Source: Candidatus Vesicomyosocius okutanii
GTDB taxonomy: Bacteria; Pseudomonadota; Gammaproteobacteria; PS1; Pseudothioglobaceae
Length of the DNA stretch: 64,000 nucleotides
Direction of reading: 5' to 3'
Assembly: GCF_000010405.1 (NCBI RefSeq)
Contig: NC_009465.1
Location: 558,001-622,000 of the forward strand
Under the pieces are notes generated by a model that had not been told where the DNA came from, searched no databases, and saw only the letters and a list, made by a program, of their open reading frames with translations. Numbering within the stretch: position 1 is the first letter of the stretch; each line of letters opens with the position of its first letter. This document shows positions 1 through 64,000 of this stretch, piece by piece. The translations under genes were made by a program, and so were the position numbers.

Positions 1-16
1 TTTTACCATATGCCAT
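1..16 (-). CDS. iscU: IscU Fe-S scaffold, first five codons (cut by window edge)
   Basis: Only the start lies in the window: ATG at 16-14 followed by codons for A-Y-G-K, matching the usual IscU opening (MAY...). A purine-rich GGGGAAAAGAG stretch lies just upstream. It sits immediately downstream of iscS on the same strand, where iscU normally lies in the isc operon. The call rests on position and the first residues only. Confidence 0.6.
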
Positions 17-83
17 CTCTTTTCCCCTTTTAGTGCTTATTGTTATTGTAAACCTCTAATCCTATATATTTATTACAATTATT

Positions 84-1298
84 TTAATGTGCCGACCATT
101 CAACTTTACTAATATCAACACCATCTTTGAACATATCCCAAAGTGGTGATAAATCACGTAATTTATCAACTTTAGCACGTACTAAATCTATAGCTTTATC
201 AATTTGTGCTTCAGTAGTATAACGTCCAATAGTGAATCTAATTGATGAGTGGGCTAATTCATCGTTTAAACCCAGAGCACGTAAAACATACGAAGGTTCA
301 AGACTTAAACTAGTACAAGCTGAACCTGAAGATACAGCAATATCGTTAATAGCCATCATTAATGATTCTCCTTCAACATAATTAAAACTGATATTTAGGT
401 TACCGGGAATACGACTTTCCATATCGCCATTTACCACAACCTCTTCCATATCAATAAAACCTACCAATAAACGGTCACGTAATTGTCTAATTTTTGTATT
501 TTCTTCTCTCATTTCAGCTTGTGCAATCGCAAAAGCCTCGCCCATGCCAACAATTTGATGTGTGGCTAAAGTGCCTGAACGCATACCTCTTTCATGTCCA
601 CCACCATGCATTTGCGCCTCAATCCGTACACGTGGCTTACGACGCACATAAAGAGCACCCATACCTTTAGGCCCATAAATTTTATGGGCTGAAAAACTCA
701 TTAAATCAACGGATAATTCTGATAAACTAATCGCTACTTTTCCTGCTGATTGTGCCGCATCAACATGAAAGAAAATATTATTCTGATGGCAAAGATTACC
801 AATAGATTCAATATCTTGAATCACACCAATTTCGTTATTAACATGCATGATTGATACCAATATAGTATCTTCACGCATAGCGTCTCTTAAGATATTTAGG
901 TCTAATAAACCATTTGACATTGGATCTAAATACGTCACCTCAAAACCTTCACGCTCTAATTGTCGACAAGTATCTAACACAGACTTATGTTCAGTTTTTA
1001 AAGTGATAATATGCTTGCCTTTTTTATGATAAAAATGTGCAACACCTTTAATGGCTAGGTTATTAGACTCAGTTGCACCAGAAGTCCAAACAATTTCTTT
1101 TGGATCAGCGTCTATCAAATTAGCCACCTGTTGTCTGGCTTTTTTAACAGCTTCATCGGCTTGCCAGCCATAATAATGAGAATTTGATGCAGAATTGCCA
1201 AAATTACCATCCTTTGTTAAAAATTGTATCATTTTCTGAGCAACACGTTCATCAACAGGGGTTGTTGCTGAATAATCCATATAAGTAGGTATTGACAT
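84..1298 (-). CDS. iscS: Cysteine desulfurase IscS
   Basis: A PLP-dependent class V aminotransferase-fold enzyme that takes sulfur from L-cysteine and passes a persulfide to IscU, and also to tRNA thiolation enzymes such as the TtcA encoded nearby. The PLP-binding lysine lies in [12 protein letters not shown] at K206. The catalytic loop cysteine lies in SSGSACTS at C328. Both positions equal those of E. coli IscS, and the 404 aa length is also that of E. coli. The gene follows iscR by 2 bp and precedes iscU, so the order iscR-iscS-iscU is intact. Cytoplasmic. I see no lesion. Confidence 0.97.
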
Positions 1299-1300
1299 AT

Positions 1301-1720
1301 TTATACTCCTTTGTTTGAATTATGATCGTCAATTACCATTTGCAAGGTCTTGCCGTTCAAAAATGTTCTAATTTGTTCACTAACCTCGCACCACAATTGA
1401 TGAGAAATACATTGACGTCCATTGTTACATACTTTAATGCCTTTACAACGACGTAAATCAATATTTTCATCTACTGCTTCAATAATTTGGGTTAAATTAA
1501 TATCACAAGCTTTAGCATCAAGCAAATAACCACCACCTGGTCCGCGCACACTTTTAACCAATTCAGCACGACGTAATTTGGCAAATAATTGTTCCAAGTA
1601 AGACAATGAAATATTTTGTCTTTGTGAAATAATATCTAGAGTAATAGGTTTTCCAGTGTCATTAGATGCCAAATCTAATATTGCAGTTACTGCGTAACGA
1701 CCTTTGGTTGTTAATTGCAT
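1301..1720 (-). CDS. iscR: Fe-S cluster regulator IscR (Rrf2 family)
   Basis: A winged-helix Rrf2-type repressor that binds a [2Fe-2S] cluster and represses the isc operon when the cluster is present. The cluster ligands are conserved as C92, C98, C104 and H107 ([18 protein letters not shown]), the same numbering as in E. coli IscR. The recognition helix region is residues 28-60 ([13 protein letters not shown]). At 139 aa it is slightly short at the C-terminus, which is poorly conserved in the family. It heads the isc operon behind a good promoter that overlaps an IscR-like palindrome, so autoregulation is likely. It is one of very few transcription factors in the window. Confidence 0.96.
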
Positions 1721-1748
1721 ATCGGTCCTAATTCTAATAATAACAATA

Positions 1749-1778
1749 ATTATACACTTAACCTAGTTATTTAGTCAA
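1749..1778 (-). promoter_or_regulatory. Sigma70-type promoter of iscR
   Basis: On the minus strand, -35 TTGACT (1778-1773) and a perfect -10 TATAAT (1754-1749) are separated by 18 bp. The -10 lies 28 bp upstream of the iscR ATG. This is among the best promoter matches in the window. Confidence 0.7.
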
Positions 1779-1784
1779 GTAAAG
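1755..1784 (-). promoter_or_regulatory. Probable IscR type 1 operator overlapping the iscR promoter
   Basis: The minus strand carries an imperfect palindrome, ACTTGACTAAAT facing AACTAGGTTAAGTGT, that covers the -35 and spacer. Its TTGACTA...TAGnnnAA pattern resembles the published type 1 IscR site (ATASYYGACTRWWWYAGTCRRSTAT). Placement over the promoter is as expected for autorepression by cluster-bound IscR. Site quality was judged by eye. Confidence 0.5.
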
Positions 1785-1802
1785 AACCTTAACATCAAAT
1801 AG

Positions 1803-2501
1803 TTATTTACTTTCAATCTCCAAATCATTCATAGAAGCTCCTTGCTGGTCTTTAATGTTCAATTTCTTTGAAATCTTATGCAATTGGAAATCCACATCGT
1901 GTAAATGTAGCAAAATAAAATTAATAGCCTCAACAGTAGGATCATCAACATTATTACCCACAGCATAAGAATCAAAATGATTTGATTGAATTTTATTATT
2001 TTTTAAAATACGACCAGGAACACCAACAACTATCTGAGATTTATCAATAGATTTAACTACCACAGAATTTGAACCTACTCTAACATTATCGGCAAGTACA
2101 ATTGGACCTAGTATCTTTGCGCCAGCTCCAATCACTACATTATTACCTAAGATAGGATGGCGTTTACCCTTTTGCCAAGTTGTTCCACCAAGCGTAACAC
2201 CATGATACAAAGTACAATCATCACCAATTTCAGCAGTTTCACCAATAACTACACCCATACCATGATCAATAAAAAAACGTCGACCAATAACAGCACCGGG
2301 ATGAATTTCAATACCTGTAAACCATCTTGCTAATGATGATACAAATCTTGCTAGCCATTTAAATTTAAACTTCCACAATCGATGACTCAAACGATAAAAT
2401 AACATAGCTTGCACGCCTGAATAGCAAGTTATAATTTCAAAGATATTTCTAGCAGCAGGGTCACGATCAAAAATACTTTGAATATCTTCAATAAATTTCA
2501 T
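1803..2501 (-). CDS. cysE: Serine O-acetyltransferase CysE
   Basis: Makes O-acetyl-L-serine from serine and acetyl-CoA, the first step of cysteine synthesis, and so supplies substrate for IscS encoded next door. The C-terminal half is a left-handed beta-helix of hexapeptide repeats (about residues 65-165). Catalytic residues include D79/H80 (IDHGMG) and the region around H100 (LYHGVTLGG). The N-terminal helical SAT domain covers about residues 1-60. At 232 aa it is the shorter EpsC-like form. The cysE-iscR pairing occurs in other bacteria. A good promoter ends only 7 bp before the ATG and no Shine-Dalgarno is visible, so the message may be leaderless. Confidence 0.95.
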
Positions 2502-2508
2502 AGGTCAA

Positions 2509-2538
2509 ATTATATCATATAAGCCCAATATGCCTCAA
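2509..2538 (-). promoter_or_regulatory. Sigma70-type promoter of cysE
   Basis: Minus strand: -35 TTGAGG (2538-2533), 18 bp spacer, -10 TATAAT (2514-2509). Only 7 bp separate the -10 from the cysE ATG at 2501, so transcription would begin at or next to the A of the start codon. Confidence 0.55.
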
Positions 2539-2569
2539 ATTTCGTTTATATATAAACAATTCTATTGTA

Positions 2570-3409
2570 TTAATACTTAATAACTGATTTAAAACGCTTA
2601 TAATTCCACAAGTATTGCTCTGGTTGAGTTGTGACTAAATCTTCAATAACCTTATTCATTAACGATACATCATCTCCAAGTATGTTTGTGTCAGACAGTA
2701 TTTGTACTGGTTTAAGATTAAGTTCATAGCCCTTAGCATTTGGTAGACGTTTTGTCCACGCCATAATTACTTGAGCATTATTCTTTCTAGTAAGTCTTAC
2801 TAGTAAAGTCATGGTACGTGTATCTTGTGAGAAAAATGGTGCTAAGATACTACCCATTTCACCAGGATCTTGGTCAGGTAATATAGCAATAAGTTGTTTC
2901 TTATTAATTGCTCTTTGCAATTTAATAACACCTTTTTTATTAGCTGGTACCATTAATAAATCACCCTGCTCTCGTTTTGAAAGTAATAACCTGTTTTGTT
3001 GTTTATTTTTTAAAATTTTATACATAAATGTGACTGGCTTAGTTAGTGATATCATTCTAGCTACCAACTCCCAACAACCAAAATGTGGTACTAATAAGAT
3101 AACAGCTTTATTACTTCTAAGATGCTGAATACCTAAGGTTTTTGTAACGTATTTGACATTATCATCAAAATTCTTAAACCAAATAAATCCAGATTCACTT
3201 AAACCTTTGCCTGACTCTATTAGAGACTTTCTAATTAGGATTTGTTGTTGTTTTGAATTTAACCCTGGAAAACAAAGTTGAATATTTTTACTTACTATAG
3301 CTCTAGAGTTAGACTTTGTTAAATACAAATATTGGCCAATAACCGTACCAATAAAATGATTTAATTTCAGCGGTATAATTGAAAAAATCCAAAGAATAAA
3401 CCTAATCAT
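2570..3409 (-). CDS. lpxL: Lipid A late acyltransferase (LpxL/HtrB family)
   Basis: An inner-membrane LPLAT-family enzyme that adds a secondary acyl chain to Kdo2-lipid IVA. The catalytic H-x4-E/D motif is seen as HFGCWE near residue 108, and DQDPGE near residue 180 fits the second conserved block. The N-terminus MIRFILWIFSIIPL is the family's usual membrane anchor. I chose the ATG at 3409, just after the ttcA stop and behind an AAAGG element; an in-frame ATG at 3430 would overlap ttcA and add seven atypical residues. LpxL and LpxM cannot be separated by eye. Lipid A is therefore probably still made. Confidence 0.85.
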   Translation of the reverse strand: MIRFILWIFSIIPLKLNHFIGTVIGQYLYLTKSNSRAIVSKNIQLCFPGLNSKQQQILIRKSLIESGKGLSESGFIWFKNFDDNVKYVTKTLGIQHLRSNKAVILLVPHFGCWELVARMISLTKPVTFMYKILKNKQQNRLLLSKREQGDLLMVPANKKGVIKLQRAINKKQLIAILPDQDPGEMGSILAPFFSQDTRTMTLLVRLTRKNNAQVIMAWTKRLPNAKGYELNLKPVQILSDTNILGDDVSLMNKVIEDLVTTQPEQYLWNYKRFKSVIKY

Positions 3410-3410
3410 T

Positions 3411-4151
3411 CTAACCTTTCTTGGTTTCATCCAACATAGGTTTCATGGCACTTAGTAGATTTTTGTATAAATTAGGTGTACGTTTTTCTTCAGTTAATAA
3501 CCACTTCTTAAAATGCATCCGCTCAGTAGGCATTTGGTAACAAGCTGGACAAGAATCTTTAATCACAGGTAAGTGTGTTATTTTGGCAAAATCAGCCAAT
3601 TGTCTTTCTCGAACGTATGTTAGTGGGCGAATAACTCGTAAATCCTTTGCATCATTAATATAATGAGCTTTCATAGTTTGAATTTTGCCATTATGACACA
3701 TTGACATCATTAGTGATTCAGCCAAGTCATCCAAATGATGTCCTAATGCTAAAACATTATAACCTTCACGCCGTGCCACTTGGTACATTAGTCCTCGTTT
3801 AATGCGAGCGCAAAAAGAGCAATATGAATTTCCTTTCATGCTTTTTTCAGCTTGCTTCATAATCGAAAAAGTTTCGAAAAAATACGGCGTATCAAATTTT
3901 CTAAAAAAATATTCCAAAGCTTGCGGCTCAAAACCATCTATTTTAGGGTCAATAGTAACCACACCAAATTCAAAATAAATTGGGGCAGAAACTAAAAAAT
4001 GTCGAAAAATATGGAACAAACTCAACGAGTCTTTACCGCCAGATACTGCCAGAAGCACTTTATCGTCTTTCTTAATCATTTTAAAATCATTAATAGCACG
4101 ACCGACTAATTTAACTAGTAATTTTGGCAGAACTATTCTAGGATTAACCAT
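3411..4151 (-). CDS. ttcA: tRNA 2-thiocytidine synthetase TtcA
   Basis: An ATP-dependent Fe-S enzyme that thiolates C32 in some tRNAs, with sulfur coming ultimately from IscS. The PP-loop is SGGKDS (about residues 39-44). Two CxxC pairs are present: CSFC near residue 112 and CPAC near residue 202, the usual cluster-ligand region. At 246 aa it is a little shorter than E. coli TtcA (311 aa), having lost terminal extensions. It is upstream of lpxL with almost no gap. Cytoplasmic. Confidence 0.92.
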   Translation of the reverse strand: MVNPRIVLPKLLVKLVGRAINDFKMIKKDDKVLLAVSGGKDSLSLFHIFRHFLVSAPIYFEFGVVTIDPKIDGFEPQALEYFFRKFDTPYFFETFSIMKQAEKSMKGNSYCSFCARIKRGLMYQVARREGYNVLALGHHLDDLAESLMMSMCHNGKIQTMKAHYINDAKDLRVIRPLTYVRERQLADFAKITHLPVIKDSCPACYQMPTERMHFKKWLLTEEKRTPNLYKNLLSAMKPMLDETKKG

Positions 4152-4690
4152 ATACCTTTTCTTAGAAGAATTTATTTTATTTGTGAAAACCGTTTTCTTT
4201 GTCTTGCTATATTTCCTGTATTCGAATTATTTTCAATACCTGCTATACAAAAAAGTCTTCTCACTATTGGTTATGTTAATGGATATTTCAGATAATAATC
4301 TTTTTTTTATAACTCCTACTTAGATCACCTTTATTAATAGTATAAGACACTCATCAAATGAAATAAAATCATTATAAAAAATCAAAATAATAAATATATG
4401 GGGTTACTAAATCTTTTATTAGATAATTAATATTTATGTTATAGTTTCTAACTATTGTAATTTTATATTTAATACTTTTTACATCAAACTATAATTGGAT
4501 AAAAACTGTCTTTTTTAAAGAATGATAAATCAAATCTTGATAGTTATAAAAGATAAAATTCATGTTATCTAATTCAGTCAAACCATTTAGTAACGCACTA
4601 ATAATTTCATTATATTTTGGGTTTAATTGATAGATTTTATGTTTAATTAAAACGAAATCTTACTCAGGTTACATCATTGTATAGCCTAAT
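4152..4690. other. Gene-free AT-rich stretch with one short decayed reading frame
   Basis: No intact gene seen. On the minus strand 4659-4489 is a 56-residue frame preceded by an in-frame stop and lacking a start (internal run LNPKYNEIISALLNGL). It reads like the tail of a real protein, but I do not recognise the family. It lies directly downstream of the TolC-like gene, so it may be the remnant of an operon partner. Confidence 0.4.
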
Positions 4691-6061
4691 TTATAATGGT
4701 GATAATTGATCAATGATTTCTTTAAAATTAAGCACTAATTCTTGATAATTTTTAAACACTTGGATATAATTAAGATTTACACTTTGTTCATTATTTTGCG
4801 CTGCAATAACAAAACTTATCTGAGAGTTAGCATTATTATATCTTCGTCTTTCTTCAATAGTCCGAGCTTTGGCAGTTTTTATTTGCGCTTTACTTAATTC
4901 AAGTATTTCTACTAAATATTTGATCTTTTGTTTTAATACATTCGCTTTAGCATAAATATTTAGTAATTGCTCTTGCTTTTTCTCTTTAGCTTTAGCAAGC
5001 ATTATTTGTGTTTTTGTAATGTTTGATTTAGCTTGAATATTACCGATAGGATAGCTAAAATCTAAGCCAATATTCCATGATGAACTTGGATTAAAAATAG
5101 AGTTTGTATAATAGCTATTTTTACTTTCATTTGTAATGCCAAGTTTTAAGTCAAATTTTGCTTTTGAATTACTCTTATCACTCTTTAATTGAAGTTCTAA
5201 CAAATCTTGATTTAAATCAGCTATTTTTAATACTCTAGAATTAGCTAATAAGTACTGTTTAAGATCATCTTTATTAATTATGTAAGGCTTATATAAATCA
5301 AATTCAGCTTTAACGCTATAAAGATTAATATCTAAAATAATAGATAATTCATAACGTAAAATATTTAAATATTGTTGAGTTTGAAGTTGCCTATGTTTAG
5401 CGCTATGATAAGCATCTTCTTGCAATAACACATCAACTTTGTCAATAACTGCCATCTTAAATTTTTGTTTAACTAAAGTTAATTCTTGAGCTGCTAAATC
5501 TAGCCGTTGATTATCAATTATTAAACGCTCTTGTATGTAAGCTAAATCAATAAATTTTTTTAATTGGACAAGAATAAAAGCTTCTTTTTGTTCAGCAATA
5601 TTAAGCTTAGATATTTGCATGTTAATACTAGATAAACCCGTATTTAGTTTATCATTTATACCACTTGCATTCTTTAATAATGGATGAACATAATCAATAG
5701 AGAATTTACTATTATTAGTATCTACATTAGTAGTTGTATTCTTATTTTGTTGTCTCCAACTATGTTTAAAAGTAATATCAGCGCCTGAACTTACTATTTT
5801 TTTAGTTGCCAAAAAATCAACTGAAATAGTATTTAAATTATTATCTATATCTACATTGTTAAAATTAGTTTTTACTCCAACAAGCCAATTTTGATTAGCT
5901 GTAGTTTCTTGTTGATCAATTTTCTTAATTTGTAAAGATAAATCAAGCTTTGTAAAAAAAGGATGTATATCTTCTAAACGTTCAATAAATTTATTTTGTG
6001 TCATTGCTTTAGAATTAAAACAAAAAATAAAAATAAAAATAAAAATAAAATGTTTTTTCAT
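4691..6061 (-). CDS. TolC-family outer-membrane efflux protein
   Basis: An outer-membrane channel of the OEP/TolC type, the exit duct of tripartite efflux or type I secretion. After a signal peptide (MKKHFIFIFIFIFCFNSKA) come two long repeats rich in Leu/Ala/Lys/Gln heptads, about residues 150-250 and 345-450, as expected for coiled-coil tunnel helices, with beta-strand-like segments between. 456 aa is normal. It overlaps the aroK stop by 4 bp (ATGA). No membrane-fusion or inner-membrane pump gene is adjacent, so its partner is unknown. The hydrophobic signal core is encoded by a hexanucleotide tandem repeat. Asn and Lys richness follows base composition. Confidence 0.8.
   Translation of the reverse strand: MKKHFIFIFIFIFCFNSKAMTQNKFIERLEDIHPFFTKLDLSLQIKKIDQQETTANQNWLVGVKTNFNNVDIDNNLNTISVDFLATKKIVSSGADITFKHSWRQQNKNTTTNVDTNNSKFSIDYVHPLLKNASGINDKLNTGLSSINMQISKLNIAEQKEAFILVQLKKFIDLAYIQERLIIDNQRLDLAAQELTLVKQKFKMAVIDKVDVLLQEDAYHSAKHRQLQTQQYLNILRYELSIILDINLYSVKAEFDLYKPYIINKDDLKQYLLANSRVLKIADLNQDLLELQLKSDKSNSKAKFDLKLGITNESKNSYYTNSIFNPSSSWNIGLDFSYPIGNIQAKSNITKTQIMLAKAKEKKQEQLLNIYAKANVLKQKIKYLVEILELSKAQIKTAKARTIEERRRYNNANSQISFVIAAQNNEQSVNLNYIQVFKNYQELVLNFKEIIDQLSPL
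6022..6050 (-). repeat. Hexanucleotide tandem repeat inside the TolC-like signal peptide
   Basis: About four copies of AAAAAT on the plus strand (6023-6046 plus partial ends), encoding the FIFIFIF core of the signal peptide. Gain or loss of whole units would change signal length by two residues without frameshift. Confidence 0.85.
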
Positions 6062-6582
6062 ATCGGAATGACTTTTATAATTTCACTAATAATAGCGTAT
6101 AATTTTTTACTTGTAGTATCAATTACTACATCTGCTACTGTCTGATATAAAGGCCCCCGTTTTAATAATAAATTATTAAAAGTTTTTTCTCTGTCATATG
6201 ATTGTTCAAGTAGAGGTCTAGATTTAGAATTCATGGTATACTTAAGTAATTGTTCAACTGTTGATGATAGATATATTACAAAATTACCCTGCTTAAGGAT
6301 TTTTCGATTTTGAGGGTTAATAACGATACCCCCACCAGTAGCAATAACAATATGCTTAATTTCACATAAATCAGCCAATATTTGCATTTCACGTTTGCGA
6401 AAGCCCTTCTCTCCCTCTACATCAAAAATATGATTAATAGAAACACCTGTTCGTGCTACTATCTCAAAATCTGAATCAAAAAAATCACGATTAAGAATAC
6501 AGGCTAAACGACGACCAACTGATGTTTTACCAGAGCCCATAGGCCCAACTAAAATAATATTTCTTGACGAATTACTACTCAC
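6058..6582 (-). CDS. aroK: Shikimate kinase
   Basis: Phosphorylates shikimate with ATP, the fifth step of the shikimate pathway; its product feeds AroA encoded at 43.4 kb. The Walker A loop is GPMGSGKT (residues 13-20). The shikimate-binding DSDFEI (about residue 37) and a GGG loop (ATGGGIV, about residue 84) are conserved, as is the lid arginine region (SKSRPLL). 174 aa is typical. The stop overlaps the start of the downstream tolC-like gene. Cytoplasmic. Confidence 0.95.
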   Translation of the reverse strand: MSSNSSRNIILVGPMGSGKTSVGRRLACILNRDFFDSDFEIVARTGVSINHIFDVEGEKGFRKREMQILADLCEIKHIVIATGGGIVINPQNRKILKQGNFVIYLSSTVEQLLKYTMNSKSRPLLEQSYDREKTFNNLLLKRGPLYQTVADVVIDTTSKKLYAIISEIIKVIPI

Positions 6583-6783
6583 GAAAACTTATGCTGATTC
6601 GTAATTGAAACAACGATACGAATAAGATACCTTATCATTTTTTATCAATTTGAAAAAATATCATAAGATTCATATTCTAATTTTATTCCTTTAGTTTAGA
6701 GCAATAGAATTGCTAAATTTTTTGCTTTCACAATACTAAAAATAACATGTTTTTTAAAAAATCGTTCACATAATATAATTTCA

Positions 6784-7713
6784 TTAGCAAAATCCCTTAA
6801 CAATCCAATGTTGGTATTGCTCATTTCTCCCATAGACACAATTAAAATATAAAGTTTGCAATTGTTCGGTTACTGGACCACGTGTACCTAAACCAATTAT
6901 ACGATTATCCAACTCACGAATAGGAGTTATTTCTGCTGCGGTACCTGTAAAAAATGCTTCATCTGAAATATACACCTCATCACGAGTAATGTGTTTTTCA
7001 ATCACTTTATAACCTAAATCAGTTGCCAATTTGAATACTGTATCACGGGTAATTCCTGCTAGTGCTGAAGTTAAACTAGGTGTGTAAATAACACTATCTT
7101 GCACAATAAAAATATTTTCTCCACTACCTTCAGCCACGAAACCATCAACGTCTAACAATAATGCTTCATCATAACCATCAATTAAAGCTTCCTGTAAAGC
7201 AAGCATTGAATTAATATAGTTACCATTAGCTTTGGCTTTAGTCATCGTAATATTAACATGATGACGCGTGTAACTGGAAGTCCGAACACGAATACCATTT
7301 TTCATATTATCCTCACCTAAATACGACCCCCACTCCCAAGCAGCAATAATAGTATGTACCTTAAGCCCATCAGCACGTAATCCCATACCTTCTGAACCAT
7401 AAAAACACATAGGGCGAATATAAGCACTATCAAGATTATTTTTAGCAACTGCGTCTTTTGAGACTTGATTAAGTTTGTCTTTGGAAAAACCAATATCCAT
7501 ATTCATAATCTTAGCAGAATTAAACAACCTATTAACATGTTCTTCAAGGCGAAAAATTGCTGCTCCTTTTTTGGTTTCATATGCACGAATACCTTCAAAC
7601 ACACCCATACCATAATGCAGAGTATGAGTCAATACATGGACTTTAGCTTCACGCCAATCTATCCAATAACCATCAAACCAAATTAAGCCATCTCTGTCAT
7701 CAAATGTATGCAT
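6784..7713 (-). CDS. ilvE: Branched-chain amino-acid aminotransferase
   Basis: A class IV PLP aminotransferase that makes the last step of valine, leucine and isoleucine synthesis. Family signatures are seen: HTLHYGMGVFEGIRAY near residue 31, a lysine in MTKAKANGNY near residue 160 that should hold PLP, and EGSGENIFIV near residue 196. 309 aa matches E. coli IlvE. It follows lysC by 2 bp on the same strand, so the two are probably co-transcribed. Cytoplasmic. Confidence 0.95.
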   Translation of the reverse strand: MHTFDDRDGLIWFDGYWIDWREAKVHVLTHTLHYGMGVFEGIRAYETKKGAAIFRLEEHVNRLFNSAKIMNMDIGFSKDKLNQVSKDAVAKNNLDSAYIRPMCFYGSEGMGLRADGLKVHTIIAAWEWGSYLGEDNMKNGIRVRTSSYTRHHVNITMTKAKANGNYINSMLALQEALIDGYDEALLLDVDGFVAEGSGENIFIVQDSVIYTPSLTSALAGITRDTVFKLATDLGYKVIEKHITRDEVYISDEAFFTGTAAEITPIRELDNRIIGLGTRGPVTEQLQTLYFNCVYGRNEQYQHWIVKGFC

Positions 7714-7715
7714 TT

Positions 7716-8939
7716 TTATTCCTTATCCAATTCAAATACAGCGTGTAGTGAACGCACTGCCAACTCTAAATATTTTTCATCAATTACTACTGAAATCTTA
7801 ATTTCACTAGTGGAAATCATCTGAATATTAATACCCTCATTGTGCAATACCTCAAACATTTGAGTGGCGATACCAGCATGAGAACGTATGCCAATACCAA
7901 CCAATGATACCTTAACTACTTTATCATCACTTTGAACAGCTATTGCACCTATCTCTTTACATACATTATTTAAAATCTTACTCGCAGTCTTAAAGTTATT
8001 TCTATGTACAGTAAAAGCAAAATTAGTTAAACCTTCACGTGCAGATACGCTTTGTACAATCATATCAACTTCAATATTAGCACTACTAATTGGATTTAAA
8101 ATTTTAAATGCAATACCAGGTTCGTCTAGCACACCGATTAAACTTAATTTTGCCTCATCTTTATTATGAGCAATACCTGAAATAACTACCTGTTCCACAA
8201 TATTTTCCTCTCTGGTAATTAATGTACCTAAGGGATTATCAATCAAAGATGATAATACTCTTAATGGTACTTTATATTTTGATGCAAACTCTACTGAACG
8301 AATTTGCAAAACTTTTGAGCCAAGTGATGCCATCTCCAACATCTCTTCATAACTAACAACATTTATTCTTCTAGCATTTATCTCAATACGTGGATCAGTT
8401 GTAAAAACACCATCTACATCAGTATAAATTTGACATTCATCAGCCTTAAGAGCAGTAACAAGTGCCACAGCAGTGGTATCAGAACCACCACGCCCCAATG
8501 TAGTAATATGTCCATTTTCATCCACTCCCTGAAATCCTGCCACGACAACAACCTTACCTTGATCTAAACTGTGGAAAATGCGATGATTATCAATTGACTT
8601 AATACGCGCTTTACCATGCTCAGAGTCAGTCATAATACATACCTGCGGACCTGTGTAAGAAACTGCATCACAACCTAACTGTTGCAATGCCATAGTAAGC
8701 AAAGCGATTGTCACTTGTTCTCCAGTTGTTAGCAGAACATCCATCTCTCTTAAAGAGGGTATATCTTGAATGGTTTGTGCAAGCGCAGTCATTCTACTAG
8801 TTTCACCACTCATGGCAGATACACTAACCACTAATTGATGGCCTTTCTCTTTAAATGCTTTAATTTTTTGTGCAACTGCCTGAATACGCTCAACCGAAGC
8901 GACTGAAGTACCGCCATATTTTTGTACAATTAACGCCAT
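7716..8939 (-). CDS. lysC: Aspartate kinase
   Basis: Phosphorylates aspartate, committing it to lysine, threonine, methionine and diaminopimelate synthesis. The N-terminal kinase signature KYGGTS lies at residues 7-12, with GRGGSDTTAVAL near residue 150. Two ACT regulatory domains follow (about residues 265-405). At 407 aa it is a monofunctional kinase with no homoserine dehydrogenase fusion. No other aspartate kinase is in the window. No convincing Shine-Dalgarno is seen before the ATG. Confidence 0.95.
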   Translation of the reverse strand: MALIVQKYGGTSVASVERIQAVAQKIKAFKEKGHQLVVSVSAMSGETSRMTALAQTIQDIPSLREMDVLLTTGEQVTIALLTMALQQLGCDAVSYTGPQVCIMTDSEHGKARIKSIDNHRIFHSLDQGKVVVVAGFQGVDENGHITTLGRGGSDTTAVALVTALKADECQIYTDVDGVFTTDPRIEINARRINVVSYEEMLEMASLGSKVLQIRSVEFASKYKVPLRVLSSLIDNPLGTLITREENIVEQVVISGIAHNKDEAKLSLIGVLDEPGIAFKILNPISSANIEVDMIVQSVSAREGLTNFAFTVHRNNFKTASKILNNVCKEIGAIAVQSDDKVVKVSLVGIGIRSHAGIATQMFEVLHNEGINIQMISTSEIKISVVIDEKYLELAVRSLHAVFELDKE

Positions 8940-9343
8940 TAATTATAATTCAATTAACCAAAAAAATCCCACTAAAACAAGCTTTTTTAAACAGTATTTA
9001 ATACTTAATTACTGTTTAATTATTAAAGATATATTTTGGATTGAAAGCATAAATCAGAAAGTCAGCGCAATCACTACATCAATAATTAATGCTTCGGAAA
9101 TAAACATAGCTAATGCCTAAGCACCTATTAATTGTACCATTAATAGCGGTATAAAACTTTCTATTATAATACTAAAATTAAAAAATAATGATAGAGTAAT
9201 TATTTAGAACCAAAAAAATGATCAAAGTTTAATAAGTCCTATCTTATTTTAAAAAACCTTTTAAACGTTATTATAATACCCCTTATTGTTTATCGATACC
9301 TATTTATCTAGGTAAAATAATAATTTTCGTTTTTCTAAAAAAC
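8940..9343. other. Gene-free stretch with a possible decayed membrane-protein fragment
   Basis: No intact gene. On the minus strand about 9180-9050 a stop-interrupted hydrophobic reading frame (FIPLLMVQLIGA, stop, ALAMFISEALIIDVVIAL) looks like part of a multi-span membrane protein. I cannot name the family. The remainder is AT-rich without visible structure. Confidence 0.35.
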
Positions 9344-10591
9344 ATGACATCTGATTTATTTACTTTAATTTTTCTAATAGCTATTTTTATTTATATGACT
9401 ATCTTGTTGTGGTTGAACATCAGACAAAATAAAGCTATTATTCAATCATTTGACAAGGTACCTAACGAATTTAGAAAAGAAATTACACTAAAAGATCATC
9501 AAAAAGCAACTGAATATACACAAGCTAAACTTAAATTAAATCATTTTGAAGTTATATTTTCAACCACTATATTACTACTATGGACACTTGGTGGAGGATT
9601 AGACTATTTAGACAATATTTGGCAAGAACAAACTGACAATATCTTGTATGCAGGTGTAGGATTTATTGTAAGCTTGATAATGCTAGGAAGTTTAATAGAT
9701 TTACCGTTTAGTGTATATAGAACTTTTATATTAGAACAAAAATTTGGGTTTAACCAAACAAATATAAAAACTTTTATTACGGATTTACTTAAAGGTGCAT
9801 TACTTGTTTTGGTTATTGGTTTGCCATTAATTTATGCTATTCTTTATTTAATGGATACTATGAGTGAGTATTGGTGGTTTTATGTTTGGCTAGTTCTCAT
9901 TGTATTTTCTCTATTGATATTTTGGCTTTATCCTACTTATATTGCGCCGATTTTTAATCAATTTAAACCCTTAGATAATATTGAGTTAAAAACTAAAATT
10001 AATAATTTACTTGAACGTACAGGATTTAGAAGTGATGGTATATTTGTGATGAATGGTTCTAAAAGATCATCACATGCCAACGCCTACTTTACAGGTATTG
10101 GTAAAAATAAACGTATTGTATTTTTTGATACACTTATTAAAAATATGAGTGATAATGAGGTTCAAGCAATTCTTGCTCATGAACTGGGACATTGTCACCA
10201 CCGACATGTCATTAAGCACATGATTAGTTCATTTATCACCTCCTTACTGGGTTTGGCATTACTTAGTTATTTAATTAATCAAAATTGGTTTTTTCACGGG
10301 CTTGGTATTAGTCATCCATCAAACCATAGCGCTCTGATTTTATTTACACTAACCATACCAGTGTTTAGTTTTCTTATTACTCCTATTAATAATTATCTAT
10401 CACGAAAATATGAGTTTGAAGCTGACGTCTTTGCTACTAAACATACCAATGCAAATGATTTAGTATCTTCACTGGTAAAATTGTATCGAGATAATGCCAT
10501 AATTCTCGCACCAGATTATATGTATTCTTATTTTCATGACTCTCATCCAAGTGCGTTGATTCGTATTAATCAGATTAAGACTTATAAGTAA
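9344..10591 (+). CDS. M48-family (Ste24/CAAX-type) membrane zinc metalloprotease
   Basis: An integral-membrane zinc endopeptidase, probably acting in membrane-protein quality control; the CAAX-protease name is by homology, as bacteria lack prenylated CAAX proteins. The zinc motif HELGH lies at residues 279-283 and the third ligand in YEFEADVFA about 75 residues later. An N-terminal peptidase_M48_N domain with several membrane spans (residues 5-25, 68-90, 102-122, 148-170, 178-198) precedes it. Full length at 415 aa. The order M48 protease, small cytochrome c, rsgA on one strand resembles that in free-living gammaproteobacteria, supporting a conserved cluster. Confidence 0.9.
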   Translation: MTSDLFTLIFLIAIFIYMTILLWLNIRQNKAIIQSFDKVPNEFRKEITLKDHQKATEYTQAKLKLNHFEVIFSTTILLLWTLGGGLDYLDNIWQEQTDNILYAGVGFIVSLIMLGSLIDLPFSVYRTFILEQKFGFNQTNIKTFITDLLKGALLVLVIGLPLIYAILYLMDTMSEYWWFYVWLVLIVFSLLIFWLYPTYIAPIFNQFKPLDNIELKTKINNLLERTGFRSDGIFVMNGSKRSSHANAYFTGIGKNKRIVFFDTLIKNMSDNEVQAILAHELGHCHHRHVIKHMISSFITSLLGLALLSYLINQNWFFHGLGISHPSNHSALILFTLTIPVFSFLITPINNYLSRKYEFEADVFATKHTNANDLVSSLVKLYRDNAIILAPDYMYSYFHDSHPSALIRINQIKTYK

Positions 10592-10626
10592 TAATACGAT
10601 ATACTTAAAATCAACTAAAGGAGAGA

Positions 10627-10908
10627 ATTATCAATCAGTTAATATTAACTATAATGTTGGTTGCATCAAGTAACGCATTATCCAATGATAAAGGTAAGGA
10701 ATTACACAAAGAATCTTGTATCACTTGCCATATTGTTGAACACAATAATACTTTTTATACAAGAAATAATTCACGTTTACACAATCATTTTGATTTGCGT
10801 AAACAAGTGAGTAATTGTGTTAATGCATTTAACATTAATTGGCTTCCTGATGAAGAAAAATCAGTTGTAAATCACTTAAATAATGAATATTATGATTTTA
10901 GAAAGTAG
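10627..10908 (+). CDS. Small periplasmic c-type cytochrome
   Basis: A single-haem cytochrome c: the CITCH motif gives covalent haem attachment. The tail resembles a family of small cytochromes with YTR-N...Q...C...W-x-DEE...V..LN..YY. Reading from the ATG at 10654 leaves a truncated signal peptide (MLVASSNALS). In-frame upstream codons from ATT 10627 / ATC 10630 give INQLILTIMLVASSNALS, a full signal peptide, behind a strong AAAGGAGAG ribosome site at 10617-10625. I therefore place the start at ATT/ATC, probably an ATG mutated to ATT. It lies between the M48 protease and rsgA. The haem partner lysine/methionine is not obvious. Depends on the Ccm system (ccmH at 18.5 kb). Confidence 0.75.
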   Translation: MINQLILTIMLVASSNALSNDKGKELHKESCITCHIVEHNNTFYTRNNSRLHNHFDLRKQVSNCVNAFNINWLPDEEKSVVNHLNNEYYDFRK

Positions 10909-11022
10909 CATAAAATATTACCTCTAACATGCGCCTAAAAATGGCGACTTAAAAAAATTCAAACGCAGCACAGCACTAAAATAAATATAACCCCAGATAA
11001 TTTTAATAAAGTACACATAGGA

Positions 11023-11862
11023 TTGGTCATTACTCGTTACAAAAAACGATTATTAGTTAAAATAAAATCAGGTGAGTTGTACCAATGTGTTACCAAAAAC
11101 AATATTGATTTATCAGTTGCTGGTGATAGGGTTATCTTTCAGATAACCCAGTCTAATCAAGGTATCGTTACTGCCATACTTGAACGTCATAATCAACTTT
11201 ATCGTACACATAAACTCATTGCTACTAATATAGACCAACTATGGTTAGTGGTTGCTATGGAACCACATTATCAATTTGAATTGATTGATCGTTATTTAAT
11301 AATGGCTGAAAATGCAAAACTACCTATTAATATAGTGGTTAATAAAGTTGAGTTAACAAATAATATTAAAAAGGTTAAATATGATTTTTCTATGTATAAA
11401 AATATTGGTTATTCAATCAATTATTTAAGTGTCAAAAAGCAAATAAATATCGATAAATTCAAGCTTAAACTAAATAATAAGACCCATATCTTTTTGGGCC
11501 AATCTGGTGTAGGGAAGTCTTCACTAATTAATAAATTAATTCCAGAACTAAATCTACGCGTTAATGAAATATCCACAAAAAGCAAACTTGGTAAGCATAC
11601 AACAACTAATACTACGCTTTACCAGATTCCTTCAGGTGGTGATTTAATTGATTCCCCAGGTATTCGTAAATTCCAATTAGATGAATTCAGTAATCAAGAA
11701 ATTTTAAACGGGTTTAAAGAATTTAATCCATTTACTAATGCTTGTAAATTTAGGAATTGTGCTCATATCTTTGAACCAAAATGCGCAATTAAATTAGCAG
11801 TCAAATTAGGCGATATTCACAAGAAACGTTATCAATCTTATATAACACTAGTTTCATCATAA
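11023..11862 (+). CDS. rsgA: Ribosome small-subunit GTPase RsgA (YjeQ/EngC)
   Basis: A circularly permuted GTPase that helps mature the 30S subunit. Motifs run in permuted order: G4 NKVE (107-110), G1 GQSGVGKS (159-166), G3 DSPG (210-213); the zinc ligands C241, C246, H248 and C254 end the protein. An OB-fold covers about residues 1-65. Start is uncertain: TTG at 11023 is the first candidate, but the conserved N-terminal motif G-x-V-I-x-R begins one codon earlier (GGA), and the frame is open back to 10939 with no ATG. A frameshift in the poly-A run near 10951 could have separated an old ATG at 10929. G4 has Glu where Asp is usual. Confidence 0.9.
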   Translation: MVITRYKKRLLVKIKSGELYQCVTKNNIDLSVAGDRVIFQITQSNQGIVTAILERHNQLYRTHKLIATNIDQLWLVVAMEPHYQFELIDRYLIMAENAKLPINIVVNKVELTNNIKKVKYDFSMYKNIGYSINYLSVKKQINIDKFKLKLNNKTHIFLGQSGVGKSSLINKLIPELNLRVNEISTKSKLGKHTTTNTTLYQIPSGGDLIDSPGIRKFQLDEFSNQEILNGFKEFNPFTNACKFRNCAHIFEPKCAIKLAVKLGDIHKKRYQSYITLVSS

Positions 11863-12493
11863 AACAAGATTAATTATTAATAATACTATTTGCTAAAAAT
11901 ACATTCATAAATTGTAATGAGGTCTCTATATAAAATATCATCTATTTCATAATCACCAATAATAGAATAAGACATCTATATATATGGAAAAATAACTATA
12001 ACGTATTGGATTATATGTTAAAGCTGCCCACTATAATATGGATGTTGATTATTATTAAAATATACATCCATTAAGAATAACTTTTAACATTAGTATAACC
12101 TATATTTTATAAGTTCTCTTCAAATTAATAAAAACGTAGGTTTTTCAACAGTAAAAAATAAATAGCATGTCTTTAAATTTAATATAATAATCCACTGGCA
12201 ACTCCAATGGTAATATTCACACTTTATACCCCACTAACCTAGATTAATTATACCTAATTTAGCTAATTAACTAGAAGTCGCACGATCTACCATTCTATTA
12301 AAAGTATATTTGAACTAGTATCAAGAATAATTTTTAATTTATCTGTGTTAACATTTCATCATACACTTATTAACTGATTATAACATTCGGTTACTAATAT
12401 CAAAGGGAATGTTAACTAATATAGAAATAACCTTATAAGATCTGAACACACTAAAACTATCTTTTCAATATAAGATATCAAAATAGATAAATA
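11863..12493. other. Gene-free AT-rich stretch, 631 bp
   Basis: Stops are dense in all frames and I recognise no gene remnant, RNA or repeat. Presumably decayed DNA between rsgA and the DUF423 gene; oligoribonuclease (orn) often lies near rsgA in gammaproteobacteria but I see no trace of it here. Confidence 0.5.
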
Positions 12494-12871
12494 TTATTTT
12501 ATTTTGGAGAAATTAAAAGCAAATCTTGCTATACTTAACCAGCCAAGAACCAATAGCATACCACCTATCGGGGTAATAAAAAACAAGCCATACAATTTAG
12601 TCAAAGTATATAAATACAAACTACCTGAAAACATAACAATACCTGCTATAAAAAGCCAAATACTTTGGTTAATAGACTTAACTATAATACGTTGTGATTG
12701 TATAGCTAATATTGCAATTATCAGAGTATGATACATCTGATAGGTTATTGCTGTTTGTATACGCATAATATCCTCTATTGGTAAAACATACTTAAAAATA
12801 TGTACTGACATCGCATCCATCACTATTACCATAGTACCACTTAATGCTATAAATATCCAAAAAAAATTCAT
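12494..12871 (-). CDS. DUF423 (YgdD-like) small inner-membrane protein
   Basis: 125 aa with four predicted membrane spans (about residues 2-20, 43-58, 71-90, 97-117). The order of features, including an N-terminal Ala/Ser-Gly helix, a Y-H pair near residue 47 (YQMYHTL) and PIGGMLLVLGW near the C-terminus, matches the DUF423 family. The family's function is unknown. The gene is isolated, flanked by long gene-free stretches on both sides, so its survival suggests it is useful. Confidence 0.8.
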   Translation of the reverse strand: MNFFWIFIALSGTMVIVMDAMSVHIFKYVLPIEDIMRIQTAITYQMYHTLIIAILAIQSQRIIVKSINQSIWLFIAGIVMFSGSLYLYTLTKLYGLFFITPIGGMLLVLGWLSIARFAFNFSKIK

Positions 12872-13184
12872 CGATTACTTTCCTTATTATACAAAATCTT
12901 ACAACCATACACTTAAATAGGTAATCCCAATCCGGAAACATAACAAATAATGTAGAATCTAGGTTAAAACTAAAATTAAGCTTAACAACATTTCACGAAA
13001 AAAAATTATGTTTTAATACTGGATTGAAACTTTTGATAAAAATTGATAATGATGCATATATTAAGAGTTAACTTTTAATATATGATTATTATTTTCCTTT
13101 AATACAAACAATAAATACATTTCTCTGCTCATCTTTATAACTACAATCAGTCTATGCTATAATTATAAATCAATTCTTTATATA
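12872..13184. other. Gene-free AT-rich stretch, 313 bp
   Basis: Lies between the DUF423 gene and tRNA-Lys. No reading frame, repeat or hairpin stood out. Confidence 0.5.
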
Positions 13185-13260
13185 TGGTGGGGCGTGAACG
13201 ATTTGAACGCTCGACCAGCGGATTAAAAGTCCGATGCTCTACCAACTGAGCTAACGCCCC
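13185..13260 (-). tRNA. tRNA-Lys (anticodon TTT)
   Basis: The minus strand folds as a standard cloverleaf. The acceptor GGGGCGT pairs with ACGCCCC. The D arm is GCTCAGTTGGTAGAGC, the anticodon loop CTTTTAA gives TTT, and the T arm contains GTTCAAATC. Discriminator A and CCA are encoded (13187-13185). Confidence 0.97.
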
Positions 13261-13353
13261 TATTTATTTAACACTCTAAATTTTAGAATACTTCGCGTAT
13301 AAATATAGAAAAATGAAATTATACATTAATCGTACTTTATAAATTAATCAAAA

Positions 13354-13632
13354 CTAAATCTTATTAATGATTTCTTTAAGAAATTTACCTGGCTTAAAAA
13401 ATGGTACAAACTTCTCACTTACCTCTGTCCTTTCGCTAGTTTTAGGATTAATACCTTGTCGAGCTTTACGATATTTCTTGTAAAAACCACCAAAACCTCT
13501 TATCTCAACCCCCTCACCAGAAACAATACCTTGTGTTAATTCTTCTAAAATTACTTCAACCGCTATTTTTGCATCAGTTTTAGATAAGTTAGAACTGTTT
13601 GATAAGTTTAAGATAAGATCGGGCTTTTTCAT
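13354..13632 (-). CDS. ihfB: Integration host factor beta subunit
   Basis: A DNA-bending HU/IHF-fold protein that works as a heterodimer with IhfA (gene at 56.3 kb). The ATG at 13632 gives MKKPDLI, matching the usual IhfB opening (M-T-K-S-E-L-I) and 92 aa length; a GTG at 13659 would add nine unlikely residues. The beta-arm region GRNPKT is altered to GINPKTSERTEV, and the DNA-intercalating proline is retained (INPKT). It lies 30 bp downstream of rpsA, as in most gammaproteobacteria (cmk-rpsA-ihfB). Confidence 0.9.
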   Translation of the reverse strand: MKKPDLILNLSNSSNLSKTDAKIAVEVILEELTQGIVSGEGVEIRGFGGFYKKYRKARQGINPKTSERTEVSEKFVPFFKPGKFLKEIINKI

Positions 13633-13664
13633 AATAGGTAAAAAACAATCACAATTCACTATTG

Positions 13665-15344
13665 TTACTTATTATCTTTTGCTTCTTTTAACAAATCACC
13701 TAATGTAGAACCAGATACTATATCAGAAGACTGCTTATTATAATCTTCCATTGCTGCTTTTTCTTCCACTGAGTTTTTTGCTTTAATACTAACTAAAATA
13801 TTACGAGTTCTTCTGTCAATATTCAAAATTGCAACTTCTATTTCTTCGCCAGTTTTTAATATTAAAGTCGCATCTTCAACACGATCTTCTGAAATTTCCC
13901 CTGCTTTTAAATAGCCTGTAATATCTTCATTCAAACGAATAACTGCACCACGTGAATCAACTTCCATAACCATACCTCGAACAATTGATCCCTTTTTATT
14001 AGCAGATGCATATCGCATAAATTCATCTTCTAAAAGCTGTTTAATACCTAAAGAAATACGCTCTTTTTCAGCATCAATATTCAAAATAACCACCTCTAAC
14101 TCTTGCCCTTTAGAATAACTAGATACCAATTGATCTGAAGATTGTTTTTCCCATGAAATATCAGCTAAATGAATTAGACCGTCAATACCACCTAAAAGAC
14201 CAACAAATAAACCAAAGTCAGTGATTGACTTAACCCTAACAGGAATTTTATCACCCTTATTATGTGTTGCTTCAAATGATTCCCAAGGGTTTTCTTGAGC
14301 TTGTTTCATAGATAATGAAATACGGTGCTTAGATTCTTGAACATCTAATACAACCACTTCAACTTCTTGACCTAATTTAACAATTTTAGAAGGACGAGCA
14401 TTAGCATTTGTCCAATCCATTTCACTTACATGGACTAAGCCTTCAACACCCTCTTCAATACTCAAAAATGCACCATAATCTGTTAAATTAGAAACCGTGC
14501 CTTGTACTTTCTTACCGATAGGTAAACGATCTGAAATACTATCCCAAGGGCTAACAGTTAGTTGTTTAAGACCTAATGATACACGCATTTTCTCTTTATC
14601 ATAATTAAGCACTTTAACAATAATTTTATCGCCAATAGTTAATTTTTCAGATGGATGATTAACACGCTGCCAAGAAATATCTGTAATATGTAACAAACCA
14701 TCAACACCTCCAAGATCAACAAACGCACCATAATCTGCAAGGTTTTTAACAATACCTTCAATTTCTTTACCTTCTTCAAGCTCTTCAAGTAGCGCCTCTC
14801 TATCTGCAGAATTAGCTTCTTGCAATACAGCTTTTCTAGAAATCACAATATTATTTCTAACTTCATCCATCTTAATAACAATAGCTTCAATTTCTTGACC
14901 CGTTAGATATGAGAAATCTTTTACTGGACGTACATCAACTAACGATCCAGGTAGAAATGCTTTAACTACACCAATATCAACCGTCAAGCCCCCTTTAACA
15001 GCACCAGTTACAATACCAGTTACAACTTCTTTAGAATTCATTGCTAATTCAAGTGAATGCCATAGCTTAATACGCTTAGCATCAGCATGTGATAACAAAG
15101 TATTACCCAGACCATCATCAATTGATTTAAGTGCAACTTCGACAATGTCACCTTCTTCAACCTTCAATTCTCCTTGTTGATTTTTAAATTCATCTAGGGG
15201 AATAAAACCCTCTGATTTGAGTCCAACATTAACAATCGCTTTTTCACGATTGATACTAACAACGGTCCCCACTAAGAGTGCACCAACTTTTACGTTTTGT
15301 TGTTCTGCACTATTTTCAAACAGTTCGGCAAATGATTCTGACAT
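13665..15344 (-). CDS. rpsA: 30S ribosomal protein S1
   Basis: Binds mRNA on the 30S subunit and is needed for translation of structured or weak-leader messages. Six consecutive S1 OB-fold repeats are visible (starting near residues 20, 105, 190, 277, 364 and 451), each with the G-x-V.. DYGAFV/DFGLFV and HxxD/E pattern. At 559 aa it matches E. coli S1 (557 aa). It lies between cmk and ihfB in the classical order. The many genes here with weak or no Shine-Dalgarno make S1 especially relevant. Confidence 0.97.
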   Translation of the reverse strand: MSESFAELFENSAEQQNVKVGALLVGTVVSINREKAIVNVGLKSEGFIPLDEFKNQQGELKVEEGDIVEVALKSIDDGLGNTLLSHADAKRIKLWHSLELAMNSKEVVTGIVTGAVKGGLTVDIGVVKAFLPGSLVDVRPVKDFSYLTGQEIEAIVIKMDEVRNNIVISRKAVLQEANSADREALLEELEEGKEIEGIVKNLADYGAFVDLGGVDGLLHITDISWQRVNHPSEKLTIGDKIIVKVLNYDKEKMRVSLGLKQLTVSPWDSISDRLPIGKKVQGTVSNLTDYGAFLSIEEGVEGLVHVSEMDWTNANARPSKIVKLGQEVEVVVLDVQESKHRISLSMKQAQENPWESFEATHNKGDKIPVRVKSITDFGLFVGLLGGIDGLIHLADISWEKQSSDQLVSSYSKGQELEVVILNIDAEKERISLGIKQLLEDEFMRYASANKKGSIVRGMVMEVDSRGAVIRLNEDITGYLKAGEISEDRVEDATLILKTGEEIEVAILNIDRRTRNILVSIKAKNSVEEKAAMEDYNKQSSDIVSGSTLGDLLKEAKDNK

Positions 15345-15429
15345 ATTATTATTTTGATATTGACCGGTAATTATTAAGCTATTTGCGGTATAGTATGTGC
15401 TTAATATATCATCGGGTTAATTTATTTAA

Positions 15430-15451
15430 GAGGCTTAACCGCTTAAGCCTC
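15430..15451 (-). terminator. Hairpin at the end of cmk
   Basis: A perfect 9-bp stem GAGGCTTAA / TTAAGCCTC with a GCGG loop, followed on the minus strand by TTAAATAAATT. The cmk stop codon lies within the stem. The T tract is broken, so this may attenuate rather than terminate between cmk and rpsA. Confidence 0.5.
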
Positions 15452-16120
15452 AACTAATGCTATCACTTGAATGATAACCTCATCAATAGACAATTTAGTG
15501 CTATCAATAATGAGTGCATCTTTGGCAGGTTTGAGTGGTGAGTATTTACGAGTATAATCACGTTTATCCCTATCCACCACATCTGATAAGATGTTCAAAA
15601 TTATACCCTCACTACCTTGTGCTTGCAATTGTTTTAAGCGTCTATTAACTCGCTCATCAACACTTGCAGTTAAATACACTTTAAATAGTGCATCAGGAAA
15701 AACAGTTGTTCCCATATCCCTACCATCTGCCACCAGCCCTGGTGTTTCGGAAAAATCCTTTTGGCGTTTTAAAAGCATAGCACGAACCACCTCAATAGAG
15801 GCAATTTTTGAAGCCATCTTACCTATTTTCTCTGTACGTAAAATCTTGGACACATCTTTACCATCAAGATAAATACTCACAAGCTTATTGCCCGATTTAG
15901 TTTTAAATTTTACATCAAGAGTTTCTGCAATCTTTCTCAAAGCCTTTTCATCAGCAATATTAATTTCTCTAGTATCAATTGTCAAAGCAAAAGCGCGATA
16001 AATTGCACCAGAATCTAACAAATGCCAGTTTTTTTTTTGTGCCATAATTCTTGCTATAGTGCCTTTTCCAACCCCACTTGGACCATCAATAGTTAAAACT
16101 GGTATTATATTTTGACTCAT
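15443..16120 (-). CDS. cmk: Cytidylate kinase
   Basis: Phosphorylates CMP/dCMP with ATP. The P-loop is GPSGVGKGT (residues 14-22), the CMP-binding region GAIYRAFAL (about 39-47), and the catalytic VADGRDMGTTVFPDA block near residue 150 is intact. 225 aa is normal. It is first of the cmk-rpsA-ihfB group, here separated by almost 30 kb from the serC-aroA group to which it is joined in pseudomonads. Confidence 0.95.
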   Translation of the reverse strand: MSQNIIPVLTIDGPSGVGKGTIARIMAQKKNWHLLDSGAIYRAFALTIDTREINIADEKALRKIAETLDVKFKTKSGNKLVSIYLDGKDVSKILRTEKIGKMASKIASIEVVRAMLLKRQKDFSETPGLVADGRDMGTTVFPDALFKVYLTASVDERVNRRLKQLQAQGSEGIILNILSDVVDRDKRDYTRKYSPLKPAKDALIIDSTKLSIDEVIIQVIALVEA

Positions 16121-16393
16121 TTACCTATAATCTATAAATTCAAACGTCTTAATTTTGTCATTAACCACATTTAATTAATGTTTACTAAGTTTTTCCTTAT
16201 AACCCTGCACAGGTAAATATTCTACCCAACTCTTTTATCATTAATATAATAAGTTAAAACAAACCCTTGCTACCATAATTTTTAAAATCATGTTTTCGTG
16301 AAATGATTGCATAATTTGCTAGCATGACAACGGCTATACAAGTCTTAACCTGTTTTACTAAACACTAACATAATATAAATAATTGACATCTTT

Positions 16394-17884
16394 TCACTTT
16401 ACTTCAGCACGCATATGAGGAAACAAAATAACATCACGAATTGACGGCGAATCGGTAAATAGCATTACCAATCTATCAATACCAATGCCTTCTCCTGCTG
16501 TAGGTGGCATGCCATACTCTAAAGCACGAATATAATCAGCATCATAATACATAGACTCATCATTACCTAAATCTTTCTCTTCAACTTGTTTTTTAAAACG
16601 CTCAGCTTGATCCTGTGCATCATTAAGCTCAGAAAAGCCGTTAGCAATTTCACACCCACTAATAAATAATTCAAACCGATCAGTAATAAACGGATTATCG
16701 TCATTTCGACGTGCTAATGGTGATACTTCAGTTGGATACTCAGTGATAAAAGTAGGCTGTAATAATTTTTCTTCAACAGTAGTCTCAAAGATTTCAATTT
16801 GAATCTTGCCCAAACCCCAATTTTCTTTAATTTGAATACCTAATTTTTCTGCAGTTTGTTTAGCATTTTTCTGATTTAAATCAGTTGCTATCAAGCTTGG
16901 ATTATATTGTAAAATTGAATCAACCACACTAATACGTTTAAATGACTTAAAAAAATCAAGATTGTTACCTTGATAATAGACATTAGCGCTGCCACATACA
17001 TCAAGTGCGATACTGCGAAATAATTTTTCTGTCAAATTCATTAAATCATGATATGTTCCATAAGCCTGGTAAAATTCAATCATCGTAAATTCTGGATTAT
17101 GTCTAGTGGAAAGTCCTTCATTTCTAAAATTACGATTAATTTCGAATACTTTATTCATACCACCAATAATTAAACGTTTTAAGTAAAGCTCAGGTGAAAT
17201 GCGAAAATACATAGGCATGTCTAATGCATTATGATACGTTTCAAATGGTTTGGCTGTTGCGCCACCTGGAATAGTTTGTAACATAGGTGTTTCTACCTCA
17301 ATAAAATCATGATGATTGAAAAAATTGCGGATATAGTTAATAATTTGACTACGGCGTTTAAACGTATTTCGTGATGTCTTATTCATAATCAAATCAACAT
17401 AACGCTGACGATAACGAATTTCTTGATCAGACAAGCCATGAAATTTTCCAGGTAACGGACGTAGTGATTTAGTTAACAACTTAATATCGTCAATACGAAT
17501 TGACAATTCACCCATATTGGTTTTGAATAAAATACCTATAGCGCCAATAATATCACCAATATCCCATTTTTTAAACTGTTCATTATAAAAACTCTCAGGT
17601 AGCTTATCACAAGTGACAAAAAGCTGAATTTTCCCACTAGAATCTTGTACATGTACAAAACTAACCTTACCCATAACACGCTTGAGCATCATCCGTCCTG
17701 CTATTGATACTTGCATATTCTTTTTCTCTAGTTCTTCTTTAGAAAAACCTTTAAATTCTTGAATAATATTTTGTGCTAAGTTTTCAGGCTTAAAATTATT
17801 AATAAATGGATTTCCAACTTCTCTTAATAAGGCCAATTTTGATTTTCTTTTAAGAATTAATTTATTGTTATCTTCGTCTCTCAC
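16394..17884 (-). CDS. lysS: Lysyl-tRNA synthetase (class II)
   Basis: Charges tRNA-Lys (the TTT gene is at 13.2 kb). An OB-fold anticodon-binding domain (about residues 55-165) precedes a class II core with motif 2 ([18 protein letters not shown], near residue 250) and motif 3 ([11 protein letters not shown], near residue 472). 496 aa is typical. The start is GTG at 17884 with a good AAGGAG 5 bp upstream. The gene stands alone between gene-free regions, without prfB upstream. Confidence 0.96.
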
Positions 17885-18513
17885 TGGACTCCTTAATGTG
17901 TTTTGTATTCTAGCTCTGATTTATACCAATACCTTTTCTTTAGCCAAATTTTATTTAAATGGTTCTAAACGTTACAATTGAACTAATAAAATATCACGAT
18001 TATAATAGCCTTGATAAGAATCAAGTGTCCAATTACGTACCAAAGTTAAATCTTTTAAAGATAATTAATATTTATTGATTTTCATACAAATACTAACAAA
18101 TTATAAATAGTGGAAATACACTAACTCTAAATGATAACAACTTGTATATAAGCGTTATTATGTCTTTAGTTATTTAATTAATTTGATCATAACAATTGCC
18201 TAAATTATTATAAATATCACTATCAATATTATTCAACGTCAAAGTCTATTCAAAATATTGATTCTATAGGATAAAAACCAGATAATACACCCTTGAACTA
18301 TTTAAATTATTTGTAATAGTACTCAATATACTTCCTATCGACAAACCATTATTACCTTGTAATTGATATAAATCAACCAAAATCTAATGTATTCTCAACA
18401 AACACATGATATAATCAAATTGATGAACTTTATTATAAATTAATGCAAAAACAATTTTTTGTGTAACCTTGATAACACCACTTTGGTGGGTTAAATTAAT
18501 AATTGCTAAAGAT
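17885..18513. other. Gene-free AT-rich stretch, 629 bp
   Basis: Stops are dense in all frames. Only a small hairpin (CACCA, loop CTT, TGGTG, about 18477-18489) near the ccmH end was seen, without a T tract. In other gammaproteobacteria prfB is often upstream of lysS; I see no trace of it. Confidence 0.5.
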
Positions 18514-18948
18514 TTATTTTAATAAATCTTTAGCCTTAGTTGTATCTATATTACTTTTAACACTAGATTCTTTAGTCAATAAAGAACGTACTAAAAAGAA
18601 CAACCCTAGAACTAAAAATATAAAAGGCGCAAACCATAATAAATAAGTATTTTTATTAACTGGTGGTTTAAATACGACAAAATCGCCATATCTATCAGTC
18701 ATAAATTGACGAATATCGTTATCTGTATTTTCTTCCAATATTAACTCCATGACTTTTTCGCGCAAATCTTTAGCCAATCCTGCATTTGAACCACCAATAC
18801 TTTGGCCTTGACAAACTGGGCAGCGAATTTCGTTAATTAACGTTTGATAACGTTGTTGTTGATTATTGACATAACTTTTGGCTTCAAAACTATCAACATG
18901 AGTATAACTAACAAATCCTAATAGGAATAAAATCGAATAAAATAACAC
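18514..18948 (-). CDS. ccmH: Cytochrome c maturation protein CcmH
   Basis: A membrane-anchored periplasmic thioredoxin-like protein that reduces apocytochrome cysteines before haem attachment. The signature RCPVCQGQ places the redox cysteines at C43 and C46. An N-terminal signal/anchor (residues 1-18) and a C-terminal membrane span (about 103-121) flank the domain. 144 aa is the size of the short CcmH/CycL form. Other ccm genes are not in the window. It serves c-type cytochromes such as the one at 10.6 kb and those of sulfur oxidation. Confidence 0.93.
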   Translation of the reverse strand: MLFYSILFLLGFVSYTHVDSFEAKSYVNNQQQRYQTLINEIRCPVCQGQSIGGSNAGLAKDLREKVMELILEENTDNDIRQFMTDRYGDFVVFKPPVNKNTYLLWFAPFIFLVLGLFFLVRSLLTKESSVKSNIDTTKAKDLLK

Positions 18949-18986
18949 TAAAATATAAATTTTATTAAAAATAATAATTTTAACCT

Positions 18987-20603
18987 ATGCCATTGATTAC
19001 ACTTGACAATATTTCTCTTAGTTTTTCTGACAAACAAATCCTAAATAAAGTAAATTCAACCATATATAAAGGCGACAAAATTGCACTTATTGGTAGAAAT
19101 GGTGAAGGAAAATCTACTTTTATGCGCATTCTTGCTGGTTTAATTGAATCAGATGACGGCAAACTAAATATTAAAAATGGCAGCAAAATTAGTTATTTAG
19201 AACAAACACTACCACAAAATAATGATAAAAATTTATTTGATATTGTGGCAGAAGGTCTAGGAGATATTGGCATTATTCTCACAGAATACCAACATTTAAT
19301 TAATAATGGAAAATTAGAACAAGCTAGTAAAGTACAAGAAAAAATTGATCAATCAAATAGTTGGCAATATTTGTATAAAATACAAACCATTCTCAATCGT
19401 TTTACACTCAATGCTAATACAATTTTGTCTACGCTTTCTAGCGGTTGGAAAAGACGTGTAATGCTAGCTAGAGCATTAATTCAAAATCCAGATGTATTAT
19501 TACTTGATGAACCAACTAACCATATGGATATTACCACTATTCTTAATCTTGAGCATATGCTAAAGAATTATAATGGTACTTTAGTACTAATTAGTCATGA
19601 TCGTTCATTTATTAAAAGCATTGTTAATCGTGTATTTGATCTTGATCGTGGTAATTTAGCAGTATTTAATTGTAGCTATGTTAATTATGTTAAACGCAAA
19701 AATATACAACTTCATACTGAAAAAATTGCCAACGCACGATTTGATAAAAAACTTGCACAAGAAGAAAATTGGATTAGACAAGGTATCAAAGCTAGACGAA
19801 CTCGCAACGAAGGACGTATTCGCACTTTAAAATCTATGCGTAAATCATTCACAAATCGTCGTGTGAAAAAAAGCAATGCTAACATACATATCCTGAATGA
19901 TGAAAATCATATTTCCAAATTGATTTTCGAAATTAAAAAAATTAATTACCAAATTGCTGGCATTAATCTAATTGAAAATTTTTCTATGCTAATTTTGAAA
20001 GGTGAAAAAATCGGTATTACCGGTAGTAATGGTACAGGAAAATCTACTTTCATTGAACTCCTACTTGATAAATTACAACCTGATAGTGGTTCCATTCTTA
20101 GGTCAAAAACTATTAAACTAGCCTACTTTGACCAAACACAGTATCTTGAGCCTAGTATGAAAGTCATGGATTTCGCTTCTGAAGGTCGTGAGCATATTGA
20201 TATTGGTGGAAAAAGTAAGCATATTATTGGCTATCTACGTCAATTTTTATTTACTGAAAAACAAGCCATGGCACCGATTAGAATGCTTTCTGGAGGCGAA
20301 AAAAATCGCCTTATGTTGGCTAAAATTTTATCTCAACCTGCCAATTTATTAGTGCTTGATGAACCAACTAATGACCTTGATATTGAAACACTTGAATTAT
20401 TAGAGGAAATGTTAGTAAATTATAACGGCACTTTGCTTTTAATTTCACACGATAGAACTTTTTTAAACAATGTTGTTAGTTCTACAATTGTTATGAATGA
20501 TGGTATTATCAACCAATATGCTGGTGGTTATGATGATTATCTGACTAAAAAACAAGATAAATTATACAAAACCAAAGTTAAAACAACTAAAAAGTTTAAA
20601 TAA
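18987..20603 (+). CDS. uup: ABC-F ATPase Uup
   Basis: A soluble twin-ATPase ABC-F protein linked to translation. The first domain has Walker A GRNGEGKS (about 37) and a degenerate signature LSSGWKRRVMLA; Walker B is LLLDEPTNHMD. The second has GSNGTGKS (about 350), LSGGEKNRLMLA and LVLDEPTNDLD. The linker between them is Arg/Lys rich with ARRTRNEGRIRTL, a Uup feature. At 538 aa it lacks the C-terminal DNA-binding coiled coil of E. coli Uup (635 aa), which is often lost. It diverges from ccmH with a 38-bp gap. Confidence 0.9.
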   Translation: MPLITLDNISLSFSDKQILNKVNSTIYKGDKIALIGRNGEGKSTFMRILAGLIESDDGKLNIKNGSKISYLEQTLPQNNDKNLFDIVAEGLGDIGIILTEYQHLINNGKLEQASKVQEKIDQSNSWQYLYKIQTILNRFTLNANTILSTLSSGWKRRVMLARALIQNPDVLLLDEPTNHMDITTILNLEHMLKNYNGTLVLISHDRSFIKSIVNRVFDLDRGNLAVFNCSYVNYVKRKNIQLHTEKIANARFDKKLAQEENWIRQGIKARRTRNEGRIRTLKSMRKSFTNRRVKKSNANIHILNDENHISKLIFEIKKINYQIAGINLIENFSMLILKGEKIGITGSNGTGKSTFIELLLDKLQPDSGSILRSKTIKLAYFDQTQYLEPSMKVMDFASEGREHIDIGGKSKHIIGYLRQFLFTEKQAMAPIRMLSGGEKNRLMLAKILSQPANLLVLDEPTNDLDIETLELLEEMLVNYNGTLLLISHDRTFLNNVVSSTIVMNDGIINQYAGGYDDYLTKKQDKLYKTKVKTTKKFK

Positions 20604-20738
20604 AAATTTATTGATTTCAATTACACATTATCACACTATGGATTTTTACAACAGAAAAAATCTTAAGATATCTTAATTAAACCTATCAAGTTAAAAACAA
20701 AATTTGAAAGATATTATAAAAGAATAGAGAAGATTTAA

Positions 20739-21359
20739 ATGACACCATTAATTGTCGACTTGGACCATACATTAATTGATACAGATTTATTGTATGAGTC
20801 TTCAATTGGTACATTAAAAAAAAATCCACTACTTATTTTTATTTATCCTTTTTGGTTTTTTCGTGGAAAAGGCTATTTAAAAGAACAATTGGCTAAACGT
20901 TTTCCTATTGATATTAAAGTTTTAGCTTACAATCAAGACGTAATTAATTATATCAAAGAACGCAAAGAACAAGGAGATAAAATCATACTTGCTACTGCCT
21001 CGCATAAATTATATGCTTCTGCCGTTAACAATCATCTGAAAACTGAAAAAACTCAGATAAAAAATAAACAGAAAAATTTTAATTTTTTTATCCATAACGA
21101 TCAACAAACAACCGTTAATAAAATTAATTTATTCGATGATGTTATGGCAAGTAACAAAAACTTTAATCTATCTTCACACAATAAAGCAAAACGATTAATT
21201 GAGCGATTTGGCAATAAAGGCTTTGACTATATAGGTGATCATATGCGTGATTTACCCGTTTGGGAAGCATCCAATCTGTCAATTTTAGTTAATGTACCAA
21301 ATAAAATTATTAATAAAACCAAACATCTTAATACGTTAGTATTATCAAGAAAGAATTAA
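20739..21359 (+). CDS. HAD-superfamily phosphatase-like protein
   Basis: A stand-alone HAD domain. Motif I is DLDHT (D7, D9), motif II the T/S in LATASHK, motif III a Lys in NKAKRLI, and motif IV GDHMRDLPVWEA. All catalytic positions are present, so it is probably an active phosphatase. The sequence resembles the N-terminal HAD domain that in many bacteria is fused to a UbiA-type prenyltransferase (about 480 aa). Here the gene ends at 206 aa and no UbiA domain follows. Substrate unknown. It may be natural for this lineage or the result of losing the second domain. Confidence 0.7.
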   Translation: MTPLIVDLDHTLIDTDLLYESSIGTLKKNPLLIFIYPFWFFRGKGYLKEQLAKRFPIDIKVLAYNQDVINYIKERKEQGDKIILATASHKLYASAVNNHLKTEKTQIKNKQKNFNFFIHNDQQTTVNKINLFDDVMASNKNFNLSSHNKAKRLIERFGNKGFDYIGDHMRDLPVWEASNLSILVNVPNKIINKTKHLNTLVLSRKN

Positions 21360-21497
21360 GAAACAAAGCATATCAATTATCTTTATTATATAGCCAAAAG
21401 AAGATAAGGTATTAACTAACAAAAACAAATTATATAGTTATCTTTGGTATTTTTTATTTTTAATAAAATATCAAATTATTGAACAATTATTATATCG

Positions 21498-21674
21498 TCA
21501 AATCCCTTCAATTAAATATGATAAAACACCAAAGAACAAGTATATAATACTAATTACGCTAAGTGTAATAGTAATTACTTTAGCTATTTTTAAATTTTTA
21601 CCTAAAATCCGATTGTTAATCCACCACACAAAATAGCTAACAACAAAAGCAATCACAAGTATCCTAATAAACAT
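21498..21674 (-). CDS. Small two-span membrane protein (58 aa)
   Basis: ATG at 21674 to TGA at 21498 encodes MFIRILVIAFVVSYFVWWIN and continues with a second hydrophobic stretch (VITITLSVISIIYLFFGVL). Two membrane spans (about 3-19 and 33-53) flank a short basic loop (NRILGKNLKIAK). It starts one base after the stop of the uvrC remnant, so it once shared an operon with uvrC. No family recognised. The opposite strand is also open over 21397-21636 but has no start codon, so I favour the minus reading. Confidence 0.45.
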   Translation of the reverse strand: MFIRILVIAFVVSYFVWWINNRILGKNLKIAKVITITLSVISIIYLFFGVLSYLIEGI

Positions 21675-21675
21675 A

Positions 21676-22825
21676 TTAATCTTTTAGTTTTTCAACTATT
21701 TTAGTCGCTAATATTAAATTAATACAACTAACTTTTTGAATTTCATGAATAGATGCTTTCTTTACTTCTTGTAAACCAACAAAATAATTAAGTAGACCTA
21801 TTCTACGTAACTTTACTACTCCTATAATAGATTCTAATATTGAAGTTATACATCTTAAAAACAAGTTTTTTCGATAATTCTTCATTACAAAACTGATGAT
21901 TCATTCCGGATTCGATTCACTAACATAAAAGTAAGAATATGGTTAGGCAACTTGTCTAACTCTAAAATAACTTTGTAGGTGCACAAGTCTTGATTTTTTA
22001 AATCTTGATAATAACATTTTGATTAAGATTTTCCTTAACGGTTAAATTAGCTATATTAAGATAATGTCTTTATATTTATTTAGTCTGTCAATAATATGCG
22101 TATTTAAAGCTGAAGAAATTATATGTTTATCATTCAATTTATAACTAATTAATATTTGTTTAGGGATATTTTTATCTAAATAGTATAAAAGCAAAAAAGC
22201 AGATAAAATTTGTTTAAAATCTAGATTATTTGAGTTTTTTGGTAAAATAAATACCTATTCAATTTGTTTACCAGAACGTCCTTAATACCACTTACTCCTC
22301 ATTGTTGATCAATACTAACCACATATAAGTTACTACTAAAACTTGATATAGTTGTTATTGAATAACGTGTAAATCAATTAATTGGTAATATAATCGCGCC
22401 GCTAATTCAAACTCTAAATTTTGAGAAGCAAGTTGCATTTTTTTTGACACCTTTTCTAGAGTTTTCTTGTCTTTGTCAGATAAGAATAAAGACATCATTG
22501 GTACATCTAATTGATAATTTTCATATGGCTGATTTTTCCCACACAAGGTGTACTACATAGCCATATTTGATATTATAAACAAAGTCTAAACGAGATTCAG
22601 TAAGTTCTATTAGAGCATTCTCTAACTTTAAAAATTTTAATATTTACCACCAGGACTCTAGTTTTGTTCTGTTTATGTGTTCTAACAAAATAGTTTAACA
22701 CTCTACTTTTTAAGTTTTTAGCTTTACCTACATAGATTATTTAATCCTGTTTATCAAACATTTGATAAACACCAGAGTTGGTAGTTAGATTCTTTAGTCT
22801 TTTCTTTAATTGGTATCTATACAAA
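21676..22825 (-). pseudogene. uvrC: uvrC pseudogene (excinuclease subunit C)
   Basis: Pieces of UvrC remain in order on the minus strand. A GIY-YIG part near 22790-22670 reads SGVYQMFDKQD, stop, IIYVGKAKNLKSRVLNYF. A UVR motif follows at 22546-22355 (MQLASQNLEFELAARLYYQ). A scrap of the RNase H-like domain lies near 22250-22090 (ILISYKLNDKHIISSALNTH). A C-terminal helix-hairpin-helix part is at 21885-21676 (VKKASIHEIQKVSCINL). About 1.15 kb remains of an expected 1.8 kb, with stops, frameshifts and most of the catalytic C-terminal half deleted. UvrABC excision repair should therefore not work unless another copy exists. Parts can be read as 63- and 69-codon open frames, but these are not genes. 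Confidence 0.92.
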
Positions 22826-22875
22826 AAACACTTACAAAGGTAAAATTCAAATTAGGTTAATTTTTTTTAAAATTT

Positions 22876-23526
22876 GTGATTAAAACATTACTCATTGTAT
22901 TGTCTATTTTGCCTATAAATTCTACTTTAGCGATAGACAAAGTTCTAAATACAACTCATCAAGCAATCGTAGATATGATTGACCCGCCTAATTCAGCCGC
23001 GCTTAATATTATGGTTAGCGCTCTAACTTCTTTAAAAGAATTAAAAAAACAAAAAAGAGCCACTAAAAAAAATATTGAAGCTTTAACTCGATTAAAAATT
23101 TTACCTAATATTGCTATAAGTGTATCCACTAAAATTGCATTAAACAAATATTGGGATAACTTAAATATCCAACAAAAACAGTTTTTTAAATACTATATTT
23201 CAGAATCTTTAATCCAAGATTATGTAGGTATCTTATCCAGTTACGACAAACTTGATAGCGTACACATTTCAGTAGATCCTGACGTTAAACGTAAAAATGA
23301 TAAGGCTATTGTAAGGTTAATTATTAATATTAATAATGATCCGAAACCTAGTATCATTTCTCTAAAAATGATACGATTTAATACTTGGCGTGTGTATGAT
23401 ATCGTATTTTCTGGCATAAGTATTGTTAAAAATTATCGCGCTCAATTTAATTCATATATTAGACGTAAGGGTATTGACAGCCTAATTAGAAAATCTAAAC
23501 AGAAGCTTAAAAAAATAGCTGAATAA
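22876..23526 (+). CDS. mlaC: MlaC-like periplasmic phospholipid-binding protein
   Basis: Soluble periplasmic carrier of the Mla (Ttg2) pathway that shuttles phospholipids between outer and inner membranes. Residues 1-19 form a signal peptide (MIKTLLIVLSILPINSTLA). The body has the MlaC/Ttg2D pattern, including RVYDIVFSGISIVKNYRAQF near residue 170. 216 aa is typical. Start is GTG at 22876. Its TAATG stop overlaps the murA start by one base; in E. coli and Pseudomonas mla/ttg2 genes also precede murA. The mlaFED genes that should lie upstream are absent here, where the uvrC remnant sits instead. Confidence 0.85.
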   Translation: MIKTLLIVLSILPINSTLAIDKVLNTTHQAIVDMIDPPNSAALNIMVSALTSLKELKKQKRATKKNIEALTRLKILPNIAISVSTKIALNKYWDNLNIQQKQFFKYYISESLIQDYVGILSSYDKLDSVHISVDPDVKRKNDKAIVRLIININNDPKPSIISLKMIRFNTWRVYDIVFSGISIVKNYRAQFNSYIRRKGIDSLIRKSKQKLKKIAE

Positions 23527-24785
23527 TGTACAAACTTATTATTCATGGCGGTATCTCGTTAAATGGTAGTGTTATAACTGCGGGATCAAAAAATTCATCT
23601 CTACCCATCTTATTTGCCTCAATATTAGCTAATGGCCCTATCACTTTAACCAATACACCTCATTTAAGTGATGTTTCAACCACACTTAGATTATTAATGG
23701 ATATGGGTGCAGAATTTATACTAGAATCAGATAATTCTTTATTTATAAATGGTTCTAAATTAACAAACTTAGTCGCTCAATACAATTTGGTTAAGACTAT
23801 GCGTGCTTCAATTTTAGCATTAGGGCCAATGCTTGCTAAATATGGCAAGGCAAAAATATCTCTACCTGGGGGTTGTGCAATTGGCCCACGTCCTGTTAAT
23901 TTACACTTAGAAGCATTAGAAAATTTAGGAGCAACAATTAAAGTCAAAAATGGTTATATTTATGCCACAGCTAAAGAACTTATTGGTACTAAAATTCATT
24001 TTAAACAAATTTCAGTAACTGCTACTGAAAATATAATTATGGCAGCAACTTTAGCAACAGGTATAACTACAATTTATAATGCTGCACAAGAACCTGAAAT
24101 TGTAGATTTAGTCAAATGTTTAATCAAGATGGGGGCTATTATTTCCGGTGCTGGTACTTCAATTATTATTATCCAAGGAGTTGATGAATTATCAGGCGTA
24201 ACTTATTCAGTTTGTCCTGATCGAATTGAAGCAGGTACTTATCTTGTTGCTACAGCTATCACAGGTGGTAAAATTACGATTAAAAATGTGCATTATCAAT
24301 CAATGCATGCCATTCTCGAAAAACTACTTGAAACCGGCGCAGACATTAAAACTAATAAAAATTCAATCATCCTTGATATGAAAGGAAAACGACCCAGAGC
24401 TGTTAATATCAAAACTAGTACTTATCCAAATTTTCCCACAGATATGCAGGCACAATTTACAGCACTTAACGCTATTGCTGATGGGTATAGTACTATTACT
24501 GAAACCATCTTTGAAAATAGATTTATGCACATTCCTGAATTATCACGCATGGGCGCAAATCTTGTTTTAAAAGGTAACACTGTTGTTTGCAAAGGGGTAA
24601 AATATTTAACTGGAATGCCCTTAATAGCAACTGATTTAAGGGCTTCAGCATCTTTAGTGTTAGCTGGATTAGTAGCAACGGGTACCACAACGATTGAACG
24701 TGTTTACCATCTAGATCGTGGTTATGAAACAATCGAGGAAAAATTAAAACTATTAGGTGCTCAAATTGAACGTGTACAGGATTAA
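23526..24785 (+). CDS. murA: UDP-N-acetylglucosamine 1-carboxyvinyltransferase MurA
   Basis: First committed step of peptidoglycan synthesis: transfers enolpyruvate from PEP to UDP-GlcNAc. The catalytic cysteine is C117 in LPGGCAIGPRP, the fosfomycin target. K22 and N23 in GSKNSSLP and the R-rich active-site segments are intact. 419 aa equals E. coli MurA. It overlaps mlaC by one base and is followed 6 bp later by hisG, the order mlaC-murA-hisG-hisD being the pseudomonad one. Cell-wall synthesis is therefore retained. Confidence 0.97.
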   Translation: MYKLIIHGGISLNGSVITAGSKNSSLPILFASILANGPITLTNTPHLSDVSTTLRLLMDMGAEFILESDNSLFINGSKLTNLVAQYNLVKTMRASILALGPMLAKYGKAKISLPGGCAIGPRPVNLHLEALENLGATIKVKNGYIYATAKELIGTKIHFKQISVTATENIIMAATLATGITTIYNAAQEPEIVDLVKCLIKMGAIISGAGTSIIIIQGVDELSGVTYSVCPDRIEAGTYLVATAITGGKITIKNVHYQSMHAILEKLLETGADIKTNKNSIILDMKGKRPRAVNIKTSTYPNFPTDMQAQFTALNAIADGYSTITETIFENRFMHIPELSRMGANLVLKGNTVVCKGVKYLTGMPLIATDLRASASLVLAGLVATGTTTIERVYHLDRGYETIEEKLKLLGAQIERVQD

Positions 24786-24791
24786 AAATTT

Positions 24792-25409
24792 ATGCTAACT
24801 ATCACATTATCCAAAGGTAGAATTTTAAAACAAACATTACCTTTACTTGAACAAGCAGGTTTAATTATTGCTAAACAAGAGTTAAACTCACGTAAATTAA
24901 TTCTTGATACCAATCTCACTGACGTTAAAGTTATTATTGTTCGTTCAACTGATGTACCTGTATTTGTACAGCATGGTGCTACTGATATGGGCATTGCTGG
25001 TAAAGATGTTTTACTTGAACATGGTGCTAATAATCTATTCGAAGTGCTAGATCTAGGTATTGCTAAATGTAAACTAATGGTAGCTGCTGAGTCAAAAAAT
25101 AGACTTAAACAAAATACACTTAAAGTAGCAACTAAATATGTCAATTCAACCAAACGTTATTTTCAAAATAAAGGTCAATCTTGTGAAATCATAAAACTTT
25201 ACGGTGCAATGGAATTAGCGCCAAAAGTCGGTCTAGCTCATTGTATTGTTGATTTAGTTGATACTGGGAATACCTTAAAAGCCAATGGGCTTATCCCATT
25301 TGAGTATATTGAAAAAATTAGCTCTCGTTTAGTGGTAAATGTCGCTTCATTTAGAACCAAAAATGCACAAATTAAGTCTTGGATTCAAAATATTGAGAAC
25401 AGTTTATGA
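24792..25409 (+). CDS. hisG: ATP phosphoribosyltransferase, short form
   Basis: First step of histidine synthesis. The 205 aa length is the short HisG_S type, which lacks the C-terminal regulatory domain and needs HisZ for activity; hisZ is not in the window. The PRPP-binding signature is seen as [17 protein letters not shown] (about residues 154-170) and the N-terminal [10 protein letters not shown] is typical. The stop overlaps the hisD start by 4 bp (ATGA). Confidence 0.95.
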
Positions 25410-26701
25410 TCACTAAATTAGTATCTACACAATTTGACTTTCAAAAAAAGCTCTCCTCATTACTTGAATGGGAAAATGTTTCTAACTCCAGTGTTACCAA
25501 AACAGTTAGCGATATTATTACTAATATTCGTAGTAATGGTGATAGTGCTTTAATTGATTACACGAATAAATTTGATAATGTTAACGCCTCTAGCATGAAA
25601 GATTTAACTATTGAATTACCTAGACTCAAACAAGCCTTTGACATACTCGATGAAAAACAAAAATCTGCACTAAGCACAGCGGCAAACCGCATACGTCTTT
25701 ACCACGAAAAACAAAAACAAAGTACTTGGTCCTATACAGAAGATGATGGTACAGTGCTGGGACAAAAAATTACATCACTAGATTGTGTTGGTTTGTACGT
25801 CCCTGGTGGTAAAGCAGTCTACCCTTCCTCTGTATTAATGAACGCTATCCCAGCTAAAGTTGCTGGTGTAAAAGCATTAATTATGGTTGTACCAACACCC
25901 AATGCAATAAGTAATTCATTAATATTAGCAGCAGCACATATTTCAGGTATTACTCAGGTATTTACAATAGGAGGCGCACAAGCAATCGCATCGCTTGCTT
26001 ATGGTACACAAACCATACCTAAGGTAGATAAGATTGTAGGACCTGGTAATATTTATGTCGCAACAGCTAAACGCGCAGTATTTGGTCAAGTCGGTATTGA
26101 TATGATTGCTGGCCCTAGTGAAATCCTCATTATTTGTGATGGGAAAACTAATCCAGACTGGATTGCAATGGATTTATTTTCTCAAGCAGAACATGATGAA
26201 AACTCACAATCACTTTTATTATCTCCTGACTCTAACTTTATTAATCAAGTTGAGTCAAGTATTAAAAAACTATTGCCTACTATGAGTAGAAAAAACATTA
26301 TTAAAACTGCACTTAAAAACCGTGGAGCACTCATTCACACTAAAGATATGAATGAGGCAATCTCTTTATCTAACCAAATTGCACCTGAACATTTAGAATT
26401 ATCTATTGAACACCCTAAAGCTGTATTAGATAATATTAAACACGCAGGTGCAATTTTTATGGGTCGCCACACTTGTGAATCCTTAGGAGATTATTGCGCA
26501 GGACCAAATCATGTACTACCAACTTCAGGTACAGCACGTTTTTCATCCCCTTTAGGGGTGTATGATTTTCAAAAAAAATCAAGTTTGATTATGGTTTCTA
26601 ACCAAGGTGCAAATACATTGGGAAAAATAACTGTCACCCTAGCTAATGGCGAAGGGCTACAAGCTCATGCTCAATCAGCACGCTATCGTATAACACAATA
26701 A
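25406..26701 (+). CDS. hisD: Histidinol dehydrogenase
   Basis: Carries out the last two oxidations to histidine with NAD and zinc. Conserved blocks are [16 protein letters not shown] (about 132), [12 protein letters not shown] (about 213), the catalytic EHDENSQ (about 262) and [15 protein letters not shown] (about 354) containing a zinc ligand region. 431 aa is typical. Last gene of mlaC-murA-hisG-hisD. A hisC paralogue elsewhere in the window is broken, so histidine synthesis needs another hisC. Confidence 0.96.
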
Positions 26702-26809
26702 TTAAAGAGGATAAATAATACATAATTTTTATTTGTTAAATATCATTTGAATTGCTAAATCAAAAAAATCTATCCCTTTAAATACATTGTTGTTACACTA
26801 TTTTGATAA

Positions 26810-28210
26810 CTAAAAAGGAAACTTATTACTACTAATATTAGATTTTTTTATTTTAGAAAAATCAGGCATGCCATCACTATCTACCATTTTAGCCATCATT
26901 TTTTGCATCTTTCCACCACTCACCTTTTTCATTTGTTTTTGCATTTTTTCAAACTGTTTAATTAGTTTGTTGACTGCTTGAATATTCGTACCAGAACCAT
27001 TAGCAATACGCGCCTTACGTGAACCTTTAATTAAACTAATATAACTACGCTCTTTAGGTGTCATAGAATTAATGATAGCAACCATTTTCTTGATTTCAGC
27101 CCCGTTCACTATTTGATTTTTAACATTTTGGGGAATTTTACCTAAACCTGGAAGTTTATTCATCATCGCTTCTATACCACCCATTTTTTCCGTTTGCAAA
27201 AGTTGATAACGCATATCAGATAAATCAAATTGACCTTTGGTCATTTTCTGAAAAGACTTTTGCACTTTTTTATGATTAACTTTACGTGAAATCTCTTCTA
27301 CTAACGATAACACATCTCCCATACCAAGTAAACGAGAAACTACGCGCTCTGGATGGAACAGCTCCAGTGCATCAATTTTCTCACCAACACCTAAAAATTT
27401 AATTGGTTTGCCGATAATATGACGTACAGATAATGCTGCTCCCCCCCTAGCGTCGCCATCAGTTTTAGTAAGAATCACACCTGTCAATGGTAATGCGTTA
27501 GAAAACACTTTAGCAGTATGTACCGCGTCCTGGCCCGTCATAGAATCGATCACAAATAAAGTTTCAATTGGATCTACTTTTTTCTGCAAGATTTTAATTT
27601 CATTCATCATTTGCTCATCTATATGCAAACGACCTGCAGTATCAACTAATAAAACATCAAAAAACTGTTTTTGTGCATATCTTTTAGCGTTAGCCACAAT
27701 ATCTGAAGGTTTATCATTAATTGTTGATGGGAAAAAATCTACCTCAATTTGTTTGGATAATACTTCTAACTGCTCAATAGCAGCAGGACGATAAACATCA
27801 GCACTAACTACTAATACTTTTTTGTTTTCACGCTGTTTTAAATAAAATGCAATCTTAGCGACTGAAGTAGTTTTACCCGCACCTTGTAAGCCTGCTACCA
27901 TGATAATAGCTGGCGGTTGAGTTTTTAAATCAAGCGATTCTACTTTACCTCCAATAATCTTAGTTAATTCAGTTTCAACCAACTTAATAAATGTTTGTGA
28001 TGGTGTTAGTCCTTGTCCAACCTTAAGTCCTAATGCCTTGATTTGCACTTTATCTAAAAATACCTTGATTACTTCAAGTGCAACATCTGCCTCAAGTAGT
28101 GCACGACGTACTTTACGAATCGCCTCTTTAACATTGGATTCAGATAGTTTATTCTTTCCTTGTAAAACTTTAAAACTGTTTTGTAGGAGCTCGGTTAAAT
28201 TATCAAACAT
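26810..28210 (-). CDS. ffh: Signal recognition particle protein Ffh
   Basis: GTPase of the signal recognition particle, which with 4.5S RNA targets inner-membrane proteins co-translationally. An N domain (1-90), a G domain with GLQGAGKTT (about 107), DTAGR (about 190) and TKTDGDARGG (about 247), and a Met-rich M domain (about 330-455) are all present. 466 aa is typical. It diverges from the ypjD-like gene, the same pairing as in other gammaproteobacteria. Confidence 0.96.
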   Translation of the reverse strand: MFDNLTELLQNSFKVLQGKNKLSESNVKEAIRKVRRALLEADVALEVIKVFLDKVQIKALGLKVGQGLTPSQTFIKLVETELTKIIGGKVESLDLKTQPPAIIMVAGLQGAGKTTSVAKIAFYLKQRENKKVLVVSADVYRPAAIEQLEVLSKQIEVDFFPSTINDKPSDIVANAKRYAQKQFFDVLLVDTAGRLHIDEQMMNEIKILQKKVDPIETLFVIDSMTGQDAVHTAKVFSNALPLTGVILTKTDGDARGGAALSVRHIIGKPIKFLGVGEKIDALELFHPERVVSRLLGMGDVLSLVEEISRKVNHKKVQKSFQKMTKGQFDLSDMRYQLLQTEKMGGIEAMMNKLPGLGKIPQNVKNQIVNGAEIKKMVAIINSMTPKERSYISLIKGSRKARIANGSGTNIQAVNKLIKQFEKMQKQMKKVSGGKMQKMMAKMVDSDGMPDFSKIKKSNISSNKFPF

Positions 28211-28272
28211 TTTTAAATAAATATAACTAAAGTATCGTATTATAGTACTTTATATTAATTCAAAAATTAATT

Positions 28273-29052
28273 ATGCTTTTATCTTACTTGGCAATAGCTT
28301 TGTATTTCGCTGCAACCTTTTTACTAATACGTTATTTTGTAATAAATGAAATCCAACACCAACAAACTATTTTTTTATTAGTAAGTCTTGCCATAATTGT
28401 ACAATCGCTCACCTTTAGCCATTTTTGGAGTGATAAAGGTATTGTTTTTGGATTAGCAAATAGCGCCTCATTTGTTGCTTGGTTAATTTCTGTTTTATTA
28501 TTTTTGTCTTCCTTGTCTAAGCCTGTACACGTATTAGGAATATTGATTTATCCATTAGTAGCATTCACGTTAGCCTTTAGTATCGCCTTTCCAGATACAA
28601 TAAACAAAGTTATCCCGATAAATATTGCTTTACACGTATTATTATCAATAACTGCTTATGCCTTATTAGCTCTAGCAGTATGCCAATCCGTATTGTTAAA
28701 TATCCAAGAAAAGCATTTACACGCAAGAAAAATTAATAGTTTTATTAATAAACTTCCAGCACTACAAACTATTGAAGCACTACTATTTCAAATCCTTAGA
28801 ATTGGCTTTTATTTATTAACCTTGTCACTCCTTTCTGGTTTTATTTTTGTACAAGATATATTTTCTCAACACTTAATACATAAAACTACTCTTTCAATTA
28901 TTGCATGGATTATTTTCGCCATACTCGTTTTTGGCAGAAAAGTTTTTGGTTGGCGTGGGAAACAAGCCATTACTAGTACACAATTTGGTTTTGGTATTTT
29001 AGTTATTGCTTATTTTGGTTCTAAATTTGTTTTAGAAAGACTTCTAACTTAG
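28273..29052 (+). CDS. YpjD/CcsA-like cytochrome c assembly family membrane protein
   Basis: 259 aa with about eight hydrophobic spans, the layout of the CcsA/HemX/YpjD family. A conserved His (IALHVLLSITAYALLALAV, about 119) and a Trp-rich tail (FGWRGKQAIT) fit YpjD rather than CcmC. YpjD-type proteins are usually next to ffh, as here, and their function is not settled. A haem-handling role would be inferred only from the family. No lesions seen. Confidence 0.75.
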   Translation: MLLSYLAIALYFAATFLLIRYFVINEIQHQQTIFLLVSLAIIVQSLTFSHFWSDKGIVFGLANSASFVAWLISVLLFLSSLSKPVHVLGILIYPLVAFTLAFSIAFPDTINKVIPINIALHVLLSITAYALLALAVCQSVLLNIQEKHLHARKINSFINKLPALQTIEALLFQILRIGFYLLTLSLLSGFIFVQDIFSQHLIHKTTLSIIAWIIFAILVFGRKVFGWRGKQAITSTQFGFGILVIAYFGSKFVLERLLT

Positions 29053-29508
29053 AATAATTTACTGTAACTAACAAGTCTAAGTTCAGTAGAAATAAACAAT
29101 AAATTAGACTTGATATAACATTCAAAAAGAATCGACATAATGATTACTTGAGACAGTAGTATTTTTTTATTTTTACTATAATCTTTATTGCTTCTTAAAA
29201 ATTAAAATTACCTCAACAATAGCTTCTAAATCAAGCAATGATAACTTTTTTTAATCCTTTATTTAAATTGTGTTTAAATAAACTAATATAAAACTATTAT
29301 ACTTTAGCAACTAATTCATTAAATAATGTCTTAACTCCACAAACTTTTAATACCATTACCATTTTATAATTCTTGCATAATCTACATAGTTTCTTGGTTT
29401 GAACCTATTTAGCAGATAATTTTAATGGAGTCAAATTAGAATGAACAATTGTTATGACAAATAATTTAATGGCTTGAAGAGAATTAAGCCTAATTTATTA
29501 TATCATTG
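29053..29508. other. Gene-free AT-rich stretch, 456 bp
   Basis: Between the ypjD-like gene and the convergent end of lepA. The CorB-type membrane protein gene that often follows ypjD is absent. I see weak inverted pairs (AAGTCTAA...TTAGACTT about 29072-29110; GGCTT...AAGCC about 29471-29490), neither with a T tract. No gene remnant recognised. Confidence 0.45.
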
Positions 29509-31296
29509 TCAATTAATATGCAAAATAGCTAAGAATACCTCCTTAGGAATGTCTACCCTGCCCACACTACGCATACGTTTTTTACCTTTATTTTGTTTAT
29601 CAAGTAACTTTTTCTTACGTGAAACATCACCACCATAACATTTAGCAGTTACATTCTTTCTGAGTGCTTTCACGTTTGAACGTGAAATAATTTTAGAACC
29701 AATACAAGCTTGAATAGTAACATCAAACATTTGTCTTGGAATAAGCTCTTTCATTTTTTCAACCAACTCATTCCCTTTACGTACAGAATCATCTCGATGC
29801 ATAATAAGTGCTAACGCATCTACTGGTTCTTGATTGATCATAACATCCAAACAAATTAAATCAGATTCTTGATAACGTTCAAAATGATAATCCATAGAAG
29901 CAAAACCTCTTGATACAGATTTTAATCTGTCAAAAAAATCAAGCACCACTTCATTTAATGGTAACTCGTAGATAAGAGATACTTGCCTACTCATATAGAT
30001 GATATTTTTTTGTATACCACGCTTTTCAATACACAAATTCATTACCGCCCCAACATATTTACTAATCACTAGAATTTTTGCTGTAATAATCGGTTCTCTA
30101 AATTTAGAAATACTTTGATTAGTTGGCATTTTTGATAGGCTGTCTACTCTATGGATAATGCCCTTAGTATCAAGAATTTCATAAATAACAGTCGGTGCAG
30201 TGATAATTAAATCAAGATCGTATTCACGTTCTAAACGCTCTTGAACAATTTCCATATGTAATAAGCCTAAAAATCCGATACGAAAGCCAAAACCTAGTAC
30301 GTCTGAATTTTCAGGTTCGTATTGTAAAGCCGCATCATTTAGACGAAGCTTTGCCAAAGCATCACGAAATTTTTCATAATCTTTACCAGAAATTGGAAAA
30401 ATACCTGCAAATACACAAGGTTGCACTGGTCTAAACCCCTCTAAAGACTCTGATGCAGGATTTTCAGCACTGGTAATCGTATCTCCTACTGGAGCACCAT
30501 CAATATTTTTAATATTAGCAATTAAAAATCCAACTTCCCCTGCTTTTAAACTATCTATTCTTTTACGTTTTGGAGTAAAGATTCCAACTTCATCAACAAT
30601 GTATTCCCCTCCATTTGAGAAAATTTTTATTTTAGTTTTAATTTTAATTTCACCATCAATCATACGAATTAAAGATACTACGCCTAAATAACTATCAAAC
30701 CAGGAATCAATAATCAAAGCCTTAATCGGTGCATTAATATTGCCTTTTGGAGTGGGAATTCTTTCTACAATTTGTTCTAAAATATCTTCAATACCAATAC
30801 CTAATTTAGCACTAGCATGAACTACATCATGCGCTTCAACACCGATAACATCTTCAATTTCATCCATTACACGTTCAGGGTCTGCTGCTGGAAGGTCAAT
30901 CTTATTAAGCACAGACACAACTTGTAAACCTTGTTCTAATGCAGTATAGCAATTTGCAACTGTTTGCGCTTCCACTCCTTGTGATGCGTCAACAATCAAT
31001 AGAGCTCCTTCACAAGCAGAAAGTGAACGAGATACTTCATAAGAAAAATCAACATGACCAGGCGTGTCAATAAAATTTAATTGATAAGTTTCGCCATTTT
31101 TAGCATGGTAATCAAGCGTAACACTTTGCGATTTAATAGTAATACCTCGTTCTTTTTCAATATCCATAGAATCTAACACTTGAGATGACATTTCCCGATC
31201 ACTCAAACCGCCACAAAACTGAATAAAGCAGTCAGCAATGGTCGATTTTCCATGGTCAATATGGGCAATAATTGAAAAATTACGAATGTTTTTCAT
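29509..31296 (-). CDS. lepA: Elongation factor 4 (LepA)
   Basis: A translational GTPase that acts on stalled or initiating ribosomes. GTPase motifs: AHIDHGKST (about 10-18), DTPGHVDF (about 77) and NKIDLP (about 131). Four further domains follow, including the LepA-specific C-terminal domain ending in [17 protein letters not shown]. 595 aa is typical. In most gammaproteobacteria lepB follows lepA; here lepB lies at 41.5 kb, so the lepA-lepB-rnc-era-recO-pdxJ-acpS group has been broken. Confidence 0.97.
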
Positions 31297-31336
31297 ATGA
31301 TAAAATAGATCTTTTTAAGTATATTATTATACAGTC

Positions 31337-31786
31337 ATGAATAAAGTTCAACCAATTACCTGTACTGCTACAAGCAATTTAAAAATAAGCATTCCTGATA
31401 CTAAAGGGCGTAATATTGTATTGTATTTTTATCCTAAAGATTCCACTCCAGGATGTATTACTGAAGGGCAAAATTTTAGAGATAAACATCAAGCATTTTT
31501 AGATGCTAATACAGTAATTTATGGTGTATCAAAAGATGATTTAACTAAACATGAAAAATTTAAAGCCAAGCAAAATTTTCCTTTTGAATTAATTGTTGAT
31601 ATTAATGGCACTTTATGCGAATTATTTAACGTTTGGCAACTTAAAAAGTTTATAGGTCGTGAATATATGGGCATCGTTCGCTCTACTTTCTTAATTGATG
31701 CTAATGGCAATATCCTTAAACATTGGGATAAAGTTAAAGTTAAAGGTCACGTTGAAGAAGTTTTAATTTTTACCCAGGCATTATGA
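31337..31786 (+). CDS. bcp: Thiol peroxidase of the BCP/PrxQ family
   Basis: Reduces hydroperoxides with thioredoxin. The peroxidatic cysteine is C40 in PKDSTPGC. The resolving cysteine that many BCPs carry five residues later is missing (ITEGQ), so it is a 1-Cys type or uses C94 (GTLCELF). 149 aa is typical. It overlaps ubiG by 4 bp. Oxidant defence is plausible for a respiring sulfur oxidiser. Confidence 0.9.
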   Translation: MNKVQPITCTATSNLKISIPDTKGRNIVLYFYPKDSTPGCITEGQNFRDKHQAFLDANTVIYGVSKDDLTKHEKFKAKQNFPFELIVDINGTLCELFNVWQLKKFIGREYMGIVRSTFLIDANGNILKHWDKVKVKGHVEEVLIFTQAL

Positions 31787-32481
31787 ACAACATAGATTTT
31801 AACGAAGTTAATAAATTCGCTACTTTGGCATCACATTGGTGGGATAAAAACTCTAAATTTAAACCCCTACATGATATTAATCCACTCAGACTAAATTACA
31901 TCAAACAACAACATAATTGCCCGCTCAAGGATAAACAAATTCTTGATATTGGTTGTGGAGGTGGTATATTAACAGAATCTTTTGCTTTAGAGGGTGCAGT
32001 GGTAACAGGTATTGATATGGCAGAAGAGGGCTTAGAAGTTGCCAAATTACACTTACTTGAATCAGGCTTAAAAGTAGATTATCAAAAAATTTATGTAGAA
32101 AAATTTGCTAGGCAAAACACTAAAAAATTTGATATTATTACCTGCTTAGAAATGCTAGAGCATGTACCAGATCCAGGTTCAATTATTAAAGCTTGTGGTG
32201 AATTAGTTAAACCTGGTGGACAAGTATTCTTTTCGACCATCAACCGCAATGCTAAATCCTATTTATTTGCCATTATCGGTGCAGAATACATCCTAAAACT
32301 CTTACCTCAAGGCACACATGACTGGAATAAATTTATTCAACCTAGCGAAATAGACAAATGGGCAAGAGCCTCGTCCTTATCTCTTAAAGGAATGACCGGA
32401 ATAGTATACAACCCCTTTACAAAAACATACAAACTTAAAGACGATGTAAGTGTAAATTATTTATCTCATTATCAAAAATAA
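31783..32481 (+). CDS. ubiG: Ubiquinone biosynthesis O-methyltransferase UbiG
   Basis: SAM-dependent enzyme that does both O-methylations of ubiquinone. The SAM-binding motif I is ILDIGCGGGILTESFA (about 51-66) and the N-terminal FATLASHWWD is a UbiG signature. 232 aa is typical. Translationally coupled to bcp (ATGA). Supports a ubiquinone-based respiratory chain. Confidence 0.93.
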   Translation: MNNIDFNEVNKFATLASHWWDKNSKFKPLHDINPLRLNYIKQQHNCPLKDKQILDIGCGGGILTESFALEGAVVTGIDMAEEGLEVAKLHLLESGLKVDYQKIYVEKFARQNTKKFDIITCLEMLEHVPDPGSIIKACGELVKPGGQVFFSTINRNAKSYLFAIIGAEYILKLLPQGTHDWNKFIQPSEIDKWARASSLSLKGMTGIVYNPFTKTYKLKDDVSVNYLSHYQK

Positions 32482-32516
32482 AGAAATAAACCATAAAAAC
32501 TACAGGTAACCAAAAA

Positions 32517-32822
32517 ATGAAAATAATACTCACTCTTCTATTTCTTACTAGCAATTTTAGTGCATTAGCCCTCTCACCCAACGAAATGCTGGTAATTGTT
32601 GGCGCAGTTAAATACTACAATGAAAATTGTTCAGGATTGAATTCAGCAGGATTTCAACGAATGAACAAAGGATTAAAACGCTTTAAAATGAATAAAATCC
32701 CTATACCTATACTGGAACAACAGCTACTAGCTATATCTAGCTATCAAACAGCAAAAAAATTTGGTTGTATTAAGACTAAAAATGAAGCTTATAAAGCAGG
32801 GTTTGGTCAATATATAAATTAA
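32517..32822 (+). CDS. Small secreted protein of unknown function
   Basis: 101 aa. Residues 1-19 form a clear signal peptide (MKIILTLLFLTSNFSALA). The mature part is basic and has two cysteines (ENCSG and FGCIK), about 50 residues apart, that could form a disulfide. An AGGTAA element precedes the ATG. Follows ubiG by 35 bp and its end overlaps the end of the convergent acpS gene by 4 bp. I recognise no family; its survival in an eroding genome argues it is real. Confidence 0.65.
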   Translation: MKIILTLLFLTSNFSALALSPNEMLVIVGAVKYYNENCSGLNSAGFQRMNKGLKRFKMNKIPIPILEQQLLAISSYQTAKKFGCIKTKNEAYKAGFGQYIN

Positions 32823-33202
32823 TTTTCTATTTCTAAAATTACAAATGCCATAGCATTAAATTTTTCATCTGACAAACTAAGATGTGCCTTTTTAATATTT
32901 TTATCCACCAAATACAAACACAATTTTGCACTGAAAATAAAATAGGGATTACCCTGTTTATTATTGCAAATAGTTAAATCTTGAAAACTGACAATCTTAC
33001 CAATACCTATACCCAAAGCTTTTGCAAAAGCCTCTTTAGCGGAAAAACGCTTAGCACAATAAGTGCTACTATCGCCTTTTTTAGCAAATAAAACTTGTTC
33101 ATATTCAGATAATACACGTTTAACAAAGCCTTCTTTATTTTTGCTTAAGATACGTTCAACACGTTCAATATTGACAATATCAACCCCTACACCATAAATC
33201 AT
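32819..33202 (-). CDS. acpS: Holo-[acyl-carrier-protein] synthase AcpS
   Basis: Transfers 4'-phosphopantetheine from CoA to acyl carrier protein. The magnesium-binding [11 protein letters not shown] (residues 5-15) and [13 protein letters not shown] (about 54-66) motifs are intact. 127 aa is typical. Overlaps pdxJ by 4 bp, as usual in the rnc-era-recO-pdxJ-acpS group. Confidence 0.95.
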
Positions 33203-33924
33203 TGTCTTGCATCAATCATTAAATTTTTCATCTCTTGGATTGCAGTTCCAAGACTCACAAATATTGCTCTGGAAATAATTGAGTGGCCAATATTAAGCTC
33301 AACAATTTCAGGTAATTTAGCAATATTAGTTATATTACCCAAGGTTAATCCATGTCCTGCATTGACTTGTAAACCAATTGAACGTGCATAGGTTGCCATA
33401 ATTTTAATTCTTTCAAGTTCTGTTAATTGCGCCTCATTAGTTGCATTAGCATAATGACCAGTATGGAGTTCAACTACAGCTGCACCACACTGTTTAGCTG
33501 CATCAATTTGATCTTTTTGTGCGTCAATAAATAAAGAAACAATAATATTTGACATTTTAAGTTGAATGCAAATATCACATATCTTAGAAATTTGAGATGT
33601 TACGTTTAGTCCGCCTTCAGTAGTCAATTCCTCGCGTTTTTCCGGTACTAGACAACAATTTTGAGGTTTAATCTTACTAGCAATGGCGATCATTTCATCC
33701 GTTGCTGCCATTTCTAAGTTCATTTTTGTAGTTAACTTACCACGCAAAATTTCAACATCGGCATCTTGAATATGACGCCTATCCTCTCGTAAATGTAAAG
33801 TAATGCTATCCGCGCCTGATTTTTCACATAATAAAGCTGCTTCTACCAGTGAAGGATAGTCCGTGCCTCTAACTTGCCTAATGGTAGCAATATGATCAAT
33901 GTTAATACCTAAATAAATACCCAT
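33199..33924 (-). CDS. pdxJ: Pyridoxine 5'-phosphate synthase PdxJ
   Basis: A TIM barrel that condenses 3-amino-1-hydroxyacetone phosphate with deoxyxylulose phosphate in the DXP-dependent route to vitamin B6. Conserved blocks: [15 protein letters not shown] (about 5-19), [15 protein letters not shown] (about 40) and [10 protein letters not shown] (about 195). 241 aa is typical. PLP made this way serves the many PLP enzymes here (IscS, IlvE, SerC, GlyA). A recO remnant lies upstream. Confidence 0.96.
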
Positions 33925-34351
33925 TGTTTGTTATGGTTGAATAAAAAATAAAGACCGACTTTTAAGGATTTATCGCCTAAAAGTGAATGTAATAGTTGTT
34001 TATTTAAATCATGATAAATTTTTATTGGTAAGTGGTAAATCACTTTCTCGATATTTTACCAAAAGAATTAGGTATAAATCCTACTTTAGGTTGATATTAA
34101 TCATAATTATTTAAGTTAATTTTATTACCATTAATATCAATTAACTAATGTATTATCACTTTTAACTCACTATTTTCCTACAAATAGAATACTTAAATAT
34201 TAAAACATTTGAATATGGGTTTTTAATTCTTTAAGTCTCTCTGTCAACTAAGCGAAAAATTTACCAAAATTACAGAAAAAACCAAGTAGTAATGATAAAC
34301 CTTTAAAAATAAACATGATAAATCAGAAAAAACAACAGGGTTAATTCAACT
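33925..34351 (-). pseudogene. recO: Remnant of recO between era and pdxJ
   Basis: In most gammaproteobacteria recO lies between era and pdxJ. Here this slot is 427 bp of AT-rich DNA, about 60% of a recO length, without an intact frame. On the minus strand about 34020-33930 a frame reads NKQLLHSLLGDKSLKVGLYF, which resembles the C-terminal L..LLG.K.LKSRELF block of RecO. The rest is unrecognisable. The call combines position with this short match. Confidence 0.6.
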
Positions 34352-35266
34352 TTAGTCATACCCTAATGAAGCCAGTGCACGCTTATCATCAGACCATCCT
34401 TGTTTAACTTTAACCCTAAGTTTGAGGAATACTTTTCTATCTAAAAATCCCTCAATACTTTTTCGTGCTTCAGTACCAATTAATTTTAGCATTACACCTT
34501 TATTGCCAATAACAATATTTTTTTGTGAAGCTTTATCAACAAAAATATGAGAAGCAATTCGTTGTAAATTTCTATCTTGTTCAAACTGTTCAATTTCAAC
34601 GGTTAAATCGTAAGGCAATTCGTCTTTTAAATGGCGCATAAGTTTTTCTCGAATAAATTCAGCAACAATAAATTTTTCACTTCTGTCGGTTATATAATCA
34701 GCATCAAAAATAAGAGTTTGTTTTGGTAAATATTGCAAAACTAATTCACGCAATACACAAATATCATTTTTTTTAAATGCTGACAATGGAAATAAATCTG
34801 TTGGTTGATATTTTTGAAAAATTTTATTCAAAAATGGTAACACCTCTTGCGGGGACTTGAGTTTGTCAATTTTGTTAATACATAAAATAACTGGAACATC
34901 TATCTGAGTAATATGTTCTAAAACTCTCAAGTCCTCTTTGGTCCATTTACCTACTTCTATTAACCATAAAATAACATCAACATCCATTATAGCTAAACTG
35001 GCTACTCTATTCATATAAGAATTAATGGCTTTATAGTTGCCCATATGAATTCCTGGCGTATCCACAAAGACCATTTGATAATTATCAGTTGTATCAATAG
35101 CATGAATTCGATGTCGTGTGGTTTGTGGACGGTGTGAAGTGATAGATAATTTACGCCCAATTAATTCATTAATAAGTGTAGATTTACCAACATTAGGTCT
35201 CCCAACAACCCCAATAAAACCTGACTTAAAGTTTGATTTAGTAATTTTATTGTTTATTTTAATCAT
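34352..35266 (-). CDS. era: Ribosome-associated GTPase Era
   Basis: GTPase with a KH domain that binds the 3' end of 16S rRNA and aids 30S assembly. Motifs: GRPNVGKS (about 22-29), DTPG and NKID in the G domain; the KH loop GNKGVMLKLIG is near residue 250. I chose the ATG at 35266, which overlaps the rnc stop as ATGA and gives 304 aa (E. coli 301); an ATG 36 bp upstream would overlap rnc more and add an atypical extension. Confidence 0.95.
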   Translation of the reverse strand: MIKINNKITKSNFKSGFIGVVGRPNVGKSTLINELIGRKLSITSHRPQTTRHRIHAIDTTDNYQMVFVDTPGIHMGNYKAINSYMNRVASLAIMDVDVILWLIEVGKWTKEDLRVLEHITQIDVPVILCINKIDKLKSPQEVLPFLNKIFQKYQPTDLFPLSAFKKNDICVLRELVLQYLPKQTLIFDADYITDRSEKFIVAEFIREKLMRHLKDELPYDLTVEIEQFEQDRNLQRIASHIFVDKASQKNIVIGNKGVMLKLIGTEARKSIEGFLDRKVFLKLRVKVKQGWSDDKRALASLGYD

Positions 35267-35928
35267 GATTTTTTTAATTTTTTTAATAAAATTTGTGCAC
35301 AAAATTGTTCTGCTTTTTTAATGCTTTTAGCAGATTGCTTAACTTGTAGCTTTTGGTCTTCTAAAAAACAATTTACCATAAATATTGCATTATGATCTTT
35401 TCCTGTTGTATCAATTAGTTTGTATTTTGGTAAAATATTACCACGCTTTTGTAGATATTCTTGTAATTGTGTCTTTGAGTCTTTTAGCGAATCATCTGGA
35501 CTGATACTATTTAGCAAGACTTTAAAAAGACCTAAGATAACCATATTAGTGGTTTCAAAATTTGAATCCAATAACACCGCACCAAATATTGCTTCTACAG
35601 TATCTGCTTGAATAGATTCACGCCTATAACCACCACTTTTTAATTCACCAGAACCTAAAATCAAATTGTTTGATAGTTCTAATGCAGTACCTAACTGTAC
35701 CAAAGTTTGACCTCTAATTAAGTGTGATCTTAATCGGGAAAGTTTTCCTTCGTCAACACAAGGAAAACGCTGATAAAGTTCTTTTGAGATTGCTACGCCT
35801 AAAATACTATCACCTAAAAATTCTAAACGTTCATTATTGTTTCTTCCAGTAGAACGGTGTGTTAATGCAAGTTTTAATAAAGACAAGTCTTTAAATTGAT
35901 AATTAATTTTTTTTTGTAATTTTTTCAT
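35263..35928 (-). CDS. rnc: Ribonuclease III
   Basis: Double-strand-specific endoribonuclease that processes rRNA precursors and some mRNAs. The catalytic signature ERLEFLGDSILG lies at about residues 33-44, with the second acidic block DTVEAIFGAVLLD near residue 107. A C-terminal dsRNA-binding domain covers about 150-220. 221 aa is typical. Coupled to era by ATGA. It diverges from the Cas6/Cmx6-like gene, leaving about 70 bp between start codons. Confidence 0.96.
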   Translation of the reverse strand: MKKLQKKINYQFKDLSLLKLALTHRSTGRNNNERLEFLGDSILGVAISKELYQRFPCVDEGKLSRLRSHLIRGQTLVQLGTALELSNNLILGSGELKSGGYRRESIQADTVEAIFGAVLLDSNFETTNMVILGLFKVLLNSISPDDSLKDSKTQLQEYLQKRGNILPKYKLIDTTGKDHNAIFMVNCFLEDQKLQVKQSAKSIKKAEQFCAQILLKKLKKS

Positions 35929-35998
35929 TACTTTGTATTAGGTTTTATAAACGAGTAATGTGTTTATAATACATTCTGATTATAATTTAAGATTTTTT

Positions 35999-36661
35999 AT
36001 GTTTTGGCAAGAAGAAGCTAAAAAAGAACATTTTACGCTGCCTGAAACCATACAAGATGTAGTGTTTAATATCTTCTCTAATATTTTACCTATTGATCAT
36101 AGTTTTTTACTAGAACAAGCGCTACTTAAACACTTACCATGGCTTAATGAGGTAGATGCTGGTATCTTTAATATCAGTGTAGCTGATGGTAATGGCTGGG
36201 TACAGAATCATAAAAACGGATTTTATTACCCTTCCAAACGCTCAAAACTAATTATTAGATTGCCAAAAGATAAGCTTAATGAAACAAAACAGCTACTTGG
36301 TAAAACACTATATTTAGATAAATATGAAATAAAAATTATTAAATTTTTAAAACCCAAATTACTCAGTGACATACCTATACTATTTGCAAAAAAAATTGTC
36401 TGTAATGAAACAATGAGTGAAAATGATTTCTTACAAGATGCTTTTGAACAATTAAAAACACTCGATATTTCTGTTAAGAAAATGATAGTTGGTCTTAAAA
36501 ATCACATTAAAACTGATACTAATATTATTCATACACGTTCTCTAATGGTGGCTGATCTAAAAAAATACGAATCAATAACACTACAAGAAAAAGGCCTTGG
36601 TAATTATCGATTATTAGGCTGTGGCTTGTTTATTCCCCATAAAGATATCACAAGTATCTAA
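35999..36661 (+). CDS. Orphan Cas6/Cmx6-like (RAMP-fold) protein
   Basis: I match this to the type I-MYXAN Cas6/Cmx6 family by pattern. LPIDHSFLLEQALLKHLPWL near residue 32 corresponds to the family's L-P-x-D-H-x-Y-x-L-x-x-A-L...PWL. An R/K-S-x-L-x-x-R-L-P block (RSKLIIRLP) follows. The end has SLMVADL then LQEKGLGNYRLLGCGLFIPH, a glycine-rich loop as in Cas6 proteins. Cas6 enzymes cut CRISPR repeat RNA. No other cas gene or CRISPR array is in the window, so a CRISPR role is doubtful. ATG at 35999 gives 220 aa; an ATG at 35960 would add 13 residues outside the family pattern. Alternative: a domesticated RNA-binding protein. Confidence 0.7.
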   Translation: MFWQEEAKKEHFTLPETIQDVVFNIFSNILPIDHSFLLEQALLKHLPWLNEVDAGIFNISVADGNGWVQNHKNGFYYPSKRSKLIIRLPKDKLNETKQLLGKTLYLDKYEIKIIKFLKPKLLSDIPILFAKKIVCNETMSENDFLQDAFEQLKTLDISVKKMIVGLKNHIKTDTNIIHTRSLMVADLKKYESITLQEKGLGNYRLLGCGLFIPHKDITSI

Positions 36662-36978
36662 CTTTCACTAAAAGCATTTTAGTATTAATAGTTAAACCTT
36701 TAAAAGCAGAATAATTTTCTAGGTTTCAAGATAATTGATAAAGTGCCTATTTAGTTTAAAGTTTATTTTATAAATTCTTTGAAGATTTAGAAAAGAAAAT
36801 AAAGAGTGATAATTTACTTTCATAAAAATGGTTATCATTATTGTGGTAAATTAATTAAAAATAACTTTCATAACATATCTTTAGTTACTAAACTATAAAA
36901 AATTTAACGTCATTAGAAACAAATATATTAAACAAAATAGATTTAGTATACAAAGTATTACAAAATATATTGAATGAT
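36662..36978. other. Gene-free AT-rich stretch, 317 bp
   Basis: Between the convergent Cas6-like and thyA genes. No gene remnant or CRISPR-like repeat seen. Confidence 0.5.
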
Positions 36979-37773
36979 TTAGATTGCAACTGGTGCTTTA
37001 ATAGGTGCATCAAATATATAATTTACAAACTCAAAGTCCTCGAAACTATAATCAAAAATATTCTCAGGCTTACGCTTAATTTTAAGTGTTGCTAGTGCTT
37101 TTGGAGTACGAGATAATTGTATTTCTACTTGTTTATAATGATTGGAATAAATATGACAATCACCCCCACTCCAGATAAAATCACCTACTTCTAAATCACA
37201 CTGCTGCGCCATCATATGAGTTAACAATGAATATGAAGCAATATTGAATGGTACACCAAGAAAAATATCTGCACTTCTTTGGTACAACTGACAAGATAAC
37301 TTTCCATCAGCTACATAAAACTGAAAAAATACATGGCAAGGCGGTAATGCCATATTTTCTAACTCACCAACATTCCAAGCTGAAACAATAATTCTACGAG
37401 AGTTTGGTGTATTTTTAATTTGCTCTACCACTTTCGAAATCTGGTCAATACTTTTATCTTTAATATTTTTCCAATGACGCCACTGTGTGCCATAAACTGG
37501 GCCTAAATCTCCATTTTCATCTGCCCATTCATTCCAAATTCTAACTCCATTATCTTGTAAATATTTAATGTTAGTATCACCATTAAGAAACCACAATAAC
37601 TCGTATACAACTGAAGGCAAGTGTACGTGTTTAGTGGTAACAAGTGGAAACCCCTTGGATAAATCAAAACGCATTTGATATCCGAACATACTTGTTGTTC
37701 CTGTATTCGTTCTATCGGTCTTATATACCCCAATATTTTTAACTAGCTTTAGAAAATCTAAGTACTGTTTCAC
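36979..37773 (-). CDS. thyA: Thymidylate synthase ThyA
   Basis: Methylates dUMP to dTMP using methylenetetrahydrofolate (supplied by GlyA). The catalytic cysteine is C146 in [10 protein letters not shown], and [17 protein letters not shown] follows at the dUMP-binding site. 264 aa and C146 equal E. coli ThyA. It overlaps lgt by 4 bp; lgt-thyA is the usual order. Confidence 0.97.
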
Positions 37774-38555
37774 ATTATTTCCTTTTTAATATATGCTTTT
37801 CGCAATAGGAAAATACCAACTAATATCATTGGTAAGCTTAATAATTGTCCCATGGTAAACCAACCAAAAGCCAAATAACCTAACTGTACATCTGGTAATC
37901 GAATAAACTCAATTATAAATCTAAATAAACCATAAAAAATTAAAAATAATGCTGAAATTGACATAGATGGACGCAATTTATTACTAAATAACCAAAGAAT
38001 AATAAATAAAATTAAGCCCTCTAAAAACGCTTCAACCAATTGTGATGGATATCGACTTACACTTTGTTGTTCAATATACATTCCAAATGGGCTGGTAGTT
38101 ATTTGACCCCAAAGTTCACTATTAATAAAATTACCTATCCTACCAAAACCTAATCCTAAAGGTACAAGTGGTGCTACAAAATCCATTGTAGTAAAAAAAG
38201 TTTTATTATATTTTCGATTAAATAAAACCATTGCCAACAACACACCCAAGAAACCACCGTGAAACGACATTCCACCATCTTGAATGGCGAAAATTAACAA
38301 AGGGTCCGATAAAAAATTTAAAAAATTATAAAACAGCATATATCCCAAACGACCACCGCTAACCACACCAATTGCACCATAAAAAATTAAATCTTCAATT
38401 TGTTGAGTATTCCAGTTGTTAAGTTGCTTTTGCTTAACACGATAATTCGCTAATAAATAAGCTACTAAAAAAGCCATTAAATACATCACTCCATACCAAT
38501 AGATTTGTATAAAACCCAAATCTAGTGCAATTGGATTAATAATTGGATAGGTCAT
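37770..38555 (-). CDS. lgt: Prolipoprotein diacylglyceryl transferase Lgt
   Basis: Inner-membrane enzyme that attaches diacylglycerol to the lipobox cysteine of prolipoproteins. About seven membrane spans; signatures SFHGGFLG (about 100) and [17 protein letters not shown] (about 135) are present. I chose the ATG at 38555 ([14 protein letters not shown]), which matches family N-termini; the longer open frame upstream runs into the tRNA-Arg gene. 261 aa. Coupled to thyA. Confidence 0.95.
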
Positions 38556-38570
38556 ATTTAGTATTCCTAA

Positions 38571-38647
38571 TGGTACGCCCGAGGTGATTCGAACACCCGA
38601 CATTTAGCTTCGGAGGCTAATACTCTATCCAACTGAGCTACGAGCGT
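38571..38647 (-). tRNA. tRNA-Arg (anticodon CCG)
   Basis: Cloverleaf on the minus strand: acceptor ACGCTCG pairing with CGGGCGT, D arm GCTCAGTTGGATAGAGT, anticodon loop CTCCGAA giving CCG, T arm GTGTTCGAATCAC. The CCA end is encoded (38573-38571). It sits between the arsR-type gene and lgt on the same strand, so it may be excised from a shared transcript. Confidence 0.96.
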
Positions 38648-38666
38648 ATAAATAAAATCGTTAAAA

Positions 38667-38978
38667 TTAAACCCCTTCAGAACAGAAGACTGCTTGTATA
38701 TTAGACACTAATTTTAGAACCTTTGTATCTTTAATTTTGCATAAAATTTTATTACCATCACGCCGAGATTCAACAATATTTTTGGTTCTAAGAATATCAA
38801 TATGTTGTGAGATATTAGATTGTGAAGAACCAACTTTGTTTACAATTTCCAATACAGGTAATTCATCATTCTTCAATGCACATAGAATTTTTAAACGCAA
38901 TGGATGTGCCATTGCTTTTAAAGCTCTTGTTGCTTTTTCGATATCTTCTTCCTTTTCTAATAATGCTATTTCACCCAT
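38667..38978 (-). CDS. ArsR-family repressor, SqrR/BigR-like persulfide sensor candidate
   Basis: 103-aa winged-helix repressor. The recognition helix is SSQSNISQHIDILRTKNIVE (about 51-70). Cysteines lie at C33 (RLKILCAL, start of the HTH region) and C99 (QAVFCSEGV, last helix), with a third at C80. C33 and C99 match the two cysteines of the sulfide/persulfide-responsive repressors SqrR, BigR and YgaV, which form a sulfur bridge in the presence of persulfides. The arsenic or zinc ligands of classical ArsR/SmtB proteins are not apparent. It is 6 bp downstream of an MlaC-like gene. A sulfide-sensing role would fit a sulfur oxidiser but is inferred. Confidence 0.75.
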   Translation of the reverse strand: MGEIALLEKEEDIEKATRALKAMAHPLRLKILCALKNDELPVLEIVNKVGSSQSNISQHIDILRTKNIVESRRDGNKILCKIKDTKVLKLVSNIQAVFCSEGV

Positions 38979-38984
38979 AATTAA

Positions 38985-39569
38985 TTAAAGTCTACCCAAC
39001 ATACCATAAATACCATATCGCCTAACTTTGATTAGTATCATTTTTTGATAAAAGTTGATTAAGCTATCATTATTAAATATAATATCAAAGATTTGCCATT
39101 TCTTATCTTTATTTTGATGAAATAGCAAATCAAGATAAATACCACCATACGAAGTATATCTTTTAACTTTAAGTTGTACTGCAATTGCATCACTCATCAC
39201 TGGTCTGGCAGATATAAATTGAAACGAAGTAGAATTCACTTGGGATAATCTAGCTAATAAAGTTGTCATCATATTATCTTTCAATCTATTAACAAAAAAC
39301 TTAGTCTCTTTTTCGCTTAAGCGATTATTAGTTACCAGAAAAGCTTCATTAGCAATGTGATTAAAGTCAAACAATGGTGCAATCTCTTTTTCGACAAAAG
39401 AATTAAGCATTCTTGGCGAATATACCATTGATATTAACTGATTAAGTTTTACAATTGCCGTTTGTATAGCCTGAACTGGGCCACTATTATCTTGTACTAC
39501 TTTTTCTGCAGAGGCTCCTAATGAAATAAACATTATCAAAGCTAACAAAATTATATTTAATCTTCTCAT
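38985..39569 (-). CDS. Second MlaC/Ttg2D-like periplasmic protein
   Basis: Signal peptide MRRLNIILLALIMFISLGAS precedes a MlaC-type domain with FNHIANEAFLVTNN (about 70), SYGGIYLDLLFHQNKDKKW (about 145) and WQIFDIIFNNDSLINFY. I start at ATG 39569 behind GGAGAAAA; an ATG at 39599 would place ten charged residues before the signal. 194 aa. Distinct from the MlaC-like gene at 22.9 kb. It has no mlaFED neighbours; the arsR-type gene follows 6 bp later, suggesting co-transcription. Function as lipid carrier is by family only. Confidence 0.75.
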   Translation of the reverse strand: MRRLNIILLALIMFISLGASAEKVVQDNSGPVQAIQTAIVKLNQLISMVYSPRMLNSFVEKEIAPLFDFNHIANEAFLVTNNRLSEKETKFFVNRLKDNMMTTLLARLSQVNSTSFQFISARPVMSDAIAVQLKVKRYTSYGGIYLDLLFHQNKDKKWQIFDIIFNNDSLINFYQKMILIKVRRYGIYGMLGRL

Positions 39570-39669
39570 TTTTTCTCCATTTTTTAAAAACAAAACCAAG
39601 TAAAATTAAAAAAATAGTATTGGTTTCACAGTATTATATTTAAACTTTTTATAAGTAAACGATTATATT

Positions 39670-41001
39670 ATGACTTTCTTAAACTTTCTTAAATATTCAC
39701 TATTTTTAACACTTTTTTATACAACTTTAGGTGTTTATACACCGGCATTAGCTAAAAATGATACTGAAAAACAAAAAATAGAAGATTTTTTCAAAGACTT
39801 AGAGATATTCACAGCTGTTTTTAGTAATATTAAGAAACTATATGTTGATGATGTTGATAATAAAAAACTATTTAACTATGCTATTAAAGGTATGGTAAGT
39901 GGATTAGACCCACATTCAGCCTACCTTGAACTCAAAGAGCAGAAGAGCTTACTTGAAAGTGCTTCAGGTAAATTTGGAGGCCTTGGTATTATTATTGGTA
40001 TGAAAGATGAAGCTATTCAAGTTATCTCTCCTATTGATGACACACCTGCCTATAAAGCTGGTATTCAAGCGGGTGATTTAATTGTAAAAATTAACAACAA
40101 AGCAGTACGGGGTATGACTTTAGAAGATAGTGTTGAATTGATGCGTGGTAAAGCAGGCACCAATGTTCAAATTACCATTGTACGTAAAAATAAAAAGCCA
40201 TTTATTGTTGATATTATTAGAGAAATAATTACTATTATTTCGGTTAAGGGATATTTATTGGAAGAGAATATTGGATACATACGCATCTCTAGCTTTCAAA
40301 ACCCAACAGCACAACTACTCAAACAGATTTTTAATGACTTAGTTAAAGAAAATAATACTCAACTTAGTTCATTAATTCTTGATTTAAGAAACAATCCTGG
40401 TGGTGTTCTTAATAGTGCAGTTGATGTGTCAAATTTATTTCTTGATAAAAAAGGTCTAGTAGTTTATACCAAAGGTAGAATTCCAATTTCAAACCTTAAA
40501 TTTAAAATTAAATCAGGTGATATTATGCAAGGATTACCTATTGTTGTACTAATTAATGAAGGTTCAGCCTCTGCATCAGAAATTGTTGCAGGTGCATTAC
40601 AAGACCATAAAAGAGCTATTATTATGGGTACTACTTCATTTGGAAAAGGTTCAGTTCAAACTATTCTTGAATCTCAAAAAGGGCACGGACTTAAACTTAC
40701 AACTGCCAGATATTACACCCCAAATGGGCGTTCTATTCAAGCCAAAGGTATTGTTCCTGATATTGAACTAAAAAATATTAATATTCAAAATGAAGTAGAA
40801 AAATCAATAATCGAGACTAAAGAAAAAGACCTTGATGGTCATTTAGAAGTTGAAAATTCTTCTAAAGAAATATTAAGTATCCAAAAACAAAACAAAACAA
40901 AACAAAACAAAATAATTATTAAAAAATTGGAAAAAGATTATTTTATACATGAAGCTAAGAATTTATTAAAAGCTTTAACAATTATAAATAATCAGAAATA
41001 A
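39670..41001 (+). CDS. ctpA: Carboxy-terminal processing protease (S41 family)
   Basis: Periplasmic serine protease that degrades or trims proteins from their C-terminal ends. Signal peptide (1-28), PDZ domain (about 95-170, with KFGGLGIIIG carrying the carboxylate-binding loop), then the S41 core with catalytic S301 (NEGSASASE) and K326 (TSFGKGSVQ). 443 aa is typical of CtpA. The last 80 residues are Lys/Asn rich and include a run encoded by a 5-bp tandem repeat. It diverges from the second mlaC-like gene. Confidence 0.93.
   Translation: MTFLNFLKYSLFLTLFYTTLGVYTPALAKNDTEKQKIEDFFKDLEIFTAVFSNIKKLYVDDVDNKKLFNYAIKGMVSGLDPHSAYLELKEQKSLLESASGKFGGLGIIIGMKDEAIQVISPIDDTPAYKAGIQAGDLIVKINNKAVRGMTLEDSVELMRGKAGTNVQITIVRKNKKPFIVDIIREIITIISVKGYLLEENIGYIRISSFQNPTAQLLKQIFNDLVKENNTQLSSLILDLRNNPGGVLNSAVDVSNLFLDKKGLVVYTKGRIPISNLKFKIKSGDIMQGLPIVVLINEGSASASEIVAGALQDHKRAIIMGTTSFGKGSVQTILESQKGHGLKLTTARYYTPNGRSIQAKGIVPDIELKNINIQNEVEKSIIETKEKDLDGHLEVENSSKEILSIQKQNKTKQNKIIIKKLEKDYFIHEAKNLLKALTIINNQK
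40884..40912 (+). repeat. Pentanucleotide tandem repeat near the 3' end of ctpA
   Basis: Five AAAAC units (C at 40888, 40893, 40898, 40903, 40908) encode QKQNKTKQNK. As units are not multiples of three, gain or loss of one would shift frame and change only the last 30 or so residues, outside the catalytic core. Confidence 0.85.
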
Positions 41002-41451
41002 AAATTACATTTCCTTTGCAAACCAAAAAAATTAATGTGAGTAAAATTATGATAACTATTAAATTCATATAGCACCAATTACTTATTATTATCATCACAA
41101 CCATCAAATGCAACGATAGATTACGGTGTATATCAATATAACCCTAATTATTCTAATATGAATAACATGTATTATTTCAATATTTTTCACACAAGATATA
41201 ATCTTTAAACAATTATTTTATAAAAATAAAATTAGTAGAATAAAAAGTGTTAAATAAGATGTAATTTACTATCTAAAATTGGTTATTTCTTATATATAGC
41301 TAAACCAGTGAAGGCTAAGAAAAACGTTAATTAATATAGCTAAAAGTTAAAAACTAATTCATGAGTTGAATGGATTAATTGGAAAAGTCCATTCTACAAA
41401 TAGAAATCATCAATCAATGGATGAAGTAAATAATATTCTCAATCAGATTAA
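41002..41451. other. Gene-free AT-rich stretch, 450 bp
   Basis: Between the convergent ctpA and lepB genes. No open frame or recognisable remnant; no clear terminator for either gene. Confidence 0.5.
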
Positions 41452-42336
41452 TTAATCAAAACTGCCTATTCTATCAAGTTTTAAAGATTTATCCCAGTGC
41501 ATCCAAATACCAAATGCTTTGCCAATGATATACGATTCTGGCACAAACCCCCAAAAACGAGAATCACTACTACGAGCACGATTATCGCCCATCACAAAGT
41601 AATGCTCTTCTGGTACAGTTAGTTTTATACTTTTAGAAGGATGTTTTGGATCTAGCAAAATATTATAAGGGTTATTATTTAATAATTCACGCTTATTCTT
41701 AAATCCTGTCATGGCTGAACCAGACTCAATACCTTGATATATGCCAATATTTTCACTACTAATTTTTACATCATTAACATACAAATTATCTACATGATAA
41801 ACTATCTTATCACCTGGGATACCAATAACGCGCTTAATAAAATCAGCACCCTTATATCTTAAATTATTTTCATAATTAGGGTATCTAAACACAACAACAT
41901 CACCCCTTTCAGGCTTTGAAAATTCAATGATTTTTTTATTTAATATTGGAATACTCACACCATAATTAAACTTCGACACCAAAATAAAGTCACCTGTTAA
42001 TAAGGTTGGCATCATTGAGTTGGAAGGAATTCTAAAAGGCTCAATAACAAAACCTCGAAGTACAAATACCAATAATAATACTGGAAAAAACTCAGCTGAC
42101 CACTGAACTATTTTAGGACGATTTAAATATTTTTCAGATTTTTTAAAACGTAAAAACAAGAAAAAATAAATAAATCTCCCTAAAGTTGGTCTTTTCTTTT
42201 TACTTGTAATTGATATTGTTGTATGATTAAAAAATAATTGATCAATAGTCACGATAATAAAAGCTAAAACCAAAAACAAAACCAAAAATGAAGAAACATC
42301 CCATGCAAAAAAAGAAGCAGCGTTTTCAATTGTCAT
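41452..42336 (-). CDS. lepB: Signal peptidase I
   Basis: Inner-membrane serine protease that removes signal peptides from exported proteins. Two N-terminal membrane spans (about 13-35 and 82-98). The catalytic serine is S107 (PSNSMMPTL) and the lysine K168 (FIKRVIGIPGD). The C-terminal box GDNRARSSDSRFWGFV is intact. 294 aa. It is away from lepA, its normal neighbour, and diverges from the DsrC-family gene. Confidence 0.95.
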   Translation of the reverse strand: MTIENAASFFAWDVSSFLVLFLVLAFIIVTIDQLFFNHTTISITSKKKRPTLGRFIYFFLFLRFKKSEKYLNRPKIVQWSAEFFPVLLLVFVLRGFVIEPFRIPSNSMMPTLLTGDFILVSKFNYGVSIPILNKKIIEFSKPERGDVVVFRYPNYENNLRYKGADFIKRVIGIPGDKIVYHVDNLYVNDVKISSENIGIYQGIESGSAMTGFKNKRELLNNNPYNILLDPKHPSKSIKLTVPEEHYFVMGDNRARSSDSRFWGFVPESYIIGKAFGIWMHWDKSLKLDRIGSFD

Positions 42337-42406
42337 AATAAAAATAAGAGAATTAACAAAAAGTATTATTATATAATGATTATATTTTTAATTGTATGGA
42401 GAAGAA

Positions 42407-42733
42407 ATGACATTAGCTGATTTAGAAAGAGATAATAATGGTTACTTAAAGGATCTTAACGAATGGAATGAGGATATTGCAGTAGAACTTTCAAAAGAAG
42501 AAGGAATTACCTTAACAGATGATAGCTTCAAATTAATTAATTTTTTACGCAATGAATATATCAATAACAACGCCAATCAACCTAATGAACGTAATATGGT
42601 TAAAAGTTTAAAGGATGATTGGAAAGGTAAGTTAAGCACTAAAGAATTATATGTATTATTTCCAAAAGGGCCCGCGAAGCAAGCAGGAAAAATTGCTGGA
42701 CTACCTGAAACTAAACGAAAAGGTGGTTATTAA
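42407..42733 (+). CDS. DsrC/TusE-family protein lacking both C-terminal cysteines
   Basis: 108-aa protein with the DsrC fold pattern (LNEWNEDIAVELSKEEGI, LINFLRNEY, then KELYVLFPKGPAKQAGKIAG). Functional DsrC has a C-terminal arm GPAKGACKIAGLPKPTGCV whose two cysteines carry sulfur; here the arm reads AGKIAGLPETKRKGGY, with Gly and other residues in place of both. TusE keeps the last cysteine, so this is neither. It may be a regulatory or structural paralogue of DsrC. I start at ATG 42407 with TGGAGAAG just upstream; TTG 42392 is less likely. Diverges from lepB. Confidence 0.85.
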   Translation: MTLADLERDNNGYLKDLNEWNEDIAVELSKEEGITLTDDSFKLINFLRNEYINNNANQPNERNMVKSLKDDWKGKLSTKELYVLFPKGPAKQAGKIAGLPETKRKGGY

Positions 42734-43435
42734 TCCCTCTTCTATCAAAAATAAAATCTGATATTGATTAAGGATTTTTTATTGATTGTTAATTAATAAT
42801 TTAAATATCTATTAAGGTTGTATCTGTAGTTTTTAGCATATGTTAAATTAATAACAGTACCAAAACTTGATATCCATACAAAGCCTATTAATGATATCTT
42901 TAGCAATAATTAAGTTAATCTACTATGATTTTAAAATTTATACTTGATTAATATTTTATTAAGTATCTTATCAAACTTTTCAAAAAGTTGAAAAATTAAA
43001 TTCAAATATGAACCCACTTTGTAAATTAAAAACAACTGTATCTACAATCAATACTTAAAATTTTATTAATCAATATCTCTAATATTTTTACTCATTTTTA
43101 AAATAAAAACTATTTCAGTTAAAAGTCCATATTCATTAATAAAATACATAAATTTTTGACAAAATTAAGATCAAAATAGATATAAACTATTTATGATAAA
43201 ATTCTTAATATTGAAACTTAGATATATAGTGACTTCAGACAGTTATATGCTAACTAATATTAGCAAGCTTATGAAAAAAACTAAAAAAACTAAAAAAAAT
43301 AAGATGATATAGCTTAAAATCAATCACGTATAGCTGAATATTAAAAATAAAAAGAAGAAAATCTCTAAATTACTTCCAAAGTTATTGTGTCAAAATTAAA
43401 ACAATTAATTTTAATACGTATTGATATGTAACACT
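42734..43435. other. Gene-free AT-rich stretch, 702 bp
   Basis: The longest spacer without any recognised remnant, between the convergent DsrC-family and aroA genes. A short AAAATC...GATTTTTT pair (about 42752-42780) right after the DsrC-family gene could be a weak terminator. A 39-codon frame at 43193-43312 is Lys rich and unconvincing. Confidence 0.5.
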
Positions 43436-44743
43436 TTATGCACTAACTAAGCTAATATTCATTCCTATTTGGTTTGCAAGTTCAACAAAATTTGGGAATG
43501 AGGTTTGAACATTATCTACATCTTCAATTTCAATAGCATAATGACATCTTAAAGAAGCAATAGCAAATGACATAGAAATACGGTGATCATGATGAGATTT
43601 AATCGTAGAGCTAGGTTTCGAAAAAACACCACCTTTGATCTTAATACCATCTTCAAATACTTCATTCTCAATACCAAGAATACTTAAACCATCTGCCATC
43701 ACTTGAATACGATCAGACTCCTTAACTCTTAATTCTTTAGCGTTAGTCAGTATAGTTTCACCCTTAGCACAGCTAGCTGCAATAAAAATAGCAGGGAATT
43801 CATCAATAGCTAGTGGCACTAAATCTTTAGGAATACGAATACCTTTTAATTGTGCTGATTGAATACGAATGTTGGCTAATAACTCTCCGCCAATTACACA
43901 TTCATTTGATAAACTTAGATTAGCGCCCATTAATTTTAAAATATCAATAATACCTGTTCGTGTTGGGTTAACATTAACCCCAATAAGAGTTATATCTGCT
44001 TGCGGTGCAATTGATGCTGCTACTATAAAAAATGCAGCTGAAGATATATCGCTTGGCACTTGTATGTTAGCTGCATTTAACTGAGCGCCGCCAGTCAAGC
44101 ATATTTTATTTTTATTAGTATCTAATCTATAACCTAATCCTTTTAACATGCGTTCAGTGTGGTCTCGTGTAAGGATAGACTCTTTAATACAAGTTTCACC
44201 TTGTGCATACAAACCTGCTAACAATATGCAAGATTTCACTTGTGCTGAAGCTACTGGCAAATCATAATTAATGCCTTTTAATGTTTGTCCACCTTTAATT
44301 TTAATTGGTAATTTTCCATCATTACTTTCAATCAAAGCACCCATTTGAACTAAAGGATTAATAACCCTACCCATTGGCCGCTTTGAAAGCGACTCATCAC
44401 CATATAATTCACTATCAAATGTTTGTGCCGCTAATATACCAGATATTAAACGAATAGATGTGCCAGAGTTTCCAAAATTAAGTGGCACTAAAGATTTTTT
44501 AAGTCCATTAAGACCAACGCCATAAATAATAACATTATCGCTATTACGTTCAATCTTAACCCCCATATTTTGGAAACCTTTTAACGTTGATAATACATCT
44601 TTTCCCTCTAAAAAACCACTAATTTTAGTAACGCCATTAGCCAATGATCCAAGCATAATGCTTCTATGAGAAATAGACTTATCACCAGGAATTTTTAAAT
44701 TACCATACATAGAATTAGATGGATTTATAATGAATTTACTCAT
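43436..44743 (-). CDS. aroA: 3-Phosphoshikimate 1-carboxyvinyltransferase (EPSP synthase)
   Basis: Sixth step of the shikimate pathway, using the product of AroK. Blocks seen: PGDKSISHRSIMLGSLANG (substrate and PEP binding, about 19-37), GNSGTSIRL (about 93), RPMGRVI (about 121) and ESDRIQVM (near 343). ATG at 44743 gives 435 aa, 4 bp after the tyrA stop; an upstream ATG at 44803 lies inside tyrA and adds 20 residues unlike the family. Confidence 0.96.
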   Translation of the reverse strand: MSKFIINPSNSMYGNLKIPGDKSISHRSIMLGSLANGVTKISGFLEGKDVLSTLKGFQNMGVKIERNSDNVIIYGVGLNGLKKSLVPLNFGNSGTSIRLISGILAAQTFDSELYGDESLSKRPMGRVINPLVQMGALIESNDGKLPIKIKGGQTLKGINYDLPVASAQVKSCILLAGLYAQGETCIKESILTRDHTERMLKGLGYRLDTNKNKICLTGGAQLNAANIQVPSDISSAAFFIVAASIAPQADITLIGVNVNPTRTGIIDILKLMGANLSLSNECVIGGELLANIRIQSAQLKGIRIPKDLVPLAIDEFPAIFIAASCAKGETILTNAKELRVKESDRIQVMADGLSILGIENEVFEDGIKIKGGVFSKPSSTIKSHHDHRISMSFAIASLRCHYAIEIEDVDNVQTSFPNFVELANQIGMNISLVSA

Positions 44744-44747
44744 ATTT

Positions 44748-45602
44748 TTAACTACTAAACCAATTATCTCGTGCAGACTTAGCCTCTTGAAAAAGCTGTT
44801 CAAGAGCTTCCGCTTTATTATTTTTAATTAGGTTTGATATCTTTTCTAATGTTTTCTGATAACCCTCTATATGCTTAACAATTTCTTTAGGGTTATTAAT
44901 ACAAATATCACGCCACATTAATGCGTCTGATGAGGCAATACGTGAAAAATCCTTAAACCCACCTGCTACATAACGACAAGCATATGGATTATTACTGATT
45001 AAATAATCCATCAATCCATATGCTAACATATGTGGTAAATGAGAGGTCATAGCTAATAAATCATCATGTTTCTTATCAGTCATAATTTCTACTTTAGCAC
45101 CAAGTTCTTTCCACAAACCACTCAATATAGCTATTGTCTGAATATCTGAACTTTCTGTTGGCGTTAAAACAACACGTTTATGATTAAACAATTGAGCATC
45201 AACTGCTTCAATACCACTTTTTTCCTTGCCAGCAATTGGATGAGCCGGAATAAATTTTGCTGGCATTTGACCAAATACCAATTTTGCAATTTGTATCACA
45301 CTACCCTTAGTACTGCCAACATCAGAAATAATAACCGATTCATCAATATGAGGTTTAATCATCTCTAAAATAGCTTGAAAACTATTTACTGGCGTTGCAA
45401 TAATAACCATTTGTACCTGTTTGAGAACTTGTGAGATATCTAAACTATACTCATCAATAATACCCATTTCTTGTGCTTTTCTAAGATGTGACTCTTGTCT
45501 AGAAAAACCAATAACAGTTTTAACCTGATTAGTCTGTTTTAGTCCGGCAACAAAAGATCCTCCAATCAACCCAACACCAATAATACAAATTCTATCTATC
45601 AT
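44748..45602 (-). CDS. tyrA: Prephenate dehydrogenase TyrA
   Basis: NAD(P)-dependent oxidative decarboxylation of prephenate to 4-hydroxyphenylpyruvate for tyrosine. The dinucleotide fold is CIIGVGLIGGSFVAGL (about 6-21); SDVGSTKG (about 94) and PAHPIAGKEKSG (about 119) are catalytic-region signatures. 284 aa: a monofunctional enzyme without fused chorismate mutase. Its ATG overlaps the end of the truncated hisC frame by 4 bp. Confidence 0.95.
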   Translation of the reverse strand: MIDRICIIGVGLIGGSFVAGLKQTNQVKTVIGFSRQESHLRKAQEMGIIDEYSLDISQVLKQVQMVIIATPVNSFQAILEMIKPHIDESVIISDVGSTKGSVIQIAKLVFGQMPAKFIPAHPIAGKEKSGIEAVDAQLFNHKRVVLTPTESSDIQTIAILSGLWKELGAKVEIMTDKKHDDLLAMTSHLPHMLAYGLMDYLISNNPYACRYVAGGFKDFSRIASSDALMWRDICINNPKEIVKHIEGYQKTLEKISNLIKNNKAEALEQLFQEAKSARDNWFSS

Positions 45603-45889
45603 AAGAGTGATTTTAACGCTTCTAAAAAATCATTTGAACTATTCAATGTAATACAATCAGTGTTAAAGTTTAAATGCTTGATAAGTGATTGCTTTAATTT
45701 AAAGTCAATACCATAAGGATAACTGTGAATCTCAAATATAACTTTCTGTACTCTAAGTATAATGTCTAAAGAATTTTCTTTACTAATAAGCCTAGTGACA
45801 TATTTCAATCTTAGTTCACTACACAATATAGTAATATATTTAGCACTTTGGTAAGGTTTTATAAACTTACCTATTGAACAAATATTCAT
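45599..45889 (-). pseudogene. Truncated hisC/aromatic aminotransferase, N-terminal 96 residues only
   Basis: The frame matches the N-terminus of HisC-type aminotransferases. GKFIKPYQSAK corresponds to the PYQPGK region, LISKENSLD to LASNENPLG, IHSYPYGIDFKLKQSLIKHL to RYPDG.x.LK..LA..L, and ITLNSSNDFLE to ITLGNGSNDVLE. A complete enzyme is about 360 aa; the PLP-lysine domain is gone. The frame ends inside the tyrA start (TTATGA), consistent with one internal deletion that removed the rest. In pseudomonads hisC lies exactly here, between pheA and tyrA. The last transamination to Phe/Tyr must use another enzyme. Confidence 0.85.
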
Positions 45890-45991
45890 AGCGAAAATCT
45901 TTCAAATAAGAAAGAGTTATATAAATACGAAAAAGAAAAAATAACTCTATTAAAAATTGATATTTTCATAACCATTAATACGAGAATTACC

Positions 45992-47092
45992 TTATAAAAC
46001 AGCAATAGGATAAGAACCAAGCACATTAACTTTAAGCACTCTACTGGCTACTTCTGTTAATGCTAATTTTACTTTTTTATTATCTTTGTGCCCTTCAATA
46101 TCAATTAAAAACAAATATTCCCACTTAACACCAGGAATTGGATGCTTTTCCAATTGTATCATATTGATACCTTGTTGTTTAAATGGTTCCAATAAATCAC
46201 AAAGTGTACCAGACTCATGCTTAATCACAACTAGAAGTGAAGTTTTACCTTCAAAAGAAGTAGAAATATTTTCAAAAGAAGTAGAAATATTTTCTTTACC
46301 AAGAATTAAAAAACGAGTAACATTACCGGCCTTATCTTCAATATTTTTAGCAATTCTTTCTAAACCATACAAATCTAATGCCACCTCTGAAGCAATTGCA
46401 GCAGCACCCACCTCATCTTTAACAATACAAGCAGCCAATGCGTTTGATGCAACTGATTTTAACTCAGTATTTGGATAATTATTATTTAGCCAACGTTGAC
46501 ATTGATTCAATGCTTGAGAATGGGCATAAATAACCGTAATTCCTTGCGACTGATTTGCACTCATTAATTGATGTTGAATTGCAATTTCCACCTCACCACA
46601 AATTTTCAAATTCTGAGAATATAACATATCAACCGTTGCACCAATCATGCCATTAGATGAATTCTCAATAGGTACAACACCATAATGCGCATTACCCTTC
46701 TCAACTTGATGAAAAATATCATCAATACTAACACAATCAAGTGTGGATACACTATGTCCAAAATGCTTAAGCGCCGCCTCTTGTGTAAAAGTGCCTTCAG
46801 GACCTAAGTAAGCAATATTTAAAGGTTGTTCTAGTGCAAGACAGGCCGACATAATTTGGCGAAAAATATATGCCATGTCTTTATCTTTTAATAGGCTGTT
46901 ATTTCTTTTAATAATTGAACGTAACACTTGTGCCTCACGTTCAGGTCGGTAAAAAACACTACTATCATCTGAAGCTTTTTTCACTTGTGCAACTTTAGCT
47001 ACTAATTGTGCACGATTACCAATTAGTAGTTGGATTTTTTTATCTAATACATCAATCTCATCACGTAGCTCTGACAATGTTCTTTTACCCAT
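45992..47092 (-). CDS. pheA: Chorismate mutase / prephenate dehydratase (P-protein)
   Basis: Bifunctional enzyme for phenylalanine synthesis. AroQ chorismate mutase at about 1-85 (LSELRDEIDVLDKKIQLLIG), prephenate dehydratase at about 92-272 (LGPEGTFTQEAALKHFG, NSSNGMIGATVD), ACT domain at about 288-360. The Phe-binding ESRP motif of the ACT domain reads LEKHP here. A 21-bp direct duplication adds a second ENISTSF between the dehydratase and ACT domains. 366 aa. Lies between serA and the hisC remnant. Confidence 0.95.
   Translation of the reverse strand: MGKRTLSELRDEIDVLDKKIQLLIGNRAQLVAKVAQVKKASDDSSVFYRPEREAQVLRSIIKRNNSLLKDKDMAYIFRQIMSACLALEQPLNIAYLGPEGTFTQEAALKHFGHSVSTLDCVSIDDIFHQVEKGNAHYGVVPIENSSNGMIGATVDMLYSQNLKICGEVEIAIQHQLMSANQSQGITVIYAHSQALNQCQRWLNNNYPNTELKSVASNALAACIVKDEVGAAAIASEVALDLYGLERIAKNIEDKAGNVTRFLILGKENISTSFENISTSFEGKTSLLVVIKHESGTLCDLLEPFKQQGINMIQLEKHPIPGVKWEYLFLIDIEGHKDNKKVKLALTEVASRVLKVNVLGSYPIAVL
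46250..46291 (-). repeat. 21-bp tandem duplication within pheA
   Basis: Two identical 21-bp copies (46250-46270, 46271-46291; plus strand TTCAAAAGAAGTAGAAATA plus TT). In frame it repeats seven residues in the inter-domain linker. Confidence 0.95.
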
Positions 47093-47102
47093 ACTGTATC
47101 TC

Positions 47103-48260
47103 TTAAAGACCTCTAACAGTCAATATACCTTTTACTTGTTTTAAATTATCAACAATTGAAACTGGAATCTCATGCTCTAAATCAACCAAAGTATAAGCAA
47201 TATTATTTTTTGATTTGTTAAGCATATCAATAATATTAGCGCTAGTATCTGCAATGGTTGTTGAAATTTGACCAACCATATTAGGAATATTTTTATGGGT
47301 AATAGCTAATCGATTTTTACCTGCTCTTGGCATTAATACTTCGGGAAAATTTACCGAATTGGTAATATTACCATTTTCTAAATAATCTCTTATTTGATTT
47401 ACCACCATAATTGCACAGTTATCTTCAGCCTCTACCGTTGATGCACCTAAATGTGGAAGAGCAATTACTCTATCATGATCTTTTTTATCATCAATTGGGA
47501 AATCAGTCACGTAATACTTAACTTTACCATTATTAAGCGCAATCATTAAAGCCTCTTCATTAACAATACCATCTCTGGCAAAATTAAGAATAGTTGCATC
47601 TTCTGGTAATAAAGCGATACGTTCTTTATTTAATAAATTTTTAGTATTTTCAACTAATGGCACATGGAATGAAACAAAATTACTCCGTGAAAATAGCTCA
47701 TCAATGCTTAATACCTGTTCTACACCTGATGATAATTTCCATGCACTTTTAATAGTGATCAAAGGGTCAAAACCAATAACATTCATCCCCAAAGCATGTG
47801 CTGCATTAGCAATTTTCACCCCAATTGCACCCAAACCAACAATCCCTAATGTTTTACTTGGTAGCTCAGAACCAGCATATTTTTTTTTACCTTCTTCAAT
47901 GGCAGTTTTTAAATTATCAAGTGACAAACAATTAACATAATACCAAGCTTGGCAAATATTACGACTTGCCAGCAACATTGAACTAATAACTAATTCTTTC
48001 ACTGCATTTGCATTTGCACCTGGTGCATTAAACACAACCACACCCTTATTACTCATTTTATCCAAAGGAATATTATTAACACCTGCACCAGCACGACCAA
48101 CAACTTTTAGATTATCGTTAATTTCCATATCATACATTTTTGCACTGCGTACTAAAACTACATCAGGATTACTCATTTTCGAAGAAATTTTATAATTATC
48201 TCTTGGTAATTTATTTAACCCAATCGAAGAAATATTATTAAGCGTGAGAACTTTAATCAT
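47103..48260 (-). CDS. serA: D-3-phosphoglycerate dehydrogenase
   Basis: First step of serine synthesis. NAD-binding GLGAIGVKIANAAHALGM (about 146-163), catalytic Arg in NFARDGIVNEEAL (about 228), and the terminal His in ALPHLGASTVEAE (about 280). A C-terminal ACT domain (about 310-385) probably senses serine. 385 aa, a short form without the intervening domain. Its last base overlaps serC's stop region by one base; serC-serA are co-oriented and adjacent. Confidence 0.95.
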   Translation of the reverse strand: MIKVLTLNNISSIGLNKLPRDNYKISSKMSNPDVVLVRSAKMYDMEINDNLKVVGRAGAGVNNIPLDKMSNKGVVVFNAPGANANAVKELVISSMLLASRNICQAWYYVNCLSLDNLKTAIEEGKKKYAGSELPSKTLGIVGLGAIGVKIANAAHALGMNVIGFDPLITIKSAWKLSSGVEQVLSIDELFSRSNFVSFHVPLVENTKNLLNKERIALLPEDATILNFARDGIVNEEALMIALNNGKVKYYVTDFPIDDKKDHDRVIALPHLGASTVEAEDNCAIMVVNQIRDYLENGNITNSVNFPEVLMPRAGKNRLAITHKNIPNMVGQISTTIADTSANIIDMLNKSKNNIAYTLVDLEHEIPVSIVDNLKQVKGILTVRGL

Positions 48261-49339
48261 TAGGAATTTTCCTTCTCAAATACTTTCATGAAATTTATTA
48301 ATTCATTAATTCCCTTTTGGGGCATAGCATTATAAATACTAGCACGCATTCCGCCCACACTACGATGACCTTTTAAGGTAATTAAATTATTAATAGCTGC
48401 TTTTTCCACAAATAAACCATTAAGATTTTCATCAGCCAATAAAAATGGCACGTTCATCCAAGAACGATATTTTAAGGCTACTGGATTTGAATAAAAATTA
48501 GAACCATCAATAACGTCATAAAGTGTTTTTGCTTTAGTTTGGTTAATCTTAGCTATGACACTCAGTCCACCTTGTTGTTTAAGCCATTCAAACACACGAG
48601 ATGCAACGTACCAAGAATATGTTGATGGCGTGTTATACATTGAATCGTTTTTTGCTTGTATTGTATAATCAAATAAAATAGGCTGGTTAGCAACCACACT
48701 ACCCATTAAATCTTCTCTTACAATCACAACTGTCAGTCCTGCAATACCAATATTTTTTTGTGCTCCTGCATAAATTACACCATATTTTGACACATCAACT
48801 TCTCGTGATAAAATACTTGATGACATATCAGCAACCAATGGCATATCTACTTCTGGCACATAATCAAACTCTAGACCAGCAATGGTTTCATTAGGAGTAT
48901 AATGCAGGTAAGCACCATCAGGGTCAATATCCCAATTTTCAAACACATCAATATCAGTATATTTATTGTCTGAACTATTTGTACAAATATTTACATCACA
49001 ATAACGACTACCTTCAACAATTGCTTTTTTAGACCAATGACCTGTATATGCATAGTTAGCCTTAGTTTTTCCATGAAGTAAGTTAATCGGTACCATTGAA
49101 AATTGAGCCGATGCCCCGCCCTGTAAAAATAAAACTTTATAGTGATTAGGAATATTCATCAAATCTCTTAAATCTTGTTCTGATTTTTGAGCCATTGCTA
49201 TAAAATCTGTACTGCGATGTGAAATTTCCATAATCGATGCTTTAACATCTTCATATTCTAGTAATTCGTCTTGCATTTGTCTTAATACTTGTATTGGCAA
49301 CATAGCAGGACCAGCACTAAAGTTATAAACTTGACTCAT
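48260..49339 (-). CDS. serC: Phosphoserine aminotransferase
   Basis: PLP-dependent step after SerA, also used in vitamin B6 synthesis in the PdxB/PdxJ route. N-terminal NFSAGPAMLP (6-15), HRST/HRSVGGMRASIYNAMP near the C-terminus, and the PLP lysine in YAGAQKNIG (about 196). 359 aa is typical. First gene of serC-serA-pheA-(hisC)-tyrA-aroA, the aromatic supraoperon known from pseudomonads. Moderate AAGGAG-like site before the ATG. Confidence 0.96.
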   Translation of the reverse strand: MSQVYNFSAGPAMLPIQVLRQMQDELLEYEDVKASIMEISHRSTDFIAMAQKSEQDLRDLMNIPNHYKVLFLQGGASAQFSMVPINLLHGKTKANYAYTGHWSKKAIVEGSRYCDVNICTNSSDNKYTDIDVFENWDIDPDGAYLHYTPNETIAGLEFDYVPEVDMPLVADMSSSILSREVDVSKYGVIYAGAQKNIGIAGLTVVIVREDLMGSVVANQPILFDYTIQAKNDSMYNTPSTYSWYVASRVFEWLKQQGGLSVIAKINQTKAKTLYDVIDGSNFYSNPVALKYRSWMNVPFLLADENLNGLFVEKAAINNLITLKGHRSVGGMRASIYNAMPQKGINELINFMKVFEKENS

Positions 49340-49444
49340 TTCTTTACAAACTCCTTGTTAATAAAATTTAAAGTCAGACGATTTTATCAGAACCCAGATA
49401 TTTAGGCTTATCTAATGTTTACCCTATATTATAATTCGCACTTA

Positions 49445-49531
49445 ATTTTGATTATAAAAGTAGGTGAAAAATCTTACACTGTCTGCGCAACGATATTTTT
49501 GACATAAGAAATTAGCCTGATACATAGTCTA
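49445..49531 (+). promoter_or_regulatory. Decayed cobalamin riboswitch
   Basis: The most conserved core of the B12 riboswitch is recognisable: AGGTGAAAAATC, then TTACACTGTC, GCGCAACGATA, corresponding to the consensus GGTGAAAATCC..ACTGTCCCCGCAACTGTA. Downstream, TTAGCCTGATACATAG matches the B12 box (GCCAGGATACCTGCC) with several changes. It lies 25-110 bp before the btuB pseudogene, its usual target. Changes within CCCGC and the B12 box suggest it may no longer bind. Confidence 0.75.
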
Positions 49532-49552
49532 AAATTCTTAACTCCATTAAGG

Positions 49553-50848
49553 ATGATATCATTCAAAAAACCTTATTTATATTAATACTTATCACAAGTA
49601 TTAATATAAATGCAGTTTTAGGACCTATTTCCATTTATCTTAACACCGAATATCGTACCAATAATCCGGTTATTGACTCTATTACCTCAACATTAAGTTT
49701 TAATGAAAATGATAATACAGAGAGATAGTATTAAAAATAATGCTATTAATCTCAAGTTTGGTACCAAATTTGGTTATGTAAAAACAACTCTTGATATATC
49801 TTCAAATAACAATAAAATTCAATATGACGCCTGTGAATTTGGTGCAATAAATAGTAATGATTGCTTAAACGATAGAAGTTCAAAAAAATTAATTTGATTA
49901 CTGAAAATAAATTTAGTGATTATGGTACTCTAAATTATCACTTAGCCAGCTTAATCATAGTAGAAAACACTACACTGGTGAAATTTTAGAAACTTTGAGT
50001 AACGATAAATTTAAAAGCATAGATTTAACTTTATTAAACGACATTAAATTAAACAATGCATTATTAAATATTGGTTTATCAAAAATTATCCAGTAAGGAT
50101 ATCTTTATTAATTGGCAAAAAAATATATCTAACATAGATATAAATACAGGCATACGTATTTATCAATTTTAATAAATTTGGTAAAAGAACAATTTATAGT
50201 TTAGGGCTTGCTAAAAGCATTAAAAATGATATCAAATTAACAGCTAGTTACAATAACGCTTTTAATGCACCCTCTATTTATCAACTAACAGACATGCCAA
50301 CGCTGAATCCAGAAATTTAAAAAAATATTGCAATTGGCATAGAAAAAAGATATAACCTAGGTTTATCGTTTATTAAAGTTTATAAAAATAAAATTAAAAA
50401 TTTTATAGACTATCACTATAGTACCACCAATCCTCACCATTACTCTAATGAGGACAAATTAAATACAAAAGGCATTGAATCTATCAATTTCCGCAAATAT
50501 CAAATACTATCAAATCAATTTTAATCATAATTACGTCAAAAGTGTATTAAATAATAACAATACACAAAAAATTAGAAGACCAAAAAATATCACTAATTTA
50601 ACGATCAATAAACAATACACTCAATTTGAGTTATACTTACAAGTAATTAACAAGTCATCTAGTTTAGGTATAGGTAAATTAAGACTTAAAGCTACACCCT
50701 GGTTAATCTAACAACCAATTATCATTACAATAATAATACTAAACTAGTTTTAAATATTAACAATGTATTTAATAAAAATTACAAAGTCATAGATGGTTTT
50801 AACCAACTAGGTAGGATGATAAATTTTGATATCAGCTATCAATTCTAA
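49553..50848 (+). pseudogene. btuB: TonB-dependent cobalamin receptor (btuB) pseudogene
   Basis: A degraded outer-membrane receptor in several frames. It begins with ATG at 49553, a frameshift, and a signal-peptide-like frame (KTLFILILITSININA). Then come barrel pieces at 49703-49897. Further on is AFNAPSIYQLTDMPTLNPEI, stop, NIAIGIEKRYNLGLSF, the family's L-x-P-E-x-S...E-x-G-x-E block. Last is the C-terminus NVFNKNYKVIDGFNQLGRM ending DISYQF, where the final Phe is the outer-membrane sorting signal. The TonB plug domain is missing. About 1.3 kb of an expected 1.9 kb remains. Assigned to btuB because of the riboswitch and the B12 genes downstream. Confidence 0.85.
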
Positions 50849-51058
50849 ACTAATCTTCAAGGTAAAGACAGTTTTTATACCCTGTATTTGCTTAAATAAA
50901 ACTAAATCCTATGGAAAAAATGACTAACTCTACACTTTTGTACATGACCCACAAAAATTTGATAAACTCATTAACCTTAAAAAGGGGCAATCATATAACA
51001 CAATGATTTTATCTTTACCAATTTGCTATAATGAAGAATATTCACAGGGTATAAAAAT

Positions 51059-51628
51059 ATGATAAATAAAATCCACAAAACAAAGACTATCTTTGCTATT
51101 TTTATTATGGTTATTTTAATAATTACCACTCGTGGTAACATTAACTGGCAATCATCAATTATTCACCTACCAGATTTTACTATTCCTGCTTTATTTATTG
51201 CAGGTGTTTATTTACGTACATTTTGGACAGCGATAGTGATTATTATAAGCGCCATTATTATTGATAATTATACAATTATTCACAAAGGCGTAAGTGCAAA
51301 TTGCATTACTCCTGCTTATAGCATTTTACTACTTACTTATTATGGTATTTTTTGGGTAGGAAAATACCTAACAACACTTAAAATTGACCATAATATTATT
51401 AAGAACGCATTAATTATTATTATTACCTGTATTACTCAATGGTTTGTTGCTACCGCTAGTTACTTTGCATTTACAACATCATTTTGGGGAAAATTTGGCT
51501 TATACATTGCTCATTGGTCAATTATTGAGATTCCATTAATATTATATTGGATGATTGCTATTTGTAGCATCTTTACACTTAATCATCGCTACTTAATAAT
51601 ACCTTTTTTCTCAACACGGAAAGATTAA
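51059..51628 (+). CDS. btuM: BtuM-type cobalamin transporter (solitary ECF S-component)
   Basis: 189 aa with about six membrane spans. The block GVSANCITPAYSILLLTYYG contains C82, which corresponds to the conserved cysteine (C80) that binds the cobalt of cobalamin in Thiobacillus denitrificans BtuM. BtuM proteins import and decyanate B12 without the ECF ATPase module. Location between the btuB remnant and cobO supports this. No mutation seen. The call relies on the Cys motif, topology and neighbours. Confidence 0.8.
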   Translation: MINKIHKTKTIFAIFIMVILIITTRGNINWQSSIIHLPDFTIPALFIAGVYLRTFWTAIVIIISAIIIDNYTIIHKGVSANCITPAYSILLLTYYGIFWVGKYLTTLKIDHNIIKNALIIIITCITQWFVATASYFAFTTSFWGKFGLYIAHWSIIEIPLILYWMIAICSIFTLNHRYLIIPFFSTRKD

Positions 51629-51634
51629 AGTTTC

Positions 51635-52228
51635 GTGGTAGAAAATCATTATAAAGCTCGTATGCAACGTAAAAAATTTTATATTAATACTCGCATAAAA
51701 CAAGCCAATATTGACAAAGGTATTATTGTTCTTTTAACAGGTAACGGAAAAGGTAAATCATCATCCGCACTGGGAATGGTTTGCCGTGCATTAGGTTATA
51801 ACATGAAAATTGCCATTGCTAAATTTTTAAAAGGAGTACAAACCACAGGTGAAGACATATTCTTAGCCAAACAACCCAACGTACAAACCACATATATGAA
51901 AACAGGTTTTACTTGGGACACGCAAGACAAAACCTTTGATACAGATATGGCACAAGAAACTTGGGGCAAAGCTGAACAATATTTAAACGATGATTCAATT
52001 AATTTGGTTGTACTTGACGAACTTACTTATATGATTAATTACCAATATCTTTACGAAGCACAAATTATCAACACTTTAAACAATCGCCCTAAAAAACAAC
52101 ATGTAATAATTACTGGCAGAGTCGCCTCTCAAAAGTTAATTAAACTTGCCGATACAGTAAGCGAAATTAAAGATATTAAACACGCTTTTAGAGCAAATAT
52201 TAAAGCCCAAAAAGGCATAGAACTTTAA
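51635..52228 (+). CDS. cobO: Cob(I)yrinic acid a,c-diamide adenosyltransferase (CobO/BtuR)
   Basis: Adenosylates the cobalt of corrinoids with ATP, giving adenosylcobalamin. P-loop TGNGKGKSSSALGM (about 35-48), Walker-B-like VVLDELTYMI (about 127), and VIITGRVASQKLI near residue 152 are family features. 197 aa equals E. coli BtuR. Start is GTG at 51635, 6 bp after btuM's stop; the two are probably co-transcribed. With no cobalamin synthesis genes in view, it suggests salvage of B12 or cobinamide. Confidence 0.93.
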   Translation: MVENHYKARMQRKKFYINTRIKQANIDKGIIVLLTGNGKGKSSSALGMVCRALGYNMKIAIAKFLKGVQTTGEDIFLAKQPNVQTTYMKTGFTWDTQDKTFDTDMAQETWGKAEQYLNDDSINLVVLDELTYMINYQYLYEAQIINTLNNRPKKQHVIITGRVASQKLIKLADTVSEIKDIKHAFRANIKAQKGIEL

Positions 52229-52249
52229 TCAAAACATATTAAGTTAAAA

Positions 52250-53509
52250 TTAATCATCTAAATAAACTGGATATTTAGCACAAAGACTAACGACTCTTCC
52301 TCTAATCTTATAAATCACTTCTTGATTCCCTAAATCATCACAAATATCGCACATCCAAGATGCTAAATCAGAACAATCAATCTCATTGAATCCACGTGTT
52401 GTCACCGATGGTGTACCTACACGAATACCACTAGTTACAAAAGGAGGGTTCGGGTCGTTTGGCACTGCATTCATATTAACCGTGATATACGCACTGCCTA
52501 AAGCAGTATCCACTGCTTTACCTGTTAATCCTTGGTCAATAAAACTTACTAAGAATAAATGATTATCCGTACCACCTGAAACTACATCAAATCCACGTTT
52601 AATAAATGTATTAGCCATTACTTGTGCATTAATCTTTACTTGCTTCTGATAAGTCTTATATTCATCACTCATAGCTTCTTTAAAACTCACTGCTTTAGCA
52701 GCAATGATATGCATTAGTGGCCCGCCCTGGATACCAGGGAAAATAGCAGCATTAAGTTTCTTTTCTATTGTCTTGTTAGACTTGGCTAAAATTAAACCAC
52801 CCCTAGGGCCCCGAAGTGTTTTATGCGTAGTTGTAGTGGTTACATCAGCAATTGCAACTGGTGATGGATATTCACCAGTTGCAATCAAACCAGCAACATG
52901 CGCCATATCAACCATTAAATAAGCACCAACACTATCTGCAATTTCTCTAAAACGTTGCCAATCAACCATACGTGAATATGCTGAAAAACCAGCAATAATC
53001 ATTTTAGGCTTATACCTTTTTGCCAAAACTTCAACTTGCTCATAATCAATCTCCCCCGTTTTTTGATTCAAACCATATTGAATAGAATTAAAATTTTTAC
53101 CCGAAAACGAAGGTGTAGCACCATGTGTTAAATGTCCGCCATGTGCTAAACTCATGCCTAAAATTGTATCCCCAGGTACTAACAACGCTTGAAAAACCGC
53201 AGCATTCGCCTGAGAACCAGAATGTGGTTGGACATTCGCATAATCCGCACCAAATAATGTTTTAGCACGATCAATCGCTAATTGCTCAACCATGTCAACA
53301 TATTCACACCCCCCATAATAACGCTTACAAGGATACCCTTCAGCATACTTATTGGTTAATTTTGAACCTTGCGTCTCCATCACTGCAGGTGAAGTATAAT
53401 TTTCACTGGCAATCAACTCAATATGTGTCTCTTGTCGAGTCTCTTCCAGAACAATCGCTTTATAGATTTCAGCATCTACTTTAGCTAATGTTTGAGATTT
53501 ATCAAACAT
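52250..53509 (-). CDS. glyA: Serine hydroxymethyltransferase GlyA
   Basis: PLP enzyme that splits serine to glycine and methylenetetrahydrofolate, the one-carbon donor for ThyA. PLP-lysine region [17 protein letters not shown] (about 222-238) and N-terminal [17 protein letters not shown] (about 29). 419 aa is typical. AAGGAAAATT precedes the ATG. Convergent with cobO. Confidence 0.97.
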
Positions 53510-54095
53510 AATTTTCCTTATAATATAATGTTTAAAACTAAAATAGTTTATTTTAATACATAAACATAAATAAAGAATAAATGATTATCCTTAAATTCAG
53601 ATTCTGAATGCAATTCTTTATTAGTTAATACCTTGTAAAACATATGATCTTAGTGTCAAAGAAAATACTAAGCACAATGTACTAATAACTAATTATTTAG
53701 TAGATATTCAACCAACATGGCAAACGCCGTTTATCACTAATAACAAAATCAAAAAAGTAATATAGTATGACATACAATAAATATTGAGCCAATCAATAAC
53801 ACATTTAGATACTTCTAAAAACTAAAAACAGTTGTATATTCAAAATTATTAACGAATCCATTATTACCAATAATGGTATTATATTCTACTTGTATTTTTT
53901 TGCAAACTTTATGTTAACAGAAAACAGAACAAACTTAGTATGCAAAATAAAATTCTGAAAACTAAAATGATTAACCACTTAACATAAGTATCATCACTAT
54001 ATTAAACTATAAAAAGTTAATCGCTAATCTAAGCACTTACATCTAAAATAAATATTCACTTAGTCTATATTTATTCACACCGTCTTTTAAATTTA
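53510..54095. other. Gene-free AT-rich stretch, 586 bp
   Basis: Between glyA and tRNA-Pro. One short perfect inverted repeat, CCATTATT-ACC-AATAATGG (about 53869-53887), without a T tract. No gene remnant recognised. Confidence 0.5.
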
Positions 54096-54169
54096 TCGGG
54101 ACGACAGGATTTGAACCTGTGACCACCACACCCCCAGTGTGGTACGCTACCATACTGCGCTACACCCCG
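54096..54169 (-). tRNA. tRNA-Pro (anticodon GGG)
   Basis: Cloverleaf on the minus strand: acceptor CGGGGTG with CGTCCCG (two G-U type pairs), D arm GCGCAGTATGGTAGCGT, anticodon loop CTGGGGG giving GGG, T arm CAGGTTCAAATCCTG. Discriminator A at 54096; CCA is not encoded, so it must be added by a nucleotidyltransferase, unlike the other two tRNAs here. Its first ten bases overlap the 3' end of the moeB/thiF gene. Confidence 0.95.
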
Positions 54170-54906
54170 TGAGAGCAAATTTTACAAGATTCGTCTTTAT
54201 TTATTTTAATTTTTTTAAAAGAAAGATTTAAGGTATCAATTAACATTAATTTTCCCACTAATTGTTCGCCTAAATTTAACAAAACTTTAATAGCTTGCAA
54301 GGCTTGTAATGAGCCAATTATTCCTGTAACAGGTGATAGTATACCATTTCTAGTACAATTCTCATCAGAATTTCCTTCAATTGAATATAAACACTGGTAA
54401 CAAGGTTTTGTTTGGTTATAGCCTTGAAATACAGATAACTGTCCTTCAAAACGAATGACTGCTGCTGATACAAGAGGTGTTCTTTGCATTACGCAAGCTT
54501 TGTTAATTTTAAATCTAATATCAAAATTATCTGTGCCATCTAAAACTACATCAACTTTAGCTACCCAATTATTCAGATTATCTTGACTTAGTTTTCCAAT
54601 CGTAGTAACTTTTATATTAGGATTAATAGCGAGTATCTTATCTTTGGCAGAATTGACTTTTGTTCTACCAATATCATCTGTAGAATGGATAATTTGCCGT
54701 TGTAAGTTTGACAATTCAACTTTATCAGAATCAGCAATAATTAAATGTCCAATACCAGCAGAGGCTAAATATAAGGCACTGGGTGAACCTAAACCACCCA
54801 TACCAATTAGTAATAAAGTAGAATCTTTTAGGGATTGTTGCCCTTTAATGCTGATTTGAGGTAGTAATATTTGGCGAGAATATCTAAGTAATTCTTGATC
54901 GTTCAT
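54160..54906 (-). CDS. E1-like sulfur-carrier adenylyltransferase (MoeB/ThiF family)
   Basis: Adenylates the C-terminal Gly-Gly of a small sulfur-carrier protein (MoaD or ThiS) for molybdopterin or thiamine synthesis. Nucleotide loop GMGGLGSPSALYLASAGIG (about 35-53), DGTDNFDIRF (about 128) and R in LQRQI are intact. Zinc CxxC pairs are CYQCL (about 167) and CKICS near the end. 248 aa. The stop and last two sense codons lie within tRNA-Pro. MoeB and ThiF cannot be distinguished by eye. It overlaps msrA by 4 bp. Confidence 0.85.
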   Translation of the reverse strand: MNDQELLRYSRQILLPQISIKGQQSLKDSTLLLIGMGGLGSPSALYLASAGIGHLIIADSDKVELSNLQRQIIHSTDDIGRTKVNSAKDKILAINPNIKVTTIGKLSQDNLNNWVAKVDVVLDGTDNFDIRFKINKACVMQRTPLVSAAVIRFEGQLSVFQGYNQTKPCYQCLYSIEGNSDENCTRNGILSPVTGIIGSLQALQAIKVLLNLGEQLVGKLMLIDTLNLSFKKIKINKDESCKICSHGV

Positions 54907-55394
54907 TGGCTAAAGTATTTATCTAATTTAGGTCTGATTAACATTTGACAATAGGGTTTTGATAAGTTGTTATTAAAATAATTTTGATGATAATCTTCAG
55001 CTGGATAAAAGCAATCTAGCTTTGTAACTTGAGTTACAATATTATCACTCATAAGATTAATCATATTAATTGCTTGTAGTTGTTGTTTATTATTTATATA
55101 AAAAATAGCAGAGCGATATTGAGTACCACGGTCATTTCCTTGTTGGTTTAATGTGGTGGGATTATGAATTTCAAAGAAAATATCTAACAATACTTTAAAA
55201 GATATTTTAAACTCATCAAACTCTATTTTGACTACCTCAGCATGTCCAGTTACGCCTAAACAAATATCTTGATAAGTAGGATTACTGGTATTCCCATTAC
55301 AATAACCAGAAGTGAGTTTAATAATCCCCACAATGCGTTGAAAAATTGCTTCAACACACCAAAAACATCCACCAGAAAAGTAGGCAGTTTGCAT
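54903..55394 (-). CDS. msrA: Peptide methionine sulfoxide reductase MsrA
   Basis: Reduces methionine-S-sulfoxide in proteins. The catalytic motif GCFWC (residues 9-13, active C10) opens the protein. GHAEVVKIEFD (about 50) and YHQNYF (about 141) are conserved. 163 aa, a short cytoplasmic form. Coupled to the moeB/thiF gene. Confidence 0.93.
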   Translation of the reverse strand: MQTAYFSGGCFWCVEAIFQRIVGIIKLTSGYCNGNTSNPTYQDICLGVTGHAEVVKIEFDEFKISFKVLLDIFFEIHNPTTLNQQGNDRGTQYRSAIFYINNKQQLQAINMINLMSDNIVTQVTKLDCFYPAEDYHQNYFNNNLSKPYCQMLIRPKLDKYFSQ

Positions 55395-55622
55395 CTATAA
55401 TTTTCCATTTTATGAATTAAAATAATTAGTATAATTGATGAGTAGTAATAGTATTACCTCACAATTAAAATAGTTTACAACTGAGCAAAAGCAAAAAATA
55501 AAGTCTATTATTAGACATTTTTAATACAAATATAATTACAAGAACTAATAATATTAATAATTTTCTTACTAAGCAATATATGAGTAATATTATAACTAAA
55601 TACTATGTGTAGTATAAAAGAT

Positions 55623-55673
55623 ACGAAATAATAAAAAATACGAAATAATAAAAAATACGAAATAATAAAAAAT
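55623..55673. repeat. 17-bp unit tandemly repeated three times
   Basis: Unit ACGAAATAATAAAAAAT, three identical copies at 55623-55639, 55640-55656 and 55657-55673, without spacers. Not CRISPR-like. Likely polymerase slippage or an unequal-crossover product. Confidence 0.95.
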
Positions 55674-55765
55674 ATAAGTGAAAAATAGATTTAAGCACAA
55701 AAAGGTAGTTCCTATGAATATTAATAAAAACTAAAATAAATATGCTTGGCGTGGATGGTTCATTG

Positions 55766-55801
55766 TTTTTGATTATAATAATAAATTATTATAATCAAAA
55801 A
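55766..55801. promoter_or_regulatory. Perfect inverted repeat just upstream of the ORF at 55810
   Basis: Arms TTTTTGATTATAATAAT and its exact complement, 17 bp each, with an AA centre. The palindrome ends 8 bp before the ATG. With U at the 5' side and A at the 3' side on both strands, it is not an intrinsic terminator. It could be a protein-binding site or an mRNA hairpin that hides the ribosome site. Confidence 0.6.
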
Positions 55802-55809
55802 TTAAAGAT

Positions 55810-56277
55810 ATGCTTAAAAGACTTGTTGAATTTTTAAAAAACAATCATCCAGATGCCAATATTGAAGAATATTTAGATGCAAAATACATTCAACTTAATA
55901 ACCTTCAGCTTAAACAAATTGCCAATGCACTAAATAATGGCAAATTAAGCACAAAACCTGCATCAAATTGTAATGCAAATCATTTTATTTTTCATTTTGG
56001 CTCAACTCTTATTTTACTACAAAAAGATACAACAAATACAAGTAAGGTATATCAGGTAGAACTTTCTTGGGAAACTGACTTTTTATCGATTAGATCTAGA
56101 GACAAAACCAAAGGCTTTTATTTTATAAATTTTGAATTTGACAACAATTACAATACAACCCTGCAAAAAACAAAAAAAACCATTAAGGGTCATATTAACA
56201 ATACTGTTAAAAATCAAGAAATTATTGACAAAATAATGCCAATATTAAAAGGCTTTATGTCGGCTATTACAGACTAG
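55810..56277 (+). CDS. Protein of unknown function (155 aa)
   Basis: Lys/Asn-rich soluble protein without signal peptide or membrane span. An N-terminal helical part (LVEFLKNNHPDANIEEYLDA, about 5-24) is followed by a beta-rich middle (HFIFHFGSTLILLQKD, YQVELSWETDFLSIRS, GFYFINFEFDNNY) and a basic C-terminal helix. I recognise no family. A weak AAAGAT precedes the ATG, close behind a long palindrome. Its length without stops in such AT-rich DNA suggests a real gene. Confidence 0.55.
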   Translation: MLKRLVEFLKNNHPDANIEEYLDAKYIQLNNLQLKQIANALNNGKLSTKPASNCNANHFIFHFGSTLILLQKDTTNTSKVYQVELSWETDFLSIRSRDKTKGFYFINFEFDNNYNTTLQKTKKTIKGHINNTVKNQEIIDKIMPILKGFMSAITD

Positions 56278-56345
56278 TAAGTAATTCTAAATAGTCTTTA
56301 ATAAAATTGAGGAATTCATGATACTGTAACTTATACCGTCAACTA

Positions 56346-56674
56346 TTACAAATTAACAACAAAGTTTTTTAGATTATAGTTTGGAAAATATCCATCTTTT
56401 TGAGTAGCTAATTTAAGCTTTGGTCCTGATTTAAACACTACTACTCTCCTAGCTGAAATTTCAACCATTTCACCAGTCTTAGGGTTCCTACCTACTCTGG
56501 AAGATTTCTCTCTTATGATAAAATTACCAAAACTAGATAGTTTTACTGATTCTCCAGAAGCTAATGTTTGTTTGATTTGATCAAAAAAATCATGCGTGAT
56601 TGATAATGCTTGAACATGAGTTATGTCCATGCTTTTTACTAAAACGTTAGCAATATCTTTTTTGGTAATTGACA

Positions 56675-56675
<1 letters not shown>
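56346..56675 (-). CDS. ihfA: Integration host factor alpha subunit
   Basis: Partner of IhfB (13.4 kb). Opens MSITKKDIANVLV, has the beta-arm proline in VGRNPKTGEMVEIS (about 60-73) and RRVVVFKSGPKLK. 109 aa, about ten longer than usual at the C-terminus (KNFVVNL end). Overlaps pheT's end by one base, the standard pheS-pheT-ihfA order. Both IHF subunits are therefore present. Confidence 0.94.
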
Positions 56676-60422
<3,747 letters not shown>

Positions 60423-60782
60423 TTATACAGATAAAGCTTGTTTTACTTGGTCTACAATCTTTGCAAATGCTACTTTATCAAAGATAGCAATATCTGATAA
60501 AACCTTACGATCAATTTCAATTCCTGCCTTACTCATGCCATTAATCATTCTTGAATAACTTAAACCATTATTACGCGCTTCAGCATTAATACGCACAATC
60601 CAAAGTCTGCGAAATTGACGACGTCTTTGACGACGATCCCGATATGCATATTGCCCTGCTTTAATAATAGCCTGTTTAGCAATACGATACACCTTGGAAC
60701 GAGCGCCATAATAACCCTTAGCTTTCTTTAAAATTTTTTTATGTTTAGCGTGCGCTTGCACACCTCTTGATACTCTTGCCAT
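60423..60782 (-). CDS. rplT: 50S ribosomal protein L20
   Basis: Early 50S assembly protein. Opens [20 protein letters not shown] and has [18 protein letters not shown] (about 47-64). 119 aa is typical. Third of infC-rpmI-rplT. Confidence 0.97.
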
Positions 60783-60794
60783 TTTTTATACTCT

Positions 60795-60992
60795 TTAACT
60801 ATACGGTAACATTTTACGAACCATCGGAATATCTACTTTCTCAATAGAGTCTGGTGCGCGTAAACTACGTTTTCTAGAAGTACTCTTTTTAGTCAAAATA
60901 TGACGTAAATGAGAGTGTTTACATTTATAACCACCACTGGCAGTTTTTTTGAAGCGCTTTGCAGCGCCTTTATTAGTTTTTAACTTCGGCAT
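60795..60992 (-). CDS. rpmI: 50S ribosomal protein L35
   Basis: Small 50S protein, 65 aa, opening [20 protein letters not shown] with a C-terminal VRKMLPY. 12 bp before rplT. An AAAAAAGGAGT element precedes the ATG. Confidence 0.96.
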
Positions 60993-61046
60993 TATTTACT
61001 CCTTTTTTAGCCCTATCAAGCTTTTGTATTTTCAGACTTTTTAGCC

Positions 61047-61577
61047 TTACTTTTTCTTTGATTTAGGTGCCAGCATCATGCCAAGCTGACGACCTTCCAT
61101 TTTTGCCTTTTGTTCAACATTAGCAAAATCTTCTGTATCTTTCTCTATTCTATCTAGCATTTTCATGCCTAATTCCTTATGTTGCATTTCACGACCACGA
61201 AACCAAATACCAACTTTAACTTTATCTCCATTATCTAGAAACTTGACTAAATTTCTAAATTTAATTTGATAATCACTCTCTTCCGTACCTGGACGATATT
61301 TAATAGTTTTAACTGTATTCCTCTTTTGTTTCTTTTTAGCTTCTTTCTTTTGTTGCTTTAATCCATAAAGAAACTTACCAAAATCCATAATTTTACAAAC
61401 AGGCGGTTGTGCACTAGGAGAAACTTCTACTAAATCTAACTCAGATTGAATTGCTTCTTGCTTCGCAATATCAGTATTAACAATACCAATCTGCACGCCT
61501 TTAGCGTCAATTAATCGAACTTTTGTTACCCTAATGGCGTCATTAATTCGAGTTTTTACTTTATTTGGTTTTTTAAT
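61047..61577 (-). CDS. infC: Translation initiation factor IF-3 (AUU start)
   Basis: Binds the 30S subunit and checks initiator codon pairing. No ATG is in position. The family's N-terminus [19 protein letters not shown] is encoded upstream of the GTG at 61496, and the frame leads back to ATTATT at 61580-61575 behind AGGAG (61587-61583). The second ATT (61577) has 5-nt spacing and gives 176 aa (E. coli 180), opening I/M-K-K-P-N-K. AUU is also the infC start in E. coli, where it allows IF3 to repress itself. The start lies 22 bp inside the end of thrS. Confidence 0.93.
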
Positions 61578-63466
61578 AATGTCTCCTGGTTTACTTTTTT
61601 TATAAACGTTCCAACGCTCATTGCACCTAAATCTTTTCCACCACGTTGCCGTACTGAAACTTGACCTTTCTCCATTTCACGATCACCTACCACTAAAATA
61701 TAAGGATAACGTTGTAGTGAATGCTCGCGTATTTTAAAGCTTACCTTCTCATTTCGCAAGTCTGAAATGACTCTAAGTCCTTGTTTTTTTAACTTTTTAA
61801 CAATATCTACAATAAATTTTGCGTGTTTTTCAGAAATATTAATAATAACCGCCTGAATAGGTGATAACCAACAAGGGTACGCACCCTCATAATGTTCAAT
61901 TAAAATACCTAAAAATCGTTCCAATGAACCCATAATGGCACGATGCAATATGACGGGAGTTTTCTTTACACTATTCTCATCAATAAATTGTGCACCTAAA
62001 CGTTTTGGCATAGAAAAATCAACCTGTAAAGTGCCACATTGCCACTGTCTATCTAAACAATCTTTTAATATAAATTCAATTTTAGGACCGTAAAATGCAC
62101 CTTCACCTTCTTGTAACTCCCATACTATATTCTTAGCATTCAACGCTTCTACCAATGCTATCTCAGATTTATCCCATACTTCATCAGAACCAACCCGCTT
62201 TTTAGGTCGAGTAGATAACTTGATATTAATCTTTTCAAATCCAAAGTATTTATATACATTAAATGTTAAATCAATAAAAGTTGAAACCTCATCTTGAATT
62301 TGTTCAGGTGTACAAAAAATATGACCATCATCTTGTACAAAATTACGCACACGCATAATACCATGTAATGTACCTGAGGGCTCATTACGATGGCATGAAC
62401 CAAACTCTGCTAGACGTAACGGTAAATTACGATAAGACTTTAAACCTTGATTATAAATTTGAATATGTGCAGGACAATTCATAGGTTTCACTGCATAATC
62501 ACGATCACCACTAGTAGTGGTAAACATAACATCACCAAATTTATCCCAATGACCTGACTTTTCCCAAAGACTTTTATCAATTAATTGGGGGGTATGTACC
62601 TCTTGATAACCATTATCTCTGAAAATACCGCGCATATATTGTTCAACTAATTGGTATAAGATCCAACCCTTGGCATGCCAAAAAACCATACCAGGCGTCT
62701 CTTCTTGTATGTGGAACAAATCCTGAGTTTTTCCAATTTTACGATGATCTCGTCTCGCAACTTCTTCTAACTTATGTAAATATACTTTTAAATCTTGCTC
62801 ATTCCCCCAAGCCGTACCATACACACGCTGTAACATTTCATTACTAGAATCACCACGCCAATAAGCACCAGCCAATTTCATCAACTTAAAATTCTTAAGT
62901 TTAGCAGTTGAAGGTACATGCGGCCCACGACAAAGGTCAATAAAATCGCCTTGCTTATACAAAGATAGTATTTGATCAGTAGAAATTGACTCAATAATTT
63001 TAACCTTGTAATATTCGCCCTTATCTTTAAAAAACTGTAATGTCTCATCACGACTCATTTCAAATTTTTCAATCTTAAGATTTTGCTTAACCAATTTATG
63101 CATATTTTTTTCAATTTTAATTAAATCACCTTCTAAAAAGCCATTTTTATAAGCAAAATCATAATAAAAACCATTGTCAATTACAGGACCAATCGTCACC
63201 TGTGCATCTGGATACAGCATCTGAGTAGCTTGTGCCAATAAGTGCGCTGTAGAATGGCGAATAATCTCAAGCCCTTGATCATCATTTGCCGTAATAATCG
63301 TAAGATTAGCATCTGTCTTAATTAAAAACGAAGTACTAACCAATTCACCATCAACCTCACCAGCTAATGCAGCTTTAACCAAACCCATAGACTTTGCCAC
63401 TTGCTCAACACTAACTACTTGTTCAAATATTTTTTTTGTTCCATCTGGCAGAGTAATAATTGGCAT
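61556..63466 (-). CDS. thrS: Threonyl-tRNA synthetase
   Basis: TGS domain (1-61), editing domain with [10 protein letters not shown] (about 71) and the second editing motif CRGPHVPST (about 178), class II core with zinc-binding C in [10 protein letters not shown] (about 332), and C-terminal anticodon-binding domain (about 535-636). 636 aa is typical. First of thrS-infC-rpmI-rplT-pheST-ihfA, the E. coli order. Confidence 0.97.
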
Positions 63467-63520
63467 TACAGAATATTAAATCTAAAAAAGAAAAAACTAA
63501 ATTTTACCTTGATAATACTA

Positions 63521-64000
63521 TTATTTTAAGGCCTTTATTTGTACAATTATTAGTTGTAATGAAGTACTACCTCTCCAACTATTAATAGACAATTTATAAA
63601 CCGCCAAAACTTGCACAAACTCAAGTAGCGGTTGAAAGAATGCAATACCATCAAATACTTTGGTATTACCCTTAAATTTTAAGCGACATTTTAGATGTTT
63701 TTTACCAACCACTTTTTGCTCAATAATCTCAAATTTACCATAAAAAATAGGCTCGTCAAATCCTTGACCCCAAGGTCCAACATCAACTAATAATTGTGCA
63801 TTGTTTAAGGATAATTCAAATACCTCTAATTCACCATCAGTTAACAAATTAACTTTAGATATTTGGTTATCTAGATGAATTTGAATAGCGTCTGAAAAAA
63901 CTTGTTTAAAATTAGAAAAATTTTCAGATTTGATACTTAATCCTGCTGCCATAGCATGGCCGCCAAATTTTACAATTAAATCAGGGTTTTGCCTATCTAC
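63521..64000 (-). CDS. recJ: Single-strand exonuclease RecJ, C-terminal part (cut by window edge)
   Basis: The frame is open to the window edge. It begins with VDRQNPDLIVKFGGHAMAAG, where GGHAMAAG is the DHHA1 motif of RecJ, and continues with DVGPWGQGFDEPIF in the C-terminal OB region. 160 codons of an expected 560 or so are present. RecJ is a 5'-3' ssDNA nuclease used in RecFOR and mismatch repair. It seems intact here, although recO nearby is lost. It lies 54 bp upstream of thrS. Confidence 0.92.
   Translation of the reverse strand, partial: VDRQNPDLIVKFGGHAMAAGLSIKSENFSNFKQVFSDAIQIHLDNQISKVNLLTDGELEVFELSLNNAQLLVDVGPWGQGFDEPIFYGKFEIIEQKVVGKKHLKCRLKFKGNTKVFDGIAFFQPLLEFVQVLAVYKLSINSWRGSTSLQLIIVQIKALK

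Follow-up and report, generated by a model that had tools for sequence, protein, structure and literature searches.

A Cas6-family protein outside CRISPR that accompanies the reverse-Dsr sulfur oxidation genes of gammaproteobacteria

In the window (the whole stretch of 64,000 nucleotides analysed here) the genome of Candidatus Vesicomyosocius okutanii encodes a 220-aa protein which, in our judgement, is probably, though by no means certainly, a member of the Cas6 family which lost its ties to CRISPR long ago and today serves sulfur oxidation by the reverse dissimilatory sulfite reductase (rDsr) system in gammaproteobacteria, together with a DsrC paralogue devoid of its cysteines. Cas6 proteins are known for the maturation of CRISPR RNA, which they cut. 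The basis of our reading is made of observations: the fold, the motifs, the linkage to dsr genes, the co-occurrence with dsrA, the purifying selection and the lack of association with cas1. The features to which we refer are the following:

35263..35928, minus strand: rnc (RNase III), a divergent neighbour in Thioglobaceae only, given as context and lying outside the proposed system
35999..36661, plus strand: Cas6-family gene, 220 aa, assigned by family search and fold, with a possible GTG start at 35960
36098..36100, plus strand: codon of His34, presumed to be the catalytic residue, in the LPxDH motif at the N-terminal end of helix 1
36188..36199, plus strand: GNGW motif, residues 64-67, of which N65 and W67 are specific to the Cas6-like clade
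36593..36643, plus strand: glycine-rich loop GLGNYRLLGCGLFIPHK, residues 199-215, from the alignment with relatives and with CRISPR-linked Cas6
36662..36978, no strand: gap of 317 bp up to thyA, without any ORF of 80 aa or more
42407..42733, plus strand: cysteine-less DsrC paralogue ending in RKGGY, elsewhere found directly downstream of the Cas6-like gene

The open reading frame has two candidate starts, a GTG (35960..36661, plus strand) and an ATG (35999..36661, plus strand), and we favoured the ATG because the N-terminus MFWQE which it gives is kept among relatives. There is one copy of the gene in the whole 1,022,154-bp genome, and an intact single copy is found in each of the 12 genomes of the genus; the dN/dS ratio between the gene of the window and those of nine congeners is 0.11-0.23, which indicates purifying selection. 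For a Cas6-family protein without CRISPR, this selection and this retention throughout the genus make a non-CRISPR task likely. Hence the initial annotation, which had suggested that the gene was kept for a different RNA task, is upheld as far as a non-CRISPR task goes, but not in the partnership with RNase III that it proposed (0/99 loci, see below). In many other Thioglobaceae (the SUP05 family) a thioredoxin-fold gene lies directly 3' of the Cas6-like gene, where the window has the 317-bp gap instead.

The Cmx6-type Cas6 pattern initially read along the protein is indeed there: LPxDH, PWL and the glycine-rich loop GLGNYRLLGCGLF are all present and are conserved across 56-61 relatives. The two checks proposed at that time, with Cas6 profiles and with Cas6 folds, both point the same way. 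The protein matches PF09559 (Cas6) with E=3.7e-44 and 151 bits (cut-off 26.7) and the PADLOC Cas6 model at 1.7e-62, and it passes TIGR02807 marginally (99.1 bits for a cut-off of 98.85). Its AlphaFold2 model (pLDDT 88, pTM 0.84) has as best solved match the Cas6 of a type I-B CAST (8fcj_B, Z 24.1, rmsd 2.1 A, 197 residues), and the top matches listed above Z 8 are all chains of Cas6 or of other Cas RAMP proteins. This closest structure shares 21% identity with our protein, has an Asn at the position of His34 and works in a transposon-encoded Cascade. Judging from the predicted model, we are confident that the 220-aa protein belongs to the Cas6 family and has a RAMP fold of the Cas6 type. Thirteen residues are invariant among 56 sequences, including H34, N65-G66-W67, R81, R87, E141, Q196 and the loop G201/G207-C208-G209. 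His34, which directly precedes helix 35-45, is the same in all 56 relatives and in all 7 CRISPR-linked Cas6 proteins, and by comparison with known Cas6 enzymes it is presumed to be the catalytic residue. From the same enzymology we infer that the protein binds RNA and probably cleaves it by means of His34.

The contigs of GTDB hold at least 581 relatives of the protein. The named close ones belong to Ca. Vesicomyosocius sp. Pext (98%), Ca. Ruthia and Ca. Ruthturnera, and the best 80 of these at least 581 include Thioglobus, Thiohalocapsa, Thiomargarita, Marithrix, Leucothrix, Cocleimonas and Solemya symbionts. No relative was found on viral contigs (phages). Of 321 genomes of gammaproteobacterial species, 104 contain PF09559, always as a single match, which in one genome is split over two pieces. 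A phylum-wide draw gave the gene in 5 genomes out of 398, and in the 4 besides the window's own genome it lies within the dsr locus. Rather than being a quirk of one genome, the Cas6-like proteins form a clade present in about one third of the gammaproteobacterial species that were sampled.

We called dsrA (at E<1e-30) in the same 321 genomes. The Cas6-like gene and dsrA are each found in 104 of them: 97 genomes have both, 7 have the Cas6-like gene alone, 7 have dsrA alone and 210 have neither (odds ratio about 416, Fisher p 3e-64, calculated on raw species counts that ignore kinship). The exceptions which we inspected mostly stop at contig breaks, exactly at the expected site of the missing gene. 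The Thioglobaceae provide an independent test, because the Cas6-like gene is not linked to dsr in that family (in the window's own genome it stands at 594 kb and dsrA at 828 kb, about 234 kb apart). There, the five genomes without dsrA are all without the Cas6-like gene (four of the five come from one genus), and dsrA is found without the Cas6-like gene only in three draft genomes, which are 86-93% complete. The few genomes that have dsrA without the Cas6-like gene mean that the latter may be accessory rather than essential.

Outside the SUP05 family, the Cas6-like set usually adjoins dsrAB-EFH-C, divergently. Read from one locus per family, the order in free-living species starts with dsrC-dsrH-dsrF-dsrE-dsrB-dsrA (on the reverse strand), followed by a TauD-family dioxygenase, in some cases by a TPR-like protein, and then by the Cas6-like gene with a gene of the DsrC family behind it. 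The operon type beside which the gene sits in many families is that of Allochromatium vinosum (dsrABEFHCMKLJOPN), and no published account that could be searched names a Cas6-like component of the dsr operon. The stretch retrieved contains dsr genes in 80 of the 99 loci from outside the Thioglobaceae; rnc adjoins the Cas6-like gene in 45 of 45 Thioglobaceae loci and in none of the 99 loci elsewhere (the underlying locus sets overlap in part, and these counts are not independent). Among the remaining 19 loci, nine are short contigs holding a TauD-like or cysteine-less DsrC neighbour and eight show none of these. In SUP05, window included, the Cas6-like gene has moved to rnc, away from dsrA; the window's own genome carries dsrABEFHCMKLJOPNR elsewhere (names assigned by order and similarity).

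A third arrangement, with the Cas6-like gene away from dsr, TauD and cysteine-less DsrC, was seen in the giant sulfur bacteria Parabeggiatoa, Marithrix and Thiomargarita and in one other member of the Thiotrichaceae. The TauD-family dioxygenase, whose gene separates dsrA from the Cas6-like gene, is a recurrent neighbour of dsrA. In some families the TPR-like protein is another one; it has no Pfam match, and its name is our reading of the sequence.

The product of the partner gene is, like the members of the DsrC/TusE family (PF04358), a full-length DsrC-like protein, but it lacks both functional cysteines of the C-terminus and has an invariant RKGGY end, where the true DsrC of the same loci ends in CxxxGLPKPTGC(V/I). 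One and the same model scores true DsrC at 93-115 bits and nearly all cysteine-less DsrC at 148-193 bits. This paralogue may correspond to the DsrC-like proteins called "RspA". Its counterpart in A. vinosum is perhaps Alvin_1508, which falls along with dsrA in PMC11267869. It was found in 92 of the 104 genomes with the Cas6-like gene and in 3 genomes which have dsrA without that gene; among the 321 genomes, none that lacks both the Cas6-like gene and dsrA has it. In the window it follows the Cas6-like gene at a distance of 5.7 kb, both genes being on one strand, and in SUP05 genomes the distance stays at 6-9 kb. The two genes, neighbours elsewhere, are thus still near each other here, though dsr has been left behind. 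The Cas6-like gene had initially been singled out as the best candidate for an undescribed function in the window; this choice was sound in that it is a Cas6-family gene without CRISPR, but it overlooked the link to reverse Dsr and the cysteine-less DsrC (42407-42733).

As for the mechanism, the Cas6-like protein would use His34 and the glycine-rich loop to bind, and probably to cleave, structured RNA, and its action would then be post-transcriptional. The most likely target would be a sulfur-gene transcript, for instance the hairpin just 3' of dsrC, and the cysteine-less DsrC, instead of carrying sulfur, would act as a sensor or regulator. This hairpin lies no further than about 50 nt from the dsrC stop codon; in 59 of the 75 distinct loci it is stronger than every one of 20 dinucleotide shuffles, and among 12 Thioglobaceae two-sided changes are seen at 4 of its 12 pairs (7 cells). 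We put this hairpin forward as a tentative candidate substrate which is on balance unlikely to be the right one; it may equally well be an ordinary terminator or an element stabilising the mRNA. A strong hairpin follows dsrC in most of the gammaproteobacterial dsr operons examined. In A. vinosum grown on sulfide, dsrEFH and dsrC mRNA stand above dsrA, according to PMC3397948 (citing Grimm 2010), and on pyrite the drop of dsrA is far larger than that of dsrC (PMC11267869). The dsrC gene of A. vinosum has its own promoter (PMC3368242), which could explain the level of its transcript. The complete proposal, that a domesticated Cas6 endoribonuclease, with the cysteine-less DsrC at its side as sulfur sensor, processes a hairpin of the dsr transcript and so sets the ratio of DsrC (the sulfur carrier) to DsrAB (the sulfite reductase), is one that we regard as rather unlikely in this full form.

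We also considered a conserved RNA structure in the dsrA leader of Thioglobaceae, which was rejected: the conserved blocks flank a promoter-like sequence and resemble DNA sites, and the z-score obtained for the structure is inflated, as the spread of the shuffles is close to zero. The conserved block of this promoter directly upstream of dsrA in Thioglobaceae, including the dsr locus of the window's own genome, consists of a TATCCCCTAAGGGATA-like palindrome, an inverted repeat AATACCA...TGGTATT and GTATAAT, and is likely the site of a regulator. A search for known RNA families in the window and in four dsr/Cas6 loci gave three tRNAs and nothing else.

The Cas6 fold could instead have been reused in a structural or regulatory protein which does not cleave, for example as a partner of DsrAB, of DsrEFH or of the cysteine-less DsrC. 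We would not expect this, yet it deserves some weight: the constant neighbour is a protein of the DsrC fold, and the gammaproteobacterial clade has invariants of its own that CRISPR Cas6 does not share (W48, N65, W67, R81, E141, K161, R180, K215). Against this stands the full conservation of His34 and the glycine-rich loop, features that Cas6 uses to cleave and bind RNA and that a purely structural protein could do without.

The Cas6-like protein might belong to a branch of tRNA sulfuration in which, with a TusE-like cysteine-less DsrC, it would bind or trim tRNA or another stable RNA at the point where the sulfur relay meets thiouridine synthesis. Its partner is a member of the TusE/DsrC family, and DsrEFH is homologous to TusBCD, as is DsrC to TusE (PMC3397948). 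On the other hand, this partner has no sulfur-carrying cysteines, and the Cas6-like gene is missing from most of the gammaproteobacteria that thiolate tRNA via TusBCDE, so that we consider such a role quite improbable.

Much less credible still is a genuine type I-MYXAN Cas6 processing crRNA, whether as a remnant or for an array situated elsewhere, although the protein passes PF09559 and, by 0.25 bits, TIGR02807. That no CRISPR accompanies the gene had been noted from the beginning, and this was confirmed: the window contains no CRISPR repeat array, cas1 is absent from the whole 1,022,154-bp genome, and no cas3, cas8, cas7 or cas5 was recognised beside the Cas6-like gene in the window or in the neighbourhoods compared. 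Published counts for Ca. V. okutanii are 0 CRISPR sites and 0 CRISPR proteins, and R. magnifica is likewise without either (PMC5361782). Across the 321 genomes the Cas6-like gene shows no association with cas1 (table 45/59/74/143, p = 0.14), and we rejected a CRISPR association of the clade on this ground. A search for array-like repeats in 161 sequences (2.26 Mb) gave a single 69-bp tandem repeat and no CRISPR array; this repeat, of about 4 units, is at positions 5276-5546 of two compared loci (L108 and L136).

Type I-MYXAN Cas6 (Cmx6, TIGR02807/PF09559) is of the same Pfam family as our protein and has in common with it His34, R87, Q196 and the GxGxxRxxGCGxF loop. The CRISPR-linked relatives on plasmids (7 examined) are cyanobacterial I-MYXAN Cas6 proteins of 24-28% identity. 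In 6 of the 7, cas6 is followed by cas3, in five of them within the series cas3-cas8-cas7-cas5(-cas1) and in the sixth within an equivalent set annotated slightly differently. The gammaproteobacterial clade is instead accompanied by dsr genes and never by cas3; it has invariants of its own (GNGW, E141, IPHK) and is split from the CRISPR-linked proteins with 100/100 support. Automatic annotation as "type I-MYXAN CRISPR-associated protein" is therefore misleading for this clade. We must also note that in the seventh relative, from plasmid pGMOR1 of Gloeobacter morelensis, the Cas6/Cmx6 gene is flanked by no further annotated cas gene and has a PAPS-reductase-family gene close by, possibly another non-CRISPR context for Cas6.

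The initial annotation rightly described rnc as starting 70 bp away on the opposite strand, and the comparison with SUP05 relatives for which it asked finds rnc beside the gene in all 45 Thioglobaceae loci, a family-wide position which accounts for that observation. A partnership with RNase III, favoured by this divergent adjacency, was nevertheless rejected as lineage-specific and is hardly believable, since rnc is nearby in none of the 99 loci of other lineages and the SUP05-family genomes without dsrA are also without the Cas6-like gene, although nearly all bacteria have rnc.

We come back to a Cas6-family protein serving rDsr sulfur oxidation. The protein family is known, while the clade, its link to reverse Dsr and its cysteine-less DsrC companion appear to be new: we found none of the three in the searchable literature, which mostly leaves out subscription papers, and an earlier mention elsewhere is possible. 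As A. vinosum is available as a genetic model, the function of the gene can be tested directly. A whole clade of Cas6 follows sulfur oxidation and not CRISPR, and it survives in endosymbiont genomes of 1 Mb, those of clam symbionts without CRISPR among them. One of the best-studied sulfur pathways would thereby gain a cysteine-less DsrC and a component predicted to act on RNA and, if the proposed mechanism is true, a CRISPR nuclease would have been turned into a post-transcriptional regulator of an energy pathway.
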